From positions 62,001-126,000 of the forward strand of contig NZ_QAOW01000003.1 in the NCBI RefSeq assembly GCF_003051005.1: a stretch of 64,000 nt of DNA. The letters are read 5' to 3'. Below are positions 1-64,000 of this stretch, piece by piece (position 1 is the first letter of the stretch; every line of letters starts with the position of its first letter). This DNA comes from Rhodococcus sp. OK519. GTDB lineage: Bacteria > Actinomycetota > Actinomycetes > Mycobacteriales > Mycobacteriaceae. The translations under genes and the position numbers were made by a program. The notes under the pieces were generated by a model. That model was not told the DNA's origin and ran no database searches. It saw only the letters and a list, made by a program, of their open reading frames with translations.

Positions 1-336
1 GTGCCAGAGTTCCACCACGCCACCGACGTCGAGGATTCCGAGGATCGCCCCGAAGGTGGCCATCGCGACGAGCGAGATCATCAGGATGCGCCGCTTGTCG
101 TAGCGGTCGGCGAGCACACCGCCGTACATCGACAGGAACAGTGTCGGCCCGAACTGCAGGGCCATCACCACGCCCACCGCGAAACCGTCTCCGCCGGAGA
201 GGGTCAGGACCAGCCAATCCTGTGCCAGCCGTTGCATCCACGTGCCCACGAGGGACACGATCTGACCGGTCGCGAAGTACCGGTAGTTACGCGAGCGCAG
301 CGCGGCGAACATCGACGGCGCGAGATCGGTTGACAC
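1..336 (-). CDS. MFS transporter, N-terminal part (gene runs off the left edge)
   Basis: The visible 112 residues begin VSTDLAPSMFAALRSRNYRYF at a GTG and hold the first helices of a major facilitator permease. These include a G-x-LADRYDKRR loop, which is the MFS motif A between helices 2 and 3, and a WMQRLAQDWLVL segment typical of the EntS/MFS_3 branch of proton-driven exporters. The rest of the protein lies before base 1. The gene starts 68 bp downstream of the MarR-type regulator on the same strand, so the two probably form one transcript with the transporter under MarR control. The substrate cannot be told from this part. Confidence 0.85.
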   Translation of the reverse strand, partial: MSTDLAPSMFAALRSRNYRYFATGQIVSLVGTWMQRLAQDWLVLTLSGGDGFAVGVVMALQFGPTLFLSMYGGVLADRYDKRRILMISLVAMATFGAILGILDVGGVVELWH

Positions 337-404
337 GACGCGATCTTGCCCGCGAACGTCAGCTCACGGGACGATGGATCCCGGTGACCGGTCGAGGTGG
401 GGCG

Positions 405-836
405 TCAGTCCTTCTCTGCGACCAGCGATCCGATGATCGCGACCGCACCGCGCAGGGTCGCGAGTTGCTCGGCGTCGAGGCTCGCGAGCTTCTCCGTCAT
501 CCACGCCTCGCGGGCCTGCGCCTCGCCTTCGATGAGGGAGTGCCCGGAATCGGAGAGGGAGACGATGATCTGCCGGCCGTCGGTGGGATGCGGTGTGCGC
601 TCGACCAGCCCGAGATCAGCGAGGGACGCGATGACCCGGGTCATCGACGGCGGCTGCACCTTCTCGCGCGCCGCGAGCGCGCCCGGGGTCATGGAGCCCT
701 CGGCGCTCAGGGTGGCGAGCGCGGAAAGCTGCGTCAGCGATACCTGTGCGTCCGCTCGCCGCCCCCGCAGGTGGCGCGTCAAACGCACCACTGCTAGGGA
801 CAGGTCGCTGGCCAGGGCGCGAGTATCCGTTGTCAC
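405..836 (-). CDS. MarR-family transcriptional regulator
   Basis: A 143-residue winged-helix regulator. The N-terminal dimerisation helix reads LASDLSLAVVRLTRHLR. The recognition region (PPSMTRVIASLADLGLVERTPHPTDGRQ) carries the DxR wing found in MarR proteins. It resembles M. tuberculosis Rv0880 from memory and would bind DNA as a dimer, releasing it on binding a small ligand. The frame stays open to a GTG at 875 that overlaps the permease stop. I chose the GTG at 836 because the protein then has normal MarR length and starts just before the first conserved helix. Neighbours are a purine permease upstream and an MFS exporter downstream, both on the same strand; the exporter is the likeliest target. 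Confidence 0.9.
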   Translation of the reverse strand: MTTDTRALASDLSLAVVRLTRHLRGRRADAQVSLTQLSALATLSAEGSMTPGALAAREKVQPPSMTRVIASLADLGLVERTPHPTDGRQIIVSLSDSGHSLIEGEAQAREAWMTEKLASLDAEQLATLRGAVAIIGSLVAEKD

Positions 837-871
837 AAGTTCGAACAATACGGGAACTCGCGCCCCGCCAA

Positions 872-2362
872 TCACGTAACGGCGTCAGTGATCGGGCCGA
901 CCGCAAAGTAGGCCACGAACAGTGCGGCGACGATCCACAGCAGCGGATGCACCTTCTTCGCGTTGCCACCCGCGGCCGCCAGGACGACGTAGGAGATGAA
1001 GCCGACGCCGATGCCGTTGGCGATCGAGTAGGTGAACGGCATCGTGACGACGGTCAGGAACGCCGGCAGGGCGATCGCGAACTTGCTGAAGTCGATGTCG
1101 CGCAGCTGACCGATCATCAACGCGCCCACCACGACCAGAGCCGGCGCTGCCGCCTCGATCGGGACCACCGAGTACAGCGGCGTGAGGAACATCGCGGCCA
1201 GGAACAGCACGCCGGTGACGACGTTGGCGAGGCCGGTGCGGGCGCCCTCGGCGATGCCGGACGCGGATTCGACGAACACCGTGTTGGACGACGCGGACGC
1301 GCCGCCGCCGACGACGGCGCCGGCGCCCTCGACGATCAGGGCCTTGCCGATGCCGGGCAGGTTGCCGTCCTCGTCGGCCAACTTGGCTTCCTTGCCGAGG
1401 CCGGTCATGGTGCCCATGGCGTCGAAGAAGTTGGCGAGCACGAGCGTGAAGACCAGCAGGCTGGCGGCAAGGACACCGATGCGGGTGAACGCGCCGAAGA
1501 TACTGACGTCACCGACCAGGCTCAGGTCCGGCAGCTGCGCGACGACGTCGGGCATCGCGGGGACGCTGAGGTTCCAGCCCGTGGGGTCGACGCCCTTGGA
1601 GGCGCCGATGTCGAAGACGGCCTCGAGGATCGCGGCGAGCACGGTGGTGACGACGATGCCGATCAGCAGACCGCCGCGGACCTTGCGGACGGTGAGGACG
1701 CCCATGATCAGGACACCGAAGATGAAGACGGCCGTCGGCCATGCCGCGATCGAACCGTTGATGCCGAGTCCGACGGGGACGGAGGTGCCGGCAGCGTCGG
1801 GGATGCGGCGCACGAATCCTGCGTCGACCAGGCCGATGAAGGCGATGAACATGCCGATGCCGGCGGCGATCGCGGCCTTCAGTTCACGCGGGATCGCGTT
1901 GAACACGGCGGTGCGGAAACCGGTCGCGGCGAGCGCGACGATGATGATGCCGTCGATGACGACCAGACCCATCGCCTCGGGCCAGGTCACCTGCGGCGCG
2001 ATGGTGACGGCGAGCAGGCTGTTGATGCCCAGGCCGGCGGCGATACCGAACGGATAGTTCGCGATGATGCCGAAGGCGATGCTCATCAGTCCGGCGACGA
2101 GCGCGGTCACGGCGGCAACCTGGCTGACCGGCAGGATGTTTCCGAGCACGTCGGTCTTGGCCGCGGCGTCGTCGGCCGAGAAGCTACCGAGAATCAGCGG
2201 GTTGAGGACCACGATGTAGGCCATGGCCACGAACGTGACCAGGCCGCCGCGGACCTCGGTGCTGATGGTCGAGCCCCGCTCGGTGATCTTGAAGTAGGTG
2301 TCGAGCAACCGCGAGGGTGCCGACGGCCGCGTGGGCTCGGTGGTTGTGTCGGTAACCGCCAT
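872..2362 (-). CDS. NCS2-family nucleobase (adenine/guanine/hypoxanthine-type) permease
   Basis: A membrane protein of 496 residues with about twelve or more hydrophobic segments. It has the AzgA-like features of the NCS2/xanthine-uracil family: an ITERGSTISTEVRGGLVTFVAMAYIV first helix region, FFDAMGTMTGLGKEA, and the TVFVESASGIAEGARTGLA stretch. Members import purine bases by proton symport. The frame extends to 2458, but the ATG at 2362 starts a normal soluble N-terminus (MAVTDTTTEP), and the extension overlaps the divergent DUF2530 promoter region. The stop lies just before the MarR regulator, so co-transcription is likely. Which base it carries is not visible. Confidence 0.9.
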   Translation of the reverse strand: MAVTDTTTEPTRPSAPSRLLDTYFKITERGSTISTEVRGGLVTFVAMAYIVVLNPLILGSFSADDAAAKTDVLGNILPVSQVAAVTALVAGLMSIAFGIIANYPFGIAAGLGINSLLAVTIAPQVTWPEAMGLVVIDGIIIVALAATGFRTAVFNAIPRELKAAIAAGIGMFIAFIGLVDAGFVRRIPDAAGTSVPVGLGINGSIAAWPTAVFIFGVLIMGVLTVRKVRGGLLIGIVVTTVLAAILEAVFDIGASKGVDPTGWNLSVPAMPDVVAQLPDLSLVGDVSIFGAFTRIGVLAASLLVFTLVLANFFDAMGTMTGLGKEAKLADEDGNLPGIGKALIVEGAGAVVGGGASASSNTVFVESASGIAEGARTGLANVVTGVLFLAAMFLTPLYSVVPIEAAAPALVVVGALMIGQLRDIDFSKFAIALPAFLTVVTMPFTYSIANGIGVGFISYVVLAAAGGNAKKVHPLLWIVAALFVAYFAVGPITDAVT

Positions 2363-2431
2363 GTCGTGTTTCGGTCCAATCGCCGGGAAGTGGGGTTTCG
2401 CACCTGGCAGATTAGGGCACCGACGCGCGGG

Positions 2432-2437
2432 TAACTT
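2432..2437 (+). promoter_or_regulatory. -10 box TAACTT, leaderless arrangement
   Basis: TAACTT ends exactly six bases before the GTG of the DUF2530 gene and no Shine-Dalgarno sequence is present. The transcript would therefore begin at or next to the start codon. Inferred from spacing only. Confidence 0.45.
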
Positions 2438-2443
2438 AATTGT

Positions 2444-2692
2444 GTGACCGAAATCCATAGCACGCCGACGCTCGTGGAGCGCCTGTCCGACCCGCGGCCC
2501 GTACTGGCGGTGGGGACCCTCGCGTGGGTCGCGGCGACCGTGGTGGTGCTCCTCGCCGGCGAGCGCTGGAATGCAGCACTACCAGTCTGTTACGCCGGAA
2601 CCGCCCTGGGCCTCCTCGGATTCGGGTTGTTCCTCGTTCAGCGCCGGGCCGCGCGGCGCGGCAGTCGCGGCGCTCAGCAGGGCCTGACCTGA
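2444..2692 (+). CDS. DUF2530-family small membrane protein
   Basis: An 82-residue protein with two hydrophobic helices, roughly residues 20-40 and 44-65 (VLAVGTLAWVAATVVVLLAG and a second around YAGTALGLLGFGLFLV), followed by an Arg-rich cytoplasmic tail (RRAARRGSR). It matches the actinobacterial DUF2530 family, which in mycobacteria sits beside the MarR gene, as it does here. It is divergent from the purine permease. Start is the GTG at 2444, with a -10-like box at 2432-2437 and no ribosome binding site, so the mRNA is probably leaderless. Function is unknown. Confidence 0.8.
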   Translation: MTEIHSTPTLVERLSDPRPVLAVGTLAWVAATVVVLLAGERWNAALPVCYAGTALGLLGFGLFLVQRRAARRGSRGAQQGLT

Positions 2693-2738
2693 CCGACCGG
2701 CCTCGGTCTCGCGCAACCCGTTTGCCCGGTGACTGATC

Positions 2739-3296
2739 TCACACGGCGGGCGCGTGTGTCCGGCGGCGACTCCGATGGCTGATCGCCCAGATCCACAGCG
2801 CGGCCCACGCGACCCCGAACGCCCATCCGGCCAGCACGTCGGTGAGCCAGTGCGCGGCCAGATACACGCGCGAAAGTCCCACGGCGACCGTGTAGCAACC
2901 GAGCAGGACGAGCAGTCCGATCCGCCGCACGCTCGGTGCGACGAGACGCACGACGACCGCACCGAGCACGCACGCGAGGATCGCCGACATCATCGCGTGC
3001 CCCGAGGGGAACGAGTAGCTGTCGAGTTCGACCAAACGCTCGGGCACCGGCGGACGTGCGCGCCCGAACAAAAGTTTGAGCAGGCTCATCGCGGCCCACC
3101 CGGACAGCATCGCGCCGGCGACCATGACGGCCTCCGCCGCGTGCCGACGCACCAGCAGCGCGACGGTCACGACGGTGGAGATGACGAACGCGGCGACGGT
3201 GCCGCCGCTGTGGGTGACGACGGTGACCGCGTCGGTGAGTCCGGGCGTGCGGATCTCGAGCATCCAGTTCAACACCGACTGGTCGACGGCAGTCAT
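2739..3296 (-). CDS. PAP2-superfamily (phosphatidic acid phosphatase type 2) membrane phosphatase
   Basis: A 185-residue integral membrane protein with the three PAP2 signature blocks: KLLFGRARPP, SYSFPSGHAMMSA and SRVYLAAHWLTDVLAG. They hold the catalytic His pair and the Lys/Arg phosphate ligands. Members remove phosphate from lipid phosphates such as phosphatidate or undecaprenyl diphosphate on the outer membrane face. The ATG at 3296 overlaps the stop of the large ATPase gene by four bases (ATGA), so the two are translationally coupled. A much longer open frame upstream is an Arg/Pro-rich shadow of the ATPase gene and is not part of this protein. Substrate not determined. Confidence 0.92.
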   Translation of the reverse strand: MTAVDQSVLNWMLEIRTPGLTDAVTVVTHSGGTVAAFVISTVVTVALLVRRHAAEAVMVAGAMLSGWAAMSLLKLLFGRARPPVPERLVELDSYSFPSGHAMMSAILACVLGAVVVRLVAPSVRRIGLLVLLGCYTVAVGLSRVYLAAHWLTDVLAGWAFGVAWAALWIWAISHRSRRRTHAPAV

Positions 3297-6055
3297 CGCC
3301 GCTCCCCCGTCCAGCGTCGTCGGCAGTGCACGCGGCCGTCGTCGTCGATCCACCACGGCACCGCGACCTCGCCGTCGAGGGCGCCGCCGAGTCGCACCAC
3401 CAGGTCGTCGTGCACCACGACGCCGCCCGTGGGCAGGTCGAGCCCCAGCGCCGTGCACGCGAGCACCGCGCCGGGTTCGCGGTCCCACGTGCTGGGCTCG
3501 CCGTCGCCGACGACGTCCGCGTGGATCGCGGCCGACGCGAGCGGCAGGTCCAGCAGGTCGGCGAGCGCGGACGCGGTGTCGAGCGCGCCGAGCACCAGAC
3601 GCTCCGGCGGAACCACAGCCGCGAGATGGGCGCGATCGAGCACCAGCGCGACGTCGGGGTCGACGACGTTTCCGGTCAGCGCGCGCACCTTCGCGGGCAG
3701 GTCCAGGTCGTCGAGGTCGAGCACCCCGCGGCGGGCAGCGTCGGCGAGCAGGCGGTGCGCGCGGACCGCGACGTCGGGGGTGGGTGTGCGCTCGGGGTCG
3801 GCGAGGCGGTCGAGCAGGACGGCGGCCAGCTCGTTGTCGTCGACGATCGGCGGCGCCAGCGCCGCGGCCAGCGCGGGAGCGGCGGGGTGGTCGAGGACGT
3901 CGAGCAGGCCGGCGAAGGTGTCGTCGCCGGGAGCGCGGAGCAGCCCGAGGGTGCGGCCGTCGATCTCGGCGTGGGTGCGCAGCCACCACGCGGTGTAGCC
4001 GTCGCGGTCGGTGAGCGTGGACGCGGTCTCCGGGTCGCCGGCCAGCAGCGACAGCGCCTGCGGCCAGCGCGCGGGGTCGACGAGGTCGAGGTCGCGGACC
4101 GCGATCATGGTCGCGGGGTCGTCGGCGAGGGTGTCCCACCAGGCGTCCTCGTCGTCGAGGTCGTGTTCGGGTCCGGTGGGCAGGTCGGCGCGCAGCACCG
4201 TGAAGCCCCAGCCGACGCCGACGGCGCGCAGCGCCTGCTCCCCCACCTGCTCCACGAAGGTCGGGTCGACGGTGGCGAACGGGGAATCGTCGTCGAGCAC
4301 GTCGGCCAGCGGCGCGCCAGGCAGCAGCAGCTGGTCGGCGGGCACCAGTTCGCCGTCGCCGTCCGGCAGCGGCAGTTCGCCGAGCCACGGCGGACGCGCG
4401 TCGGGCGCGGCGAGGACCGCGAGCGCGAGCACGGCCGACGCCAATTCGGTTGCCGCACTGGGATCGTCGTAGTCGAGGTCCTCGATCCGCGCGCGCAGCG
4501 CCGGATCCGACAGCAGATCGCCCGCGGTGGCGCGCTGGGCGCCCAACCGGCCCAGCAGCGGGTGCGCCGCGTCGGGGTGGACGAGCCGCACCCAGTCCAG
4601 CGCGGAGGCGGCGGCGTCGAGCGCATGCCCCAGGCCGGCGCCGGTGACGACGGTCCGCGGTCCGGTGACGGTGCGGCCGTCGGCGAGCGGAACGGGAATG
4701 GCGGCAAGTTCTTCCACCGCCAGCGCGTCCACGACGAGCGGTTCGAGGGCGTCGTAGAGGGCGTGCCACCACGACGGCTCGCGACTGTGCCCGCCGAGCA
4801 TCTCCGCGACGCGGGCCAGCCCGAAGCGGTGCACGTCGACGGCGGCGAGGGCGGGTGCGTGACGCGGCCCGGACAGGTCCGGATCCACCAGCCCGGGGAC
4901 GACGTCGGTGAGGGCGTCGGCCAGTTCGGGGGTGAGCCCCGACAGCACGCTCGCGCGGGTGGGGACGAGATCCTTTGCTTCGGGGCCGGTCTCTGCCGAC
5001 GGCACCCACGGCTGGGCCCGCAGGTCGCGCAGCAGCTCCTCGCGGAGGATCGCATCGGCCTCGCTGCGCGCGAACCCGGGCACCGGTACCAGGGCGAGGC
5101 GCTGGTCGCGGGGCAGCGCGGCGACGAACCGCGAATAGCCGTGCGCGACAGCGGCGAGTGGGGCGCCGGGCAGCAGGCGTCGACGATCGGGCTGCAGTGG
5201 GACGTCGGCGATGAGCAGCGCGGGCAGCGACAGCTCCTCGTCGGACCGGGTGGGGGCGCGCAGGACGTCCTCGCCGACGGGACGGACGCGGCCGTCGACC
5301 ACCGGAACCAGCCAGCGCGCGGAGTCGGTGGCGTACTGCCACCACGTGCGGTCGCCGATGGTGATCTCGGTGAGCCCGCCGTCCAGGTCACGGGTCGTGC
5401 GGTGCAGCGCGCGCTCGCCGACGGTGACGGTCTCGAGCGCGGGCAGTTCCAGGAGCACGTCGACGGCCTCGTCGGCGAAGCCGGACAGTAGTGCGGCCCC
5501 ATCGACGTCGGACCGCAGGTGCAGGACCACCTCGGAGTCGAAACCGGCGGCCGGCGCCTCGTCGGTGCCCCACACCAGGCGCAGCACCGGAATGCCCGAC
5601 GTCGGCGCCTCGAGGCCCGCCTCGGCGATCCGGGTGCGGGTACGGGCGGCCGAGAACAGAAGCGAGCCGGTGGTGGAGCGGAGTTCGATCTCGTCGCTCA
5701 CCGAACGCACGGCGGTGAAGCCGACGCCGAATTGTCCTACGCCCTCGGCATTTCCGGCCTTCCCGGAGGCCCGCAGCGCGGCCAGGGCCTGCACGCCCTC
5801 GAGGTCGAGGGGCGCCCCGGTGTTCGCGACCCGCAGTACGTCGCCGTGCAACTCGACGCGCAGCGTCCCGGGGACGCCTTCCTTGGCGGCGGCGTCCGCC
5901 GCGTTCTGCGCCAGTTCGGTCAGCAGGCGGTCGCGGTACCCGGCGCGGACGAGGTCGGCCTCGGCGGCGGCGTCCTCACGCAGTCGGGTGGGCGAGTTAC
6001 GCCACGCGAGGAGCGTCCCCTCGCGTAGCGCGTCGGTACCGAACGGGTCGGTCAA
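3293..6055 (-). CDS. Large GHKL ATPase, Hsp90/sacsin N-terminal-like
   Basis: A protein of about 920 residues. The Bergerat ATP-binding fold is at the N-terminus: an N-box LLTELAQNAADAA near residue 45, the VANTGAPLD Mg/ATP motif, and a GQFGVGFTAVRS glycine lid. The long remainder is Leu/Ala/Asp-rich without a motif I recognise. It lacks HisKA and topoisomerase features, so a chaperone-like or sacsin-type ATPase is the best description; cellular role unknown. I place the start at the TTG at 6055 (LTDPFGTDALREG), because it overlaps the DUF3027 stop as TTGA and the sequence upstream reads as a low-complexity shadow. It is the middle gene of a tightly coupled three-gene operon. Confidence 0.82.
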   Translation of the reverse strand: MTDPFGTDALREGTLLAWRNSPTRLREDAAAEADLVRAGYRDRLLTELAQNAADAAAKEGVPGTLRVELHGDVLRVANTGAPLDLEGVQALAALRASGKAGNAEGVGQFGVGFTAVRSVSDEIELRSTTGSLLFSAARTRTRIAEAGLEAPTSGIPVLRLVWGTDEAPAAGFDSEVVLHLRSDVDGAALLSGFADEAVDVLLELPALETVTVGERALHRTTRDLDGGLTEITIGDRTWWQYATDSARWLVPVVDGRVRPVGEDVLRAPTRSDEELSLPALLIADVPLQPDRRRLLPGAPLAAVAHGYSRFVAALPRDQRLALVPVPGFARSEADAILREELLRDLRAQPWVPSAETGPEAKDLVPTRASVLSGLTPELADALTDVVPGLVDPDLSGPRHAPALAAVDVHRFGLARVAEMLGGHSREPSWWHALYDALEPLVVDALAVEELAAIPVPLADGRTVTGPRTVVTGAGLGHALDAAASALDWVRLVHPDAAHPLLGRLGAQRATAGDLLSDPALRARIEDLDYDDPSAATELASAVLALAVLAAPDARPPWLGELPLPDGDGELVPADQLLLPGAPLADVLDDDSPFATVDPTFVEQVGEQALRAVGVGWGFTVLRADLPTGPEHDLDDEDAWWDTLADDPATMIAVRDLDLVDPARWPQALSLLAGDPETASTLTDRDGYTAWWLRTHAEIDGRTLGLLRAPGDDTFAGLLDVLDHPAAPALAAALAPPIVDDNELAAVLLDRLADPERTPTPDVAVRAHRLLADAARRGVLDLDDLDLPAKVRALTGNVVDPDVALVLDRAHLAAVVPPERLVLGALDTASALADLLDLPLASAAIHADVVGDGEPSTWDREPGAVLACTALGLDLPTGGVVVHDDLVVRLGGALDGEVAVPWWIDDDGRVHCRRRWTGERR

Positions 6056-6873
6056 TCCGTCGATGCCGCGTCCGGAGCCGCGTCGGTCGGTTCGGGCGCC
6101 TCGGGCTGAGCGCGCTCGATCTCGACCACCTCGATCGCGGCGTCGTCGTACGCGTCGTAGCGCGGCGTGCCCGCCCCGGTGGGCAGCATGGTGTCCGAGT
6201 GGGCACCGCAGCCGTAGGTCGCGGTCACGACGTGACCGTCGGCCGCCATCTCGTTGCCGCACACACCGAACGCGGCGTGCAGCGAACCGGCCAGCGGAAG
6301 GTAGAAACCGCACAGGTGGCATGTCGAGGGCGCGGCCTTGGCCATCTCGGAGTCGGGGCCGAAGTCACCGTCGTGCCAACGCTCGGCGCATTCGAGCCGA
6401 CCCTCACGGCTCATGACCTGCTTGCGTCCCAGGCCCACCTCGTACGCGACGTCGTCGACCTCGGGGTCGCCGGTCGCGACATACCCGGGGACCAGACGCG
6501 GATCGCCGGCGAGCGGTGCCAGCAGGTCGCCGGGTCCGAGGTCGCCGGGGCGGACGCGCTGATCCCACGGCAGCCACTCGGGTGCGACCAGCGCATCCGG
6601 TCCGGGCAGCAGCGCGAGTTCGCTGACGGTGACGTGATCGGAGCCCGGGACCGCGGCCACGACGACGGCCCACTGCCAGCCGCGGTAGCCGGGAAGCTCG
6701 GCGTCGAAGCGGTGCGTGGCGGCACATTCGTCCTCGGCGGTGACACCGAGGTGCCTACCGACTCCGCCCTCGGCCAGGTCGATCAGTGCCGCTCGGGCAA
6801 GCTCGACGGAATCGGCCAGGACGGGGCGCACGACGGCGCACTCGGGAGACGACGTAACACTCACGCCGTCCAT
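6052..6873 (-). CDS. DUF3027-family protein with a cysteine cluster
   Basis: A 273-residue soluble protein that fits actinobacterial family DUF3027. Near the C-terminus are CHLCGFYLPLAGS, a further FGVCGNE and YGCGAHSD, a Cys/His arrangement that could hold zinc or another metal. An acidic Pro/Glu tail (QPEAPEPTDAAPD) follows. The start is an ATG at 6873; a GTG nine bases further in (VTSSPECAVV) is possible. It is the first gene of an operon with the large ATPase and PAP2 phosphatase, and is divergent from the glutaminyl cyclase with only about 50 bp between the starts. No activity is established for the family. Confidence 0.78.
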   Translation of the reverse strand: MDGVSVTSSPECAVVRPVLADSVELARAALIDLAEGGVGRHLGVTAEDECAATHRFDAELPGYRGWQWAVVVAAVPGSDHVTVSELALLPGPDALVAPEWLPWDQRVRPGDLGPGDLLAPLAGDPRLVPGYVATGDPEVDDVAYEVGLGRKQVMSREGRLECAERWHDGDFGPDSEMAKAAPSTCHLCGFYLPLAGSLHAAFGVCGNEMAADGHVVTATYGCGAHSDTMLPTGAGTPRYDAYDDAAIEVVEIERAQPEAPEPTDAAPDAASTD

Positions 6874-6924
6874 CTTGCCGCACTCGGTCCGCTCCGCGCT
6901 CGTGCGGGCTGCCATGCTGGGCGG

Positions 6925-7731
6925 GTGAATCTGCGTAGCACCCCTGTCCGGGCCGCGATCGCGATGTCCGTGGCGGCTGTCGCACTGCTCTCCGGATGCG
7001 CCGGCAGCACCCCGCCGGCCGGCGCGACGATCGCCGAACGGATGCACCCGGAGATCGTCCGCGAACTGCCGCACGACCCGGCCGCGTTCACACAGGGCCT
7101 CGAGATCTCGGACGGGACGCTGTTCGAGAGCACCGGCCGGGTGGGGCAGTCGTGGGTGCGGGCGTCCGCGCTCGACACGGGCGCCGAGCAGGCCCGCGCC
7201 GACCTGCCGCTGCCGATGTTCGGTGAGGGCATCACCGTCGCGGGCGACACGGTCTGGCAGATCACATGGAAGGACGGTGTCGCGTTCGCGCGCGACCGCG
7301 CCACCTTGGCCCAGAGCAAGATGGTCGAGTACGACGGCGAGGGCTGGGGGTTGTGCACGCAGCCCGAGCGCCTGGTGATGAGCGACGGTTCCTCCACGCT
7401 GACCTTCCGGGACCGCGACTCGTTCGAGGAGACCGGGACGGTGGATGTCACGCTCGACGGCCGTCCGATCGACCGGCTCAACGAACTCGAGTGCGCCAGT
7501 GACGGTTCGGTGTACGCCAACGTGTGGACCACCGACACGATCGTCCGGATCGATCCGGCGTCGGGGATCGTGACGGGGCGGATCGACGCGGCGAACCTGA
7601 AGGACGCGCTGCCGTCGGATGCGAGCGGCGTCGACGTCCTCAACGGCATCGCGCAGATTCCCGGCACCGACCGATTCCTCGTGACGGGCAAGCTGTGGCC
7701 CCGCATGTTCGAGGTCCGATTCGTCGCCTGA
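6925..7731 (+). CDS. Glutaminyl-peptide cyclotransferase-like lipoprotein (plant-type QC fold)
   Basis: A 268-residue exported protein. The N-terminal signal ends in a lipobox (ALLSGCAG, Cys near residue 25), so it should be lipid-anchored outside the cytoplasmic membrane. The mature part has five-bladed glutamine-cyclotransferase motifs: HDPAAFTQGLEISDGTLFESTG, EGWGLC, and LNELECASDGSVYANVW. The family converts N-terminal glutamine of proteins to pyroglutamate. The start GTG at 6925 follows CATGCT by six bases and lacks a clear ribosome binding site. The family match is clear; the lipoprotein form and natural substrates are inferred. Confidence 0.88.
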   Translation: MNLRSTPVRAAIAMSVAAVALLSGCAGSTPPAGATIAERMHPEIVRELPHDPAAFTQGLEISDGTLFESTGRVGQSWVRASALDTGAEQARADLPLPMFGEGITVAGDTVWQITWKDGVAFARDRATLAQSKMVEYDGEGWGLCTQPERLVMSDGSSTLTFRDRDSFEETGTVDVTLDGRPIDRLNELECASDGSVYANVWTTDTIVRIDPASGIVTGRIDAANLKDALPSDASGVDVLNGIAQIPGTDRFLVTGKLWPRMFEVRFVA

Positions 7732-7821
7732 GCACGCTTCGTCGGGTTCCGACACGTCCGAGCGAACTGGAAGAGACCGCCCGTGTCGTGCAATGTCCGG
7801 GGACTAGGACAGAATTGAGGA

Positions 7822-9546
7822 GTGACCGGACCCCGCGACCCCCACGACGCCACTGGGCGTGGGCAACACCCGCAGGATCCTTCGCCGCGACGCCACCCCG
7901 GATACGAGAACTATCCGCCGTCGCAGCGGGTCAGCGGCCGTAGGGCGCCGCTGCCACCGCTGCACCCGGTGGACCGGTCGCCGCGCACCGAACGCATCGA
8001 GCCGCCCACCGAGCGCATCCCCTCGACGCCACCGCCTCCGCCGCCGCCACCGCCGAACGACGCGGACGCGACGGACGACGGTGTGGACGGTTCCGCGACC
8101 GACACCGCCGCCCCCAAGCCCCGGGCCATGCCGCGCAAGCTGACGGTGACCCGGGTCGCCGCGATGCGCGGTCGGGAGCTCACCAACAAGGGCATCGCCT
8201 CGTTCCGGCGGGCCGCGACGGCGGACGGCGCTGACAAGTCGGGTCTGACCGCGATGACGTATGCGGTGATGGCGAACTTCGCGACCGACGCCACCGTCGC
8301 GGTCGCGCTGGCCAACACGCTGTTCTTCTCGGCGGCCACGGGCGAGGACAAGACCAAGGTTGCGCTCTACCTGTTGATCACGATCGCGCCGTTCGCGGTG
8401 ATCGCGCCGCTCATCGGCCCCGCGCTCGACCGCCTGCAGCGCGGCCGCCGGATCGCGCTCGCGACGTCGTTCGCGTTGCGGACGGTGCTGGCGATCGTGC
8501 TGGTCTTCAACTTCGACAGTTGGGCGCTGTACCCGTGCGCGCTGGGCATGATGGTGCTCAGTAAATCGTTCTCGGTGCTCAAGAGCGCGGTCACACCGCG
8601 CGTGCTGCCACCGGAGATAGACCTGGTGCGGGTCAATTCGCGGCTCACGGTGTTCGGCCTGCTCGGCGGCACCATCGGCGCCGGCGCGCTGGCCGGCGCC
8701 CTGGCTTTCCTCCTCGGGTCGACGGGCGCGCTGTGGCTGACCGTCCTGATCACCGCGTTCGGCGCGTACCTGAGCATGCGGATTCCGGCGTGGGTGGAGG
8801 TCACCGAGGGCGAGGTGCCGGCCAAGCTCTCCTTCCACGGCGACGACTCCCCCACCGAACTGATCGACGCGTCCGCCGTCGCGGGCGCCGCGCCGAACAA
8901 GCGACGCCAGCCTCTCGGTCGCGCGGTGGTCACGGGGCTGTGGGGCAACGGCACCATCCGCGTGCTCACCGGCTTCCTCACGCTCTACATCGCGTTCGTC
9001 GCGAAGGCCAACACCGAACACGAGGCGATCATGCAGGCCGCGATGCTGGGCCTCGTCGGTGCCGCCGCGGGCATCGGCAACTTCGCCGGCAACGCCACGG
9101 GTGCGCGTCTCGAACTGGGCCGCCCGGCCGTCATGGTCGTGCGGTGCACGATCGCCGTCACCGTCGTCGCGATCCTCGCCGCGATCACCGGCAACCTGCT
9201 CACCGCGGCGCTGGCCGCGCTCGTGGCGTCGGGGGCCAGCGCACTCGCGAAGGTCTCGCTGGACGCGTCGCTGCAGCAGGATCTGCCCGAGGAGTCCATC
9301 GCGTCCGGGTTCGGGCGGTCCGAGACCGTCCTGCAGCTCAGCTGGGTCATCGGTGGCGCGATGGGTGTCATGCTGCCCACCGAACTCTGGATCGGTTTCA
9401 CTGTCGTCTCGGTGGTGCTTACGATCGGACTGGTACAGACCGTGCTCACGTATCGCGGCGGCTCGCTGCTGCCCGGCCTCGGCGGCAACCGTCCCGAGCA
9501 CGTGAACCAGGAGACCACCGTCGGCCACAGCCCTCGTGCCGACTGA
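7822..9546 (+). CDS. MFS transporter with a long proline-rich cytoplasmic N-terminus
   Basis: A 574-residue permease. The first 100 residues are hydrophilic and very Pro/Arg-rich, including a run of about ten prolines (STPPPPPPPPP). They precede about twelve membrane helices in an MFS arrangement, with ALDRLQRGRRIALA as the cytoplasmic loop. It looks like the conserved mycobacterial membrane protein of the Rv0876c type by sequence feel and by position beside the DUF2771 gene. The start GTG at 7822 has an upstream TTGAGGA ribosome binding site. The stop is 24 bp before the DUF2771 gene on the same strand, so the two are probably co-transcribed. Substrate unknown. Confidence 0.88.
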   Translation: MTGPRDPHDATGRGQHPQDPSPRRHPGYENYPPSQRVSGRRAPLPPLHPVDRSPRTERIEPPTERIPSTPPPPPPPPPNDADATDDGVDGSATDTAAPKPRAMPRKLTVTRVAAMRGRELTNKGIASFRRAATADGADKSGLTAMTYAVMANFATDATVAVALANTLFFSAATGEDKTKVALYLLITIAPFAVIAPLIGPALDRLQRGRRIALATSFALRTVLAIVLVFNFDSWALYPCALGMMVLSKSFSVLKSAVTPRVLPPEIDLVRVNSRLTVFGLLGGTIGAGALAGALAFLLGSTGALWLTVLITAFGAYLSMRIPAWVEVTEGEVPAKLSFHGDDSPTELIDASAVAGAAPNKRRQPLGRAVVTGLWGNGTIRVLTGFLTLYIAFVAKANTEHEAIMQAAMLGLVGAAAGIGNFAGNATGARLELGRPAVMVVRCTIAVTVVAILAAITGNLLTAALAALVASGASALAKVSLDASLQQDLPEESIASGFGRSETVLQLSWVIGGAMGVMLPTELWIGFTVVSVVLTIGLVQTVLTYRGGSLLPGLGGNRPEHVNQETTVGHSPRAD

Positions 9547-9570
9547 TCCACCGAACGAGAAACGGATTCC

Positions 9571-10071
9571 ATGATGCAGGACCGGACGAAGAAGATTCTT
9601 GCCCTGATCGCCGCGGTGGTGATCGTGGCGGCTGCCGGTCTGGCGGGGGTCGTGGCCTACCTCGTGGGACAGTCCGAGGAGAAGCTGCCGACCATCACGG
9701 CGTACGCCAAGCAGGAGACCGTCAGTGCGGTTCCGGGCTTCTGTGACCCGTCGCTGCAGTGCGAGGGCCTCGAGATCGTCGAGCTGAATGTGCCGGAGGG
9801 CTACCCGCTGCAGCTGTCGCTGCCCAAGCAGGTCGCCGATTCGGATTGGCGCCTGAACGTGCAGATCGGCAACCCGAAGACAGGCGAGATCTACGAGGGC
9901 TACCGCGACTACAAGCCCGGCGAGGCGTGGGCCGTGACGGTGCCCGGCGCCCCCGGCGAGCAGCTGATCAGCGCCATCATCCAGCTTCCGGCCCAGGGCG
10001 GGCTGGCACCGGTGTGGGCCCTGCAGACGATGCCCCTGCCCGGCGGCGGTGTGGTCGCCCCCGCCTCCTGA
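9571..10071 (+). CDS. DUF2771-family exported/membrane-anchored protein
   Basis: A 166-residue protein with one N-terminal hydrophobic helix (ILALIAAVVIVAAAGLAGVV, residues 9-28) after a positive MMQDRTKK start. An extracytoplasmic domain of about 130 residues follows with one Cys pair (FCDPSLQCEG). It matches the actinobacterial DUF2771 family, known only as conserved exported proteins. It follows the MFS gene by 24 bp and ends 18 bp before a strong bidirectional terminator shared with the convergent cold-shock gene. It may act with the MFS protein, but nothing in the sequence shows how. Confidence 0.8.
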   Translation: MMQDRTKKILALIAAVVIVAAAGLAGVVAYLVGQSEEKLPTITAYAKQETVSAVPGFCDPSLQCEGLEIVELNVPEGYPLQLSLPKQVADSDWRLNVQIGNPKTGEIYEGYRDYKPGEAWAVTVPGAPGEQLISAIIQLPAQGGLAPVWALQTMPLPGGGVVAPAS

Positions 10072-10088
10072 TTCGACGGCGCAACCGA

Positions 10089-10129
10089 AACGGGCGCCTT
10101 CCGGTGATGATCACCGGAAGGCGCCCGTT
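10089..10129. terminator. Bidirectional intrinsic terminator between DUF2771 and cspB-like genes
   Basis: A perfect 19-bp inverted repeat (arms 10089-10107 and 10111-10129, loop TGA). The left arm opens AACGGGCGCC and is preceded by GAAA; the right arm is followed by CGTCTGTTCG. It lies between convergent genes and can serve both. Confidence 0.85.
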
Positions 10130-10150
10130 CGTCTGTTCGTGGTGGGCGAC

Positions 10151-10564
10151 TCAGCTGTCGAGTTCACGGGCCACGGCCCGAACCACCTCGGAGATCCGCT
10201 GCGCGGTCTTGCGGTCCGGGTACTTGCCCTTGCGCAGGTCAGGCTGAATCTTGGCCTCGAGCAGGGTAATCATGTCCTCGACCATGCCGTGCAGCTCGTC
10301 GGGCGAGTGCTTGCGCGCCACCTGCTCCTTGCGCCCGCCACCGTTCTGACGGAGCGTCGGGGCCGGCTCGAGCAGCGTCACGCTCAGCGCCTGCGGGCCG
10401 CGGCGGCCGGCGGCCATGCCGAACTCGACGCGCTGGCCGGCCTTGAGGCCCTCGACACCGTCGGGCAGCGCGGCCGAGCGGACGTAGACGTCCTCCCCCT
10501 CGTCCTGAGAAAGGAAGCCGAAGCCCTTTTCGACGTCGTACCACTTCACCTTGCCGGTAGGCAC
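10151..10564 (-). CDS. cspB: Cold-shock domain protein, CspB type with C-terminal extension
   Basis: The first 65 residues form a cold-shock domain with both RNA-binding motifs ([15 protein letters not shown] as RNP1 and DVYVRSAAL as RNP2). A charged helical extension of about 70 residues follows ([21 protein letters not shown]). This domain layout and length match mycobacterial CspB, a single-strand nucleic-acid chaperone. I chose the GTG at 10564 (V-PTGKVKW) because family members begin at this point and an AGCAGG ribosome binding site sits at good spacing. An in-frame ATG at 10594 would add ten residues. The leader before it folds into a short hairpin at 10590-10609. Confidence 0.88.
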
Positions 10565-10589
10565 CGCGTTCACCTGCTCATCTGACTGC

Positions 10590-10609
10590 CGCACTCACCG
10601 TTGAGTGCG
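10590..10609 (-). promoter_or_regulatory. Hairpin upstream of the cold-shock gene
   Basis: Eight-base perfect arms CGCACTCA/TGAGTGCG around CCGT, just upstream of the chosen cspB start and close to the ribosome binding site. It could be a leader structure or a protein site; function is not shown. Confidence 0.3.
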
Positions 10610-10727
10610 CGCGTGGGTAATGCAAAACAACGCGCCCCCACTCGGTGTGCGGGACGCGTGAATGCCCGAGTGTACCCGCCGGGTTCGGGGCTGGGCACCC
10701 TCGTTTCCCGCCGCGCGAATGTCACGA

Positions 10728-10834
10728 CCAGACGGTCGGTCTGGGGACGACGTGCCCGATACTGTCCCGACAGTCCTGATGCCCCAGGCGGTATGCCCCG
10801 GTCGGTCATCAGGACACTCGACGACCGATAGGAC
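10728..10834 (+). promoter_or_regulatory. Promoter region of the cyclase/ThDP operon with two palindromes
   Basis: Two inverted repeats precede the operon: CCAGAC-N5-GTCTGG at 10728-10744 and ACTGTC-CC-GACAGT at 10761-10774. A -10-like TAGGAC at 10829-10834 ends six bases before the GTG start, suggesting a leaderless transcript. The palindromes could be operators; no regulator gene is adjacent. Confidence 0.4.
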
Positions 10835-10840
10835 GCCACC

Positions 10841-11617
10841 GTGACGACGCTGACCGACCTGCTCACCAAGATCGGCTCCAAAAGCATCGAGGTCCTCGAC
10901 CTCACCGCGCCGCTCAGTTCCGAGACACCCGTTCTACATCTGCCGGAGCCGTTCGCGAACACCATTCCGGCGCGGCTGGAGACGGTCAGCAACTTCGACG
11001 ACGACGGCCCGGCGTGGGCGTGGAACAACCTGCACACCGGCGAGCACACGGGTACGCACCTGGATGCGCCGACGCACTGGATCACCGGCCGCGACGGCGC
11101 GAGCGTCGACCAGATTCCGCCGAGCCGGCTCATCGGCCCGGTCGCGGTCGTCGACGTCACCACCGAGGTGCAGCAGAATCCCGACTTCGTGCTCGAGGTG
11201 GAGCACCTCGAGGCGTGGGAGGCCGAGAACGGCACGCTGCCCGACGGCGCCTGGCTGATCCTGCGCACCGGGTGGGCCGAGCGGGGCTCCGATCCCGTGC
11301 GGTTCGCGAACGCGGACGCGGACGGTCCGCACACCCCCGGCATCTCGGTGGCGGCCGCCAAGTGGCTGGCCGAGCAGAGCCCCATCACCGGTCTGGGCGT
11401 GGAGACGGTCGGCATCGACGCGGGTATCGCGGCCGGCTTCGACCCCATGTTCCCGGCGCACTACTACCTGTTGGGCAACGACAAGTACGGCCTCACCCAG
11501 CTGCGGGGCGTCGACAAGCTGCCCACCCTCGGTGCGGTGCTGGTGGCGTCGCCGCTGCCGATCGTCGGCGGCACCGGTAGCCCGGCTCGCGTGTTCGCGC
11601 TGGTCGAGCAGGCATGA
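10841..11617 (+). CDS. Cyclase-family metal hydrolase (kynurenine formamidase-like)
   Basis: A 258-residue protein of the cyclase / KynB-like metal hydrolase superfamily (PF04199). The metal-binding signature HTGEHTGTHLDAPTHW is near residues 66-81, with a further LRTGWAERG block and DAGIAAGFDPMFPAHYYLL near the C-terminus. Members hydrolyse amides or lactones, using His/Asp side chains to hold Zn or Mn. The start GTG has a -10-like box six bases upstream and no ribosome binding site. The stop overlaps the ATG of the thiamine-diphosphate enzyme by four bases, so the two act in one pathway. Substrate unknown; kynurenine catabolism is not supported by neighbours. Confidence 0.85.
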   Translation: MTTLTDLLTKIGSKSIEVLDLTAPLSSETPVLHLPEPFANTIPARLETVSNFDDDGPAWAWNNLHTGEHTGTHLDAPTHWITGRDGASVDQIPPSRLIGPVAVVDVTTEVQQNPDFVLEVEHLEAWEAENGTLPDGAWLILRTGWAERGSDPVRFANADADGPHTPGISVAAAKWLAEQSPITGLGVETVGIDAGIAAGFDPMFPAHYYLLGNDKYGLTQLRGVDKLPTLGAVLVASPLPIVGGTGSPARVFALVEQA

Positions 11618-13269
11618 GTTCCACCGTCACCGGTTCCACGGTCGCCCAGTTGGTGGGCGCCACCATCGCCGATCTCGGTGTGGGGCACGCGTTCGGGGTG
11701 GTGGGCAGCGGCAACTTCGCGGTCACCAACGCCTTGATCGCGGCGGGAGTGCCCTTCGTGGCGGCCCGACACGAGGGCGGCGCGGCCACCATGGCCGACG
11801 CCTACTCGCGCATGTCGGCGCTGCCCGCGGTCGTCACCACCCATCAGGGGTGCGGGCTCACCAACGCGATGACGGGGATCGGGGAGGCGGCCAAGAGCCG
11901 CACACCGCTGATCGTGCTCACCGCCGACACCGCCGGGTCCGCGGTGCGGTCGAACTTCCGGATCGACCAGGATGCGTTGGCGCGCAGCGTCGGCGCCGTC
12001 GCCGAGCGGGTGCATTCGGCGCAGTCGGCGGTGGCCGACACCGTTCGTGCGTACCGCACCGCGGTCCGCGAGCGGCGCACGGTGGTGTTGAGCCTGCCGT
12101 TGGATGTGCAGGAGCAGGCGGCCCCGGACTCGTGGGCGGTGCCGCTGCTGCCGCCGATCCAGCGGGTGCGGCCCGACGCGGGCGCGCTGACGTCGCTGGT
12201 AGCGCAGCTCGAGCGGGCCGAGCGCCCGGTGTTCGTGGCCGGTCGCGGCGCCCGCGACGCCGGACCGCAGATCGCGGCTCTCGCCGAACGGACCGGCGCG
12301 CTGGTCGCGACATCGGCGGTGGCCAACGGTTTGTTCGAGGGAAATCCGTTCTCGCTCGGCATTTCCGGCGGCTTCTCGTGTCCGCTCACCGCGGAGCTGA
12401 TCGCGGGCGCCGACCTGATCGTCGGCTGGGGTTGCGCGCTGAACATGTGGACGATGCGGCACGGGTCGCTCATCGGCGCCCACGCCACCGTGGTGCAGGT
12501 GGACGTCGAGGACGAGGCGCTGGGCGCGAACCGCCCGATCGATCTGGGTGTGCTGGGCGACTGCCGGGAGACCGCCGTCGCCGCGCTCGCGGACGTCGGG
12601 GCGACGCGGTCCGGCTACCGCACCGACGACGTGCGGGGCCGCATTGCGGCGCAGGGCCGTTGGAACGACGTGGTGTTCGACGACCTGTCCACCGAGTCGA
12701 CGATCGACCCGCGCCTGCTCTCGCGCGAACTGGACGCGATCCTGCCGCGCGAGCGCACGGTATCGGTGGACTCGGGCAACTTCATGGGCTACCCGAGCGC
12801 GTATCTGTCGGTGCCGGACGAGTTCGGCTTCAACTTCACGCAGGCCTTCCAGTCCATCGGCCTCGGTCTGGCCACGGCGATCGGAACCGCGCTGGCGCAG
12901 CCGGATCGGCTGCCCGTCGCCGCGCTGGGCGATGGCGGGTTCCTCATGGGGATCTCCGAACTCGAGACCGTGGTCCGCCTCGGTCTGCCGATGATGCTGG
13001 TGGTCTACAACGACAGCGCGTACGGCGCGGAGGTCCACCACTTCGATGCGCCCGGCACCGACCATTCGGCAGTGACGTTCCCGGACACCGACATCGCGGC
13101 CATCGCCCGGGGTTACGGCGCCGAGGCCGTGACGGTACGGTCGGTCGGCGATCTCGACGCCGTGCGTGCGTGGGTCGCGGGTCCACGGACCCGGCCGCTG
13201 CTGATCGATGCCAAGGTCAGCTCCGACGGCGGGGCGTGGTGGTTGGCGGAGGCGTTCAAGGGGCACTGA
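11614..13269 (+). CDS. Thiamine-diphosphate-dependent enzyme (acetolactate synthase / decarboxylase-like)
   Basis: A 551-residue protein with the three-domain ThDP fold. The N-terminal Pyr domain has the activating Glu in AARHEGGAATMADAYSR. A central domain of the TPP_enzyme_M type follows, and a C-terminal PP domain has the cofactor motif GDGGFLMGISELETV...YNDSAYG. It resembles acetolactate synthase large subunits and benzoylformate-type decarboxylases, but no regulatory subunit lies nearby, so branched-chain biosynthesis is unlikely. It is translationally coupled (ATGA) to the cyclase-family hydrolase. A decarboxylation or carboligation linked to an amide or lactone hydrolysis is inferred; the substrate is unknown. 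Confidence 0.83.
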   Translation: MSSTVTGSTVAQLVGATIADLGVGHAFGVVGSGNFAVTNALIAAGVPFVAARHEGGAATMADAYSRMSALPAVVTTHQGCGLTNAMTGIGEAAKSRTPLIVLTADTAGSAVRSNFRIDQDALARSVGAVAERVHSAQSAVADTVRAYRTAVRERRTVVLSLPLDVQEQAAPDSWAVPLLPPIQRVRPDAGALTSLVAQLERAERPVFVAGRGARDAGPQIAALAERTGALVATSAVANGLFEGNPFSLGISGGFSCPLTAELIAGADLIVGWGCALNMWTMRHGSLIGAHATVVQVDVEDEALGANRPIDLGVLGDCRETAVAALADVGATRSGYRTDDVRGRIAAQGRWNDVVFDDLSTESTIDPRLLSRELDAILPRERTVSVDSGNFMGYPSAYLSVPDEFGFNFTQAFQSIGLGLATAIGTALAQPDRLPVAALGDGGFLMGISELETVVRLGLPMMLVVYNDSAYGAEVHHFDAPGTDHSAVTFPDTDIAAIARGYGAEAVTVRSVGDLDAVRAWVAGPRTRPLLIDAKVSSDGGAWWLAEAFKGH

Positions 13270-13333
13270 CCAGGGGTTTTCGGGCCCATAACGGGCAGCT
13301 TCCCCAATCCCGACGATGTGGGACAAATCTCTT

Positions 13334-13386
13334 CTGGACGATTGACCAGTTTTGCCTTCAGCAAGGTCACGGAAGTGCTACAAATT
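13334..13386 (+). promoter_or_regulatory. Promoter region of the left SipW module: 23-bp shared element plus -10-like box
   Basis: Bases 13334-13356 (CTGGACGATTG...TTTTGCC) are identical to the reverse complement of 18739-18761, upstream of the right module. In both places exactly 22 bases separate the element from an AT-rich -10-like box, here TACAAATT at 13379-13386. The core CTGG-N8-CCAG is partly palindromic and contains TTGACC. It is likely an activator or alternative sigma site. The rest of the 305-bp gap 13270-13574 shows no gene; the 5' leader would be about 185 bases. Confidence 0.6.
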
Positions 13387-13574
13387 ACACCGGCACCGCG
13401 CGGGGGCAGGTGCCAAACGTTCGACCCAGCTCTTCCAGCTTTGCCAGCGCCGGACAAGCGCCGACCAGATGTTGTGAGCAAGAAAAAGTTTCGACTGGTC
13501 CAGTGTCTGAACGCCGACGCACCACCCTTGCAACGACCCCTACCTCCGGGGCCAGAAGAAACGAGAACACCCGC

Positions 13575-14099
13575 ATGAACAAGAAGACCAAGGGCGCCAT
13601 CGCCGCCGGTGCAGCTGCACTGATCCTCGCCGGTGGTGCCGGCACGTTTGCAACCTGGAGCGATACGAAGGACCTGACCGGCGGCAGCGTCACGTCAGGC
13701 CACCTCGCCTTCTCGGGCACTGCCACCGGCGACTGGTACAAAGGCACCGACACCAGCATTGTTGCGAACAAGATCGCGGACATCGCTACCTTCCGGATCG
13801 TGCCCGGCCAGACGCTGACCTACAAGGCGACTGCAGACTTCCTTGCCGAGGGCACGAACCTGAACGCGAAGCTGGAGCTGGTTGGCGGCAACACCACGGA
13901 CGGCATCGGCTTCGATTGGGAAGACACCGTGTTCGCTGCAACCGGTGTTGACAGTGGTAGCGGCGTCATCACGCCGAGTTCGACCACGCGCACCGCAACC
14001 GTCACGAAGTCGGTGACCTTCGATGCCACCGGCATCGCCAACCAGGGCAAGGTCGCTGACCTCACCGGCCTTCAGCTGAAGCTCACGCAGACCAGCTAA
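13575..14099 (+). CDS. SipW-dependent (alternate-type signal peptide) exported protein, TasA/camelysin-like
   Basis: A 174-residue secreted protein. The N-terminus MNKKTKGAIAAGAAALILAG leads into GTFATWSDTKDLTGGSVTSG, the alternate signal typical of SipW substrates, with cleavage expected around the A-T-WSD site. The mature part is a Thr/Gly-rich beta domain without Cys, holding IATFRIVPGQTLTYKA and ending at LQLKLTQTS. The same IAT-x3-VPG-x2-LTY block recurs in the lipoprotein at 15383-15967, so they are paralogues. It starts the left export operon, two bases before the next gene. Its likely role is a surface fibre or matrix subunit, by analogy with Bacillus TasA. Confidence 0.8.
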   Translation: MNKKTKGAIAAGAAALILAGGAGTFATWSDTKDLTGGSVTSGHLAFSGTATGDWYKGTDTSIVANKIADIATFRIVPGQTLTYKATADFLAEGTNLNAKLELVGGNTTDGIGFDWEDTVFAATGVDSGSGVITPSSTTRTATVTKSVTFDATGIANQGKVADLTGLQLKLTQTS

Positions 14100-14101
14100 C
14101 G

Positions 14102-14650
14102 ATGTCCAAGAACCACCGTTGGTGGGCACTCGCAGCGGTGCCGGTCGTTGGGCTGATCTTCTTCTCAACCCAGCAGACCGGGGCCCTGTGGAGTGGCACA
14201 CAGAATCTCAACGGCGGAACCGTCACTTCCGGAACCCTCGATATCGCCGTCGGCGCTGGCGGCACGACGATGAGCAACTACCCGTTCACGGCGCTGGCCA
14301 AGTCCGGAATGATTCCGGGCAGTTTCGCGCAGGCACCGCTGACCATCCGGAACTCCGGCGACGTTGCAATGAAGTACCGCCTGCAGAACGGCGCTCAGTC
14401 GAATCCGGCAGTGCCACTGACTCTCACGGTCGCGACGGTCGCGAACGAGGCAGCCTGCCCGGCAACCGGCAACCCGAGCGGAGCTACACAGGTGTACACC
14501 GGTGCGCTGATCGGCGCGCAGATGGCGCAGTTGCGCACGCTCACCCCCGGCACCTCCGAGGTCCTGTGCATGCGCGGTGCGATCGGCGACAATGCCGCCC
14601 AGAATGCCAACACCACCGCGACGTTCACGTTCGCCGCTGAGGTCGGATGA
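14102..14650 (+). CDS. SipW-dependent exported protein, second TasA-like subunit
   Basis: A 182-residue exported protein. MSKNHRWWALAAVPVVGLIFF is followed by TGALWSGTQNLNGGTVTSGTLDI, again an alternate-type signal. The mature domain has LAKSGMIPGSFAQAPLTIRNSGDVAMKYRL and two Cys (EAACPATG and EVLCMRG) that probably pair. These blocks match the protein at 18020-18631 (LTKTNMLPGNSVAAALPVQNTGTVPFSYAL with GTVCSGG and ETLCFQV), so one paralogue sits in each module. It begins two bases after the first subunit gene and its stop overlaps the signal peptidase ATG by four bases. A filament or cell-wall role is inferred. Confidence 0.8.
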   Translation: MSKNHRWWALAAVPVVGLIFFSTQQTGALWSGTQNLNGGTVTSGTLDIAVGAGGTTMSNYPFTALAKSGMIPGSFAQAPLTIRNSGDVAMKYRLQNGAQSNPAVPLTLTVATVANEAACPATGNPSGATQVYTGALIGAQMAQLRTLTPGTSEVLCMRGAIGDNAAQNANTTATFTFAAEVG

Positions 14651-15291
14651 GCCAAGCGGTCGAGAGCCAGGATCAACCCACCACCGCCTGGTGGTGGGTT
14701 AAGTCTGTTGTGTCCTGGGTCCTCCTGATCGCAATGATCGGCATTCTTGCTCTTACGATCGCAATCCCACGACTTACCGGTTCGAGTCCTTACACGGTCC
14801 TGACAGGCTCGATGGAGCCTACCTTCCCGCCGGGAACGCTGATCGTCGTCAAGCCACAGGACGCAAGCGCACTTCAAGTCGGTGATGCGATTACGTTCCA
14901 GTGGGAGTCCGAGAAACCCGAGGTCGTCACGCACCGCATCGTCGCGGTTCAACAGACGTCAAAGGGCGAACCGCGGTTCACGACCAAGGGCGATGCGAAC
15001 TCGTTACCTGACGAGAGACTCGTTGTTCCCGAGCAGGTTCGCGGCAAGGTCTGGTACGCCGTGCCGTACGTCGGGTACGTCAACAACTACATCACAGGCA
15101 AGCAACGTTCGATCCTCCTCGTGGTGGTCGTCGGCGGCTTACTGACCTACGCGGTGGCGATGTTCGTCAGCTCGGGCCGCGATAAGGCACGCAAGCGCCG
15201 GCAGCCGCCGATCGAAGACGACGACAACGCCTCGACGATGGACATCCCAATGCTCCGCAACGAGAGTTCCGCGTCAGATACAGCGCGCTAG
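14647..15291 (+). CDS. sipW: Signal peptidase I, SipW/ER type (left module)
   Basis: A 214-residue membrane peptidase. It has one N-terminal helix (VVSWVLLIAMIGILALTIAI) and one near the C-terminus (SILLVVVVGGLLTYAVAMFV). The catalytic Ser lies in LTGSMEPTFPPGTL. In the second conserved block the usual Lys is replaced by His (VVTHRIVAV), as in SipW and eukaryotic SEC11. The KGDAN box follows. Such enzymes process the alternate signals of TasA-like substrates, and two such substrates lie directly upstream with a four-base overlap. A charged cytoplasmic tail of about 45 residues ends the protein. The gene name follows the family, not a proven orthologue. Confidence 0.88.
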   Translation: MSQAVESQDQPTTAWWWVKSVVSWVLLIAMIGILALTIAIPRLTGSSPYTVLTGSMEPTFPPGTLIVVKPQDASALQVGDAITFQWESEKPEVVTHRIVAVQQTSKGEPRFTTKGDANSLPDERLVVPEQVRGKVWYAVPYVGYVNNYITGKQRSILLVVVVGGLLTYAVAMFVSSGRDKARKRRQPPIEDDDNASTMDIPMLRNESSASDTAR

Positions 15292-15382
15292 CCGCCGCAT
15301 CACCCGCACCTTGAGACAACCGGGCTACGAACTGAAACGAACAGGGTCGAATTATCGCGATCCGAGGGGAATGAGAGAACCG

Positions 15383-15967
15383 ATGAAGATACGGACGAGG
15401 GGCCTCGTCGCAGCTGCCGCGCTGAGCTCGACCCTCCTGCTCACCGCCTGCGATCCGATCGGCACCGGGAGCGCCGGCAGCTCGGGCGGCGGAACGACGA
15501 CGACCCCTGCCGGGCCGACCACCACAGCACCACCTACCACCATCGGTGGTGGCGGAAATACCTCCGGTTCTTTGGCTCTCACGACCCTCACCGAGCCCAC
15601 ATGGAGTGATCAGAACGGCCCGATCAATATCGCCACTATAAAGGTCGTTCCGGGCGACGTTCTCACGTACCGGGGGACGTTCAAGATCACCCTCAAGGGG
15701 GATGGACTGAAGGCGCGACTCAGCACTGGCGATGTGATCTTCACGGGCGGTGGGCAGCTTGAGGGCAAGCTGCAGCCGGTAGTGACGGCCACGGTCAACG
15801 GCGCTCCCCTGCCAGCGGGCAACATTGTTACAACCGCGCACGATGGCGCAACCGTCGAGGTGGCAGCCAAGTTCACCTTCGATCCTCAGACGGCCGGCAC
15901 TGTCGGACAGTCTGATACGGCCAGCTTCCAGGACATCGGCGTTCATCTCGAGCAGGTCATCGGCTAG
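15383..15967 (+). CDS. Lipoprotein paralogue of the SipW-exported subunit
   Basis: A 194-residue lipoprotein. The signal LVAAAALSSTLLLTACDP contains a clear lipobox (LLTAC, Cys near residue 23), followed by a Ser/Gly/Thr/Pro linker (GGGTTTTPAGPTTTAPPTT). The folded part contains INIATIKVVPGDVLTYRGTF and KARLSTGD, which parallels the first subunit of this operon (13575-14099). A fibre-type domain thus appears joined to a membrane anchor instead of a SipW signal. I chose the ATG at 15383, with an upstream GAGAG; ATG 15371 is an alternative. It follows the signal peptidase by about 90 bp. It could anchor the exported fibre, which is inferred. Confidence 0.75.
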   Translation: MKIRTRGLVAAAALSSTLLLTACDPIGTGSAGSSGGGTTTTPAGPTTTAPPTTIGGGGNTSGSLALTTLTEPTWSDQNGPINIATIKVVPGDVLTYRGTFKITLKGDGLKARLSTGDVIFTGGGQLEGKLQPVVTATVNGAPLPAGNIVTTAHDGATVEVAAKFTFDPQTAGTVGQSDTASFQDIGVHLEQVIG

Positions 15968-15984
15968 CGCTCTACCCACCTCTT

Positions 15985-16023
15985 CAGGGCCACTGGCGGT
16001 CCCCCTCCCGGCCAGTGGCCCTG
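15985..16023 (+). terminator. Hairpin after the left SipW module
   Basis: Thirteen-base perfect arms (15985-15997 CAGGGCCACTGGC and 16011-16023) with a 13-base pyrimidine-rich loop, 17 bp after the lipoprotein stop. There is no T-run, so termination strength is uncertain. Confidence 0.6.
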
Positions 16024-16038
16024 GCTTGCACCACACAG

Positions 16039-16068
16039 GCTCCCCAGTCTCGATTGAGACTGGGGAGC
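16039..16068 (+). terminator. Second hairpin after the left SipW module
   Basis: Thirteen-base perfect arms GCTCCCCAGTCTC / GAGACTGGGGAGC around GATT, followed by GTTGTCGTT. It stands 15 bp after the previous hairpin and likely backs it up. Confidence 0.65.
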
Positions 16069-16318
16069 GTTGTCGTTCGCCCGCGAGCGCGGCGGCATTC
16101 AGCGTGGGCTAATGTTCTCCTGCGTGTCCTCGCCGCCAATCGGACCTACGATCCCCGCTGGGCCAGCCGTTGTGGGCGGCCAGGTACTCCAGGGCCTATG
16201 CCACGCCCGAGAACCATTCACGGCAGCCCCACCGACCGCCTATCGATCAGCCTGTCGAGTCACGGCATCACAGCCGACCTTGGCCGTTGAGAGCTGTTGG
16301 TGTACAGACGCAAACGAA
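16069..16318. other. Non-coding gap between the two convergent SipW modules
   Basis: About 250 bp with no open frame that looks coding on either strand and no further strong repeat. It separates the tandem hairpins of the left module from the terminator of the right module. Confidence 0.5.
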
Positions 16319-16358
16319 AACGGGGCCGCTATCGACGTTGGTCGATAGCGGCCCCGTT
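16319..16358 (-). terminator. Terminator of the right SipW module
   Basis: An 18-bp perfect stem (16319-16336 and 16341-16358, loop GTTG), 12 bp past the stop of the Thr/Pro-rich protein gene. On the minus strand the stem is followed by TTTTCG, fitting an intrinsic terminator. Confidence 0.8.
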
Positions 16359-16370
16359 CCGGGGCTACTT

Positions 16371-17387
16371 CTAGTTGCTTAGTGCGGCAATCGCGGTCGG
16401 CACGGTCGTCGACTCCGAGTCGACCGGCACAGCACTCCAGACGCCGGCGGCGACGCGATAGATCTTCCCGTCATCGACGATCCACAGGGTGTCGTCCGTC
16501 GAATCCCATTGCACGATGGCATCTTCCGAGACTCGCCAGGAGAACACCTCCTCGCCGGCCAAGTCGCGGACAACAGCATTCGGACCCGACTTCCCGGCGA
16601 CGTATGTCCCCGCGGGAGACACACTCGCATCCGCCAGCTTCGTCGTCGTCGGTGTCGTCGGTGTCGTCGTGGTCGGTGTCGTCGTGGTCGGTGTCGTCGT
16701 GGTCGGTGTCGTCGTGGCCGGTGTCGTCGTGGCCGGTGTCGTCGGTGTCGTCGTGGTCGGTGTCGTCGTGGCCGGTGTCGTCGTGGCCGGTGTCGTCGTG
16801 GCCGCGCTCGGCGCTATCGTCGTCGTCGGCATGGGCTCCGCTGAGCTCGAAGGCAAGGGGTCCTTCGCGTCCAAAGGAACCGACACACGCGCCGCCTGCA
16901 CACCACTAGGCGCCGCTCCGTCACATTTGCCAAGTGAAACCGTGAACGACCACAGATTCTCACCCGAGTAGGCCGTGCCGGTCTGCCCATTTCGGATGGA
17001 CCGGACCTCGAATCGCGCGGAGCTCGAAGTCTCCCTCACATCGTCCCAATAGTTCACGGTCACTGAAATTGGATCACCGGCGTTAGCCGGAATTGTCGGC
17101 GTGAACGACCGACTGCCACGTGAGCCATTGACAATTCGCATGTCGTACGTATAGCCAGGTCCTAGATGCGCCCACTTCATTGCGCTGCTGCCCACACCGC
17201 TCGAACCGCCACCTCCAGTGCAACCCAGCCATTTCGGTGCAGGCCAAAAGTCAGCACTCGAGCTGTACGTGTTCGCGGCGGAAGCAACGTCGGTGAACGC
17301 CGCGACCGTCCCGACCGTCGAGACGCCCATGGCTGTCACGCTAATGACACCCAAAGCGATTAACGTGTGTCGCAGGGAAATTCGCAT
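16371..17387 (-). CDS. Exported Thr/Pro-repeat surface protein with alternate-type signal
   Basis: A 338-residue protein. MRISLRHTLIALGVISVTAMG runs into GTVAAFTDVASAANTYSSSADF, a SipW-type signal resembling those of the other substrates. Residues of about 35-190 form a beta-rich domain with two Cys (WLGCTGG and SLGKCDG). A Thr/Pro stretch of about 55 residues of TTTPA/TTTPT pentapeptides follows, typical of wall-spanning or O-mannosylated linkers. The C-terminal 85 residues hold DDTLWIVDDGKIYRV. The ATG at 17387 has an AAAGGA ribosome binding site. It is the last gene of the right module, 10 bp after the signal peptidase. A surface stalk is the likeliest role. Confidence 0.78.
   Translation of the reverse strand: MRISLRHTLIALGVISVTAMGVSTVGTVAAFTDVASAANTYSSSADFWPAPKWLGCTGGGGSSGVGSSAMKWAHLGPGYTYDMRIVNGSRGSRSFTPTIPANAGDPISVTVNYWDDVRETSSSARFEVRSIRNGQTGTAYSGENLWSFTVSLGKCDGAAPSGVQAARVSVPLDAKDPLPSSSAEPMPTTTIAPSAATTTPATTTPATTTPTTTTPTTPATTTPATTTPTTTTPTTTTPTTTTPTTPTTTKLADASVSPAGTYVAGKSGPNAVVRDLAGEEVFSWRVSEDAIVQWDSTDDTLWIVDDGKIYRVAAGVWSAVPVDSESTTVPTAIAALSN
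16640..16803 (-). repeat. In-frame 15-bp tandem repeat encoding Thr/Pro pentapeptides
   Basis: Repeated units of the form GGTGTCGTCGTGGTC / GGTGTCGTCGTGGCC (plus strand), with two shortened units, encode TTTPT and TTTPA on the minus strand. The units are near-identical, so copy number may change by slippage without breaking the frame. Confidence 0.8.
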
Positions 17388-17397
17388 CGAGATTCCT

Positions 17398-18012
17398 TTA
17401 GCTACGTATCGATTCGGTGGGCAAACCGGCCGCAGTCTTCGAGCAGCCCAGCGGATACTCGGGCCGCAAGTCGCCGGGCATATCTGAGGATTCGGAATCG
17501 CCGTCTTTGCGCTTCGAACCAGATCCGAAGGCCAGCACCAGGACCCCGCCAACCAGCACACCACCGAGGAAAATGGCGACTGGCGACGACAGCCAGGACA
17601 CCACGTAGCCGAGCGCTGGCACGCTGAAGAACACGCGATCAGCCTCGGTCACGGTGTAGGGCGTGACATCCGCATCCTGGTTGGCATCACCCTTGAGGAT
17701 CAGCACCGACGTGGAACCTTCCGAGGAGGCGATCTCATCGACACGGTGTGTAATCCGGATGCCCTGCTCAGTCGAGACGCTGACCACGTCCCCGACCTTC
17801 AAATCGCTTGCCGGCGTGGTCTTCGACAGAGCCAACGCGCCGGTCGGGATGTCGGGTGACATCGAGCCGGAGCGGAAAATCAACGGCTTAATACCGAACA
17901 GGAGCGAGCCCGTCGCCGCGAGCACACAGATCAACCCGGCAACTGCGCCCACATTGAGAGCGATCTCACGACCCCGGGATCGACGGGATTCATTCGAACT
18001 CTGAACGGCCAT
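17398..18012 (-). CDS. sipW: Signal peptidase I, SipW/ER type (right module)
   Basis: A 204-residue membrane peptidase and the second of this type in the window. It has an N-terminal helix (EIALNVGAVAGLICVLAATGSLLF), the catalytic Ser in FRSGSMSPDIPTGAL, His in place of Lys in IRITHRVDEI, and the KGDAN box. A C-terminal helix (SPVAIFLGGVLVGGVLVLAFG) and a charged tail follow. Outside the catalytic boxes it differs clearly from the left-module enzyme, so the two are not a recent duplication. It sits between two putative substrates, 7 bp after the TasA-like gene and 10 bp before the Thr/Pro-rich protein gene, suggesting dedicated pairing. Confidence 0.87.
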   Translation of the reverse strand: MAVQSSNESRRSRGREIALNVGAVAGLICVLAATGSLLFGIKPLIFRSGSMSPDIPTGALALSKTTPASDLKVGDVVSVSTEQGIRITHRVDEIASSEGSTSVLILKGDANQDADVTPYTVTEADRVFFSVPALGYVVSWLSSPVAIFLGGVLVGGVLVLAFGSGSKRKDGDSESSDMPGDLRPEYPLGCSKTAAGLPTESIRS

Positions 18013-18019
18013 GCGCCAC

Positions 18020-18631
18020 TCACACAGTCGTCGCGCTGAAGTTGAACGACGTGGCGAGGTTCATTCCCTGCACAGACGTCGGCGCCGCCGGATCCAGTTT
18101 CACCTGGAAGCACAGTGTCTCACTACCTTGACCGGAGACCGGTCGTGCGGTACTAATCAGGTCCGCCACACCCCCGGAGACCAACGGGATGTCAGTCGCG
18201 ATCGCTTCGCCTCCGCTGCATACGGTGCCGTTCGACGTGCCCGTCGAAACGGTCACCTTCAGATAGGGCGCGAGGGTCGACGACGTCGCTGCGGCGTACA
18301 GCGCGTACGAGAACGGGACCGTGCCTGTGTTCTGGACAGGCAGTGCCGCCGCCACCGAATTGCCGGGCAGCATGTTGGTCTTCGTCAGCGTCGCAAAATC
18401 GTAGGCCGTCGGATTACCTTCATTCCCGTTGAGCTTCAGGTTGATCGTGCCCGTCGAGAACGTTCCCGACGTCGCGACCGCGGTGTCGCTCCACGCGGCG
18501 AGGGTGCCGATGGCGCCAAGACCCAGGACGATTCCGAGGGACGCGACCGCGCGAGTGCGGCTACCGGTCAGCACTGCGCGGACGCGCGCACCGACCCTCG
18601 GGCGCGAGCCCGGAACAATGTGACGAGACAT
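18020..18631 (-). CDS. SipW-dependent exported protein, TasA-like (right module)
   Basis: A 203-residue protein. A long Arg-rich n-region (MSRHIVPGSRPRVGARVR) precedes the helix VASLGIVLGLGAIG and the alternate signal end TLAAWSDTAVATSGTFSTGTINL. The mature part shares blocks and a Cys pair (GTVCSGG and ETLCFQV) with the left-module subunit at 14102-14650. It is the first gene of the right module. Its start lies about 75 bases after the -10-like box that follows the shared 23-bp element. An exported fibre or matrix subunit is inferred from the SipW pairing. Confidence 0.8.
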   Translation of the reverse strand: MSRHIVPGSRPRVGARVRAVLTGSRTRAVASLGIVLGLGAIGTLAAWSDTAVATSGTFSTGTINLKLNGNEGNPTAYDFATLTKTNMLPGNSVAAALPVQNTGTVPFSYALYAAATSSTLAPYLKVTVSTGTSNGTVCSGGEAIATDIPLVSGGVADLISTARPVSGQGSETLCFQVKLDPAAPTSVQGMNLATSFNFSATTV

Positions 18632-18708
18632 GAGGGTAAGTGCCTTTCCTACAACAGAACCGATCGGGCGCCGCCACGCCGGGAGACCTACCGGGTCAGC
18701 GTCAGATA

Positions 18709-18761
18709 GATATTTACCACCCGAATGGGACTCTTCGCGGCAAAACTGGTCAATCGTCCAG
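18709..18761 (-). promoter_or_regulatory. Promoter region of the right SipW module: 23-bp shared element plus -10-like box
   Basis: On the minus strand, 18761-18739 carries the same 23 bases as 13334-13356. After exactly 22 bases comes TAAATATC (18716-18709), matching the position of TACAAATT in the left copy. Sequence between and beyond the two parts differs, so conservation of element and spacing points to a shared regulator. The remainder of the gap 18632-18892 holds no recognisable gene. Confidence 0.6.
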
Positions 18762-18892
18762 TAGAAAATTGGGCAGGTCAGCCTGCACATTTCTCACCTA
18801 CCGCCGGACGACGCCGAACGGGCGGCCACCTGGTCCTCGACTGGGAGCCGGGTCAGACAGCCGCCCGCCGGTCGATCAGGCGTCTTCGACGA

Positions 18893-19522
18893 TCAGGACG
18901 CGAGACTGCCCGAGCTACCCGCGCCGGCGAAGAGGCAGGACAGCGAGCCCAGGGAACCACTCGGGACGCAGCCCGGATCGGGCAACTCACCCGGAGTGAA
19001 GCCGACGGCCCACTTGGGGTTCACGGTGCCGTTCTGCGTGCCGTTGTTGGCGTCGGCCGGCATGCCGACGACGAGGTCGATGTTCGCGACGGCACCGGCC
19101 TCGAGGTGAACCGAGCGGACCTCCGCACCGGGCACCACGGCACCACCATGAACGAGCGTCACCGGTGTTCCGACGTTGCCGCCGACGTCGACGCGGGCGG
19201 TGGCGACCATGTCCGGGGTCAGCGTGTAGTTGCCCACCGCGAATCCGACCCAGCCCGCCACACCGGACGCATTGCGCACCTGGAAACTGGTCTTCAACTC
19301 CTCCCCGGGCACCAGCACGCCGGGATTCCAGTCGATCAACTCGGGGCCGCCCCACGTGGTGCCGCCGTCAGCCGAGTACTCGACGGTCGCGGGCTCGTCG
19401 GCGCGCGCCACGGACGGCACGGCGATCACGGCGACGGCCGACAGGAACAGCGCGAGCAGCACGGCGCCCAGGAGCTTGCCCGGCAGCGAAAGCGCCCCGG
19501 ACACACGGGTGATAGCGGTCAT
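18893..19522 (-). CDS. Secreted protein with ordinary Sec signal, Gly/Ser tail
   Basis: A 209-residue exported protein. The signal (LLGAVLLALFLSAVAVIAVPSVARA-DE) is a classic Sec/SPase I signal ending at ARA, unlike its SipW-type neighbours. The mature domain (VEYSADGGTTWG, VPGEELKTSFQVRNASGVAGWVG) looks like an immunoglobulin-type beta sandwich. The tail is Ser/Gly-rich (SGSLGSLSCLFAGAGSSGSLAS). The frame extends to 19606, but the ATG at 19522 lies seven bases after TAGGCT, fitting a leaderless start. It lies just outside the right SipW module, same strand, and may belong to the same surface system. Function unknown. Confidence 0.75.
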   Translation of the reverse strand: MTAITRVSGALSLPGKLLGAVLLALFLSAVAVIAVPSVARADEPATVEYSADGGTTWGGPELIDWNPGVLVPGEELKTSFQVRNASGVAGWVGFAVGNYTLTPDMVATARVDVGGNVGTPVTLVHGGAVVPGAEVRSVHLEAGAVANIDLVVGMPADANNGTQNGTVNPKWAVGFTPGELPDPGCVPSGSLGSLSCLFAGAGSSGSLAS

Positions 19523-19625
19523 TTCGCGGAGCCTAGAGCAGACTTTCGGACCAAGCGTCCAATTTGGAGATATTGGATGGATCACCCGAGCCGTACAGGC
19601 GTGCACCTCGCCGCCCGCGGTGGCC

Positions 19626-19631
19626 TACCGT
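19626..19631 (+). promoter_or_regulatory. -10 box TACCGT, leaderless arrangement
   Basis: TACCGT ends six bases before the GTG at 19638, and no ribosome binding site is visible. The divergent gene at 19522 shows the same layout (TAGGCT, seven bases). Confidence 0.4.
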
Positions 19632-19637
19632 TGTGTT

Positions 19638-19877
19638 GTGACGAACGAACCGAACCGCAACGACGCCGCCGCCTCCACCGAGCATGGCAAGGGACTGTTC
19701 TATGCGGCAGTCGCCAGCTTCCTGATCGGGATTGCCGCGATCGTCGCCATCTTCTTCGTCCACTCGCTCTCCGAAGGCGACCCCGGTCTGGTTCTCTACT
19801 TCTTGACGCTGGCGTGCCCGCTCGGCTTCGTGCTCGCCATCGCCTACGCTCTGCGCTCCGGCCGCCGGACCCGCTGA
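19638..19877 (+). CDS. Small two-helix membrane protein
   Basis: A 79-residue protein with a hydrophilic Asn/Glu-rich start (VTNEPNRNDAAASTEHGKG), two hydrophobic segments (LFYAAVASFLIGIAAIVAIFF and VLYFLTLACPLGFVLAIAYAL) and an Arg-rich end. I do not recognise the family. The GTG start fits a leaderless -10 box at 19626-19631. It is divergent from the secreted protein gene and lies 36 bp upstream of the YccF-domain gene on the same strand, so the two may be co-transcribed. Codon use and clean helices support a real gene. Confidence 0.65.
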   Translation: MTNEPNRNDAAASTEHGKGLFYAAVASFLIGIAAIVAIFFVHSLSEGDPGLVLYFLTLACPLGFVLAIAYALRSGRRTR

Positions 19878-19913
19878 GCCGGCCAGTCCCCGACAACTGA
19901 AAGGAACGAGACC

Positions 19914-20321
19914 ATGAGGATCCTGCTGAACATCATCTGGCTGATCTTCGGTGGTCTGTGGCTGGCACTCGGATACTTCCTGGCGGGCATCGTGATGTGC
20001 ATCCTCATCATCACGATCCCGTTCGGCATCGCGTCGTTCCGCATCGGCGTGTACGCGCTGTGGCCGTTCGGCAAGACGGTGGTCGACAAGCCGACCTCCG
20101 GTGTGGGTTCGCTCATCGGCAACGTCATCTGGCTGATCCTCGCGGGCGTCTGGCTCGCGCTCGGCCACATCGCCACCGCGATCGCGATGGCCATCACGAT
20201 CATCGGCATTCCGCTCGCGATCGCGAACCTCAAGATGATCCCGATCTCGCTGATGCCGCTCGGCAAGGAGATCGTCGACGTCGGTTCCCGCGATCGGGCG
20301 GCGTGGTCCGCGCCCGCCTGA
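19914..20321 (+). CDS. YccF-domain inner-membrane protein
   Basis: A 135-residue membrane protein made of two repeats of the YccF domain (DUF307). Each repeat has an NIIWLIFGGLWLALGY / NVIWLILAGVWLALGH helix, then a second helix, then ITIPFGIASFRIGVYALWPFG / ITIIGIPLAIANLKMIPISLMPLG. This doubled layout is diagnostic of the family. YccF proteins are widespread and linked to membrane or envelope stress in some bacteria, but no activity is known. The ATG has an AAAGGAACGAG ribosome binding site. Confidence 0.9.
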   Translation: MRILLNIIWLIFGGLWLALGYFLAGIVMCILIITIPFGIASFRIGVYALWPFGKTVVDKPTSGVGSLIGNVIWLILAGVWLALGHIATAIAMAITIIGIPLAIANLKMIPISLMPLGKEIVDVGSRDRAAWSAPA

Positions 20322-20564
20322 TTCCGTTCCGGATTCTGAGACAAGCGTTCGGTATACCTGTGATCTCGATCACATTACGCCGCGATAACGGAGCGGTGTC
20401 GGACCGTGACCCACGCTCACCCGGCGCGACTAGCTGGGGCTAAGCCGTCTTATTCGAATCCTGCTCGCGAACAACACAAGACGCGCCGCGTTATCAACCG
20501 GTGACGTTGAGCGACGAATTCTCGTACCGTCGTTTTCGGCCGCAACCTCGGCCACACCGGGCCC

Positions 20565-20802
20565 GCCGCGCCAAACCCCGTCCAGTGGGCCCGGAAGCAC
20601 CCACGAACCATCCATGGACGGGGACGGGGGACCCAAGGTCCTCCGGGGAAACAAGTCCCGAACGAGGGACGACCCCGCAGGCATCGGAAGAGCAATCTTC
20701 CTGGGGGTGAAGCCAGACCCGCTCCAACCAGGAGTGGCGAGGCCGGGCGACCTCTCAGTCCGAACCCGACAGCTGACCTCGCAGGCGCGTGCGGAGAGGA
20801 AA
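20565..20802 (+). ncRNA. c-di-AMP riboswitch (ydaO/yuaA class) upstream of rpf
   Basis: The 3' half carries the highly conserved ydaO core: CCGAACCCGACAGCTGACCT, then CGCAGGCG, closing with GGAGAGGA just before the rpf start. The centre has GGGGGACCCAAGG and CTGGGGGTGAAGCC, also class signatures. ydaO riboswitches lie before Rpf-type wall hydrolase genes in many actinobacteria and turn expression down when c-di-AMP is high. The 5' boundary is approximate. The promoter should lie in 20322-20560, where I see no gene. Confidence 0.85.
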
Positions 20803-20810
20803 CGACCTAC

Positions 20811-21440
20811 ATGAGCGGACGCCATCGCAAGCCGACCACCACCGGCCGTACCGTCGCCAAGGTTGCCGTCACCGGCGCCATCATGGGCGTGGGCGGCGTT
20901 GCCTTCGCCGGCACCGCCAGCGCGGCCCCCGATTCCGACTGGGACCGACTGGCGCAGTGCGAGGCCAGCGGCAACTGGGGCATCAACAACGGCAACGGCT
21001 ACCAGGGCGGGCTGCAGTTCTCGCCCAGCACCTGGAGCGGTCACGGCGGCGGCCAGTTCGCGGCCACCGCTGACAAGGCCACCCGTGAGCAGCAGATCGT
21101 CGTCGCCGAGCGTGTGCTCGCGTCGCAGGGCTGGGGCGCCTGGCCGTCCTGCTCGTCCAAGCTCGGCCTCAGCAGCGCGCCGTCGCAGCGCACGCTCCAG
21201 GCCACCCCCGCGCCGGCTCCGGTCGCCCCGGCACCCGTCGCCGCACCGGCCGCTCCGGTCGCGCCGCCGGCCATGCAGGCCGCCTTCGCCGGCATCGACT
21301 CGCTGATCGACGCCGCCGAGGACCAGGGATTCGTCATCCACCCGGACATCCTCGGCGCCTACGACAACGCGAAGTCCTTCGACTTCACCCAGCTGGCCAT
21401 GCAGAACATCGCCGGTTTCGCGAACCAGTCGCAGAGCTGA
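20811..21440 (+). CDS. rpfA: Resuscitation-promoting factor (lytic transglycosylase)
   Basis: A 209-residue secreted enzyme. A signal peptide ([21 protein letters not shown]) precedes the Rpf domain ([34 protein letters not shown] through [12 protein letters not shown]), with the catalytic Glu in QCEASGNW and the conserved Cys pair. A Pro/Ala linker ([16 protein letters not shown]) and a C-terminal segment of about 60 residues follow. Rpf proteins cleave peptidoglycan and help dormant actinobacteria resume growth. The ATG follows the ydaO riboswitch directly. The symbol reflects resemblance to RpfA in position and layout; the exact paralogue is less certain. Confidence 0.92.
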
Positions 21441-21464
21441 GTCGCAGCAACACCCGGAACGTGA

Positions 21465-21499
21465 AAACGGGCCCCTCGCCGATGGCGAGGGGCCCGTTT
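21465..21499. terminator. Terminator between rpf and a convergent small gene
   Basis: Perfect 16-bp arms (AAACGGGCCCCTCGCC and its complement) around GAT, followed on the plus strand by TTTCGTTG and flanked by AAA on the other side. It can act for both convergent genes. Confidence 0.85.
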
Positions 21500-21512
21500 C
21501 GTTGCGTATGCG

Positions 21513-21701
21513 TCAGCGGTTGATCACGGTGTGCGGGTGCACGTAGGGCAGAGACTCCGCCGGAAGAGGGAACTCCGTATCCTCGCCGAACGGCGAAAGA
21601 TTGCCCGCACGGCTGGAGGACAACTCGGTTACCGCGTGATCTCCATCCGCAGTTTCCGGCCACCCTGGATCGACATAGCGCTTCTTCGAATTGTTAGCCA
21701 C
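21513..21701 (-). CDS. Small conserved-looking protein of unknown function
   Basis: A 62-residue acidic protein, [20 protein letters not shown]... to ...[10 protein letters not shown], with no helix or signal. Its balanced composition, unlike a GC-rich shadow, and its own terminator side (21465-21499) support a gene. The start is a GTG at 21701. It is divergent from the helicase-associated gene with about 60 bp between them. I do not recognise a family. Confidence 0.65.
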
Positions 21702-21761
21702 GCGCCCATTTTGACAGGAGCGCGAGGCGCGGTACAGCCCAGGTCACTAATCTCATACTTG

Positions 21762-24062
21762 ATGACCCCCATGCCAGGCACCGAGGGCGCCCCTCGGACC
21801 GCGTCGACGCCGACGACACAGACCCTGACCAGCTGGTTGGGCGACCGCAAGGACGCCGCACTCACAGAGCTGCTGCGACTGCGTCCCGACCTCGCCGTTC
21901 CCCCACCCGCCACCTCCGCGGTGCTGGCCGGGCGCGCCGAGCAACGCGCCTCGGTGATGCGCGCCGCCGACCTCCTCGATTCCCTCGACTTCACGATCCT
22001 CGAGGTCCTCGCCCTGGAGCAGGCCGATCAGATGCCGGTGGCCCGCCTGCACGTCGACGAGGCCCTCGCGGGGCGCGTGCCGCAGCGCACCGTGGACAAG
22101 GCGCTCACCCGGCTGCGCGCGCTGGCGCTGGTGTGGGGCGACGACGAGCACCTGCGCATCGTGCGCGCCGCGGTGGAGGCCATCCCGTGGCGGGTGGGTC
22201 GCATCACCTCCGAGACCGACGACCTCACCGAGGACGAGATCCGGGCCGCGCTCGACACGATCGAGCCGAAGGAGCGCGACCTGCTGACGACGCTGGCGCG
22301 CTCGTCGCCGATCGGCCGCACCCGCGACGCCGCCCCCGGCACCTCACCGGACCGGCCGGTCCAACGGCTGCTCGCCCGCGGGCTGCTGCACTGGATCGAC
22401 GCCGAGACCGTGGAGTTGCCGGCCCGCGTGGGTCAGGTGCTGCGCGGCGAGGCCGTCTTCGACCCGTCCTCCCCCACCCCGCCCCCGTTGTCGGGCCGCA
22501 AGCAGAAGCCGGCCGATGTCAATGCCGCCGCGGCCGGAGAGGCCCTCGAGCTCGTCCGGCACTGCGAGGATCTCGTCGCCGCGCTCGGCGGCTCCCCCGC
22601 GCCGGCACTCAAGGCCGGCGGAATCGGCGTGCGTGAGGTGCGCAGGCTGTCCAAGAGCACCGGCGTCGACGAGGCCCGGATCGGCTTCCTGCTCGAACTG
22701 CTCGCCGCGGCGGGCCTGATCGCACGCGGCATCCCCGACCCGGCGCCGCTCACCGACGTCGACGACTACTGGGCCCCCACCGCCGCCGTCGACGGCTGGC
22801 TCGACGCGGGCACCGCGCGCCGCTGGGCGACGATCGCGGGCGCGTGGCTGACGCTGCCGCGTCGGCCCTGGATCATCGGCAGCCGGGACGCCACCGACAA
22901 GGCCATCGCGGCGCTGTCCGAGGAGGTGCGCGCGCCCGGCGCCACACTCGAGCGCCGCCTGCTGCTCGAACTGCTCGCCGAGGCGGGCGGCAAGGAGGTC
23001 TCGGCGACGGAGGCCGGCCGCCTGTTGGCCTGGCGGCGACCCCGCCTGGCCGGACGAGTCGGCCCGCACGTCGTCGAACGCACGCTCGCCGAGGCGCGGA
23101 CGCTCGGGTTCGTCGCGCGCGGCGCCCTCAGCTCCCCCGGCAAGGCGCTGCTGCACGGCGGCGACCCGGAGGGCGAGATGGACGCGGCCCTGCCCGCGCC
23201 CATCGACTACGTGCTGGTGCAGGCCGACCTCACCGTCGTCGCCCCCGGCCCGCTGATCCCCGAACTGCTCGAGCAGATCACCCTCGTCGCCGACATCGAG
23301 TCCGCGGGCGCGGCGTCGATGTACCGGATCAGCGAGAACAGCATCCGGCGAGCGCTCGACGCCGGGCTCACCGCGTCCGAACTGCAGGCGCTGTTCGCGA
23401 CCCGTTCCAAGACGCCGGTCCCGCAGTCGCTGCAGTACCTGATCGACGACGTCGCCCGCCGTCACGGCCGGCTCCGGGCCGGGGTCGCAGCGTCCTTCAT
23501 CCGCTGCGAGGATCCCGCGCTGCTCGCCGAGGTGTTGTCCTCTCCCGTCGCCGAGCAACTGGCGCTGCGGGCACTCGCGCCCACCGTCGTCATCTCGCAG
23601 GCACCGCTCAAGGAGGTGCTCACCGAACTGCGCGCCGCCGGATTCGCCCCGGCCGGCGAGGATTCGAGCGGCACCATCGTCGACCTGCGCCCGCGCGGGG
23701 CCCGCGTGCCCACAGCCCGGGTGGCACGCACCCGCGTCCCGGCGGCGCCCACCGACGACCAGCTCACGGCGCTGGTGCGATCGCTGCGCTCCGGGGACAA
23801 GGCCGCCGCGTCGTCCGGTGTCGGGCTGCGCAGCGACGGCAGCCGTGCCTCCACCGCCGCGACGATGACGCTGCTGCAGACCGCCGCGCAGGTGCGTCGT
23901 TCGGTCACCATCGGCTACGTCGACGCTCAGGGCGTCGCATCGCACCGCATCGTGCAGCCCATCACCGTCGGGGGCGGGCAGTTGGACGCGCTCGATCAGG
24001 CGTCCGGCGAGGTGCGCCGGTTCACGCTGCACCGGATCACGTCGGTCGCGTTCGCCGACTGA
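21762..24062 (+). CDS. Helicase-associated (XPB/Ssl2-like N-terminal) domain protein
   Basis: A 766-residue protein without a Walker A motif. It belongs to the actinobacterial family called helicase C-terminal or XPB/Ssl2-like domain proteins, in the position of M. tuberculosis Rv0862c beside the XPB helicase. Features are an N-terminal TLTSWLGDRKDAALTELLRLRPDL block, several winged-helix-like stretches, DYVLVQADLTVVAPGPL in the last third, and a C-terminal WYL-like end (VTIGYVDAQGVASHRIVQPITV). It probably partners the XPB helicase in DNA repair, which is inferred from linkage. The frame is open further upstream, but the ATG at 21762 gives a natural start; ATG 21771 is possible. Confidence 0.8.
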   Translation: MTPMPGTEGAPRTASTPTTQTLTSWLGDRKDAALTELLRLRPDLAVPPPATSAVLAGRAEQRASVMRAADLLDSLDFTILEVLALEQADQMPVARLHVDEALAGRVPQRTVDKALTRLRALALVWGDDEHLRIVRAAVEAIPWRVGRITSETDDLTEDEIRAALDTIEPKERDLLTTLARSSPIGRTRDAAPGTSPDRPVQRLLARGLLHWIDAETVELPARVGQVLRGEAVFDPSSPTPPPLSGRKQKPADVNAAAAGEALELVRHCEDLVAALGGSPAPALKAGGIGVREVRRLSKSTGVDEARIGFLLELLAAAGLIARGIPDPAPLTDVDDYWAPTAAVDGWLDAGTARRWATIAGAWLTLPRRPWIIGSRDATDKAIAALSEEVRAPGATLERRLLLELLAEAGGKEVSATEAGRLLAWRRPRLAGRVGPHVVERTLAEARTLGFVARGALSSPGKALLHGGDPEGEMDAALPAPIDYVLVQADLTVVAPGPLIPELLEQITLVADIESAGAASMYRISENSIRRALDAGLTASELQALFATRSKTPVPQSLQYLIDDVARRHGRLRAGVAASFIRCEDPALLAEVLSSPVAEQLALRALAPTVVISQAPLKEVLTELRAAGFAPAGEDSSGTIVDLRPRGARVPTARVARTRVPAAPTDDQLTALVRSLRSGDKAAASSGVGLRSDGSRASTAATMTLLQTAAQVRRSVTIGYVDAQGVASHRIVQPITVGGGQLDALDQASGEVRRFTLHRITSVAFAD

Positions 24063-24218
24063 ACGAACCCGGCCATCGATCACCGGCGCACCGCCCGCCG
24101 CCGCGATCGGCCGGTTCTCCAGCCACCTCTCGACCTCCGGAACTGCGCGACTGGCTTTTTCCTGAAAATGGGCTATGGTCTCGGTCAAGTGATTGCCACT
24201 TCGAATTCAGGAGCGACA

Positions 24219-24344
24219 ATGGCAGACAGAAAACCCGGCAAGAGTCTGAAAAAGTCCGCACAGTCCCTCAAGGAAAAGCGGGCGGAAAAGCGCGAGCGCG
24301 CAACTGATGCCGGTGAGTTGATCAAAAAGCGGAAGCGCCACTGA
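24219..24344 (+). CDS. Very small Lys/Arg-rich protein
   Basis: A 41-residue protein: it starts MADRKPGKSLKKSAQSLKEK, continues with a charged helix (KRAEKRERATDAGELIKKRK) and ends RH. The ATG has a good CAGGAG ribosome binding site at seven bases. A -10-like TATGGT lies about 45 bp upstream at 24174-24179. The lysine-rich composition is unlike any shadow of this GC-rich DNA, which supports reality. A nucleic-acid-binding or ribosome-associated peptide is a guess. It heads a row of three tiny genes ending at a strong terminator. Confidence 0.6.
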   Translation: MADRKPGKSLKKSAQSLKEKRAEKRERATDAGELIKKRKRH

Positions 24345-24357
24345 CGGGACCCTCGCG

Positions 24358-24564
24358 ATGACCCGCGCGGACCCGGCACCCGATGCCCCGGACGTCCTGG
24401 ATCACCTGCACCGGAGGCTCGACCTGCTACTGGGCGACCACCTGCCCGGACTGGGCGGGCCCGCAGGCTTCCGATCCGCGATCGCGTCGGCGAAACTGTT
24501 CGTCCTCGACGAGCGCGCCCAACATTCCGGATTTCATATTTCCGTCGACGCAGAAAAAAGATGA
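24358..24564 (+). CDS. Small hypothetical protein
   Basis: A 68-residue protein (MTRADPAPDAPDVLDHLHRR... to ...FHISVDAEKR) starting 13 bp after the 41-residue gene and ending 10 bp before the next small gene. It has an amphipathic helix (VLDHLHRRLDLLLGDHL). I recognise no family. Tight spacing between two other plausible small genes is the main support; the ribosome binding site is weak. Confidence 0.5.
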   Translation: MTRADPAPDAPDVLDHLHRRLDLLLGDHLPGLGGPAGFRSAIASAKLFVLDERAQHSGFHISVDAEKR

Positions 24565-24574
24565 GGACCCGATC

Positions 24575-24736
24575 GTGAAGCGGACCCTGCATGCCCTGGA
24601 CCGAATTCAGGCGCGCCTGGAAAAAGAACTCGACACCACCGAAATTCGTTCCGAACGCGACGCGGGATATCGCGCCGGAATTTCCGAGGCACTGATGCAG
24701 GTGATGGATACCAAGAACTCCCTCAGCCCGCGCTGA
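24575..24736 (+). CDS. Small helical hypothetical protein
   Basis: A 53-residue, strongly helical protein: it starts VKRTLHALDRIQARLEKELD, contains RSERDAGYRAGISEALMQVM and ends NSLSPR. The GTG at 24575 has a GAGG ribosome binding site nine bases upstream. The open frame continues upstream to 24383, but that part overlaps the previous gene and reads as a shadow. It ends directly before a 21-bp stem terminator, so it is the last gene of the small operon. Function unknown. Confidence 0.55.
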   Translation: MKRTLHALDRIQARLEKELDTTEIRSERDAGYRAGISEALMQVMDTKNSLSPR

Positions 24737-24740
24737 CCCT

Positions 24741-24787
24741 GATCGTGAAGGATTCCCGTCGTCTGGCGACGGGAATCCTTCACGATC
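24741..24787 (+). terminator. Strong stem-loop terminator after the small-gene operon
   Basis: A perfect 21-bp inverted repeat (24741-24761 and 24767-24787) with loop TCTGG, the longest stem in the window, five bases after the last small gene. It separates this operon from the XPB helicase gene. Confidence 0.75.
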
Positions 24788-24886
24788 GCCTCCTGTGTGG
24801 ACGGACGCCACATGGCGCGACGCCGCCGCCGTCAGGACAATGGTCTGGTTACCGTTTGCTCTGATTACCGTTGCCAGGAGGCGCAC

Positions 24887-26545
24887 GTGACCGACGGCCC
24901 GCTGATCGTCCAGTCCGACAAGACCTTGTTGCTCGAGGTCGACCACGAGCGCGCGAACGATGCGCGGCAGGCCATCGCGCCGTTCGCGGAGTTGGAGCGC
25001 GCCCCCGAACACGTGCACACGTACCGGATCACCCCGCTCGCGCTGTGGAACGCCCGCGCCGCCGGGCACGACGCCGAGCAGGTGGTCGACGCGCTCGTGA
25101 ACTTCTCCCGGTTCGCGGTGCCGCAACCGCTGCTGGTCGACATCGTCGACACCATGGCCCGCTACGGCCGCCTGCAACTGGTGAAGAGTCCGGTCCACGG
25201 CCTCACGCTGGTCAGCCTCGACCGCGCCGTGCTCACCGAGGTGATGCGACACAAGAAAATCGCTCCGATGCTGGGCGAGAAGGTCGACGACGACACCGTC
25301 ATCGTGCACCCCAGCGAGCGCGGGCACCTCAAGCAGCTGCTGCTCAAGATCGGCTGGCCGGCCGAGGATCTCGCCGGTTACGTCGACGGGGAGGCGCACC
25401 CCATCGACCTCGCGTTCGAGGAGGGGCACTGGCATCTGCGCGACTACCAGGAGATGGCGGCCGACTCGTTCTGGGCCGGCGGGTCCGGCGTCGTCGTGCT
25501 GCCGTGTGGCGCCGGCAAGACGATGGTGGGCGCCGCCGCGATGGCCAAGGCGAAGGCGACGACGCTGATCCTGGTCACCAACACCGTCGCCGGACGGCAG
25601 TGGAAGCGCGAACTGATCGCGCGCACGTCGCTCACCGAGGAGGAGATCGGCGAGTACTCGGGCGAGAAGAAGGAGATCCGCCCGGTCACCATCGCCACCT
25701 ATCAGGTGATCACCCGCAAGTCGAAGGGTGAATACAAGCACCTCGAGCTGTTCGACTCCCGCGACTGGGGTCTGGTGATCTACGACGAGGTGCACCTGCT
25801 GCCCGCGCCGGTCTTCCGGATGACCGCCGACCTGCAGTCCCGTCGGCGCCTCGGCCTCACCGCGACGCTGGTCCGCGAGGACGGACGCGAGGGCGACGTG
25901 TTCTCGCTGATCGGCCCCAAGCGCTACGACGCGCCGTGGAAGGACATCGAGGCGCAGGGCTGGATCGCCCCGGCCGACTGCGTCGAGGTGCGGGTGACCC
26001 TCACCGATGCGGAGCGGATGGCGTATGCGACGGCCGAGCCGGAGGAGCGCTACAAGCTGTGCTCGACGGCCCGCACCAAGCACGCCGTCGTGAAGTCGAT
26101 CCTGGACCGGCATCCCGGCGCACCGACGCTGGTGATCGGCGCCTACCTGGATCAGCTCGCGGAATTGGGTGAGGAGCTCGGCGCCCCCGTCATCCAGGGT
26201 TCCACGCGAAACAAGGAACGCGAGATCCTGTTCGACAAGTTCCGCAACGGCGAGATCCAGACCCTCGTGGTCAGCAAGGTCGCGAACTTCTCGATCGACC
26301 TGCCGGAGGCGTCGGTCGCGGTGCAGGTGTCGGGCACGTTCGGGTCGCGGCAGGAGGAGGCGCAGCGTCTGGGTCGACTCCTGCGTCCCAAGCACGACGG
26401 CGGTCAGGCACACTTCTACTCGGTGGTCGCTCGGGACACGCTCGACGCCGAGTACGCCGCCCACCGTCAACGCTTCCTCGCCGAGCAGGGCTACGCGTAC
26501 CGGATCACGGACGCCGACGACCTGCTCGGTCCGACCATCGGATAG
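24887..26545 (+). CDS. XPB/Rad25-type DNA helicase
   Basis: A 552-residue superfamily 2 helicase of the bacterial XPB (ERCC3) group. It has an N-terminal DPE-like domain, then LRDYQ, Walker A LPCGAGKT near residue 210, and the Walker B box YDEVHLL near residue 299. Motif III LTATLVREDGRE, an RED-type element, FSIDLPEASVAVQVSGTFGS and the motif VI QEEAQRLGRLLRP follow. Bacterial XPB unwinds DNA 3'-5' and is thought to take part in excision repair. The GTG at 24887 has a CAGGAGG ribosome binding site. TTACCGTT occurs twice (24849 and 24865) just upstream. The DUF3239 gene follows after 12 bp. Confidence 0.95.
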   Translation: MTDGPLIVQSDKTLLLEVDHERANDARQAIAPFAELERAPEHVHTYRITPLALWNARAAGHDAEQVVDALVNFSRFAVPQPLLVDIVDTMARYGRLQLVKSPVHGLTLVSLDRAVLTEVMRHKKIAPMLGEKVDDDTVIVHPSERGHLKQLLLKIGWPAEDLAGYVDGEAHPIDLAFEEGHWHLRDYQEMAADSFWAGGSGVVVLPCGAGKTMVGAAAMAKAKATTLILVTNTVAGRQWKRELIARTSLTEEEIGEYSGEKKEIRPVTIATYQVITRKSKGEYKHLELFDSRDWGLVIYDEVHLLPAPVFRMTADLQSRRRLGLTATLVREDGREGDVFSLIGPKRYDAPWKDIEAQGWIAPADCVEVRVTLTDAERMAYATAEPEERYKLCSTARTKHAVVKSILDRHPGAPTLVIGAYLDQLAELGEELGAPVIQGSTRNKEREILFDKFRNGEIQTLVVSKVANFSIDLPEASVAVQVSGTFGSRQEEAQRLGRLLRPKHDGGQAHFYSVVARDTLDAEYAAHRQRFLAEQGYAYRITDADDLLGPTIG

Positions 26546-26557
26546 GACATCTCACCC

Positions 26558-27226
26558 GTGCGACGCTTCGAGTTTCCGGTCGACAAGCACCACGCCAAGG
26601 CCGTCAACGAGACCCTCGGCGATCTCCGGCGACTGCAGTGGTCGGCCGCGCTGATGGGCGTCCTGCTGGGCGCCGGGGCTGCGTGGATGTTCGTCCTCGG
26701 CCATCCGTGGAGCTACATCCTCGGCGTGGTCCTCGCGATCTGCGCGCTCACCTCACTGTTCATGGTGGTGTGGACGCCGCGGAAGGTCGGCAGCATCGAG
26801 GACCTGTACGCCAAGGGCGACCTGGTGCCGGCCGTGGTGTCGGAGGTGCATCCGCGCGGCTACACCCTGCTGTCGCTGATCGACATCGCCAAGCCGGGCG
26901 CGGCGCGGCCGCACTACGCGCTGGCGTCGCGCACGGTCCGCTCGCTGCCCGGTAAGAGTTACGCGGTGGGCGCCAAGCTGCCGTCGGTGTCGGTCCTGGG
27001 CGATCGCGGATCGCGGTCGGGTGCCGAGACGTGGCAGATGATCAGTTTCATGCCGGTCTCGTGGGGCACCCGCGACAGCAAGGTGCTCACCAAGGCATCG
27101 GCCGCCATCAGCGACGCCGAATGGAAACTGCTGAACAAGAGCATCCCGAAATCGGAGAAGGTACGCGGATCGGAGGGGCAGTTCGTGCTGCTCGATCCCA
27201 CCGAAATCCCCGACGAACTGCGCTGA
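26558..27226 (+). CDS. DUF3239-family membrane protein
   Basis: A 222-residue protein with two adjacent membrane helices (residues about 28-48, LQWSAALMGVLLGAGAAWMF, and 50-70, SYILGVVLAICALTSLFMVV). A cytoplasmic domain follows with GSIEDLYAKGDLVPAVVSEVHPRGYTLL and ETWQMISFMPVSWGT. It fits DUF3239, found in Corynebacterineae. It starts with GTG 12 bp after the helicase stop, so it is probably co-transcribed, though a functional link to repair is not obvious. Activity unknown. Confidence 0.8.
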   Translation: MRRFEFPVDKHHAKAVNETLGDLRRLQWSAALMGVLLGAGAAWMFVLGHPWSYILGVVLAICALTSLFMVVWTPRKVGSIEDLYAKGDLVPAVVSEVHPRGYTLLSLIDIAKPGAARPHYALASRTVRSLPGKSYAVGAKLPSVSVLGDRGSRSGAETWQMISFMPVSWGTRDSKVLTKASAAISDAEWKLLNKSIPKSEKVRGSEGQFVLLDPTEIPDELR

Positions 27227-27260
27227 CGCACCGCGGCGCAGCGAATGACAGCGACGGGAT

Positions 27261-27509
27261 TCAGATCATCAACGCGGCGAGCCCGAGGCCGCCGAGGGTG
27301 ATGAGGGCAACGGTGAGCGCGAGGGTCACCGATCCCATGAGCAGAACCGTCGCGACCGCCGGCACGGCGGCGACCATGAGCATCAGGGCGAACCACCACA
27401 GCGCCGTCCCGACGGAATTCGATCTGCCAAGATCCAAGTCCGGCAGCATATTTGGCCGAACCGCGCCTAGTGCCGGCTGGCCGATGGACCCGTTGGTGCG
27501 GAGTTCCAT
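27261..27509 (-). CDS. Small two-helix membrane protein
   Basis: An 82-residue protein with a hydrophilic head (MELRTNGSIGQPALGAVRPN) and two helices (TALWWFALMLMVAAVPAVATVLL and VTLALTVALITLGGLGLAALMI). The ATG at 27509 has one of the best ribosome binding sites in the window (AAGGAGGT at seven bases). It is convergent with the DUF3239 gene and no terminator separates the two. Family not recognised. Confidence 0.7.
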   Translation of the reverse strand: MELRTNGSIGQPALGAVRPNMLPDLDLGRSNSVGTALWWFALMLMVAAVPAVATVLLMGSVTLALTVALITLGGLGLAALMI

Positions 27510-27713
27510 ATTGGTGACCTCCTTCAGGGGGTCAGCTCAGTCTCTCGCACTTCGGAGAATTTCGCAGCAGTGTTCCCGGACCGGTTTCACATTGACCGCT
27601 GTGTCGCGTTCGCTCGACCCTCGCGGACCGGGACCGCGGGGGTCGAACCTCGTTGAACGGTGAACGCTTTCGCGGTGAACGGCAATTGAACTGGTGTGCA
27701 GCAACTTCGATTT

Positions 27714-28970
27714 TCAGCGGGACGGCAGCAGACCCATCACGACCGCGAGTTGCGTCGCAATCGGGTTGAGATTCAACGCATCCGGGGCCACCTTCGGCTT
27801 GCCGTCCCACGGCTGCGCGACGCTCGGATCGGCCAGCGTCGCACGTTCGGCGCTGCGCACACCGGTGATGCTGCCCTGCGGCGCGAGGCACCGGACGTCG
27901 GAGGCGAACGGGAATTCGTCGCGGGTGTCGTCGAACTCCGGGTCGCGCCGCTGCATCTCGGCCAGGATCTCGTGGGTGCTCTCGTAGCCGACCGTGCACG
28001 CGGGCGGGTTGTTGGTCTCGAGGACGATGCCGAAGTGGATGGTGCCGTCGCCGGGCGCGACGGCCCGCGCGGCCACCGGCAGGGCCGGCAACAGTTGCAG
28101 CACCGAGCGCAGGTAGGGCTCCCGCCCGGGCGCCAGCGCCGCGATCTGTCGAGCGTTCGACAGAACCGTGGTGAGGTCGGCACCACTCTCGCGCACCAGC
28201 GCGCCCACCTGATCACTCGCGGCGGCGCCCGTGCCGATCAGCCTCCGGACGTCCGGATCACTCGACCGCAACTGCGCCGCGAGCGCGTCGATGTCGGCAC
28301 TGAACGAACGGATCGACGACGCCTGGTCGGCCTGGGTGCCCAGAACGGTGCGGCCGTCGCCGATCAGATCGAGCGTCTGCGGCAGCGCGGCGTCGGCCTC
28401 ACGGGTGAAGGCGCCCAGCGCATCCACGACGGCCTGCAGGTTGTCGCCCTGCCCGTCGAAGGCCTTGCCGAGTTCGGTCACGACGGTGCGCAAGCCGTCG
28501 GCGGGAACGGATCGGGCGAACGCGTCGACCGAGGCGACCAGGTCCTCCACCGGGGTGGGCACCGCCGTGGCGTCCCGGCCGATCACGGATCCCTCCACGA
28601 GATACGGCCCGTCGGCATCGACAGGCTGCAGGTCCACGTACTGCTCGCCGATCGCCGATCGATTGGCGACGACGGCCGCCGCGGACGACGGCACCTGCGG
28701 ACCGCCGTCGTCGAGCAGCAGTTCCACGCGCACCCCGTCGGCGGTCAGGTTCAGGTCCCCCACCCGCCCCACCGGGACGCCCCGGTAGGTGACCTCGGCG
28801 TTGGTGAAGATGCCGCCCGACGTGGGGAGGTCGACGAACACCGAGTACTGGCCGAATCCGAGGAGGTTGTCGAGGCGGACGTACTTTCCGCCGACGTAGA
28901 TCACGGACAGGACCGCGAGAATCAGGAAGGCCGCGATCTGCCCCTTCGCCAGCTTCGAGATCATGTTCAT
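27714..28970 (-). CDS. MCE-family protein (single, outside an mce operon)
   Basis: A 418-residue protein with one N-terminal membrane anchor (KGQIAAFLILAVLSVIYVGGKYV) and an MCE/MlaD domain (YSVFVDLPTSGGIFTNAEVTYRGVPVGRVGDLNLT, with IGEQYVDLQP). A long alpha-helical region follows, and a C-terminal domain has ACTVGYEST and DVRCLAPQG. It resembles the MceE/F-type subunit of lipid-import systems, which thread lipids across the envelope. Complete mce operons encode six such subunits plus two YrbE permeases; none are near, so it is an orphan. It may join a complex encoded elsewhere. Confidence 0.88.
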   Translation of the reverse strand: MNMISKLAKGQIAAFLILAVLSVIYVGGKYVRLDNLLGFGQYSVFVDLPTSGGIFTNAEVTYRGVPVGRVGDLNLTADGVRVELLLDDGGPQVPSSAAAVVANRSAIGEQYVDLQPVDADGPYLVEGSVIGRDATAVPTPVEDLVASVDAFARSVPADGLRTVVTELGKAFDGQGDNLQAVVDALGAFTREADAALPQTLDLIGDGRTVLGTQADQASSIRSFSADIDALAAQLRSSDPDVRRLIGTGAAASDQVGALVRESGADLTTVLSNARQIAALAPGREPYLRSVLQLLPALPVAARAVAPGDGTIHFGIVLETNNPPACTVGYESTHEILAEMQRRDPEFDDTRDEFPFASDVRCLAPQGSITGVRSAERATLADPSVAQPWDGKPKVAPDALNLNPIATQLAVVMGLLPSR

Positions 28971-29095
28971 CGCCGCCGGTCCTCCAACGCTCGCCCCGAA
29001 GAGAATGTCGGCGAGATCACCAGAACCGCCCCACTGTTACGCAGGCAACACGCTACAGCTATCCGTTACCCGGGGTCACATTCATGTGATCGGCG

Positions 29096-29722
29096 TTACA
29101 AAGTGGACAAATGTCCGGGCGCGACGGGGTTGTGACAGCCTCCGGAGTGGCGCGCGGCCGGCGGCAGCGCCGTCACCGGGGCGACGGGCCAGCAGGCAGG
29201 GTCCGGACCGAGCCGTCGGAGTTGCTGCACCTGCTCGCGGCACCACGGCGACACGGCGCGGGCCCCGCTGACGACACCGTCGCAGAAGGTCGACCAATCG
29301 ACCCATCCGACGTCGTGCACCTCCTCCGGATGCGGCGTCGGTGGCGGTCCGTCGTAGAGCACGCGGAAGACGGGACAGATTTCGTTCTCCACGACGCCGC
29401 TGTCCATCACCGCGTGGTAGCGGAATTCGGGTAGGACGAGTTCCACGTCGGAGGAATCGATCCCGAGTTCGTGGCGCAGCCGACGTCGAATCGCCTCCCG
29501 CAGCGGTTCGTCCGGGGCCGGATGCCCGCAGCAACTGTTCGTCCAGACACCGGGCCACGTGGCCTTGTCGAGGGCGCGGCGCGTGACCAAAAGCCTTCCG
29601 CGGCCGTCGAAGACGTACGCGGAGAACGCCAGATGCAGTGGGGTTGCAGTGGTGTGTACGGTCGCTTTCGGTTCGGTGCCGACGGCGCGTCCCGCCTCGT
29701 CGAGCAGCACGACATGTTCCAT
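29096..29722 (-). CDS. idi: Isopentenyl-diphosphate delta-isomerase, type 1
   Basis: A 208-residue Nudix-fold enzyme with the family motifs LHLAFSAYVFDGRGRLLVTRRA, WTNSCCGHP (catalytic Cys) and REAIRRRLRHELGI, plus VVENEICPVF with the active-site Glu. It interconverts IPP and DMAPP, balancing prenyl precursors. It extends about 25 residues past the usual C-terminus. The ATG at 29722 was chosen; the frame extends upstream without a likely start. It is the last gene of the carotenoid operon, 40 bp after crtB, so its role here is probably to feed carotenoid synthesis. Confidence 0.93.
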   Translation of the reverse strand: MEHVVLLDEAGRAVGTEPKATVHTTATPLHLAFSAYVFDGRGRLLVTRRALDKATWPGVWTNSCCGHPAPDEPLREAIRRRLRHELGIDSSDVELVLPEFRYHAVMDSGVVENEICPVFRVLYDGPPPTPHPEEVHDVGWVDWSTFCDGVVSGARAVSPWCREQVQQLRRLGPDPACWPVAPVTALPPAARHSGGCHNPVAPGHLSTL

Positions 29723-29762
29723 GTGGGTCCTTCTCCTGTCCGGTCGGCGGTCTGGTCGAGCG

Positions 29763-30746
29763 TCAGGCCGCACGAGAGTGCGCTCTCGCCCGACGGATCC
29801 GCGCGGATGTCCATCCCGCGGAAATCAACTGCGGCAGCGCGACCGCGAGTCGGCGCCGGTGGGAGACGACGGCCCGATCCGCAAGGACTCGGTACCCGCC
29901 TTCCTCCACTTCCCGCAAGATGTCGGCGTAGAGCACGAACGCGGTCCGGATCGCGGGGCGCGCCGCCGGGTCGAGCATCGCGATTCCCGGTTCGGCGGCG
30001 CGGTACACCGACCGGGTGTGGGCAACGAGATGAGCGAGGGCCCGGCAGAGCCTGGCGTCGGTCCGCCCGGCCTCGCGACAGTGCCGCAGGAGATCCTCGT
30101 CGACGCCGAACGCCTCGAGCTCGTCGGTCGGCAGGTAGATCCGGTCGCGGTCCAGATCCTCCCCCATGTCACGGATGAAATTCGTCAACTGGAACGCCTC
30201 GCCCAGGGCACGAGCCGGGGCGACGGCGTCGTCGAGCGGCACCGACGTGCCCAGTATGGGAAGCATCTGCAACCCGATCACGGCGGCGGAGCCGTACATG
30301 TACTCCGAGAGTTCCGGCATCGTCCGGTACCGCGAACGGAACATGACGGTTCCGGGAACGTCCATCCGCATGGAATGCAGGAAGGCGTAGTGATAGTCGT
30401 GCGGAATGTCGTATCGCGCTGTGGTGTCCGCCAGTGCGCTGAGGACGAGGTCGGATTCGGTGTGCCCCGACACCTCGCCTGCCAGGGCCGCGCGGACCCG
30501 CGACTCGACAACGTCGAGCGCAGCGGCGGCGGTCCGGTCCGTCGGGCCGACGGAGATGTCCGCGCCGACGTCGACGACGTCGTCGACCATCCGCGCGAAT
30601 CCGTAGAGCGCGTGGACGCCGGCGCGTCTGGACACCGGCAGCAGCCTGGTCGCGAGGAAATAGGTCTTGCCGTGCCGCGCGTTGAGGGAGCGGCACACGC
30701 GGTAGGCGGCGTGCAGGCCGGGATCGATCCCGTCGAGTTCACCCAC
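29763..30746 (-). CDS. crtB: Phytoene synthase
   Basis: A 327-residue squalene/phytoene synthase-family enzyme. It has the first Asp motif DDVVDVGAD within GFARMVDDVVD, a YCxxVAGxVG-like region replaced by YMYGSAAVIGLQMLPILG, and the second motif QLTNFIRDMGEDLDRDRIYLPTDEL. It joins two GGPP to form phytoene. The GTG at 30746 lies inside the end of crtI (8-bp overlap), giving translational coupling. The partner supplying GGPP (crtE) is not in the window. Confidence 0.92.
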   Translation of the reverse strand: MGELDGIDPGLHAAYRVCRSLNARHGKTYFLATRLLPVSRRAGVHALYGFARMVDDVVDVGADISVGPTDRTAAAALDVVESRVRAALAGEVSGHTESDLVLSALADTTARYDIPHDYHYAFLHSMRMDVPGTVMFRSRYRTMPELSEYMYGSAAVIGLQMLPILGTSVPLDDAVAPARALGEAFQLTNFIRDMGEDLDRDRIYLPTDELEAFGVDEDLLRHCREAGRTDARLCRALAHLVAHTRSVYRAAEPGIAMLDPAARPAIRTAFVLYADILREVEEGGYRVLADRAVVSHRRRLAVALPQLISAGWTSARIRRARAHSRAA

Positions 30747-32361
30747 GATGGGCCCCCACTCGGGGCCCCGCCGGGGCTGGTGTCCGCGCACCGCCGCGTG
30801 TGCCTGTGATCCGTTCGGCGGCGAGGCGCCCGGAGACGAGGACGGTCGGAACCCCCACGCCGGGAGTCGTCCCCGACCCGGCCAGCACGACGTTGCCGAG
30901 ACCCGGCACCAGGTTCTTGCGACGGAACGGTCCGGTCTGGCGGAACACGTGCGCGGACGAGAACGGACTCCCCGCGAGCATGCCCTTGTCGAGCCAGGTC
31001 CGCGGGGTGTCGAGATGATCGACGACCATCGACGCCCGCAGATCGCGGTAGCCCCGCCGCTCCAGATCGCGCTGGAGTTCGCGCATGTACGACACCCCCA
31101 GCCGGTCCCAGTCGAGTGCGGCGCTGTCGAGGTTGGGGCAGGGCGCCAGGATGGAGACCGGCTCGCTGCGGACGCCGTCTCGCACGACATGCAGGCCGGG
31201 ATCGGTGACGGCGGGGCGGGTGATCAGCAACGACGGGTCGTACATCAGCATTCCCCGACCGCGGGGGGCGGTGATGCGCGCAAACGTCTCGGACCACTGC
31301 GCACCGAAGTCGATGGTGTGGTGGGCGCGCGCCGGCCACGTCCGCGTCACCTCGGTGGGAACGGTCCCGTGGAAGACGACGGCCGAGGGCGACACCACGG
31401 CGTAGCCCCGGGTCCGCCCCCGAGTCGCGACGCCCGCATCGCCGAGCAGGCGATCCACCACCGGGATGTCGGCTGTGAGAATCAGTGCATCGCAAGCGAA
31501 GTCGCGGCCGTCCGCGGTCCGGACACCCGTCGCGCGGGTGCCGGAGACATCCACTGCCGATACATCCGCGCCCGTGTGCACGACCCCACCGTGCCGGGTG
31601 AGGGCGTCCGCCATCGCGCGGGCGATGGCGGACATGCCACCCTCCGGGAAGTAGACCCCGAGCGAGGTGTCCATGTGGGCGATCGCGCCGTACACGCCCA
31701 GCGCCTTGTCGGGCGACATTCCCGCGTACAGCGCCTGGAAGGTGAAGATCCGACGCAGCCGATCGTCCCGGATGAAGGATCCGACCCGCGGTCCCAGGCG
31801 GCCGAAGCCGCCCAGCCGAGCGAGCCTCAGGGTGTCGAGAAGCGCGCCTCTCGACGACACGAGGTCGAGCGGCGAGTCGAAGTTCGACGCGATGTAGCGG
31901 TCGAACTCGGTGTCGAAGATCGAGGCCAGCCAGGACCGCAGCCGGCGATAGCCGGCCGCTTCACCGGCGCCGCACACGCGCTCGACCTCGCCGGACATCG
32001 CGACGGGATCGGCGAAGACGTTCAGAGACGTCCCGTCGGCGAAGCGTGCGTGGTAGCTCGGTGCGAGCGTGGTCAGCGTGATCGGGGGCGAGGTGGACTC
32101 GAACGACTCACCGACCGCAGCGAGGGCGTCGTCGATGAGGGAGGGCATGGTCAGCACGCTCGCGCCGTTGTCGATGTCGTACAGCCGGTGACCGGAGTCG
32201 TCCAGCACTTCGTAGGTGCCGACTCGACCGCCGACGGAGCTCTCCCGTTCGAGGACGGTGACTCGCTTACCCGCACCCGTGAGATGCAGTGCTGCGGACA
32301 GCCCGGCGAGACCCGCGCCCACCACCACGACCGACTCGGTGGGCCCGTCGACCGCCTTCAC
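30739..32361 (-). CDS. crtI: Phytoene desaturase-family oxidoreductase
   Basis: A 540-residue flavoprotein with an N-terminal dinucleotide-binding motif VVVVGAGLAGLSAALHLTGAG and ERESSVGGRVGTY. Its C-terminal FAD block is NVVLAGSGTTPGVGVPTVLVSGRLAAERI. It should introduce the double bonds that turn phytoene into coloured carotenoids. The GTG at 32361 overlaps the glycosyltransferase stop by four bases (GTGA), and its end overlaps crtB. The CrtI family includes desaturases, ketolases and CruO-type enzymes, so the exact step is inferred from crtB next door. A longer upstream frame is a shadow of the glycosyltransferase. Confidence 0.88.
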   Translation of the reverse strand: MKAVDGPTESVVVVGAGLAGLSAALHLTGAGKRVTVLERESSVGGRVGTYEVLDDSGHRLYDIDNGASVLTMPSLIDDALAAVGESFESTSPPITLTTLAPSYHARFADGTSLNVFADPVAMSGEVERVCGAGEAAGYRRLRSWLASIFDTEFDRYIASNFDSPLDLVSSRGALLDTLRLARLGGFGRLGPRVGSFIRDDRLRRIFTFQALYAGMSPDKALGVYGAIAHMDTSLGVYFPEGGMSAIARAMADALTRHGGVVHTGADVSAVDVSGTRATGVRTADGRDFACDALILTADIPVVDRLLGDAGVATRGRTRGYAVVSPSAVVFHGTVPTEVTRTWPARAHHTIDFGAQWSETFARITAPRGRGMLMYDPSLLITRPAVTDPGLHVVRDGVRSEPVSILAPCPNLDSAALDWDRLGVSYMRELQRDLERRGYRDLRASMVVDHLDTPRTWLDKGMLAGSPFSSAHVFRQTGPFRRKNLVPGLGNVVLAGSGTTPGVGVPTVLVSGRLAAERITGTRGGARTPAPAGPRVGAHRG

Positions 32362-33653
32362 GCGGCACCGTCCAGGATCGACATGAGGGTTCCTCTCTTC
32401 TTTCGCTTCTGTGCTCGACGCGCGGACGGTTCGTGTGTCGGCCGATGCAGTGGCCGGCCTTTCCACGAGAGCGCATTTCGCGCTCGACGGATGTGGGAAT
32501 CCACGACGAGCCCGGCAAAGATCGTGACGGCGAGCGGGTGCGCCCCGGCACTCGTGATGCGTCGCGCCGGGCCCCCGATCCCGGAGAGGCCGCCGGGGCG
32601 GCCTGCCGTCTCGGCCGCCGCCGACCCGAGTCGGGCGACGACGCCCGCAAAGTAGCCGACAGCCCCCGCGCGGCGCACACGACCCGATCCCAGAACAGCC
32701 GCCACGGGAGGCAGCAGGTAGGCCACGGCCGCGAAGACGAGAACCGCTGCGGCACCTGCCCGTCCGCCGAACGACGACCACAGCCATCGCGTGTACCCCA
32801 TCCGTAGCTCGGCCCCGTTCCGGTACATCCGGCACCCGACGAATCCGGCACCGGACACCAGCGCAGTGTGTGCACCGTCGCGACGCAGGGCCCTCGCGAT
32901 GTCGAGGTCCTCGGTGGCGCTGGATGCAACCGCCGCGTGGCCTCCGATCCGGTGGTAGGCGGCGGCGTCGAACATCAGGAACTGACCGCACGCCACGGCC
33001 AACGCCGGTCGCAGCGAACGATTCGCCGCAGCGACCACCACGGTCGACATCCACGAGAAGCTCAGCAGGGGTTGGAGCAGTCGCTCCGCGATGCTGCCCG
33101 CGTACTGCTCGGGCCACGGACACAGCAGCGCGGCGTCGCCGCCCCGCAGTGCGGCCACCGACGCCGCGATGGCATCGGGTGAAAGTCGCACATCGGCGTC
33201 GACGAAAGCGATCACGTCGGCGGACGGAGACTCGGCGAATGCCAGGTCGGCCAGTTGCCGGCAGGCCGCCGCCTTTCCGGTCCAGCCGGGCGGCGGCGGG
33301 ACCGCGTTCGACCGCACGGTGATCTGCGGGTCGCCGCCCGCAGCGCGGTGGGCGGCGGCCAGGGTCTTGTCCCGCGACCCGTCGTCGAGGACGAACATCC
33401 GAATCTCACCCGGATACCTCTGCGCACGAAGGTCGCCGATGAGCAGTGGCAGCGTGGTCTCCTCGTCCCGCGCCGGAACGCAGACCACGACCCGCTCGTA
33501 CGTCGGACCGATGACCGGACGACGCAACCGAGGCATCGACAGCGCGTTGCCGATGGACAACGCCGCCGACGCCGACGCCAGGATCGCGCCGGACACGGTC
33601 AGCCACCAGGCGACGGACGTGCGCCGCGGCACCGCGGCAGGCCCGGATGTCAT
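32358..33653 (-). CDS. Membrane glycosyltransferase family 2 (CruG/CrtQ-like)
   Basis: A 431-residue GT2 enzyme. It has an N-terminal membrane helix (SVAWWLTVSGAILASASAALSIGNAL) and a GT-A domain with VVVCVPARDEETTLPLLI, FVLDDGSRDKT and AFVDADVRLSP (DxD). QYAGSIAERLLQPLLSFSW and ATEDLDIARALRRDGA follow, then C-terminal hydrophobic helices. CruG transfers a sugar to hydroxylated carotenoids. The gene sits between a CruF-like gene and crtI with ATGA and GTGA overlaps, so a carotenoid glycosyltransferase is the best call. The sugar and acceptor are not known. Confidence 0.85.
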   Translation of the reverse strand: MTSGPAAVPRRTSVAWWLTVSGAILASASAALSIGNALSMPRLRRPVIGPTYERVVVCVPARDEETTLPLLIGDLRAQRYPGEIRMFVLDDGSRDKTLAAAHRAAGGDPQITVRSNAVPPPPGWTGKAAACRQLADLAFAESPSADVIAFVDADVRLSPDAIAASVAALRGGDAALLCPWPEQYAGSIAERLLQPLLSFSWMSTVVVAAANRSLRPALAVACGQFLMFDAAAYHRIGGHAAVASSATEDLDIARALRRDGAHTALVSGAGFVGCRMYRNGAELRMGYTRWLWSSFGGRAGAAAVLVFAAVAYLLPPVAAVLGSGRVRRAGAVGYFAGVVARLGSAAAETAGRPGGLSGIGGPARRITSAGAHPLAVTIFAGLVVDSHIRRARNALSWKGRPLHRPTHEPSARRAQKRKKRGTLMSILDGAA

Positions 33654-34546
33654 GCCGTCACCGGGAGCGGTTCGCGTCGGCGGATCAGCGTCCACAGCAA
33701 CGGGATGCCCGCGAGAGCCATGACGCCGAAGCCGTAGATCGCCGAGTACCGCAGTTCGGGGCCCTCCAGCAGCAGTGCGTGCGCAAACGCCGAGCCGAGC
33801 CACGTCCACACGAACAGAACCAGTGGCGCGGTGTCCGGCACGCGTGGGAGGGCATCGCTACGCACGCCGACACGCCTGCCCACGAACTCGACGACACCCG
33901 CCATCACCAACGCGGTGCCGAACCAGCCGAGATAGTTGGTGAACGGAATCGACGGTATGCCCGGAAGTCCGGCGGCGGCGGACGTCCACGTCCACTGGCC
34001 GTCCGTCACCATCTGTGTGTCCAGATACAGGTCCCAGCCGACCATCCCCGCGGCCGTGATCACCGTTCGCAGGATCGCCGGCCGGACCACAGTCGTCCGT
34101 GACCGCTCGAGTACGTAGGTCACCGCACACCAGATCGGATAGAAGCCGGCCGTCCATGCGAGCGGCACCACGACGGGGACGCCACCGATATCCCACCCCA
34201 GGCGATCGACGGCGTAGAAATAGCTACCGAAGGGAAACCCCGTCGCCGTCCCGATCATCTCGGCGACCAGGCCCAACCCTGCGGTCGTGGCGAGCAGCAC
34301 GACCGCCCACGCCAGGCCCCTGGACACACTCGCATGCACCAGGACCGCGGCGGCCGACAGTACGACGACCGCAACGGTGATCGTGTCGCGCGATCCCCCA
34401 CTCACCAGGGCATACGTGATCTGCGCGGCCAACGCGCACCCGACAAGTGCCCACACCAGGAGCATCGCTCTCGGCCGTCGCCCGCCCGCCGCGGGCAGGA
34501 TGGGCCGGAGATCCGGCCGGGACAGGGCCGGCCCGGACGACGTCAC
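33650..34546 (-). CDS. cruF: Carotenoid biosynthesis membrane protein (CruF-like, DUF422)
   Basis: A 298-residue polytopic protein with about seven helices and the CruF/DUF422 signatures GTATGFPFGSYFYAVDRLGWDIGGVPVVVPLAW, GWDLYLDTQMV and IPFTNYLGWFGTALVM. CruF adds water across the terminal double bond of acyclic carotenoid ends (1',2'-hydratase). Followed by a GT2 gene, it suggests a hydroxylated, glycosylated carotenoid product. The start is a GTG at 34546 overlapping the stop of a small upstream frame (GTGA). The symbol is by family; the substrate is not proven. Confidence 0.82.
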   Translation of the reverse strand: MTSSGPALSRPDLRPILPAAGGRRPRAMLLVWALVGCALAAQITYALVSGGSRDTITVAVVVLSAAAVLVHASVSRGLAWAVVLLATTAGLGLVAEMIGTATGFPFGSYFYAVDRLGWDIGGVPVVVPLAWTAGFYPIWCAVTYVLERSRTTVVRPAILRTVITAAGMVGWDLYLDTQMVTDGQWTWTSAAAGLPGIPSIPFTNYLGWFGTALVMAGVVEFVGRRVGVRSDALPRVPDTAPLVLFVWTWLGSAFAHALLLEGPELRYSAIYGFGVMALAGIPLLWTLIRRREPLPVTA

Positions 34547-34743
34547 TCCGGTCGCCGATCACCCGCGGCGTCGGCACCGCAGGCCTGTACCGATTCGTCG
34601 GCTTCACCACCCGGCCGCACCCACGACTCGGTCGAGGCCTCGCGTCCCGCGAGCCTGTTGGCTTCCATGAAGAGTTGGAGGAACCCCGTGGCAGCCGGGA
34701 CCGAACCCGCACCACGCTGTGACGACGCATTCGACAACACCAT
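34543..34743 (-). CDS. Possible small first gene of the carotenoid operon
   Basis: A 66-residue frame (MVLSNASSQRGAGSVPAATG ... ACGADAAGDRRPE) whose TGA overlaps the cruF GTG by four bases. This is the same coupling used by every junction down to crtI. A GGGAAGGGAA purine tract lies ten bases before the ATG at 34743. I recognise no domain, and it is too short to be crtE. It could be a leader peptide or an operon artefact. Confidence 0.35.
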   Translation of the reverse strand: MVLSNASSQRGAGSVPAATGFLQLFMEANRLAGREASTESWVRPGGEADESVQACGADAAGDRRPE

Positions 34744-34860
34744 CTCGAACGAGTTCCCTTCCCTCGACCGTCCGGCCCGTCCGGGGAGACGTGGCCTTCG
34801 CCTTTCGGGGGTATTCGGAGCGGTCGTGTCGATGGATGGGAGCGAATTCTGCGCGCGTCG

Positions 34861-34866
34861 TAGGAT
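34861..34866 (+). promoter_or_regulatory. -10 box TAGGAT, leaderless arrangement
   Basis: TAGGAT ends six bases before the ATG of the ECF41 sigma gene and no ribosome binding site is present. The rest of the divergent region 34744-34860 shows no other clear site. Confidence 0.4.
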
Positions 34867-34872
34867 CGCGAC

Positions 34873-35838
34873 ATGAGCGTCCCGACTCTCGCGGACTCGT
34901 TCGAATCTCATCGCGGCCACCTGCTGTCCGCGGCGTATCGCCTGACCGGAAGCGTCACCGACGCCGAGGACGCCGTGCAGGAGGCGTGGATCCGTCTCGC
35001 CGGCACGGACGCCGAGCGCATCGACGACCTGCGGGCGTGGCTGACGACCGTCGTCGGGCGCATCTGCCTCGATCGTCTGCGCTCGGCGACCGCACGGCGG
35101 GAGCGCTATGTGGGTCAGTGGTTACCCGAGCCGATCGTGACGGACCTGACGCCGTCGGCCATGCCCGACCCGCTCGATGCGGTGGTTCGGGAGGAGGACA
35201 ACCGCTTGGCCGCGCTCGTCGTGCTGGACACGCTCACCGCCGACCAGCGGGTGGCGTTCGTGCTGCACGACGGCTTCGGGGTGCCGTTCGCCGAGATCGC
35301 GGACATGCTGTCGACGAGCGTCGCCTCCGCACGGCAACTCGCTTCCCGCGCCCGACGCGCGGTGGCCGACGCCCCGCCGCCGGTGCCGGACGCCGAGCAC
35401 GCCGAGGCAGTCACGCGCCTGCTCACCGCGATGGCGGCCGGCGATCTCGAGGCAGTCCTGGCCGCATTACATCCGGACGCGATCACGATCGGCGACGCGA
35501 ACGGCACCACCCGCACCGCGGTCAACGTCATCACTGGCGCCGACCACACCGCCCGGTTCTTCCTGGGACTCGCGCACAAGTACGGCCTCGAGACGTTCCT
35601 GGCGGCGACGCCGGCGCGCGTCAACGGTCAACTCGGCTTCGTCAGTCACGGCTCATCCGGCGACGACACCCACCCCGGCTTCCCGGGGAGGATCACCGGT
35701 TTCACGGTGCGTGACGGCAAGGTGTGGGCCGCCTACGACATCGCGAACCCCGAGAAGCACCGCGGCATCAGGCTTTCCGGGGCTCCGACTCCTCCTGCTC
35801 CGTCGCCCACGGCACCCGGCACGCGTCACCCGAGTTGA
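34873..35838 (+). CDS. ECF41-group RNA polymerase sigma factor (SigJ-like)
   Basis: A 321-residue sigma factor. Region 2 holds YRLTGSVTDAEDAVQEAWIRL and LRAWLTTVVGRICLDRLR, and region 4 holds AFVLHDGFGVPFAEIADMLSTSVASARQLASRARR. A C-terminal SnoaL/NTF2-like domain (AVTRLLTAMAAGDLEAVLAALHPDA) ends with WAAYDIANPEK, close to the NPDKL motif that controls activity in ECF41. No anti-sigma gene is present; in this group the C-terminal domain does that job. The target is the convergent CMD-family gene, whose 3' end overlaps this one by 71 bp. The last 20 Pro-rich residues lie in that overlap. Confidence 0.9.
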   Translation: MSVPTLADSFESHRGHLLSAAYRLTGSVTDAEDAVQEAWIRLAGTDAERIDDLRAWLTTVVGRICLDRLRSATARRERYVGQWLPEPIVTDLTPSAMPDPLDAVVREEDNRLAALVVLDTLTADQRVAFVLHDGFGVPFAEIADMLSTSVASARQLASRARRAVADAPPPVPDAEHAEAVTRLLTAMAAGDLEAVLAALHPDAITIGDANGTTRTAVNVITGADHTARFFLGLAHKYGLETFLAATPARVNGQLGFVSHGSSGDDTHPGFPGRITGFTVRDGKVWAAYDIANPEKHRGIRLSGAPTPPAPSPTAPGTRHPS

Positions 35839-36367
35839 AGCCCTGGTCGTGGATGCCGAGCGCCGAGTTCATCCGCGAGCGCATGTTCTCGAGGCCGACC
35901 TGATAGGTCAGTTCGACGACTCCGTCGCGGCCGAAGCGCCGCTCGAGATCGGCCACCTGCTCATCGGTGGCGGCGGTGGGCGTCTCGGTCATCGCGTCCG
36001 CGTAGGCGATCGCGGCGCGCTCGTCGTCGCTGTAGAGCGGCGACGTCTCGTAGTCGCCGATGTGCTGCAACCGGTCGATGTCGAGGCCCTCGAGACGCTG
36101 GAGCATGGTCCCGAAGTCGACGCACCATGAGCATCCGACGGTCCACGCCACCCGGTACACGGCGATGTCGCGCACGTTGGGCGGCAGCACGGTCGACGCC
36201 TTCTGTGCGCCCATCTCGTGCCGCGCCGAGACGGTGAACAGCTTGCGATGGTTGGCGAGCACCGCGAACGGTTCGGGCACCTCACCGAAGCGTCGGCCGG
36301 CGTACCAGTACGCGGCCTTCACCAGCGGACCTGCCTCCTGCGGTGTCACAGCGTGAATGCGAGCCAT
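35768..36367 (-). CDS. Carboxymuconolactone decarboxylase (AhpD-like) family protein, ECF41 partner
   Basis: A 199-residue all-helical protein of the CMD/AhpD family with a CxxC pair (AWTVGCSWCVDFG). The His that usually completes the AhpD motif is not seen. Such genes are the standard neighbours and targets of ECF41 sigma factors and may sense or relieve oxidative stress. The ATG at 36367 has a GACGGAGGA ribosome binding site. An ECF41-type promoter (TGTCAC, 17 bases, then CGTC) lies upstream at 36428-36454. The start is divergent from dapC. Confidence 0.87.
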   Translation of the reverse strand: MARIHAVTPQEAGPLVKAAYWYAGRRFGEVPEPFAVLANHRKLFTVSARHEMGAQKASTVLPPNVRDIAVYRVAWTVGCSWCVDFGTMLQRLEGLDIDRLQHIGDYETSPLYSDDERAAIAYADAMTETPTAATDEQVADLERRFGRDGVVELTYQVGLENMRSRMNSALGIHDQGFNSGDACRVPWATEQEESEPRKA

Positions 36368-36427
36368 GGTTTCCTCCGTCGTCTCTCCGGTCGGTGCCGG
36401 GCGCCGATTGCGCCCGTTCACCCCTTG

Positions 36428-36454
36428 GACGAGACAGCTGCCGAGAACGTGACA
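36428..36454 (-). promoter_or_regulatory. Predicted ECF41-type promoter of the CMD gene
   Basis: On the minus strand TGTCAC (36454-36449) and CGTC (36431-36428) are 17 bases apart, matching the published ECF41 consensus as I recall it (-35 TGTCACA, -10 CGTC). It lies about 60 bp before the CMD start. Confidence 0.65.
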
Positions 36455-36486
36455 CGGCCGGGTTCGTTCGACGACGACCACGCCGC

Positions 36487-36492
36487 TACGCT
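36487..36492 (+). promoter_or_regulatory. -10 box TACGCT, leaderless arrangement
   Basis: TACGCT ends six bases before the dapC ATG and there is no ribosome binding site. Confidence 0.4.
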
Positions 36493-36498
36493 GGACAA

Positions 36499-37683
36499 AT
36501 GCCCGCAGCGCCCCGCTCCCGCACCGTCTCGCGACTGCAGCCGTTCGCGTCCACGATCTTCGCCGAGATGACGGCGCTGGCCACCGAGCACGACGCAATC
36601 AACCTGGGTCAGGGCTTCCCCGACACCGACGGCCCCGCGTCGATGCTCGAGGTCGCGCGGCAGGCGATCGCGGACGGACTCAACCAGTACCCGCCCGGAC
36701 CGGGCATGCCGGTGCTGCGGCAGGCCATCGTGGCCGATCGCGCGGCCCGCTACGGGATCTCGCACGACCCCAACTCGGAGGTCCTGGTCACGGTCGGCGC
36801 CACCGAGGCGATCAGCGCGGCCATCCTGGGGTTGGTCGAACCGGGCGAAGAGGTGGTGCTGATCGAGCCGTACTACGACTCGTATGCCGCCGCCGTCGCT
36901 CTGGCCGGCGCCGTCCGACGGTCCGTCCCCCTGGTCCGCGACGGCGACCGGTTCGTCCTGGACCTCGACGCCCTGCGCGCCGCGATCACCCCCGACACCA
37001 AGATGTTGGTGATCAATTCGCCGCACAATCCCACCGGCACCGTGTTCACCGAGTCCGAGTTGTCGGCGGTCGCCGAACTGGCCTGCGAGCGAGATCTGCT
37101 GGTGCTCAGCGACGAGGTGTACGAGCACCTGGTGTTCGACGGCCGCACCCACACCCCGCTCGCCGCGCTACCCGGCATGTACGAGCGCACAGTGACGGTC
37201 TCGAGCGCCGCCAAGACGTTCAATGTCACCGGATGGAAGACCGGGTGGGCGTGCGGACCCGCAGAACTGGTCGACGCCGTCCGCGCCGCCAAGCAGTTCA
37301 TGTCGTTCGTGGCCGGTGGCCCGTTCCAGCCCGCGGTGGCGCACGCCCTCGAACATGAGCAGCCGTGGGTGCGGCAGATGCGAAACAACTTGCAGGGCAA
37401 GCGGGATCTGCTCGCATCGGCGTTGCGCGACGCCGGGTTCGACGTCTATTCGGGCGGCGGCACCTACTTCCTCCTGGCCGACATCAGCGCGTTCGGCACG
37501 CGCGACGGCATCGAATTCTGCCGGACCCTGCCTCCGACGGCCGGGGTGGCGGCAGTGCCGGTGAGCGTGTTCACCGACCACCCGGACCAGTGGAATCACT
37601 TGGTGCGCTTCGCGTTCTGCAAACAGGACGAGATTCTGTCGGAGGCGGCGGCCCGGCTGCGGCGGTTGAGGGCGTCCGAGTGA
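36499..37683 (+). CDS. dapC: PLP-dependent aminotransferase, probable N-succinyldiaminopimelate aminotransferase
   Basis: A 394-residue class I/II aminotransferase. It has NLGQGFPDTDGP near the N-terminus, the INSPHNPTGTV and LSDEVYEHLVF cofactor contacts, the Schiff-base Lys in SSAAKTFNVTGWKTGW (near residue 239), and an Arg in the C-terminal LVRFAFCK block. DapC makes N-succinyl-LL-DAP in lysine and meso-DAP synthesis. Sequence and location near the XPB gene match M. tuberculosis Rv0858c. Related methionine or kynurenine aminotransferases cannot be fully excluded. The stop overlaps the AraC gene GTG by four bases. Confidence 0.85.
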   Translation: MPAAPRSRTVSRLQPFASTIFAEMTALATEHDAINLGQGFPDTDGPASMLEVARQAIADGLNQYPPGPGMPVLRQAIVADRAARYGISHDPNSEVLVTVGATEAISAAILGLVEPGEEVVLIEPYYDSYAAAVALAGAVRRSVPLVRDGDRFVLDLDALRAAITPDTKMLVINSPHNPTGTVFTESELSAVAELACERDLLVLSDEVYEHLVFDGRTHTPLAALPGMYERTVTVSSAAKTFNVTGWKTGWACGPAELVDAVRAAKQFMSFVAGGPFQPAVAHALEHEQPWVRQMRNNLQGKRDLLASALRDAGFDVYSGGGTYFLLADISAFGTRDGIEFCRTLPPTAGVAAVPVSVFTDHPDQWNHLVRFAFCKQDEILSEAAARLRRLRASE

Positions 37684-38696
37684 GCCTGGCGACGGTCCCC
37701 GCCGACTTCCTTCGCCGCGCACTGCGCCTCGCAGAGACGGCCGGCGCGGACTTGTCGTCGACGCTCGAGGCGTCGGGCATCGACGTCGCGGCGCTCGACG
37801 ACCCGCGGACCCGCCTGACGCCGGAGCAGGTCACGGCCTTCACCCAGGCCACGTGGCAACTCACCGACGACGAACTGTTCGGCATCGGCGCCTCCCCCGT
37901 GCCGCGCGGGACGTTCCGGCTGATCTGCCTGTCACTCATCCATCGGCCGGACCTGGGCAGCGCCCTCGAGCGAATGGCAGACGTCACCCGTGCACTACCG
38001 GTTCCGCCGCTCACCCTGATTCCGGGCGAACACTCGACGCGGCTCGAGGTGCGGGTCGACGTCCGCGACGACGCCTTCTCCCCCGAGTTCGTCGACGCGG
38101 CCTTTCGCCTGGTCACCGATTTCGAACTGATCCTGCTGCACCGATTCGCCGCCTGGCTGGTGGGCCGCCGCGTGAAGCTGCAGGCGGTACTGATCCCGTA
38201 CCCGCAGCCCGAGGCCCGGTTCGCCAAGCACTACGACAGCATCTTCGGCGTCCCGGTCACGTTCGGGGCGAGCGTGGCGACGCTCGAGTTCGACAACTCG
38301 ATCCTGCGCGCGCCGATCATCCAGGACGAGAGCGCACTCGCCGAGTATCTGCGCGAATCACCGAATCTGCTTCTCTCCGAACGCGACTACGACAGCACCG
38401 CCTCGGCACAGGTGCGCCGCGTGCTCGAGATGGGTGCGCGCGGACGGACGTGTACGGCCGACGAGATCGCCGAGATGCTCTCGATCAGCGTGCCGCACCT
38501 GCGCCGATTGCTGCGGCAGGAGGGAACCTCACTCAACGCTCTGCGTGAGGAGGTGCTGCGCGACGCCGCCGTTGCCGCGCTCGGCCGCGGCGAATCGGTG
38601 GACGAGTTGTCCGCTCGGCTGGGTTTCTCCGAGGCCAGCGCCTTCCGACGCGCCTTCAAACGGTGGACCGGGGCAACACCGAGCGCCTATCGCTAG
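37680..38696 (+). CDS. AraC-family transcriptional regulator
   Basis: A 338-residue regulator with an N-terminal arabinose-binding-like ligand domain (PF12625 type; LEASGIDVAALDDPRTRLTPEQV...ELFGIGASPVPRGTFRL). The C-terminal AraC DNA-binding domain is TADEIAEMLSISVPHLRRLLRQEGTS ... DELSARLGFSEASAFRRAFKRWTGATPSAYR. The GTG start overlaps the dapC stop (GTGA), so it is co-translated with an amino-acid enzyme, though family members often regulate lipid or virulence genes. Its TAG stop overlaps the stop of the convergent WhiB gene by two bases. Confidence 0.9.
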   Translation: MSLATVPADFLRRALRLAETAGADLSSTLEASGIDVAALDDPRTRLTPEQVTAFTQATWQLTDDELFGIGASPVPRGTFRLICLSLIHRPDLGSALERMADVTRALPVPPLTLIPGEHSTRLEVRVDVRDDAFSPEFVDAAFRLVTDFELILLHRFAAWLVGRRVKLQAVLIPYPQPEARFAKHYDSIFGVPVTFGASVATLEFDNSILRAPIIQDESALAEYLRESPNLLLSERDYDSTASAQVRRVLEMGARGRTCTADEIAEMLSISVPHLRRLLRQEGTSLNALREEVLRDAAVAALGRGESVDELSARLGFSEASAFRRAFKRWTGATPSAYR

Positions 38697-38983
38697 GACG
38701 CCACCGTCCGGCAGCGTCCCGCCGTGGGGCGAGGCCGTCCGCGCGGACGTTTACGGGCGACGACGACACCGCGGTGGAGGATCTCGCCGCCCCATACACC
38801 CCACGGTTCGGCGCGATCGAGCGCCTCGATCAGGCAGCGCGTGCGGATCGCGCACCCTCCGCACAGCCGTTTCGCGCGCTCGAGGTCGGCAGGGACCGGG
38901 GAGAACCACAGATCCAGATCACCGGTCCGGCACGGCGTCCGTCCCTCGTACTCGACCTCCGTGCGACTCGCGCTGATCGGCAT
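38693..38983 (-). CDS. whiB7: WhiB7-like iron-sulfur transcription factor
   Basis: A 96-residue WhiB protein. Four Cys ligands for the 4Fe-4S cluster are at residues 18, 41, 44 and 50 (TPC, RLCGGC, TRC). The turn EPWGVWGGE and a C-terminal AT-hook (RKRPRGRPR, about residues 77-85) mark the WhiB7 subclass. WhiB7 binds the housekeeping sigma factor and AT-rich DNA and switches on intrinsic antibiotic resistance genes. The ATG has an AGGGGA ribosome binding site. A long upstream leader with regulatory reading frames, usual for whiB7, is not obvious in the 100-bp gap, so the call is subclass-level. Confidence 0.82.
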   Translation of the reverse strand: MPISASRTEVEYEGRTPCRTGDLDLWFSPVPADLERAKRLCGGCAIRTRCLIEALDRAEPWGVWGGEILHRGVVVARKRPRGRPRPTAGRCRTVAS

Positions 38984-39086
38984 GCCGACGTTCCCCTCAC
39001 GTTGTTCCGCGGCCCGGGGATCTCCCGCACCATCGGTACAGACTCGCGCGGGCCGGAAAACTCATCGTGCGCCCGGCGGATGCGAT

Positions 39087-39530
39087 CTAGTTCCAGTTGT
39101 CGATCTTGACGTCCCGAGGGGCCGGCGCGCCTGCTCCGGTTTCGACCATCGATTTCAAGCTCATCAGAAAGACCGCCCATTTGGTACTGCAGTGGTGCAT
39201 GAACTCCACGGGTTCCTTCCATCCCTCGTGCGAGAAGAGCACGATCACGTAGGGGCCGTCACGCCGCAGATCCCACTGCACGCGGGTGCCGATCCATTCC
39301 TCGGGACCGTCGACCACCTCCCACAGCACGCGTTCCGACGGCCGGAGCTCTACGACCTCGATGTCGAATCCGCCTTCCCCGAAACGGAACTGGAGAGTTC
39401 CTCCGACGTTCGGGTCTCCGCTCGTGTCGCCGGTCCACCAACCGGCGAGACCGTCGATCGTCGTCAACGCCGCGTAGACATCGTCGACGGAGGACGACTC
39501 GATTCCGACCCTGTGCAGAATGTCGACCAT
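39087..39530 (-). CDS. SRPBCC (AHSA1/START-like) domain protein
   Basis: A 147-residue helix-grip protein (VDILHRVGIESSSVDDVYAALTTIDGLAGWWTGDTSG ... GTLQFRFGEGGFDIEVVEL ... VLFSHEGWKEPVEFMHHCSTKWAVFLMSLK). It matches the AHSA1 branch of SRPBCC, which binds hydrophobic ligands in a deep cavity. It is the last of three genes in an operon with an ArsR regulator and a second SRPBCC protein, following ArsR by 19 bp. Pairing of ArsR regulators with SRPBCC proteins is common in actinobacteria; the ligand is unknown. Confidence 0.85.
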   Translation of the reverse strand: MVDILHRVGIESSSVDDVYAALTTIDGLAGWWTGDTSGDPNVGGTLQFRFGEGGFDIEVVELRPSERVLWEVVDGPEEWIGTRVQWDLRRDGPYVIVLFSHEGWKEPVEFMHHCSTKWAVFLMSLKSMVETGAGAPAPRDVKIDNWN

Positions 39531-39549
39531 CTCGAACCCCTCTCCCTGG

Positions 39550-39882
39550 TCACTTTCGACCGTTGCGTTGGATTCCTTCTGCGATCCGCTTGATGCGCTG
39601 GAGCCTGGCATCCCACGTCGATCCGACGGCGCCGAGTTGCGCCACAGCACGGGCGAGTTGGGCGTCGTCGACGCGATAGAGCCGCTCCCTGCCTGCGGGC
39701 GTCGCGTGTACCAGACCGACGCGATCGAGAACATTCAGGTGTTTCGCGACAGCTTGCCGAGTCACAGGCAACTGTTCGCTGAGGGTGGTCGCCGTCCCCC
39801 GGCCGTCCGCCAGCAGCAGGTCCAGCATTCGTCGCCGGGTCGGGTCCCCGATCGCCGACCAGAGCGCGTCATCGACGTTCAT
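39550..39882 (-). CDS. ArsR-family regulator of the SRPBCC operon
   Basis: A 110-residue winged-helix regulator (DDALWSAIGDPTRRRMLDLLLADGRGTATTLSEQLPVTRQAVAKHLNVLDRVGLVHATPAGRERLYRVD). Metal-binding Cys of classical ArsR proteins are absent, so it likely responds to an organic or protein signal. Its ATG overlaps the stop of the upstream SRPBCC gene by four bases. It is a likely autorepressor through the CAAC-GTTG palindromes at 40359-40419. Confidence 0.9.
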   Translation of the reverse strand: MNVDDALWSAIGDPTRRRMLDLLLADGRGTATTLSEQLPVTRQAVAKHLNVLDRVGLVHATPAGRERLYRVDDAQLARAVAQLGAVGSTWDARLQRIKRIAEGIQRNGRK

Positions 39883-40346
39883 CGACTGGCGCCCAGCCGG
39901 TTGGCGTACTCGACGAGACGTGGCAGGTAGCGATCCCAGCCCTCGATGTGCGAGTTGTACTGCTCCTCGAGAACGGCTACCTCCCAGCCCATCTCGCGAA
40001 ATCCGGTTTCCGTCATTCGGACCGTGGTGCCCTCCCCGGATGGGGTGAGCTCGAATGTCACCAGCATGGCCGTGTCGGGGTTCGGCGCATCGTCGGTCAG
40101 ATGAACCCAACGGAAGGAGAACAGCCGAGGCGGCCTGGTCTCGACCACCTCGATCCGGGCGACATGTCCATCGGGCGAGTTCCTCTCGCCCCACACGAGT
40201 TCCCCGACCGATCCACGGGTCGGTTCGAGACCGACGACCTCGTCGGGCCACCACTCCTTCAAGTGCTCCGGACTACTGATGACGTCGAAGACGACGTCCG
40301 GTGCGGCTTCGACGTACATCGACCGCTCGATTCGCCCGTACTCCAC
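39879..40346 (-). CDS. SRPBCC domain protein, first gene of the ArsR operon
   Basis: A 155-residue SRPBCC/AHSA1-type protein (IERSMYVEAAPDVVFDVISSPEHLKEWWPDEV ... GTTVRMTETGFREMGWEVAVLEEQYNSHIEGWDRYLPRLVEYANRLG). It starts with GTG at 40346 and overlaps the ArsR ATG. It shares fold and operon with the protein at 39087-39530 but is clearly different in sequence. Two palindromic operator-like sites and a good -35/-10 pair lie directly upstream. Its ligand is unknown. Confidence 0.85.
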   Translation of the reverse strand: MEYGRIERSMYVEAAPDVVFDVISSPEHLKEWWPDEVVGLEPTRGSVGELVWGERNSPDGHVARIEVVETRPPRLFSFRWVHLTDDAPNPDTAMLVTFELTPSGEGTTVRMTETGFREMGWEVAVLEEQYNSHIEGWDRYLPRLVEYANRLGASR

Positions 40347-40358
40347 GCGACCACCTCA

Positions 40359-40419
40359 TGCAACTTTCGGTTGCACATGAGACTATTCGCGCCCGGCGGC
40401 ATGCGCAACCATCAGTTGC
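40359..40419 (-). promoter_or_regulatory. Promoter and twin ArsR-type operators of the SRPBCC operon
   Basis: On the minus strand -35 TTGCGC (40408-40403) and -10 TAGTCT (40385-40380) are 17 bases apart. One palindrome GCAAC-N5-GTTGC (40405-40419) covers the -35. A second, TGCAAC-N5-GTTGCA (40359-40375), lies just downstream of the -10. The other ArsR/SRPBCC operon in the window has a similar site. Between here and 40527 no gene is seen. Confidence 0.65.
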
Positions 40420-40526
40420 ATCCAGACCCACACGAGGTGATGAGGTGACCCCCACCGTGCCGCCCCAGGTCGAGACGAGCACGCCTGGCCACCAGTCCGT
40501 GGGTTGTCGGAAACCAGCTGATACGT

Positions 40527-40949
40527 CTAGCCCTCGACCACCGCTTGCAGCGGAGACTGCGCCGCCACGGCGGCACCCAGTGCGTCGAAGGCCAGATCGA
40601 ACGCGTCCGCAAGCCACTCGTCTGTGGCCTCGGCGAGCACTCGGGCCGGACCGCCCTCGACATCGTGAAAGGTCACCGTCCAACTCCCGATCGCGTCGGG
40701 ATCGGCGCACAGGCCGGCCTCGTCGTTCCGGGCGAGGCAGTACCGACCGAACTCGAAGTCGACGCGAACGACGTCGGAGTCTCCGACACGAACGGCGCTG
40801 ACGGGTCGTTGCGCGGCCGCCGCCAGCAACGCCATGGCATCGGCGAACGGGTCCGGTGCTCCCCCCGCGCGGGACATCGGAATCACGGCTGCTGTTCGGG
40901 GCAGGACGCCGGTCGGCGCCTCGCACTGCAGTTCGGCTTGTCCAGCCAT
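40527..40949 (-). CDS. Hypothetical protein
   Basis: A 140-residue soluble acidic protein (ADAMALLAAAAQRPVSAVRVGDSDVVRVDFEFGRYCLARND ... ARVLAEATDEWLADAFDLAFDALGAAVAAQ). No signal, helix or motif I recognise. The ATG at 40949 has a GAGAGGAC ribosome binding site; an internal ATG at 40877 would give a shorter form. It stands alone on the minus strand, upstream of the SRPBCC operon and divergent from the SigF region. Codon use fits a real gene. Confidence 0.6.
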   Translation of the reverse strand: MAGQAELQCEAPTGVLPRTAAVIPMSRAGGAPDPFADAMALLAAAAQRPVSAVRVGDSDVVRVDFEFGRYCLARNDEAGLCADPDAIGSWTVTFHDVEGGPARVLAEATDEWLADAFDLAFDALGAAVAAQSPLQAVVEG

Positions 40950-41144
40950 CCCATTCCGGTCCTCTCGATCAGTACCAACTCGCGTGAGGCTGTTACCCCG
41001 GACTTCGCGTGGCTATACATGCGATGTTCCACGCCTCACCCGAACCTTCGGCGAAGACGATTTGCGGAGGCGACGTATAAAGCCCCGCCGTCCGGGGTAG
41101 AAGACTGATGATCGCGTCGAATCAACAGGTCGGGAGTACCGCAG

Positions 41145-41285
41145 ATGTCGTTCTTGTCGAGCACCACCGTTCGAGTTGCCTGTGTCAGGGGCATCTACTC
41201 GTGGTGTGGCATCCGCTACTTCGGCGAGCGCGGCGAGTCCGTACCGATGACCCCGCTCGCCGTGCTGTCCACGGCACGGGCGTGA
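41145..41285 (+). CDS. Possible small gene before the SigF operon
   Basis: A 46-residue frame (MSFLSSTTVRVACVRGIYSW ... VPMTPLAVLSTARA) with a GGGAG ribosome binding site nine bases upstream. It ends 37 bp before the STAS gene. A GGGGTAG motif with GTAT 15 bases earlier, about 50 bp upstream, faintly resembles a SigF/SigB-type promoter. No family is recognised, and a competing overlapping frame (41108-41299) looks less protein-like. Confidence 0.35.
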   Translation: MSFLSSTTVRVACVRGIYSWCGIRYFGERGESVPMTPLAVLSTARA

Positions 41286-41322
41286 GCGAGGACATGTGAG
41301 GACCGACCGTATATTTACCGGC

Positions 41323-41688
41323 ATGGAGATGCCCGGATCCGCAGCAGCGTCCACCCTGTCGATCGACGTCGACGTGACCGGCGGTGCCGTTGTGATGCAC
41401 CCGCGTGGCGAGATCGACGTCGTCACCGCACCAGAGTTTCAGGAGGCCGTGGAACGAACCGCGGCGCAGCACCCCGACGTCGCGCTGATCGTCGATCTGT
41501 CGAAGGTCGCCTTCCTCGCGTCGGCGGGACTGGCCGTGTTGGTCCGGTGCAGCGACGACCTCGCCGATCAGCGACGATTCATCGTCGTCGCCCACGGCCC
41601 CACCACCCTCCGGCCGCTCGAACTGACCGGCCTGACCGAGACGCTCGAGGTTCATTCCTCTGTCGAAGCGGCTCTTGCGACGGTGTGA
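41323..41688 (+). CDS. STAS-domain anti-anti-sigma factor (RsbV-like)
   Basis: A 121-residue STAS protein (LSIDVDVTGGAVVMHPRGEIDVVTAPEFQEAVERTAAQHPDVALIVDLSKVAFLASAGLAVLVRCSD). The phosphorylatable Ser is in LASAGL, near residue 67. Unphosphorylated protein would bind the RsbW-type kinase and free the sigma factor; phosphorylation reverses this. The ATG at 41323 stands seven bases after TATATT (41310-41315), fitting a leaderless mRNA; a GTG at 41296 is an alternative. First clear gene of the SigF operon, coupled by GTGA to the kinase gene. Confidence 0.9.
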   Translation: MEMPGSAAASTLSIDVDVTGGAVVMHPRGEIDVVTAPEFQEAVERTAAQHPDVALIVDLSKVAFLASAGLAVLVRCSDDLADQRRFIVVAHGPTTLRPLELTGLTETLEVHSSVEAALATV

Positions 41689-42125
41689 GCTCCGTGGAGC
41701 TATCGATGGTCGCGGTTCCCGCCCAGGTATCGGTACTGTCCGCCGCTCGCGCGGCGCTGACCGAGTTCGCGACCGAGGCGGAACTGCCCGATGCAATGGT
41801 GCCGGACATGTTGCTGGCCACCTACGAGGCGATGGCGAACATCGTCGAGCACGCCTATCCGCACGACGGTGCGGGAACGTTCGATCTGAAGGCGGCGTAC
41901 AACAGGGCCGACGAGACGCTCACGATCACCATCGCGGATCACGGAAGCTGGAAGAGCGGCGGCCCGGATCCCGCGTCACGGCGTGGCCGCGGGCTGCAAC
42001 TGATGCGCTCGTGCAGCGATGTGGCGGACGTCGTCCCCGACGACAGCGGAACCCAGGTACACCTGCAGTGGCGCGGCCGTCCCGGCAGCGCCGTGCCCGA
42101 CGAGAACAGCGTGGTTGGAAGTTGA
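41685..42125 (+). CDS. RsbW-type serine kinase / anti-sigma regulatory factor
   Basis: A 146-residue HATPase_c_2 protein with the N-box EAMANIVEHAY, the ATP motif IADHGSWKSGG and a glycine-rich RRGRGLQLMRSC. Such proteins bind sigma and phosphorylate STAS partners. The GTG start overlaps the STAS gene (GTGA), and its own stop overlaps the next gene (TTGA). It keeps the intact kinase motifs, whereas the following paralogue does not, suggesting a division of labour: this one phosphorylates and the next binds sigma. Confidence 0.87.
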   Translation: MSSVELSMVAVPAQVSVLSAARAALTEFATEAELPDAMVPDMLLATYEAMANIVEHAYPHDGAGTFDLKAAYNRADETLTITIADHGSWKSGGPDPASRRGRGLQLMRSCSDVADVVPDDSGTQVHLQWRGRPGSAVPDENSVVGS

Positions 42126-42556
42126 AGCAGGCGGACACGAGTCCTCAGCCCTCGCGCGACGAGACGAACGGCGCACCGCCGGTCACGCTCACCGTTGCGG
42201 CGCAACACGATCAGCTGCCCCTCGTGCGCATGCTGACCGAGGTCGTCGCGATGCGCAACAACTGCACACTCGACCAGGCCGCCGACCTCAAACTGGCCGT
42301 CGACCAGATCAGCACACTCCTGATTTCGGCCGCGGCGGAGCGCACCGAGCTGGGATGCCGTTTCCGGGCGGCCGGCGACACCTTCAGCGTCGTCCTCACC
42401 GCGACCACCGTCGGCGACTGGCAGCCCGAACACGGGAGCCTCGAGTGGCGCATCCTCAGTGCACTCGCCGACTCGATCGAGATCTCCCAGCAGCCCGACG
42501 ACTCGGGGCGCGCCCACGAGTCGACCGTCACCCTGTGCACTCGAAAGCTGGTGTGA
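42122..42556 (+). CDS. Anti-sigma factor, UsfX/RsbW-like with degenerate ATPase motifs
   Basis: A 144-residue protein (VAAQHDQLPLVRMLTEVVAMRNNCTLDQAADLKLAVDQISTLLISAAAERTELGCRFRAAGDTFSVVL ... LEWRILSALADSIEIS). It lines up with the mycobacterial SigF anti-sigma factor UsfX in layout and stands directly before the sigma gene. The N-box and glycine-rich loop are poorly kept. The TTG start at 42122 is supported by the TTGA overlap with the preceding gene. It should hold SigF inactive. Confidence 0.8.
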   Translation: MKQADTSPQPSRDETNGAPPVTLTVAAQHDQLPLVRMLTEVVAMRNNCTLDQAADLKLAVDQISTLLISAAAERTELGCRFRAAGDTFSVVLTATTVGDWQPEHGSLEWRILSALADSIEISQQPDDSGRAHESTVTLCTRKLV

Positions 42557-42559
42557 CCG

Positions 42560-43354
42560 TTGTCAACTGCGCCAGCAGGTGACGCCTCTTCGTCGCCCGC
42601 TTGGAAGGCTGACGGCGAGGTGCCGCGGCTGTTCGCCGAACTGGCGAACCACGCACCCGACGACGACCGCAGCGTCGCACTGCGACAGCAGATCGTCGCC
42701 CGTTCACTTCCCCTGGCCCGCAACATCTCGCGGCGCTTCGCCAGCCGGGGTCAGGAAATGGACGACCTCTACCAGGTCGCCTGCATGGGACTGATCCACG
42801 CCGTCGACAGGTTCGACCACACCCGGGGCAGCGATTTCGCGGCCTTCGCCGTGCCGACCATCATGGGCGAGATCCGACGCTACTTTCGCGATCACGCCTG
42901 GGCGACCCGTGTACCTCGCCGCGTCAAGGACCTCAGTCTCGGCATCACCAAAGCGACCGAAGAACTGTCCCAGCGGCTCGGCCGGTCCCCGACCGCCTCC
43001 GAACTGGCGACCGAACTGGGTGCCGACGTGGACGAGGTCATCGAAGCCATCGCCGCCGCCGGCGCTTATCAGACCCATTCGCTGGACAGCCCCACCACGC
43101 GCGACGGGGGCACCGACGAAACGCTCGCCGACACTCTCGTCGCCGACGAGGACGAGTTCGAGAAGACGGAAACCTACCTCGCGTTGCGCCCGCTCATCGA
43201 TCGGCTCGCACCGAGAGAGAAGCGCATCGTCCAGCTGCGGTTCTTCGAGGAGAAGACGCAGACGGAGATCGCGCGAGAACTCGGCGTCTCGCAGGTCCAG
43301 ATCTCCCGACTGCTGTCGAAGATCCTCGCCGGGATTCGTACGAACCTGGAGTGA
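42560..43354 (+). CDS. sigF: SigF/SigB-family stress sigma factor
   Basis: A 264-residue group 3 sigma factor. Region 2 is PLARNISRRFASRGQEMDDLYQVACMGLIHAVDRFDHTRGSDFAAFAVPTIMGEIRRYFRDHAWATRVPRR. Region 3 is LGRSPTASELATELGADVDEVIEAI, and region 4 is LAPREKRIVQLRFFEEKTQTEIARELGVSQVQISRLLSKIL. It directs the general stress or stationary response. I take the TTG at 42560 (MSTAPAGDAS), three bases after the anti-sigma stop; no better start fits. It ends nine bases from the convergent response regulator stop. Confidence 0.9.
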   Translation: MSTAPAGDASSSPAWKADGEVPRLFAELANHAPDDDRSVALRQQIVARSLPLARNISRRFASRGQEMDDLYQVACMGLIHAVDRFDHTRGSDFAAFAVPTIMGEIRRYFRDHAWATRVPRRVKDLSLGITKATEELSQRLGRSPTASELATELGADVDEVIEAIAAAGAYQTHSLDSPTTRDGGTDETLADTLVADEDEFEKTETYLALRPLIDRLAPREKRIVQLRFFEEKTQTEIARELGVSQVQISRLLSKILAGIRTNLE

Positions 43355-43363
43355 GCGTCGCCC

Positions 43364-43807
43364 TCAGCGGCGATTCGGCAACCGCACGACCTGAACCCAG
43401 AAATCGTCGATCTGACGGACCGCAGCGATGAACTGATCCAGGTCGACCGGCTTGGTCACGTACGCGTTCGCGTGCAACTTGTAGCTGCGGACGATGTCCT
43501 CCTCGGCTCCCGACGTCGTCAGGATCACCACGGGGATATCCGCCAGATCCGGATCCGACTTGATCTTCTCGAGTACCTGTCGGCCGTCGTACTTGGGCAG
43601 GTTCAGGTCGAGCAGGATCAGTTCGGGCCGGACGGCATCCGTGTAGGCCCCGCGGCGGTAGAGAAAGTCCAGCGCCTGCTCGCCGTCACGGACGACGTGG
43701 AGATTGTTGCGAACCTTGTTGAACTCGAACGCCTCTCGCGTCATCAGTTCGTCACCCGGATCATCCTCGACGAGGAGGACGTCGATGGCATTGCCTGCAG
43801 CGCTCAT
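43364..43807 (-). CDS. Rcp1-like single-domain response regulator
   Basis: A 147-residue receiver protein with no output domain. The acidic pocket is [10 protein letters not shown], the phospho-Asp is in [13 protein letters not shown], Thr/Ser in [12 protein letters not shown], and Lys in [12 protein letters not shown]. The insertion [36 protein letters not shown] is typical of regulators paired with bacteriophytochrome-type kinases (Rcp1). Its ATG overlaps the histidine kinase stop (ATGA). It likely relays phosphate rather than binding DNA. Confidence 0.9.
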
Positions 43808-45429
43808 GTGAGGGCTCCTTCTGTGGTGCGGATGGTCTCTTCGGCCCCGCGGTCGACGTCGGCGGCCTCGGGCAGGGTGAAGCAGAAGCGGGCTCCACCG
43901 GTGTAGTCGGTGTCGAGCCAGATCCGCCCACCGTGGTACTCGACGATCTTCTTGCACAGCGCCAATCCGATCCCGGTGCCGCTGTACTCGTCGCGCGCGT
44001 GCAGACGCTGGAAGATGACGAAGATCTTATCCGCGAACTCCCCCGAGATGCCGATCCCGTTGTCCTGCACGCTCACCAACCAACCGACGTCCGGCCGGCG
44101 CTCGACACTGATCGACACTTCGGGGACCGTTCCGGGCTCGGCGAACTTGATGGCATTGCCGATCAGGTTCTGCCACAGCATCGTCAACAGTGTCGGATCC
44201 CCCTCGACGTCGGGAAGCCGTTCGGGCGCGTGGATCCGAGCACCAGAATCCTCTACCGCAGCAGCGAGATTGGAAAGCGCCTTCGCAAAGGGTCGATCGA
44301 GCGACAGCGGCTCGAAGCCGGCGCTCATGCGACCGACACGGGAGAAGTCCAGGAGGTCGTTGATGAGCGCCTGCATCCGCTTGGCGCCGTCGACGGCGAA
44401 ATCGATGTACTGGCGGCCGCGCTCGTCGAGCTCGTCGCCGTATCGCTTCTCCAGGAGCTGGCAGAACGACGCCACCTTCCGGAGCGGCTCCTGCAGATCG
44501 TGGGACGTGACGTAGGCGAACTGCTCGAGTTCGGCGTTGGAGCGCCGCAGTTCCACCGTCTGTGCGTCCAGCTTGGTGGTCTGCGCTTCGAGGCGGGCCT
44601 GCCGGTCCTGCACGATCTCGAGTTCGGCGACGATCCGCTGCCGCATCGCCTCGACGTCCTCGGCGAGGGCACGGATGTCCGAGGGCCCGTTACCCGCGTC
44701 GATCCGCTGCCCGAAGCTGCCCTGGACCACCTTCCTGGACGATTCTCCCAGTCGGCGCAGCGGGTTCAGGACCGCCTTGCGGATCAGCACCGCCAGGATG
44801 CCGGTGGCGGCCAACAACACCAGGAACATCACCGAGAAGACGATCGTCCGTAGGTGGCGCGCGTCCGCGAGACGATCCATCGCATCGAGACGAGCCTGTT
44901 CGACGTGCTGGTCCAGTTCGCCGATGAGGACCCGGACCTGGTCGAACGCAAGCCTGCCGCGCTCGTAGACGACGGGATCGATCGGGTTGCCCTCGCCGGG
45001 CGTGCGCGCGAGCAACGGATCGGCGAAGACGCTGCGCCAGTCGGTGGAAGCCTGCTTGATCTCGATGAGATCGTCACCCAGTTCCGATCTGTCACCGATC
45101 ATTCCGCGCAGTTCGTCCATCGCTCGCTGCTCGATCTGCACCCCCTCGGTGTACGGCTCGAGGAACGACGAATCCCCGGACAGCGCGTAGCCTCGGACGC
45201 CCGTCTCCTGGTTGAGCAACGACGCCTCGAGATCGGCGGCCGCGGCCCGGGCCGGCATCAGGCCCTCGATCAGTTCGTCGGTGGCCTCGCGGGTGCGCTC
45301 GAGGGAGACGGCCGCGCTCACCGCTCCGACGCAGATCAGCACCACCATGACCGTCAGCAGCAGGTTGAACCAGGCCTTGACGGTCCGACCACCCGAACCA
45401 CGGGTCGCGGGCTGCGGTTGCGAACTCAT
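43804..45429 (-). CDS. Sensor histidine kinase with CHASE3 and HAMP domains
   Basis: A 541-residue kinase. TM1 is about residues 20-42, followed by a CHASE3 sensor domain ([42 protein letters not shown]), TM2 at about 195-217, HAMP ([22 protein letters not shown]) and a coiled coil. HisKA has the phospho-His in [13 protein letters not shown] (His310). HATPase has [24 protein letters not shown] and [18 protein letters not shown]. The H-box is of the Cph1/phytochrome-like class, matching the Rcp1-type regulator downstream. It overlaps both neighbours by four bases. Confidence 0.92.
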
Positions 45430-46622
45430 TTACTGCCGTCTTCCTTCGTCATTCGTACATGTACGACCGCGATGTCGTCGGTGAGGCCTCCGTGGTCGGC
45501 CGCGAGACTCTCCACGTGGCCGATGAGCGCGTCGACGAACTCGTCCGCCGACGCCGCCCCACACGTGCGCGCGTACTCGAGCAGTCGCTCCTCACCCAAT
45601 CGCTCGGTCGGGCCGATCCGGCTCTCGAACAGCCCGTCGGTGAACAGGACGATCGCGGTCCGAGGGTCGACGCTCACCTCTTGCGCTGTCCAGCTTCCCC
45701 GCTTGCGCCCCAAGCCCACGGCGGGGCCTCCCGGGACCTCGAGCCAGTCGACGCCCGCCGCTGTGCGCATCATCATGCCGGGATGTCCCGCGCGGATGAC
45801 CTGCATCGTGGTCCGGTCCGGTGCCAGAACCACGGTCGTCATGGTCGCGAAGATGTGCCGCTGAGGACGTTCCGCGATCAGGACCTCCTCGAGTGTCCGC
45901 ATCGCGGACTCGACGGGTACACCGCCGATGACCAGCGTGCGCCAGGCGATTCTCAGGCTGACACCCAGAGCGGCCTCGTCCGGACCGTGCCCGCAGATGT
46001 CTCCGATGAGGAGATGCACCCCACCGTCCCGGTCTTCGACGACATCGTAGAAATCGCCCCCGAGCAGACCGTGTGCGCGCCCCGGACGGTATCGCGCAAC
46101 CACGTCGACGTTGTCGCCGCGCAGCAACGGAACGGGAAGCAGTCCCCTCTCCAAGCGGGCGTTCTCCCGAGCGCGTTGCTCACTGGCGCGGAGCGCAGTC
46201 GCGGCGTTCTCGGCGCGCTTGCGTTCGATCGCGTACCGCACCGACCGGGCGAACATGTCGGCATCGACTCGGCCCTTGACCAAGTAGTCCTGGGCACCGG
46301 CGGCGACGGCTGCCAGACCGGTCAGATCCTCGGCCAGGCCCGTCATCACGACTACCGGCGCACCGTCCGCGGAGCGCTGAACCGCTGCCAGAGCATCGAG
46401 ACCCTGCGCATCCGGGAGGTGCAGGTCCAGCAGGATGCAGTCGGGCCTGTCCGTCTCGAGCCACGCCCGTGCGTGTGTGAGGGACTTGGTCCAGACGAGA
46501 TCCAGACCGGGCATGGCGTCGAGCGCCATCTCCTCCACGAGAAGAGCGTCGCCGGGATCGTCCTCGATCAGCAGGACGGTGAGTTGGGTGTCCGGTGTCG
46601 TCGTCACGCCCGAAGCACCCAT
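45426..46622 (-). CDS. Response regulator with PP2C/SpoIIE-type phosphatase output
   Basis: A 398-residue two-domain protein. The receiver (residues 1-130) has LLIEDDPGDALL, phospho-Asp in CILLDLHLPDAQG and Lys in DYLVKGRV. The SpoIIE-type Ser phosphatase domain (about 180-395) has LLGGDFYDVVED, IGDICGHGPDEAALG, VLFTDGLFESR and LTDDIAVVHVR, with the metal-binding Asp residues in place. Such RsbU/RsbP-like proteins dephosphorylate RsbV-type STAS proteins. The STAS protein encoded 4 kb away is the obvious candidate target. First gene of the three-gene signalling operon. Confidence 0.92.
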   Translation of the reverse strand: MGASGVTTTPDTQLTVLLIEDDPGDALLVEEMALDAMPGLDLVWTKSLTHARAWLETDRPDCILLDLHLPDAQGLDALAAVQRSADGAPVVVMTGLAEDLTGLAAVAAGAQDYLVKGRVDADMFARSVRYAIERKRAENAATALRASEQRARENARLERGLLPVPLLRGDNVDVVARYRPGRAHGLLGGDFYDVVEDRDGGVHLLIGDICGHGPDEAALGVSLRIAWRTLVIGGVPVESAMRTLEEVLIAERPQRHIFATMTTVVLAPDRTTMQVIRAGHPGMMMRTAAGVDWLEVPGGPAVGLGRKRGSWTAQEVSVDPRTAIVLFTDGLFESRIGPTERLGEERLLEYARTCGAASADEFVDALIGHVESLAADHGGLTDDIAVVHVRMTKEDGSK

Positions 46623-46765
46623 GATTCTGTCGACAGGACCACGAACAGCTCCTATCGCGTCAAACCGGCAACACTGCAGATCGCCAGCCTATCGGACGCC
46701 TGACTCACACAGCCGAACGGGACGAGCTCGGATCTCCAGCCGGCCGCGCGGCGATTCCTTCGCCG

Positions 46766-47377
46766 CTATGCCGCGACCACCGGAATCACCACGGCGAGGC
46801 CCGCGAACAGCTTCGCGAACGACGCGAGCGACGCCTCCACCTCGTCCGCCCGCCCGTCGGCGAGCCACCCGAGGATGAGGCCGTCGATGGCGGTGGTGAC
46901 CATCCGGCTGAGCACGGGAATCGGCACGGTCCATTCGATGCCGGCGGTCGCCGCCAGCTTGGCGAGGAATTCGCCGGTGGAGGCGTAGTACTCGCGGTAC
47001 TGCCACTCGGCGATGTCGCTGCGGTCGGGCGCTCGCACCGCACCGATCGTCAGTTCGTAGAACACCAACTGCTTCGAGGGCCGTGCCCGGACCGTCTCCC
47101 ACAGGCTCATGAGGCCCTTGAAGATCGACTCCTCGACGTCGATGCCAGGGGTCAGGCTGCCCACTGCCTTCTCGACGAACCCCGCGACGACCTCGCGGGT
47201 GAGTTCGCGCAACAGTTCCTCCTTGGAGGAGAAGCAGTAGTGGAACACGCTCTGCTGCACGCCGGCCTCGGCGCAGATCGCCCTCGTGCTCGCGGCGGCC
47301 AACCCCACCTCCGCCGAGACTCGGATCGCCGCATCCATCAGGTCCCTGCGCCGCTGTTCCACCGAAACGTATGGCAT
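46766..47377 (-). CDS. TetR-family transcriptional regulator
   Basis: A 203-residue regulator with a standard N-terminal HTH (EQRRRDLMDAAIRVSAEVGLAAASTRAICAEAGVQQSVFHYCFSSKEELLREL) and an all-helical ligand domain. It is divergent from the alpha/beta hydrolase gene across 200 bp, so it probably controls that gene and itself. I see no convincing palindrome in the gap. The ligand is unknown; a fatty acid or ester is a guess from the neighbour. Confidence 0.9.
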   Translation of the reverse strand: MPYVSVEQRRRDLMDAAIRVSAEVGLAAASTRAICAEAGVQQSVFHYCFSSKEELLRELTREVVAGFVEKAVGSLTPGIDVEESIFKGLMSLWETVRARPSKQLVFYELTIGAVRAPDRSDIAEWQYREYYASTGEFLAKLAATAGIEWTVPIPVLSRMVTTAIDGLILGWLADGRADEVEASLASFAKLFAGLAVVIPVVAA

Positions 47378-47577
47378 CGCAACCTTTCCCGAACGTCCCA
47401 TGCAGTTATGTCGGCAGCGTAGTGGCGTGACCGGTCCGGGACCAGGATTAAACGCGATGAATGTGCCGGGACGTCCGATGTCCGATTTCACCCTTGTTTC
47501 CAAGCTGGTCGGTTGACAGACTTCGAGGACCCGGATGCCCCCCGCCCGGGCACCGGCGCGAGAGGACGAATCAACCG

Positions 47578-48681
47578 ATGAAGATGACGATGGAATCGGT
47601 GCTCGAATCGGTGGTGCGGACCGCAGCCACGATCGCCGGTTCGCTGCCCTCCCCTGTTCAACGCGCCCTCGCGGGGCGCCCGATCCGGGTCGACGGACAG
47701 GAGTTGAACACCGAGATCCAGTTGATGCTGCGCATGCTCGCACTGCTGCCCGACTCGGACTTCGAGGAACTCCCGATCGCCGAGTCGCGCGCGCAGATCG
47801 ATCTCGAGGCGCGCCTGGTCAGTGGGCGCCCGATCCCCATGGCATCGGTGACGTGCCTGACGATTCCCTCTCCGGCCGGCCCGATTCCCGCACGCATGTT
47901 CCGGCCCGAGGGATTGCCGCCGGCGGCACCGTTGCTCGTCTACTTCCACGGCGGCGGATTCGTGCTCGGCAGCCTGGACAGTCACGACTCGCTGTGCCGC
48001 TTCCTGGCCCAGCACGCCGAGGTGGCGGTCCTCGCCGTGGACTACCGACTGGCACCGGAGGCCCCGTTCCCGGCAGCCGCGGACGACGCGGTGGCCGCCT
48101 TCCGATACGCAGTGGAGAACGCGGCGGCTCTCGGTGTCGACCCCCACCGGGTGGCCGTCGCCGGAGACAGCGCCGGCGGCAACCTCGCCGCGGTCGTCTC
48201 CCAGGCGACGCGGGACGGAGGACCGCGGCCGGCCTTCCAGATGCTGTTCTTCCCGTGGCTCGACATGACCGCCAAGCGCGGTTCCTACAAACTCTTCAGC
48301 GACGGCTTCTTCCTCACCGAGGCCCAGATGGACTGGTACACCGATCATTACGTCCCGGCCGTCGACGACCGCAACGATCCGCGGGCGTCACCGATCCTCA
48401 CCGAGGACCTCACCGGCCTGCCGCCCGCCTACATCGCGCTCTCCGGATTCGACGTCCTGCGCGACGAGGGCCTCGAGTACGCCGAACGGCTGCAGGCCGC
48501 GGGGGTTCCCACGACACTGCGGGTCCACCCCGGCCTGGTGCACGCGTTCGTGAACCTCACCGGCTACGGGCGCGCGGGTGTCGATGCGCTCCTCGAGGCG
48601 ACCGGAGCCCTGCGGGTGGGGCTGTCGTTCGCGACGCACACCACCGGCCCGGCTCCGGAGGCAGTCGAACCGGTGGAGTGA
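47578..48681 (+). CDS. Alpha/beta hydrolase, hormone-sensitive-lipase family
   Basis: A 367-residue esterase-type hydrolase of the HSL (bacterial LipH/NlhH) family. It has the oxyanion motif YFHGGGFVLGSLDSHD, nucleophile elbow GDSAGGNLAA, the acid in GFDVLRDEGLEYAERL and the catalytic His in HPGLVHAFVNL. A cap region of about 100 residues precedes the core. It likely cleaves short-chain acyl esters. The ATG at 47578 has an AGAGGACGA ribosome binding site. It faces the TetR gene and ends five bases from the convergent VOC gene. Confidence 0.92.
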   Translation: MKMTMESVLESVVRTAATIAGSLPSPVQRALAGRPIRVDGQELNTEIQLMLRMLALLPDSDFEELPIAESRAQIDLEARLVSGRPIPMASVTCLTIPSPAGPIPARMFRPEGLPPAAPLLVYFHGGGFVLGSLDSHDSLCRFLAQHAEVAVLAVDYRLAPEAPFPAAADDAVAAFRYAVENAAALGVDPHRVAVAGDSAGGNLAAVVSQATRDGGPRPAFQMLFFPWLDMTAKRGSYKLFSDGFFLTEAQMDWYTDHYVPAVDDRNDPRASPILTEDLTGLPPAYIALSGFDVLRDEGLEYAERLQAAGVPTTLRVHPGLVHAFVNLTGYGRAGVDALLEATGALRVGLSFATHTTGPAPEAVEPVE

Positions 48682-48685
48682 CCGC

Positions 48686-49111
48686 TCAGCCGACGCAGAA
48701 CTCGTTGCCCTCCGGATCGGCCATCGTGATCCACACGCTGGGTCCGACCTGCCCCCGATGCAACACGGCGGCACCGGCTGCGACGAGTTGCTCCGCCACC
48801 TCCTCGCGCCGGTCCCCCACCCGGAGGTCCAGGTGCAGACGGTTCTTCCCCGTCTTGGCCTCGGGTACCAGCTGGAACAGCATGCGTGGCCGTTGCGGAT
48901 GCTCGGAGTCGCTGATCGCTGCGCCCTCCCGCCAGACGAGCACGCCCTCGAACACTGTGGTGTCGGATTCCTGTGCGTGCCCGGCGGCGACAAGTCCTCG
49001 GATGAACTCCTCGTCGCTCGGCTCGACGCGCCAACCGAGCGCCTGCGCCCACCATTTAGCTTGGCTGTGCGGGTCTTTCGAATCCACGGTGACTTGAATT
49101 TCGTATCCCAT
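48686..49111 (-). CDS. VOC-superfamily (glyoxalase-like) protein
   Basis: A 141-residue protein with paired beta-alpha-beta-beta-beta modules (VTVDSKDPHSQAKWWAQALGWRVE ... RLHLDLRVGDRREEVAEQLVAAGAAVLH ... WITMADPEGNEFCVG). The DPEGNEFC end is the hallmark of the glyoxalase/bleomycin-resistance VOC family, where Glu is a metal ligand. It probably forms a homodimer; the substrate is unknown. Convergent with the hydrolase. Confidence 0.88.
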   Translation of the reverse strand: MGYEIQVTVDSKDPHSQAKWWAQALGWRVEPSDEEFIRGLVAAGHAQESDTTVFEGVLVWREGAAISDSEHPQRPRMLFQLVPEAKTGKNRLHLDLRVGDRREEVAEQLVAAGAAVLHRGQVGPSVWITMADPEGNEFCVG

Positions 49112-49163
49112 GTGCCGACGCTACTGCCGGCCACCGACAAGTCCGGGCGGCATCGGACGCGAA

Positions 49164-49195
49164 GGCTGCTCCGCGGTGGTCACCGCGGAGCAGCC
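49164..49195 (-). terminator. Hairpin after the secreted Gly/Ser-tailed protein gene
   Basis: Arms GGCTGCTCCGCGGT / ACCGCGGAGCAGCC (14 bp) with a four-base loop, about 25 bp beyond the stop of the minus-strand gene at 49221. No clear T-run. Confidence 0.65.
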
Positions 49196-49220
49196 TGATG
49201 GAGATGAGGTGTCTTCGATG

Positions 49221-49976
49221 TCAGTTACCGGAGGATCCCGATGAACCCGATGAACCGAGCACGTGCTCTACCGACCCGCTCACCGAGCCGAAGATGTTCT
49301 CGAGTGACGCACCGATCGAACCGAGCGATCCGGAGGACTGCGGAGTCAGGGCGAAGGCGACATCGTTCGCGTCTCCCGAGCTGAGGTCGACCGTCTGCGT
49401 CAACGGGCTACCCGTGCAGCCGGTCGGCGGGACGACTTCGACGACGTATCCCGCCTGCGCCGGCTTGTACTGGAAGAAGTACCAGCCGTTGGGGTTGGTC
49501 TCCGTGGTGGAGATGATCGCGTCCATGTTGTCGCGGAGGTTGACGGTGACATTCTCCGTCGGTTGCCCCGTATCTCCCGGGCACCCGGTGACGAAGCCGA
49601 AGATACTGAAGACCTTGACCATTTCGAGGTTCAGCCCGGTAACAGGATTTCCGCTGGTCGTGTCCGCCGGGAGCTTGTCGGGAACGGATCCGCACCCTGC
49701 CGGCGGGTACAGATTCACCGAGTAGTCACCCGGTGGAATGTTCTGGAATTCGAAGACTCCGCCGGGCCCTGTCGTCACCGACGCCACGCCGACATTGGTC
49801 ACGGCATCGTGGAGCTCCACCCACGCGCCCACGGGATTCCCGTCGTCGGCACACGTGTTGGTCATCGTTCCCGAAATCGCCGGGAACGGATCGGCGCTTG
49901 CCACTCCCGGAAGGCCGATCGTGGCGAGCACAAGTCCTGCGAACAACGTCCCTGCAGCTGAAAGCCTTCGTTTCAC
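49221..49976 (-). CDS. Secreted protein with SdrD/CNA-B-like beta domains and a Gly/Ser tail
   Basis: A 251-residue exported protein. A Sec signal (MKRRLSAAGTLFAGLVLATIG...VASA) is followed by two B-type beta-sandwich modules. Module one is ISGTMTNTCADDGNPVGAWVELHD ... GVFEFQNIPPGDYSVNLYPP; module two is FGFVTGCPGDTGQPTENVTVNLRD ... GWYFFQYKPAQAGYVVEVVPP. Both have Cys that could form disulfides. The tail (SSGSLGSIGASLENIFGS ... GSSGSSGSSGN) recalls the tail of the secreted protein at 18893-19522. Start is a GTG at 49976. A surface or adhesive role is inferred. Confidence 0.8.
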   Translation of the reverse strand: MKRRLSAAGTLFAGLVLATIGLPGVASADPFPAISGTMTNTCADDGNPVGAWVELHDAVTNVGVASVTTGPGGVFEFQNIPPGDYSVNLYPPAGCGSVPDKLPADTTSGNPVTGLNLEMVKVFSIFGFVTGCPGDTGQPTENVTVNLRDNMDAIISTTETNPNGWYFFQYKPAQAGYVVEVVPPTGCTGSPLTQTVDLSSGDANDVAFALTPQSSGSLGSIGASLENIFGSVSGSVEHVLGSSGSSGSSGN

Positions 49977-50042
49977 GTCGAACCCCCTCAGGTTCCGCGG
50001 ACAATTACCGAGGGGATGGTAAGCACACTCATTTACAAGACT

Positions 50043-50066
50043 CGCCGAATTCTGATCAATTCGGCG
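50043..50066. repeat. Palindrome in an AT-rich intergenic patch
   Basis: CGCCGAATT-N6-AATTCGGCG, perfect nine-base arms, in a stretch (about 50020-50170) much richer in A/T than its surroundings. It lies between the aroG stop and the secreted protein gene and could be an operator for the latter. Confidence 0.4.
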
Positions 50067-50173
50067 TCATTTATGAATATTGCCGCGTTTATTCTTCATC
50101 CACCAAACAATGGCAATACTGTAATGCCAATGGATGTAATTCTCACGGAATGCACGGCAGTACATTTTCGGCG

Positions 50174-50214
50174 CGACGGGCGCGCCACCCCCGAAGGGAA
50201 GGCGCGGCCCGTCG
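50174..50214 (-). terminator. Probable terminator after the DAHP synthase gene
   Basis: A 13-bp stem with one bulged base (50174-50186 CGACGGGCGCGCC against 50201-50214), 14 bp past the gene. On the minus strand it is followed by CGCCGAAAATG, without a T-run. Confidence 0.55.
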
Positions 50215-50227
50215 AGCGGCAGCCGAA

Positions 50228-51304
50228 TCAGCCGCGGCGAGCGGCTACCGCGGCGGCAAGACGATCGAGCGTCGCAGCGGTGGTGCTCCAGTCGATGCAC
50301 GCGTCGGTGATGGACTGACCGTAAGTGAGCTCGTCGGCCTGGCCCAGCGTCAGGTCCTGGCGTCCGGCCTCGATGAAGCTCTCGAGCATGATGCCGACGA
50401 CGCCCCGGTCGCCTGCCTCGATACGCTCCGCGATGTCGGTGACCACGTCGACCTGCTTGTTGTGATCCTTGCGGCTGTTGCCATGGCTCGCATCGACCAC
50501 CACCCGCTCCGGCAGACCCGACTTGTGAAGGCGCGCAAGGGTATCCGCAACGGTCTCGGCGTCGTAGTTGGGGCCGTCGGTGCCGCCGCGCAGGATCACG
50601 TGGCAGTCCGGGTTGCCGACCGTGTGGATCAGCGCCGCCTGGCCCTCGAGGTCGGTTCCGGGGAACACGTGACTGGCCGCCGCGGCGCGGGTGCCGTCGA
50701 CGGCCACCTGCACGTCGCCCTCGGTGGAGTTCTTGATGCCGACCGGCATCGACAGCGCGCTGCACAGCTGACGGTGCACCTGGCTGGCCGCGGTGCGCGC
50801 GCCGATCGCGCCGTAGGTGACCAGGTCGGCGATGTACTGCGGGATGATCGGGTCGAGGAACTCGCAGCCGACCGGCAGGCCGAGGCGGGAGATGTCGAGC
50901 AGCAGCTTGCGGCCCATCCGCAGTCCGGTGTTGATGTCGTACGTGCCGTCGAGGTGTGGGTCGTTGAGAAGACCCTTCCAGCCCAGCGTCGTACGCGGCT
51001 TCTCGAAGTAGACGCGCATGACGATCTGCAGGTCGTCACGCAGTTCCTCGGCCTTCGCGGCCAGACGGCGTGCGTAGTCCATGGCGGCCTCGGGATCGTG
51101 CACCGAGCACGGTCCGACCACGACGACCAGGCGGTCGTCGTCGCCGTTGAGGATGTCGACGGTGGCGGCACGGCCCGAACGCACGGTGGCAGCGGCCACC
51201 TCGTCGGGGGTGTGCTCGGCACGCACGACGGACGGCGCCACCAGCGGGCTGATGCTGACGGTGCGCTGATCGTCGAGGCGCTGATCGTTTGCAATAACGG
51301 TCAT
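50228..51304 (-). CDS. aroG: Class I 3-deoxy-7-phosphoheptulonate (DAHP) synthase
   Basis: A 358-residue enzyme of the AroF/AroG/AroH type. Motifs are VVVVGPCSVHDPEAAMDYARRL, MRVYFEKPRTTLGWKGLLNDPHLDGTYDI, GARTAASQVHRQ, MPVGIKNSTEGD and VVVDASHGNSRKDH. It joins PEP and erythrose 4-phosphate, the first step to chorismate and the aromatic amino acids. The ATG has an AGGAAA ribosome binding site. A leader peptide with consecutive Tyr, Phe, Trp and Phe codons and a hairpin precede it, indicating attenuation-type control by aromatic amino acids. Confidence 0.95.
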   Translation of the reverse strand: MTVIANDQRLDDQRTVSISPLVAPSVVRAEHTPDEVAAATVRSGRAATVDILNGDDDRLVVVVGPCSVHDPEAAMDYARRLAAKAEELRDDLQIVMRVYFEKPRTTLGWKGLLNDPHLDGTYDINTGLRMGRKLLLDISRLGLPVGCEFLDPIIPQYIADLVTYGAIGARTAASQVHRQLCSALSMPVGIKNSTEGDVQVAVDGTRAAAASHVFPGTDLEGQAALIHTVGNPDCHVILRGGTDGPNYDAETVADTLARLHKSGLPERVVVDASHGNSRKDHNKQVDVVTDIAERIEAGDRGVVGIMLESFIEAGRQDLTLGQADELTYGQSITDACIDWSTTAATLDRLAAAVAARRG

Positions 51305-51358
51305 GGGGTTCGGTTTCCTGTTCTCAGGCCGACCCTCGAAGACTGTGAAGAATCCCAG

Positions 51359-51382
51359 CGAGCCGGTCTGTCATCCGGCTCG
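51359..51382 (-). promoter_or_regulatory. Hairpin between the aromatic leader peptide and DAHP synthase
   Basis: CGAGCCGG-N8-CCGGCTCG, perfect eight-base arms, 11 bp after the leader peptide stop. It could be the attenuator or part of an alternative structure. The T-run is poor (ATTCTTC after 6 bases), so the mechanism may be translational. Confidence 0.5.
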
Positions 51383-51393
51383 GGGGTGGATTG

Positions 51394-51462
51394 TCAGCGC
51401 GTGGTTACGCCGACCGACCCACCCGGGGCCGGCCTGCTAAACCAGAAATAGGTCGCTGACAC
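51394..51462 (-). CDS. Aromatic leader peptide of the DAHP synthase gene
   Basis: A 22-residue frame V-SATYFWFSRPAPGG-SVGVTTR starting with GTG at 51462 and ending 89 bp before aroG. Four consecutive aromatic codons (Tyr, Phe, Trp, Phe) are very unlikely by chance upstream of the first aromatic pathway gene. TAGTCT ends seven bases before the GTG, so it may be leaderless. An in-frame ATG at 51498 would give 34 residues. Corynebacterium glutamicum has a similar FYW leader (aroR) before its DAHP synthase gene. Ribosome stalling when aromatic amino acids are scarce would allow expression. Confidence 0.8.
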   Translation of the reverse strand: MSATYFWFSRPAPGGSVGVTTR

Positions 51463-51548
51463 GCCGCCCAGACTAACCGCTGGCGCGCTTTCGCGCATCA
51501 GCGACCCCCGGAACGAGACGACGATCACAGCCAGAGTCCGCCCAGCCC

Positions 51549-51576
51549 TTGACATACAACCAATCGGTTGTACGTT
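51549..51576 (+). promoter_or_regulatory. Promoter with ArsR operator before the second ArsR/SRPBCC operon
   Basis: TTGACA (51549-51554) and TACGTT (51571-51576) are 16 bases apart. The palindrome TACAACC-AATC-GGTTGTA (51555-51572) fills the spacer, a repressor position. The -10 ends six bases before the GTG at 51583, so the mRNA is probably leaderless. Confidence 0.75.
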
Positions 51577-51582
51577 GAGATT

Positions 51583-51924
51583 GTGGGCGGAGACGACGAG
51601 GACCGGGCAGATGCCCTGTTCCACGCGCTCGCCGACCGCACCCGACGCGACATCATGCGCCGCGTACTGGCCGGGGAGCATTCAGTTTCCGCGCTCGCGG
51701 CGAGATACGACATGAGCTTCGCCGCAGTACAGAAACACGTCTCCGTGCTGGAGAACGCCGGACTGCTCACCAAGCGACGCAGCGGCCGGGAGCAGTTGGC
51801 CAGGGGCGACGTGGCCGCGGTGCGCGCGGTGGCGTCCATGCTCACCGAGTTGGAACAGGTGTGGCGCGGGCGCATCGCACGTATCGACGAACTCATCGCA
51901 TTCGACTCGACCCAGGAGGACTGA
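51583..51924 (+). CDS. ArsR-family regulator (second ArsR/SRPBCC operon)
   Basis: A 113-residue winged-helix protein (ALFHALADRTRRDIMRRVLAGEHSVSALAARYDMSFAAVQKHVSVLENAGLLTKRRSGREQLARGD). It lacks metal-binding Cys. The frame reaches a TTG at 51568, but that would place the start inside the -10 region. The GTG at 51583 fits the promoter as a leaderless start. It precedes the SRPBCC gene by three bases and probably represses both through the palindrome in its promoter. Confidence 0.9.
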   Translation: MGGDDEDRADALFHALADRTRRDIMRRVLAGEHSVSALAARYDMSFAAVQKHVSVLENAGLLTKRRSGREQLARGDVAAVRAVASMLTELEQVWRGRIARIDELIAFDSTQED

Positions 51925-51927
51925 GCA

Positions 51928-52413
51928 ATGCCTGTCACCGACGTCAAGCAAGATCTCGACAACCTCACCCTGATCATCACCGCCGAGTTCGCGGCACCGG
52001 TGGAGCGGCTGTGGCAGGTCTACGCCGACCCGCGTCAGCTGGAGAAGGTCTGGGGGCCGCCTACGTACCCGGCGACGGTAGTGGACCACGAGCTTGTGCC
52101 GGGCGGACGCGTCACGTACTTCATGACCGGCCCGGACGGCGAGAAGTTCGCCGGGTACTGGGCGGTCTCGGCTGTCGACGAGCCGAGGAGCTTCGCGTTC
52201 GCCGACGGCTTCGCCGACGAGGATTTCAATCCGAATCCCGAACTGCCGGTGTCGAAGAACGTCTACGCCTTCACCGAGCACGACGGGGGTACGCGGGCCA
52301 CGTACACGAGCACCTTCGAGTCCGCCGAGGCGCTGCAGACGGTGCTGGACATGGGCGTGATCGAAGGGGCCACGTCGGCGATCAACCAGATCGACGAGCT
52401 TCTCGCGTCCTGA
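51928..52413 (+). CDS. SRPBCC (AHSA1-like) domain protein
   Basis: A 161-residue helix-grip protein (LTLIITAEFAAPVERLWQVYADPRQLEKVWGPPTYPATVVDHELVPGGRVTYFMTGPDGEKFAGYW ... TYTSTFESAEALQTVLDMGVIEGATSAINQIDELL). It is the AHSA1 type usually paired with ArsR regulators in actinobacteria. It starts three bases after the regulator. Its 3' end overlaps the convergent DUF4303-like gene by 32 bp. The ligand is unknown. Confidence 0.88.
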   Translation: MPVTDVKQDLDNLTLIITAEFAAPVERLWQVYADPRQLEKVWGPPTYPATVVDHELVPGGRVTYFMTGPDGEKFAGYWAVSAVDEPRSFAFADGFADEDFNPNPELPVSKNVYAFTEHDGGTRATYTSTFESAEALQTVLDMGVIEGATSAINQIDELLAS

Positions 52414-53641
52414 CCACGACGCGCACGGCGTCCCGGACCCGCGCGTCCGGATCGGCGGACAGCCTGTCGAGTTCGACCTCGTACCGTGCGCGGTCGAAGG
52501 TCTCGAGTCGGACGTCCGAGAGGACGAGCACCGCGTGGCGGCGCACTGCGGCCCACACGGATCCGAGGCCACCGAACGCAACCTCGATCTCGTCCGTGGC
52601 GAGCACACAGTAGCCACTGCCCGGAGACAGGCGTGCGCAGACCGGGTCGTGCAGCGCGGGGTGCGCAGTCAGCGCCTCCTCGAGCGGGGCGTAGTCCAGC
52701 AGAGTCGGCACCCCGACGTCGCGGAACGAGGTGTACGGCGCACTGAGCCCCCGGACAGCAACCTCCTCGGGCAGGCCGTCGATCCGGGCGATCACGACGC
52801 CCATCCGGCCCAGGCGAGCGAGTGCCGCAGCGGCCCACGCGCGGTCGGGTACCGGAAGCGACGGTTTCGCGACGACCGCCTCCAGCGCATCGACAACCCC
52901 GTTCGACGCGTCTCCGATCTCGCCGAGAAGCTTTGCCCACTGCCACTTCTCGCGAGCCCGTGACAGGCGACCCAGTACGGCGGGCACGGCCGCATCCCCG
53001 AGATCACGAAGCCAGGCGATCGCACGTTCGGCACCGGGTGGCGGGGAGACGGGCGCGTCGACGATCGCGACCAGTTCGGCGATGCGATTCGCCACTGGGA
53101 GATCGGTGAGCCGGTCGACAGCGGCCTGTTCCTCGTCCAGTTCGGGGAAGTGTCTGCGCAACTGAGCCTTCGACAGACTGAGAGGGATCAGTTCCCACGC
53201 CTCGTCCATCGCGACGGCGACGAAGTTGCGATGAACGATCCCCTCCTCGACGAGGATGCGCCGGGCACTGCGGCAGGCCTTGGCCGCGGCCCGTTCGAAT
53301 CGACGATGGACGCGCTCCCAGGTCTTGTCGCCGCCCGCTGTCGCGGCCGCCGTGATCTCCGACGCGAGCGCGTCGTCGGCCTGGTCGGGATCGCATTGCC
53401 ACGGCCAGTCGGCCGGACTCCATCGCAGTGCATCCTCACCGAAGTCGGCGGTTGCGACGGACGCGAGCGCCTTCTCGCCGGCCACGCCGATCATCGGCCA
53501 TGCGATCGCCCCTCCGGACTCGGCGTAGAACTCGTGGAGCGCGGCGCCGTAGATCCGGTCGTCCGGGTGCTCGGCGCACATCCGCCGCACGCACTCGACG
53601 ATCCGGTCCCGAAATGCCGCCTCCACCCGCACCCAGTCCAC
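52382..53641 (-). CDS. DUF4303-like protein with HEAT-type helical repeats
   Basis: A 419-residue soluble protein. The N-terminal 170 residues (VRRMCAEHPDDRIYGAALHEFYAESGGAIAWPMIGV) resemble DUF4303-type proteins often found near toxin-immunity loci. The middle and C-terminal parts are Ala/Leu-rich helical pairs (AERAIAWLRDLGDAAVPAVLGRLSRAREKWQWAKLLGEIGDASNGVVDALEAVV) that look like HEAT repeats. An immunity or scaffold protein is possible, but no toxin gene is adjacent. The ATG at 53641 is the natural start. Confidence 0.65.
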   Translation of the reverse strand: MDWVRVEAAFRDRIVECVRRMCAEHPDDRIYGAALHEFYAESGGAIAWPMIGVAGEKALASVATADFGEDALRWSPADWPWQCDPDQADDALASEITAAATAGGDKTWERVHRRFERAAAKACRSARRILVEEGIVHRNFVAVAMDEAWELIPLSLSKAQLRRHFPELDEEQAAVDRLTDLPVANRIAELVAIVDAPVSPPPGAERAIAWLRDLGDAAVPAVLGRLSRAREKWQWAKLLGEIGDASNGVVDALEAVVAKPSLPVPDRAWAAAALARLGRMGVVIARIDGLPEEVAVRGLSAPYTSFRDVGVPTLLDYAPLEEALTAHPALHDPVCARLSPGSGYCVLATDEIEVAFGGLGSVWAAVRRHAVLVLSDVRLETFDRARYEVELDRLSADPDARVRDAVRVVVRTREARRSG

Positions 53642-53783
53642 CCGCCCGACCCTAGGCCACGCGTTTCGAATCGGCGCCGGCGTTCACCCTCTGGTGAAAC
53701 TGAAACCAATTCTATAAGTTGTGACGGGCGCCATAGACGACTTGCGGCGCGACACCGATCCGACGTCCACAGGAGTGCCCCTC

Positions 53784-54473
53784 GTGACCGAAGCGCCGAT
53801 CTCGCTACTTCACGCCGATCTGAAGTCCCTGCTCGATTCGCGCACCAGCTGCCGTGCCTTCCTTCCGGATCCGGTCTCACGCGAGACGATCGAGCAGATC
53901 CTCGAACTGGCGCAGCAGACACCGTCGTGGTGCAACACCCAGCCGTGGCGCGTGTCGATCACGGAGGGCGAGGCAACCGAACGCTTCCGCAAGGGCCTGA
54001 TGGAGCACGTTCTCTCGTCTCCGCACTCCCCCGATTTCCCGTTCCCTCGCGAGTACAAGGGCGTCCACCAGGAGCGCCGCAAGGAATGCGCGATGCAGCT
54101 GTACTCGAGCGTGGGAATCGCGGCGGGCGATCGTCAGGCGTCCTCCGCGCAGACGATGAAGAACTTCGACCTGTTCGGCGCTCCCCACGTCGCCGTCATC
54201 ACCACCGACGAGGCCCTCGGCGTCTACGGCGCCGTCGACTGCGGGCTCTACGTCAACACCTTCCTCCTCGCCGCCCGCAGTCTGGGCGTGGCCACCGTCC
54301 CGCAGGCGGCGCTGGCGGGCAGTGCCGCATACCTGCGCAGCTTCTTCGATCTCCCGGAGGAGCGGCAGGTGGTGTGCACGATCTCGTTCGGATACGCCGA
54401 CGAGTCGCACCCCGCGAACAACTTCCGCACCACGCGCGCCGACATCGCCGATGTCGCCGACTGGGTCTCCTGA
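53784..54473 (+). CDS. Nitroreductase-family flavin oxidoreductase
   Basis: A 229-residue FMN-dependent oxidoreductase (LLDSRTSCRAFLPDPVSRETIEQILELAQQTPSWCNTQPWRVSI ... YVNTFLLAARSLGVATVPQAALAG ... VVCTISFGYADESHPANNFRT). The motifs are those of NfnB/NfsB-like nitroreductases, which reduce nitro or quinone compounds with NAD(P)H. The frame reaches a GTG at 53721. I chose the GTG at 53784 because AGGAG sits eight bases upstream, and TATAAG at 53713-53718 lies too close to 53721 for that start to be used. Confidence 0.87.
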   Translation: MTEAPISLLHADLKSLLDSRTSCRAFLPDPVSRETIEQILELAQQTPSWCNTQPWRVSITEGEATERFRKGLMEHVLSSPHSPDFPFPREYKGVHQERRKECAMQLYSSVGIAAGDRQASSAQTMKNFDLFGAPHVAVITTDEALGVYGAVDCGLYVNTFLLAARSLGVATVPQAALAGSAAYLRSFFDLPEERQVVCTISFGYADESHPANNFRTTRADIADVADWVS

Positions 54474-54544
54474 CGGACAGCACCCCTGACAAATGTCATG
54501 ACAGGTTCGTGACGGAGGCGTGAGGGCCGGACGGCGGCAGCCGG

Positions 54545-54640
54545 GCAGATCGGGTCCATCGACCTGATTCTCGGTCTCTCACAGCCGAGTTCGGGCACTA
54601 TCGAGGTGTTCGGAATGCCACCGCGTGTCGCGTCCCGTGG
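54545..54640 (+). pseudogene. Remnant of an ABC transporter ATPase gene
   Basis: In one frame about 30 residues read QIGSIDLILGLSQPSSGTIEVFGMPPR, matching the segment between Walker A and the Q-loop of drug-export ATPases. There is no Walker A before it and no signature motif after it. A second short piece in another frame (VDEVLRRAGIFEIADRQ, near 54636-54690) may be more of the same decayed gene. The surrounding gap 54474-54744 has nothing else. Confidence 0.5.
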
Positions 54641-54744
54641 ACGAAGTGCTCCGCCGCGCCGGCATCTTCGAGATCGCCGATCGGCAAGACCGGAGCCGAG
54701 AACCGCACCGAGGCGGTACGGATCGCGGAATCGAACGGCTGGCT

Positions 54745-55383
54745 CTAGAACGAACTCAACGGCCGGTCCGGCAGTTCGGCGAGCGAGCCGAGCGTGCCCA
54801 TCTCGATCAGGTTGATGACGAAGGTGTCGTGGTCGAGCGGTAGTTCGCCCCCGCTGTCGCATGCGCGAGCCCGCGACGCCAGCGCCGACACGATGAAGTT
54901 GGTCGTCAACCGGATCCGTTCCTCGCGCAGCGCCTCACTCATTCCTGCCATCGACTGACGGACCACATCCTTCGCGACCGCACTGGCGGGCGAGTACTTG
55001 GCATCGGCGAGACCGCCGCGCCGGTCGTACACCTCGTCCATGATCTGCACGAAGTCCCGTCCACGCTCGTCGAGAAGCTTCTCCGCCAACGGAATCGTCA
55101 TCGCGGCGATTGCGTCGCGCAGCGCCTCTCGTGACGGCTCACGCCCCGCACACAGGCGTTGGACGAGTTCGTCCATCCGGCTGCTGACGTCGGCCATGTG
55201 CCGCACGACGATCGCCTCGAGCAGCCCCTCACGGGAGCCGAAGTAGTAATGGACTGCCGAGTCGTTGCGCACCCCGGCGATCTCGTTGAGATCGCGGATC
55301 CGTGCTCGCGCAATCCCTTCGCGCGCGAACAGGTACTCGCCTGCCCGCAGCAGTCGCTCCTTCGCAGGAAGTTCCCCCACCAT
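54745..55383 (-). CDS. TetR-family regulator, divergent from the P450 gene
   Basis: A 212-residue regulator with N-terminal HTH (AKERLLRAGEYLFAREGIARARIRDLNEIAGVRNDSAVHYYFGSREGLLEAIVVRHM) and a C-terminal ligand domain. The ATG at 55383 (MVGELPAKE) was chosen over an upstream ATG at 55401. A 25-bp palindrome at 55425-55449 lies between it and the P450 gene and is its likely operator. Target and ligand are probably steroid-like, judging from the P450. Confidence 0.88.
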   Translation of the reverse strand: MVGELPAKERLLRAGEYLFAREGIARARIRDLNEIAGVRNDSAVHYYFGSREGLLEAIVVRHMADVSSRMDELVQRLCAGREPSREALRDAIAAMTIPLAEKLLDERGRDFVQIMDEVYDRRGGLADAKYSPASAVAKDVVRQSMAGMSEALREERIRLTTNFIVSALASRARACDSGGELPLDHDTFVINLIEMGTLGSLAELPDRPLSSF

Positions 55384-55424
55384 GGCTTGACAGCCTAACA
55401 AACATGATTAATGTGTTCCGCATC

Positions 55425-55449
55425 ACTGTTAACGGTCGCCGTTAACAGT
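55425..55449. promoter_or_regulatory. 25-bp perfect palindromic operator between TetR and P450 genes
   Basis: ACTGTTAACGG-TCG-CCGTTAACAGT: eleven-base arms with a three-base spacer, perfectly symmetrical, in the 164-bp divergent gap. This is the size and position expected for a TetR dimer pair controlling both genes. Confidence 0.75.
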
Positions 55450-55547
55450 TTCTCTTCCACGGGTCGAAGCGCCTTTCCGGCGGCTCCGACCCGCGCTGGA
55501 CACTGCCCGTTCACGACTCCCGAACCAGCACACGCGGAGGCACTTCC

Positions 55548-56780
55548 ATGGCTGTACCCGACGGCATCGACGTCACCCACCCCTCGACGTTCGAGGACGG
55601 GATCCCGCACGATCTCTTCGCCGAACTGCGTCGCACGGCGCCGATCTGGTGGAACCCGCAGAGCCGGGATGTCGCCGGCTACGACGACGACGGGTTCTGG
55701 GTCGTCTCGACCCACGAACTGGTGCAGGAGGTGTCGCGGCGCAACGACGTCTTCTCGTCGTGGGAGAACACCGTGATGGTCCGCAACGCGGACGATGCGA
55801 CACGCGAGCAGATCGAGGCGCAGCGCGCGACGATGCTCAACAAGGACGAACCCGAGCACACGGCCCTGCGGCGCATCATCACGCGCGGGTTCACGCCGCG
55901 GGCCGTCAACGGGCTGCGCTCGGCGCTGGCCGTGCGGGCCCAGGACATCGCCCGGACCGCGGCCACCCTGGGCCGGGGCAACTTCGTGGAGGAGGCCGCG
56001 TGCGAGCTGCCCCTGCAGGCGATTGCCGATCTTCTCGGTGTGCCGCAGGAGGATCGGCGCAAGCTCTTCGACTGGTCCAACCGAATGACCGGCCGGGACG
56101 ACGACGCCTCCGCCGATCCGCTCGTCGCGGTCGGCGAGATCATGGGCTACGCGTACGCGATGGCGACCGAACGTCGCGAACGTCCCGCAGACGACATCGT
56201 GACGAAACTGGTTCAGGCGCAGGTGGACGACGGTGCGCTCACCCCCGAGGAGTTCGCGTACTTCGTCATCCTGCTGGTGGTGGCGGGCAGCGAGACCACG
56301 CGGAACTCGATCACCCACGGGCTGATGGCCTTCCACGACAACCCCGACCAGTGGGAATTGTACAAGCGTGAGCGGCCCGCGACCGCGGTCGACGAGATCA
56401 TCCGCTGGGCCAGCCCCGTCCTGTCGTTCCAGCGGACCGCGATCTGCGACACCGAACTCGGTGGCCAGGCGGTGCGGAAGGGCGATCGCGTCGTGATGAT
56501 GTACGCGTCCGCGAACTACGACGAGACCGTCTTCGACGAGCCCCGCCGCTTCGACATCACGCGATCCCCCAACCCCCATCTGGCGTTCGGCGGAACCGGG
56601 GCGCACTACTGTCTCGGGGCCAACCTCGCGCGCCTCGAGGTGGAGTTGATGTTCGACGCGATCGCCGATCATCTCCCCGACATCACGATCCTCGGGCCGC
56701 CCACCCGCATGCGTTCGGCGTGGCTCAACAGCATCACCGCGCTTCCGGTCGACTACGGGACGTGCCCGATCGCCCACTGA
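55548..56780 (+). CDS. Cytochrome P450, CYP125-like
   Basis: A 410-residue P450. It has the I-helix oxygen motif VVAGSETTRNSI, the ExxR region VDEIIRWASP and the haem loop FGGTGAHYCLGANLAR with the haem-ligating Cys near residue 355. Blocks such as LRRTAPIWWNPQ, MLNKDEPEHTALRRIITRGFTPRAV, CELPLQAIADLLGVPQEDRRKLF and the PVDYGTCPIAH end closely resemble the CYP125 steroid 26(27)-hydroxylases. It may oxidise a sterol or terpenoid side chain. It begins a three-gene run with a phosphotransferase and a solute-binding protein, under the divergent TetR. Confidence 0.92.
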   Translation: MAVPDGIDVTHPSTFEDGIPHDLFAELRRTAPIWWNPQSRDVAGYDDDGFWVVSTHELVQEVSRRNDVFSSWENTVMVRNADDATREQIEAQRATMLNKDEPEHTALRRIITRGFTPRAVNGLRSALAVRAQDIARTAATLGRGNFVEEAACELPLQAIADLLGVPQEDRRKLFDWSNRMTGRDDDASADPLVAVGEIMGYAYAMATERRERPADDIVTKLVQAQVDDGALTPEEFAYFVILLVVAGSETTRNSITHGLMAFHDNPDQWELYKRERPATAVDEIIRWASPVLSFQRTAICDTELGGQAVRKGDRVVMMYASANYDETVFDEPRRFDITRSPNPHLAFGGTGAHYCLGANLARLEVELMFDAIADHLPDITILGPPTRMRSAWLNSITALPVDYGTCPIAH

Positions 56781-56809
56781 CGGTGAACCACAACGGCAGA
56801 AGGCAGGCG

Positions 56810-57955
56810 ATGACTACCCATTCAACCGTGCCGCGTGGCGTGAACACCGACGTCACCAAGACCGCAACCGACCTCACGGCGCTCCGGCAGAGCCTCGAAC
56901 GCTGGATCCGGATCCGACTCGGCACATCGACCGCCCGCATCTCCGGCCTGCGCATGCCGTCGGAGTCCGGAATGTCGAGCATCTCGGTGCTGTTCACGGC
57001 CGAGTGGGACGAGGGCGGGGCGGCGCAGGGGGCCGACCTCGTCGCTCGTCTGACACCCGAGGCCAGCGCCCTCCCGGTCTTCCCGGGCTACGACCTCGAA
57101 CGCCAGGCCGCCGTCATGCGGGCCGTCGCGACCCACAGTTCGGTGCCGGTGCCGCGCGTCCGGTGGATCGAACTGTCGCCCGACATCCTGGGGCAACCGT
57201 TCATCGTGATGGATCGCGTCGAGGGCGTGGTTCCGACCGACAATCCCCCGTACGTCTTCGGAGGTTGGCTGCAGGACGCGACGGAGGCCCAGCGGAACGT
57301 CCTGCAGCGCACCTCGGTCGAAGCCCTGGCCGGGATCCACTCGATCCCCGATCCCGGCTCCCTGCTGCCCGATCTCGCTCCGGGATCCCCACACGACGCG
57401 CTCCGGCGACACGTCGAATCCGAGCGCGCGTACTACGAATGGACCCGCAACGAAGGCGGCCTCCGGATCCCTCTGCTCGACCGAGGATTCGAGTGGCTCG
57501 ACGACCACTGGCCGCGTTCGCCGTCGGCGTCCGTGCTGTGCTGGGGCGACTCGCGGATCGGCAACATCATGTACCGGGACTTCCGGCCGGCGGCCGTACT
57601 CGACTGGGAGATGGCGACACTCGCGCCACGCGAGCTGGACGTCGCGTGGTTCGTCTTCTTCCACCGAATGTTCCAGGACATGGCGCAGCAGTTCGGCCGG
57701 CCGGGACTGCCGGCCTTCGCACGCCGGTCGGACGTGGTCGAACTGTACGAGGCTTGTACCGGCGTCGTACTGCGCGACCTCGATTTCTACCTCGTGTACG
57801 CCGCTGTCCGGAACGGGATCATTTTCTCCCGCATCAAGCAGCGTTCCGTCCACTTCGGCGACACCCCGGCACCCGAGCATCCCGACGAATACATCCTGCA
57901 TCACCGCATGCTCGGCCGCCTGCTCGACGGCGACTACGACTGGGAGGCCCTGTAA
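56810..57955 (+). CDS. Phosphotransferase-family (APH-like) protein
   Basis: A 381-residue kinase-fold protein with APH features: LERQAAVMRAVATHSSVPVPRVRWIE, FIVMDRVEGVVPTD, the catalytic loop LCWGDSRIGNIMYRD (Asp and Asn ligands) and the Mg-binding AVLDWEMATLAPRELDVAW. Such proteins are common in sterol and bile-acid gene clusters and resemble the kinase part of ACAD10/11, so they may phosphorylate a hydroxylated side chain. It starts 29 bp after the P450 stop. The ATG at 56810 has a GAAGGCAGG ribosome binding site. Substrate inferred from context only. Confidence 0.85.
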   Translation: MTTHSTVPRGVNTDVTKTATDLTALRQSLERWIRIRLGTSTARISGLRMPSESGMSSISVLFTAEWDEGGAAQGADLVARLTPEASALPVFPGYDLERQAAVMRAVATHSSVPVPRVRWIELSPDILGQPFIVMDRVEGVVPTDNPPYVFGGWLQDATEAQRNVLQRTSVEALAGIHSIPDPGSLLPDLAPGSPHDALRRHVESERAYYEWTRNEGGLRIPLLDRGFEWLDDHWPRSPSASVLCWGDSRIGNIMYRDFRPAAVLDWEMATLAPRELDVAWFVFFHRMFQDMAQQFGRPGLPAFARRSDVVELYEACTGVVLRDLDFYLVYAAVRNGIIFSRIKQRSVHFGDTPAPEHPDEYILHHRMLGRLLDGDYDWEAL

Positions 57956-58020
57956 ATCCCGACCCTCGGTGATCAAGCCGCTCCAACGATTCCGCAGTCT
58001 CCGAACGGAAGAAGATACGA

Positions 58021-59634
58021 ATGAAACGATCGTCACTGGCCCGCGCCGGGATCGCACTGACCGCCCTGACCGCCGCGGCGGCGCTCCTGGTCGGGTGTGC
58101 GGGCGGCGGCACGAACTCGGCGACCGACGCCTCCGATGTCACGACGGGCCTCGTCGGCGAGCAGTCCGACGCGGGCGACCCGGTCTCGGGCGGCACGCTG
58201 TCGTACGCCACGTACAACGGGGTGGCCAGTCTGGATCCGGCCGACCGGCAGGACGGCGGCGCCACCGGTGGCAGCGAGATGGCGGCGATCTACGACCTGC
58301 TGATGCGCTACGACACCGCGACGAAGCAATTTCAGCCGCAGTTGGCGCAGTCGCTGACTCCCAACGGCGACAACACCGTCTGGACACTGAAGCTGCGTGA
58401 CGGGGCCGAGTTCAGCGACGGCACCCCGGTGGATGCGTCGGCGGTGCAGTGGAGCATCAACCACTACCTGGAGAAGAAGGGCACCCACACCCAGGTGTGG
58501 AAGGTGTCGGTGGACAACGTGCAGTCCCCGGACCCGGCCACGGTGGTGTTCACCCTGAAGCAGCCGTGGAACGAGTTCCCGATCCTGTTCACCACCGGCC
58601 CCGGCATGATCGTCGCGCCGACGTCGATGGCATCCGGCAAGTTCGCCCCCGTCGGCGCCGGCCCGTTCACGGTCGAGAAGTTCGCGTCGCAGAACGAACT
58701 GGTGCTGGCGGCCAACCCGGGCTACTGGGACGGCAAGCCGAACCTCGACACGCTCCGTTTCCCTGCCATCGTCGGCGAGCAGGCCAAGCTCGACGCGCTG
58801 CACACCGGCGGCATCCAGGCCGCGTATCTGCGCGCCGCGGACGTCGTCAACAACGCACTCGAGGCGGGCGACGCCGGCTACGTCTACACCGTCAGCATGG
58901 GCAGCGTGCAGGCGCTGAACCAGCGGGAGGGCCGGGCGGCGTCGGATCCGCGAGTCCGCAAGGCCATCGTGTCGGCGCTGAATCCCCAGACCTTCACCGA
59001 TCGCGGCGAGGGCGGCTTCGGCATGCCGGGCACGGACATGTTCCAGTCCTGGTCGCAGTGGCACGGTGACGTGTCCGGCCCCGGCTACGACCCGGAGGCG
59101 GCCAAGAAGCTCGTCGCCGAGGCCAAGGCCGACGGCTACGACGGCAAGCTCAAGTACGCCGGACTCAACGAACCCGGCGCACAGCGACGGGCGCTCGCGA
59201 TCCAGTCGATGCTGCAGTCCGTCGGTTTCACCGTCGACATCGTCTACAACACCGGCATCAACGATCTGGTCAAGATGATGTACGCCCAGCACGACTTCGA
59301 CCTGGGCGAGTCCGGCTTCAACGTTCTCGACGAGTCGCCGTTCATGCGCATGTACGGAAACCTCGCCGGCGCGTCGACGTCCAACGTCCTCGGCTACCAG
59401 AACCCGGAGATGGACGCGCTGCTCGGCAAGCTGCAGACCGCGGCCACCGACGACGAGCGCCGCCAGGTCCTCGAGGACATCCAGACTCTCGTGAACGAGA
59501 CCAATCCGATGATGGTGCTGGGCGCGGGCAAGTACTTCATCCCGTGGAGCAAGGACGCACACGGCATCACCCCCAGCGCCGACGGCATCATGCTGTTCGG
59601 AAACGCTTGGCTCACTCCGGCTTCGGCGTCGTAA
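58021..59634 (+). CDS. ABC transporter solute-binding lipoprotein, peptide/opine family 5
   Basis: A 537-residue SBP_bac_5 protein. A lipobox signal (AAAALLVGCAGGG, Cys near residue 26) anchors it outside the membrane. The core has GGTLSYATYNGVASLDPAD, LAQSLTPNGDNTVWTLKLRDGAEFSDGTPVDASAVQWSIN, GAGPFTVEKF and NPGYWDGKPNLDTLRF. The family binds oligopeptides, nickel chelates or other small molecules. No permease or ATPase genes follow, so partners must be elsewhere. It starts about 65 bp after the phosphotransferase, and a stem terminator follows at 59666-59698. Confidence 0.9.
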   Translation: MKRSSLARAGIALTALTAAAALLVGCAGGGTNSATDASDVTTGLVGEQSDAGDPVSGGTLSYATYNGVASLDPADRQDGGATGGSEMAAIYDLLMRYDTATKQFQPQLAQSLTPNGDNTVWTLKLRDGAEFSDGTPVDASAVQWSINHYLEKKGTHTQVWKVSVDNVQSPDPATVVFTLKQPWNEFPILFTTGPGMIVAPTSMASGKFAPVGAGPFTVEKFASQNELVLAANPGYWDGKPNLDTLRFPAIVGEQAKLDALHTGGIQAAYLRAADVVNNALEAGDAGYVYTVSMGSVQALNQREGRAASDPRVRKAIVSALNPQTFTDRGEGGFGMPGTDMFQSWSQWHGDVSGPGYDPEAAKKLVAEAKADGYDGKLKYAGLNEPGAQRRALAIQSMLQSVGFTVDIVYNTGINDLVKMMYAQHDFDLGESGFNVLDESPFMRMYGNLAGASTSNVLGYQNPEMDALLGKLQTAATDDERRQVLEDIQTLVNETNPMMVLGAGKYFIPWSKDAHGITPSADGIMLFGNAWLTPASAS

Positions 59635-59665
59635 GGATCGTCTTCGCACCGTCGTCCGAGTCACG

Positions 59666-59698
59666 ATCGGGCGGGCTCCACACCGGGGCCCGCCCGAT
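59666..59698 (+). terminator. Terminator after the solute-binding protein gene
   Basis: Perfect 11-bp arms (ATCGGGCGGGC / GCCCGCCCGAT) with an 11-base loop, followed by TCGTGTTTTCGT. It isolates the riboswitch-metE transcript from the upstream run. Confidence 0.75.
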
Positions 59699-59715
59699 TC
59701 GTGTTTTCGTGGGCC

Positions 59716-59973
59716 TATGCTGGAGGTGCAGCTGGTTCGCCGGGTGCGGTCGTGAGGAGCCCCGAAGACCGTCGCTCGGCGTCGAAGCATCCGTGGTCGC
59801 GAGACCGACGGATGTGAGAGGGAACCCGGTGGAAGTCCGGGACTGTCCCGCAGCGGTAAGTGGGAACGACCGCCGTCACACGCACTGGACCGACAGGTCT
59901 GGGAAGCGACGGCCAGTAGATTTCCGGCAGGTTTCGTTCCTGCCCGAGCGCCCACGAGTCCGAAGACCTGCCG
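59716..59973 (+). ncRNA. Cobalamin (B12) riboswitch upstream of metE
   Basis: It carries the conserved core GGGAACCCGGTGGAAGTCCG, then GGGACTGTCCCGCAGCGGTA, and the B12 box AGTCCGAAGACCTGCC near its 3' end. Together these are diagnostic of AdoCbl/MeCbl riboswitches. The 5' boundary is approximate (GCAGCTGGTTCGCCGGGTGC region). It should shut off the B12-independent methionine synthase when B12 is available. Confidence 0.92.
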
Positions 59974-59978
59974 ACTGT

Positions 59979-59999
59979 GTCGGGCACGCCGTGCCCGAC
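59979..59999 (+). terminator. Hairpin in the expression platform of the B12 riboswitch
   Basis: GTCGGGCAC-GCC-GTGCCCGAC, nine-base perfect arms immediately after the B12 box. It could be the regulated terminator, although no T-run follows. Confidence 0.5.
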
Positions 60000-60136
60000 G
60001 GTCCACCGCCTCGAGGAAAAGGCGAGTAGATCGGCTCGGTACTTCGTGCTGCCCGCTGGCGGGCGCACCCCCAGGGCTCGTTCTGTTCTCGTCTGCCGGC
60101 GGTGACCATCCACGCTGTGAGCAACTGGAGAACACC

Positions 60137-62398
60137 GTGACATTCGCTTTCACCGCAACCGTTCTGGGGTCCCCCCGCATCGGGCCCCGCCGCGAACTGA
60201 AGAAGGCCGTCGAGTCCTACTGGGCCGGGAAGCTCGACGCCGACGCACTCGAGTCGGTCGGCAAGGACCTGCGTCGTCAGACCTGGGCCGAACTGGTCGA
60301 CGCCGGATTCGATTCCGTCCCCGTCGGCACCTTCTCGTACTACGACCAGATGCTCGATACCGCGGTCATGCTCGGCGCACTGCCCGCGCGGGTCGCCGGC
60401 ATCGACAACGAACTGGATCGCTACTTCGCGGCCGCCCGCGGCAACTCCGAGGTGACGCCCCTCGAGATGACGAAGTGGTTCGACACCAACTACCACTACC
60501 TGGTCCCCGAGATCACCCCCGCAACGACATTCACGCTGAACCCGGCGAAGGTGCTCGGCGAAGTCGCCGAGGCGAAGGCCCTCGGCGTCCCCGCGCGTCC
60601 CGTCGTGATCGGACCGGTCACCTTCCTGCTGCTCGCGAAGTTCGAGGGCGGCGCCCCGCTCGATCGCCTGGACGAGATCGTGCCGCTCTACGCGGATCTG
60701 CTCAGCCGTCTGGCCGACGCGGGCATCGAATGGGTGCAGATCGACGAGCCCGCACTCGTCGCCGACCGGACCGACGCCGAACTGGCCGCGACCCGCTCGG
60801 TCTACGACCGTCTCTCCGCGCTCGACCATCGTCCCGCGATCCTCGTCGCGTCGTACTTCGGTGACCTCGGACCGGCACTGCCGGCGCTCGTGGAGACGGG
60901 CGTCGAGGGCATTGCCGTCGACCTCGTCGCGGGATCGCTGGGTTCCGTCGTCGAGGTGCCGGGCATCGAGCGCAAGCATCTGGTCGCCGGTGTCGTCGAC
61001 GGCCGCAACATCTGGCGCAGCGGGCTCGACGGATCGCTCGATGCCCTCGAAACCCTGCGGGAGCGTGCGGGTTCGGTGGCCGTGTCCACGTCCTGCTCGC
61101 TACTGCACGTGCCGTACAGCCTCGACGGCGAGGACGCGATCGACGGCGCATTGCGGTCGTGGCTGGCGTTCGGATCCGAGAAGATCCGCGAGGTCGCCAC
61201 GCTCGCGACCGGACTGAGCTCGGGACGCGACGCGATCGCCCGCGAGCTGTCCGAGACACGCGCGGCGGCGGCGACCCGCGCCGCGGATCCGCGGCTGCAC
61301 GACGATGCGATTCGCGACCGTCTCGCGGCACTGACGGAGGCTGACCGCAATCGACGTCCGGCGGCGGAGCGTCGCGTCGTGCAGGCAGCCGAGCTGCCGC
61401 TGCCGCAGCTGCCGACCACCACGATCGGGTCGTACCCGCAGACCACCGCGATCCGCGTGGCGCGCGCCGCGCTGCGCAAGGGCGAGATCGATCAGGCAGA
61501 GTACCAGCGCCGCATGCAGGGCGAGATCGCCGATGTGATTGCACTGCAAGAGAAGCTCGACCTGGATGTATTGGTTCACGGTGAGCCCGAGCGCAACGAC
61601 ATGGTGCAGTACTTCGCCGAGCAGCTCGACGGCTTCTTCGCGACCGCGAACGGCTGGGTGCAGTCGTACGGCAGCCGCTGCGTCCGTCCGCCGATCCTGT
61701 TCGGTGACGTGCGCCGCCCGAAGCCGATGACGGTCGAATGGTTCACGTACGCACAGTCGCTCACCGACAAGCCGGTCAAAGGGATGCTCACCGGCCCGGT
61801 GACGATCCTGGCGTGGTCGTTCGTTCGGGACGACCAGCCGCTCGCGGAGTCGGCCGACCAGGTCGCGCTGGCGATCCGCGACGAGACGGTCGACCTGGAG
61901 GCGTCCGGCGCGACGGTGATCCAGGTGGACGAGCCCGCGCTGCGCGAACTGCTGCCGCTGCGGGCCGCCGACCAGCGCGCCTACCTGGACTGGGCCGTCG
62001 GCGCGTTCCTGCTGTCGACGTCGGGCGTCGCCGACACGACCGCGATCCACACCCACCTCTGCTACTCGGAGTTCGGTGAGGTGATCGGGGCCATCGCGGG
62101 GCTGGACGCGGACGTCACGTCCATCGAGGCGGCCCGCTCACACATGGAGGTGCTCGACGACCTCAATGCCGTCGGTTTCGATCTGGGTGTCGGGCCGGGC
62201 GTCTACGACATCCACTCGCCGCGTGTGCCGTCCGTCGACGAGATCGCCGGGTCGCTGCGCGCCGCGTTGAAGGCCGTCCCCGCCGAGCGGCTGTGGGTGA
62301 ATCCCGACTGCGGCCTCAAGACCCGCGGACCGGTCGAGGTCGAGGCGTCGCTACGCAACCTCGTCGAGGCCGCGCGAGTGGTGCGCGCGGAGATCTGA
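60137..62398 (+). CDS. metE: Cobalamin-independent methionine synthase
   Basis: A 753-residue double-barrel enzyme (5-methyltetrahydropteroyltriglutamate-homocysteine methyltransferase). The N-terminal half begins [25 protein letters not shown]. The C-terminal catalytic half has [31 protein letters not shown] and [16 protein letters not shown]. The zinc ligands appear in HTHLCYSEF (His and Cys) and in NPDCGLKTR (Cys). It transfers a methyl group from methyl-THF to homocysteine. Start GTG at 60137. Regulated by the upstream B12 riboswitch. Confidence 0.96.
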
Positions 62399-62406
62399 TC
62401 GAACGA

Positions 62407-62435
62407 TGGTGGGACCCCGGGTCGGGGTCCCACCA
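62407..62435. terminator. Bidirectional terminator between metE and the dehydrogenase
   Basis: Perfect 12-bp arms TGGTGGGACCCC / GGGGTCCCACCA with a five-base loop, between convergent stops. No long T-run on either side. Confidence 0.7.
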
Positions 62436-62446
62436 CTCGATGACGG

Positions 62447-63328
62447 CTACTCCCCCGCCAGCCCGGCCCGGCGCCGGGTGGCCTCGGTGATCGCGGACCA
62501 GTCCTGGTCGGCCTGCCCGTGCGCGAGGGCGTCGAGGAACAGATCCTCGAGCACACTGCCGAAGGGCAGGCCGACATTCGCGTCGTGCGCCTGGGACAGG
62601 GCTAGTCGGACGTCCTTCAGCCCCAAGGGGAGCCGGAATCCGGCGGGCTCGTAGCGGCGCTGCGCGATCATGGCGCCGTAGCCCTCGTAGACGCCGCCCG
62701 GGAAGAGGCTGTCGTTCATGATCTCCATGAGCAACTCCGGCGAGCCGCCGACCTTCTCAGCCACCGTCGTCGCCTCGGCCATCGCCTGAATCGCATTGGC
62801 GATCAAATAGTTTCCCAGAATCTTGACGACATTGGCCTGCTTGGGGTCGTCGCCGATCCGCCATGTGCGACGTCCGATCACGTCGAGCATCGGTGTCACT
62901 CCGTCGACCGCGCCCGGATCCCCCGCCGCGAGCACGGTGAGGTTCCCGGCCTCGGCCACCTCGGCCCGCCCGAACACGGGCGCGGCCACGTAGAAGATGC
63001 CCTTGTCACTCAGCCGCGACTCCGCCTCGGCAGACATACCGGGGCTGACCGTGGCCAGATTGACGTGGACCGAACCGGGTTTGGCAACCTGCAGCGACGG
63101 CGCGGACAGCACCGAATCCGCGAACGCGTGATCGTCCGCCAGCGAACTGAACACGACGGACTTGTGCAGCACCTCCGCCAGATCGGACGCCTCGGACGCC
63201 CCGTAATCGACGACACTCGCGGCTTTGCCCGGACTGCGATTCCACACCGTCACGTCGTAGTCGGCACGTGCGAGGTTGCGCGCCATGGGGCGCCCCATCG
63301 TGCCCATGCCCAGAAATCCGATGTCCAC
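62447..63328 (-). CDS. Beta-hydroxyacid dehydrogenase family (3-hydroxyisobutyrate/6-PGDH-like)
   Basis: A 293-residue NAD(P)-dependent oxidoreductase. The Rossmann motif is DIGFLGMGTMGRPMARNLARADYDVTVWNRSPGKA. The substrate block is near VHVNLATVSPGMSAEAESRLSDKG, and the catalytic Lys is in NVVKILGNYLIANAIQAMAEATTVAEK. Members oxidise 3-hydroxyacids such as hydroxyisobutyrate or reduce succinic semialdehyde; substrate not determined. Its ATG at 63328 follows the gap that contains a secreted-protein remnant. Confidence 0.9.
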   Translation of the reverse strand: MDIGFLGMGTMGRPMARNLARADYDVTVWNRSPGKAASVVDYGASEASDLAEVLHKSVVFSSLADDHAFADSVLSAPSLQVAKPGSVHVNLATVSPGMSAEAESRLSDKGIFYVAAPVFGRAEVAEAGNLTVLAAGDPGAVDGVTPMLDVIGRRTWRIGDDPKQANVVKILGNYLIANAIQAMAEATTVAEKVGGSPELLMEIMNDSLFPGGVYEGYGAMIAQRRYEPAGFRLPLGLKDVRLALSQAHDANVGLPFGSVLEDLFLDALAHGQADQDWSAITEATRRRAGLAGE

Positions 63329-63383
63329 GCCCGACTCCTCGCGATCGATTGGATGCGGTCACGGCTCGATCCACTCTAACCCC

Positions 63384-63593
63384 GAATCCGTTCCCGGGCC
63401 GGGGGTCTACCGGGTGCAATGGGACAACCTCACCACAGGCGCGGCGGGCGCGTCCGCGGTCGGCGGCAGCGGTCCGACGGCCGTACAGACCGGCCCCGGT
63501 GTGGTGACCGCGGCAATCCTCGCAGTTGGACCACCCGGCGAGCCGGAAACGAACCAGATCAGGACGCCGGCGGATACGGCAGTCGACTACTGA
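63384..63593 (+). pseudogene. Possible C-terminal remnant of a secreted-protein gene
   Basis: An open frame reading GPGVYRVQWDNLTTGAAGASA ... TGPGVVTAAILAV ... TPADTAVDY resembles the beta-sandwich end of small mycobacterial exported proteins. There is no signal peptide or credible start upstream, since the frame runs into the start region of the dehydrogenase gene. The end overlaps the convergent regulator gene. Could be a decayed gene or a chance frame. Confidence 0.3.
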
Positions 63594-64000
63594 AGTCGAC
63601 GTCCACGCGCACCGGGCGTCCGATCTGGGGAAACGCCCGCTGTGCGCAATTCGTCCGCTCGCAGATCTTGCAGCCGGCACCGATCGGGACCGGTGACATC
63701 TGCTCGTCCAGGCGCAGGCCACGCGAGTAGACCAGCCTGTCGGCGTGCGTGATGTCGCAACCGAGGCCGATGGCGAAGCTGCGCTCGGATGTCCCGTACG
63801 GCCGGGCGCCGTCGTCCGTCGTCCGGGCGATCCACAGATAGGTGCGCCCGTCCGGCATCTGCGCCACCTGCGTGACGATGCGACCCGGGGTACCGAACGC
63901 GTCGTGCACCACCCACAGCGGGCAACTGCCGCCGACACGAGAGAAATGGAATGCTGTGGCGGACTGACGCTTCGAGATGTTTCCCGCCCGGTCGGTGCGG
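63559..64000 (-). CDS. RamB-like XRE/ImmA regulator, C-terminal part (gene runs off the right edge)
   Basis: The last 146 residues of a minus-strand gene that continues past base 64000. Readable parts are GNISKRQSATAFHFSRVGGSCPLWVVHDAF, QVAQMPDGRTYLWIARTT, SFAIGLGCDITHADRLVYSRGL and PIGAGCKICERTNCAQRAFPQIGRPV. The Cys set (GSCPLW, GLGCDI, GCKICERTNC) fits the C-terminal DUF2083 domain of RamB-type regulators, which control glyoxylate and acetate or propionate metabolism in Corynebacterineae. The N-terminal HTH and IrrE-like part are outside the window. Confidence 0.82.
   Translation of the reverse strand, partial: RTDRAGNISKRQSATAFHFSRVGGSCPLWVVHDAFGTPGRIVTQVAQMPDGRTYLWIARTTDDGARPYGTSERSFAIGLGCDITHADRLVYSRGLRLDEQMSPVPIGAGCKICERTNCAQRAFPQIGRPVRVDVDFSSRLPYPPAS

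Follow-up and report, generated by a model that had tools for sequence, protein, structure and literature searches.

A SipW-type gene cluster with two signal peptidase lineages and a predicted TasA-like subunit in Prescottella

SipW-type signal peptidases are described together with their substrates in several systems. In TasA of Bacillus subtilis, the aromatic residue at P2' is given as Phe (PMC10269814). The sipW-tasA-calY-capP system of Bacillus cereus is described as sortase-independent (PMC13082335), and the account of sipW-bsaABCRSD of Clostridium perfringens states that SipW is required for secretion of a polymer-forming protein (PMC7395162). For Rhodococcus and its kin, no description of such a system was found in literature searches. 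Here we analysed a locus within a window of 64,000 nucleotides, the whole stretch of DNA under study, from a soil-type actinobacterium of the genus Prescottella (formerly Rhodococcus).

The locus consists of two convergent halves, the left half, A-B-C-D, on the + strand (13575-15967) and the right half, G-F-E, on the − strand (18631-16371). On the left, the alternate-signal exported protein A (13575..14099) and the alternate-signal subunit B (14102..14650), a paralogue of G, are followed by C (14647..15291), a Ser-His SipW-type signal peptidase of lineage 1, and D (15383..15967), a lipoprotein with an A-type domain and the lipobox LLTAC. On the right, G (18020..18631) is an alternate-signal subunit with a predicted TasA-like fold, F (17398..18012) is a Ser-His SipW-type signal peptidase of lineage 2, and E (16371..17387) carries a SipW-type start, AAFTD, an Fn3-like domain, a Thr/Pro stalk and a C-terminal domain. 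The first-pass annotation had listed the same parts, two alternate-signal proteins, a peptidase and a lipoprotein on the left and one alternate-signal protein, a peptidase and a Thr/Pro-repeat protein on the right, and every gene that it named was found at its coordinates. Protein H (18893..19522, − strand), secreted with an ordinary-looking signal peptide, has a homologue in 24 of the 80 named loci. Its best two matches among PDB profiles were to AbpX (E 0.026 and 0.031), its profile comparison with G gave 41.5%, and H is probably part of the gene set. A terminator-like hairpin of 13 pairs follows the left half (16039..16068, + strand; RNA fold z −6.3 over 15975-16080). A strong hairpin (16319..16358) is located between the halves, a short way past the end of E, with RNA fold z of −6.5 on the + strand and −6.8 on the − strand over 16300-16375; the pattern scan listed only part of this structure, on the + strand.

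Both halves are preceded by a 23-bp operator-like element, CTGGACGATTGACCAGTTTTGCC, of which the left copy (13334..13356, + strand) and the right copy (18739..18761, − strand) are identical. At the same spacing from each copy stands an extended −10-like box, GTGCTACAAA on the left (13375..13384, + strand) and GTGGTAAATA on the right (18711..18720, − strand), and a similar box at equal spacing was observed in the strong sites of the genus. Two matches of the element were found against 0.00 expected from 100 shuffles, and the upstream stretches of the two halves share 23 bases, against 14 at most in 298 random pairs of stretches. When up to three mismatches are allowed, the 5.28-Mb genome still has only these two copies. 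A looser pattern of the element (2 mismatches) gave matches at scattered places in 28 of 101 family genomes; only the strict form is therefore informative, and a general regulon for the element was set aside. In the genome of the window, a third loose match, at C1:162307, is found some 0.8 kb ahead of an open frame that resembles, by eye, dihydrolipoamide dehydrogenase.

The exported proteins were then compared with known families. TIGR04089 (cutoff 60) was passed by A (143.1 bits) and D (84 bits, covering profile positions 32-179), and was reached by neither B nor G. TIGR04088 (cutoff 19), the model of the SipW-dependent-type signal, was exceeded by both A (21.9 bits) and G (29.8 bits); E stayed under it at 16.1 bits, and B gave no hit. 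No family scored over its cutoff for B, the start of which was judged by eye to be of the alternate type. For PF12389, the camelysin/TasA family (gathering 22.5), G came just under with 21.3 bits, or 21.1 bits in the whole-genome search. The signals of A, B, G and E all end in [T/S]-x-Ala/x-aromatic, the slash marking the putative cut. The mature part of D is a paralogue of A, with a lipobox in place of the SipW-type signal, and represents an A-type domain without the Trp segment. The proposed paralogy of the products of 14102-14650 and 18020-18631, with a common Cys pair, was upheld by tblastn (31% identity, E 8.7e-10), by profile-profile comparison (probability 99.7%) and by Cys conservation: both Cys of G were invariant in 60 G rows, and of Cys119 and Cys156 of B one was invariant and the other present in 90% or more of 37 B rows. 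The alignments included the window and 59 of 85 locus references each for A-type and G-type, 36 of 67 for B-type and 40 of 82 for E-type.

For the predicted mature subunit of G, the best structural matches were the TasA fibre and bundling pili, and its model predicts a TasA/archaeal-bundling-pilin fold; the margin over chaperone-usher pilins and further Ig-like chains was modest. The likeness of the subunits to TasA, as anticipated in the first-pass annotation, is predicted for G, and for A the fold matches were middling. Compared with solved pilins by sequence alone, A and B gave chance-like hits only. That a fold was missing from the VIA lists was not counted as evidence.

C and F were the sole Ser-His SipW-type peptidases found in the genome. 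Both passed TIGR02228 (cutoff 51.85), C with 110.5 bits and F with 59.8 bits, and neither reached the Bacillus SipW equivalog NF046067 (cutoff 190), the scores being 102.9 and 64.3 bits. Ser55 and His96 of C were invariant in 17 C rows, as were Ser50 and His89 of F in 18 F rows, a catalytic role being assumed from the family in each case. The two peptidases had been noted as diverged, and indeed they are 32% identical. In a quick tree of 91 rows, drawn from 39 of the 80 named loci and the window, they belong to two clades, and the branch between these has an SH-aLRT of 100. Locus L044, with a stop codon in its reference, was left out of the C alignment.

The F frame extends at least 130 residues further in 63 of 78 loci, and the E profile matched the extension in 52 of these 63. 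Judged from this match, the product is a fusion of a signal peptidase with a SipW-type substrate. The window itself has F and E as separate but adjacent genes, the F stop codon lying 10 nt before the E start and overlapped by AAAGGA. The E family profile (A6) matched Fn3 structures in PDB, tenascin-R with E 8.9e-7 and FN3con with E 9.1e-7. The Pfam search gave no Fn3 hit for E of the window, and for the E domain in eight relatives it gave one weak FN3 hit below the cutoff and nothing else naming the domain.

The doubling is not private to this organism. In the gene-order survey, the two-lineage cluster was found widely: 76 of 80 named relatives have both peptidase lineages together in a single co-directional cluster, and such clusters were also present in Arthrobacter and Nocardioides. 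The locus of the R. erythropolis type strain (L099), for example, has the order A-B-C-G-F-E-D, all on the same strand. The gene observation itself stands, and the original interpretation is supported in part. Seven loci carry an A-type gene in each half, in the order A or D-G-F-E-D-B-C (by profile). The G-F half of the window groups with Rhodococcus and not with the operon-type Prescottella. In the AU test of a Prescottella clade, p was 3.3e-5 for F, 1.3e-4 for G and 0.19 for B, and C was already grouped. These values are from the second clade test, performed without L046 because the first tree showed the cluster of this locus to be foreign; with L046 included, the C clade was also rejected (p 5.1e-6). 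The interrupted reading frames of one P. defluvii genome (L043/L121) entered only as separate pieces. As read from these trees, the convergent layout is derived, and the G-F half is like a swapped cassette. Simple inversion of one operon was not favoured as the origin of convergence, because the G-F half belongs outside the lineage of the operon-type Prescottella.

The gene set probably builds protein fibres on the surface. We lean, somewhat beyond an even chance, toward a single donor-strand fibre system under common regulation, in which two subunit-peptidase pairs are combined with a stalk and a lipid-anchored base. This would be a Sec-dependent surface fibre of the TasA/archaeal-bundling-pilus kind, in which A and B form a set with C, and G and E with F. 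The 23-bp element, as an activator-type site, and the extended −10 may switch on both halves together. A, B, G and E would then exit via Sec and be cut by C and F at the observed motif; the aromatic P2' is proposed to make a poor LepB-type substrate, so that these proteins would depend on C and F. Cleavage would release the N-terminal segment, which is the donor strand in TasA, and the incomplete Ig-like subunits could be chained by donor-strand exchange. The architecture of lipid-tethered D suggests an anchor that accepts, and does not donate, a strand. F and E are coupled, as one fused chain in many relatives and as neighbouring genes in the window; this may put the Fn3 domain on its Thr/Pro stalk at the processing site, where F-E would either stay in the membrane as a base or be set free by self-processing.

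The possibility that the products stay short of a fibre was weighed against this one-system reading. They might be secreted wall-associated adhesins or envelope proteins, Ig-like and processed in the SipW-type manner without polymerisation. Ig-like folds are common, the structural matches of A and the lead of G leave room for such proteins, and the stalk and Fn3 domain of E resemble a single-chain adhesin. Nevertheless, TasA fibre and bundling pili top the structural matches of G, and the SipW systems so far described are reported to form filaments (PMC9674648, PMC7395162, PMC13082335); we consider the non-polymerising alternative unlikely. A slightly better chance, still a low one, is given to two separate fibre systems side by side, one with C acting on A and B and the other with F acting on G and E, each forming its own appendage. 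That C and F represent two old clades, that the G-F half was exchanged independently of B-C in Prescottella by the AU tests, and that seven loci have a separate A-type gene per half would all agree with it; the single co-directional cluster of 76 of 80 loci and the one exact element common to both halves where they are split argue for a joint system.

The main role of F might also be structural, with F anchoring and scaffolding E in the membrane rather than acting as a processing enzyme. The extended frame in most loci and the F branches, longer by eye than the C branches, are consistent with such a role, but the expected catalytic Ser and His are retained in 18 of 18 F rows, and this role is the least probable of those considered. 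Returning to the one-system reading, we put forward tentatively, as possible rather than expected, a separate actinobacterial branch of TasA-type pili, in which one of two dedicated peptidases carries its own SipW-type substrate as a C-terminal Fn3-stalk arm, serving as membrane-bound base or as self-cleaving first-subunit donor, and a subunit-peptidase half is passed among species as a cassette controlled by a shared operator. If right, many actinobacteria would have in common a SipW/TasA-like pathway for surface fibres, with the export enzyme wired to a structural fibre part. The question why SipW-type enzymes exist could then be tested directly, the aromatic P2' possibly doubling as donor-strand anchor, and biofilm or adhesion in Rhodococcus and its relatives would become easier to approach.

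Among known systems, the NCBIfam models TIGR04089 and TIGR04088 name single proteins, and describe neither two peptidases nor the fusion. The likeness to archaeal bundling pili (AbpX; 7ueg, 9sj2, 9rhp) lies in the fold, where they are the second-best match of G, and in weak matches by profile for both G and H. These pili are, however, archaeal, and to our knowledge no twin peptidase cluster is known for them. The C. perfringens sipW-bsaABCRSD operon is similar in its extra secreted proteins, but is described with one sipW and its own two-component regulator (PMC7395162), and no such regulator was seen in the A-H stretch. The B. cereus sipW-tasA-calY-capP system likewise has SipW with at least two camelysin-type subunits, but its account names one SipW (PMC13082335), whereas the window has two SipW-type peptidases, and no counterpart of the CapP chaperone was recognised in the analysis of the window. 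In the B. subtilis tapA-sipW-tasA matrix operon, as in the window, a dedicated Ser-His-type signal peptidase adjoins its substrates; the aromatic P2' is also common to both, and the TasA fold is predicted for G. No family hit named TapA in the family-profile searches of the window proteins. In contrast to the B. subtilis operon, the window carries two peptidase lineages, a Cys pair in both B and G, the lipid-anchored paralogue D, and a stalk protein that is adjacent to a peptidase here and fused to it in many relatives.

All of the genes claimed by the first-pass annotation for two convergent modules were present in the window, namely A (13575-14099), B (14102-14650), the peptidase C (14647-15291) and D (15383-15967) on the forward strand, and G (18631-18020), the peptidase F (18012-17398) and the Thr/Pro stalk E (17387-16371) on the reverse strand. 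Against NCBIfam profiles, A matched TIGR04089 (143.1 bits) and TIGR04088 (21.9 bits), and G matched TIGR04088 (29.8 bits). Scores of 110.5 bits for C and 59.8 bits for F exceeded the cutoff of TIGR02228, the profile of archaeal/SipW-type signal peptidases; the SipW-like start of E gave 16.1 bits, under the cutoff. Paralogy of the subunits across modules was confirmed for B and G (profile-profile probability 99.7%), with a Cys pair kept in each family. The proposed divergence of the two peptidases was also borne out, C and F forming two clades with SH-aLRT 100 on the branch between them in a quick tree of 91 rows, labelled by best profile match. D carries the lipobox expected of a lipoprotein, but it is not merely that: its mature region matches TIGR04089 (84 bits), which makes D an A paralogue with a lipobox. 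Genome search detected two SipW-type peptidases, both within this cluster, and one LepB-type (ordinary) signal peptidase above cutoff, located outside it.

The most unusual feature of the cluster is the fusion of peptidase and stalk. F-type frames were present at 78 loci, and 63 of these have one or more frames extended by at least 130 residues. The E profile matched this extension at 52 of the 63 loci (43 above 50 bits), and a 40-residue stretch in which Thr, Ser and Pro make up 65% or more was found at 41 of the 63. The 11 extensions without E match, from genera of Arthrobacter-, Glutamicibacter- and Nocardioides-type, may carry other domains instead. Extensions that were viewed usually start with a linker followed by a hydrophobic segment, at the end of which stands a SipW-like site (AAFTD, AAWTD or similar). 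A separate E frame was present at the same locus in 14 of the 15 loci lacking a long extension, and none at L170. A further sample of 296 class genomes, own genome included, was searched for F; of the 20 top-scoring matches, which come from 18 genomes, 16 are in an open frame 345 or more residues long, as measured from stop to stop with upstream extension counted. The F match on a plasmid record fell in a 615-residue protein annotated merely as signal peptidase I. The E-domain profile, built with rows from both fused and separate groups, matched Fn3 structures (tenascin-R, 8.9e-7; FN3con, 9.1e-7). In the window, F and E are separate genes, and probably coupled, because TAA ends F, E starts 10 nt downstream, and AAAGGA overlaps the stop.

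TIGR04089 matches were detected in all 14 genus genomes, although G011 has only a fragment, at a contig end. The search that covered the genus gave matches in 20 of its 61 genomes, and a class sample in 17 of 197; F was present in 13 of the 14 genus genomes. Gene order was surveyed in the nearest 80 relatives, the best 80 of 328 in a C-profile scan of named genomes. The two modules were indeed found together, but mostly in a one-strand order and not as convergent twins. F follows C on the same strand within 3.5 kb in 69 of these best 80, most commonly in the order A-B-C-G-F-E; seven Rhodococcus have G-F-E placed upstream (profile-based order, A or D-G-F-E-D-B-C); and neither arrangement was found in four: two P. 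defluvii whose clusters are split, one locus at a contig end and one without F. Within the genus, both halves lie on one strand in eight of 14 genomes and are convergent in four (the window, G002, G008 and G009); only F is inverted in G001, and the cluster is absent from G011 save for the fragment.

Several loci deserve separate mention. Extra F-type peptidases or tandem paired clusters were observed at L111, L133, L156 and L163, so the modules multiply in some actinobacterial loci; two Aeromicrobium genomes have the order A-C-G-F-F-A-C-G-F. A full A-B-C-G-F-E cluster, with C 52% identical to that of the window, was found on a contig labelled Kitasatospora arboriphila (L123), possibly by mislabelling or transfer. 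The fragmented B, C and F frames of P. defluvii SampleD3_15 (L043/L121) are likely due to sequencing error, because the estimated completeness of this genome is 79%. Homologues of H (19522-18893, reverse strand), a further secreted protein, were present at 24 of the best 80 loci. As judged by eye among the H genes viewed (L097, L100, L101, L105, L112, L130, L168 and L170), several Rhodococcus have long repeat-like extensions; since Dietzia H has a lipobox, also by eye, H may alternate between secreted and lipid-anchored forms. A resuscitation-promoting-factor-like protein (20811-21440) adjoins the cluster and a thiamine-diphosphate-enzyme-like gene (11614-13269) lies upstream of the left half, both recognized by eye, with homologues near 11 and seven, respectively, of the 12 other mapped main genus clusters.

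For the origin of the convergent layout, F and G each rejected monophyly of 11 Prescottella rows (p 3.3e-5 and p 1.3e-4, respectively); B did not (p 0.19), and the C tree already unites them (support 75/96, not starred). L046 was left out here, having been dropped after inspection of the first tree; with L046 included, monophyly of C was likewise rejected (p 5.1e-6). In fuller trees, F and G of the window fall among Rhodococcus with the upstream G-F-E half, and F of the six other operon-type Prescottella cluster apart from window F. Given this placement of F and G against B and C, the simplest reading would be that the G-F-E half was exchanged as a cassette. The cluster of G012, Rhodococcus hoagii AcN21-7 (L046/L159), looks foreign: in the trees, C, F and G from it join Speluncibacter and other genera, not Prescottella.

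Upstream of both halves lies an identical 23-base element, CTGGACGATTGACCAGTTTTGCC (13334-13356, forward; 18739-18761, reverse), ending 218 bp from A and 107 bp from G. It occurs twice in the window against 0.00 expected, and the 5.28-Mb genome contains two copies at up to three mismatches and zero of the reversed control; none of 298 randomly paired window stretches shared more than 14 bases. At up to five mismatches, the element was found upstream of A in 10 of 13 main genus clusters, window counted; none was detected before A in L037 and L041, and the L046 copy lies upstream of D. Because strong sites have a near-palindromic 16-bp core and a GTGCTACAAA or GTGGTAAA box downstream at constant spacing, element and box together read as a putative activator site with extended -10. 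When genus sites were used to train a weight matrix (which makes scores within the genus circular), several Rhodococcus showed degenerate forms upstream of A; in the R. erythropolis group the spacing is 2 bp longer, and most of the remaining loci gave no recognisable element. A similar site lies upstream of H in three relatives at five mismatches, and in the window by eye only. Downstream of each half there is a strong hairpin.

The cluster had been proposed as a candidate for an undescribed surface system. Literature on SipW, TasA, camelysin, AbpX and the family names, including actinobacteria and Rhodococcus, gave no apparent account of it, with subscription journals thinly covered; its component families and the SipW/TasA kind of system are already known. 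P1 is Ala in all 157 aligned rows of A, B and G, and P2' is Trp in 156 (A 60/60, B 37/37, G 59/60); P2' is aromatic in 29 of 41 E rows. As stated in PMC10269814, aromatic P2' leads to poor LepB cleavage, and SipW cuts TasA, which has Phe at P2'. An N-terminal donor strand of TasA is described in PMC9674648, and PMC10151520 describes the start of this strand as conserved and TapA as a strand-donating chaperone. Since the P2' Trp fits both lines of literature, the same residue might require the special peptidase and begin the donor strand. D retains the part of the A domain that starts at GG..SG.L, lacks the Trp segment and has a lipobox, and for these reasons could act as a lipid-tethered acceptor; its counterpart carries a lipobox in R. 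tukisamuensis and the R. erythropolis group, and a SipW-type start in most other aligned Rhodococcus.
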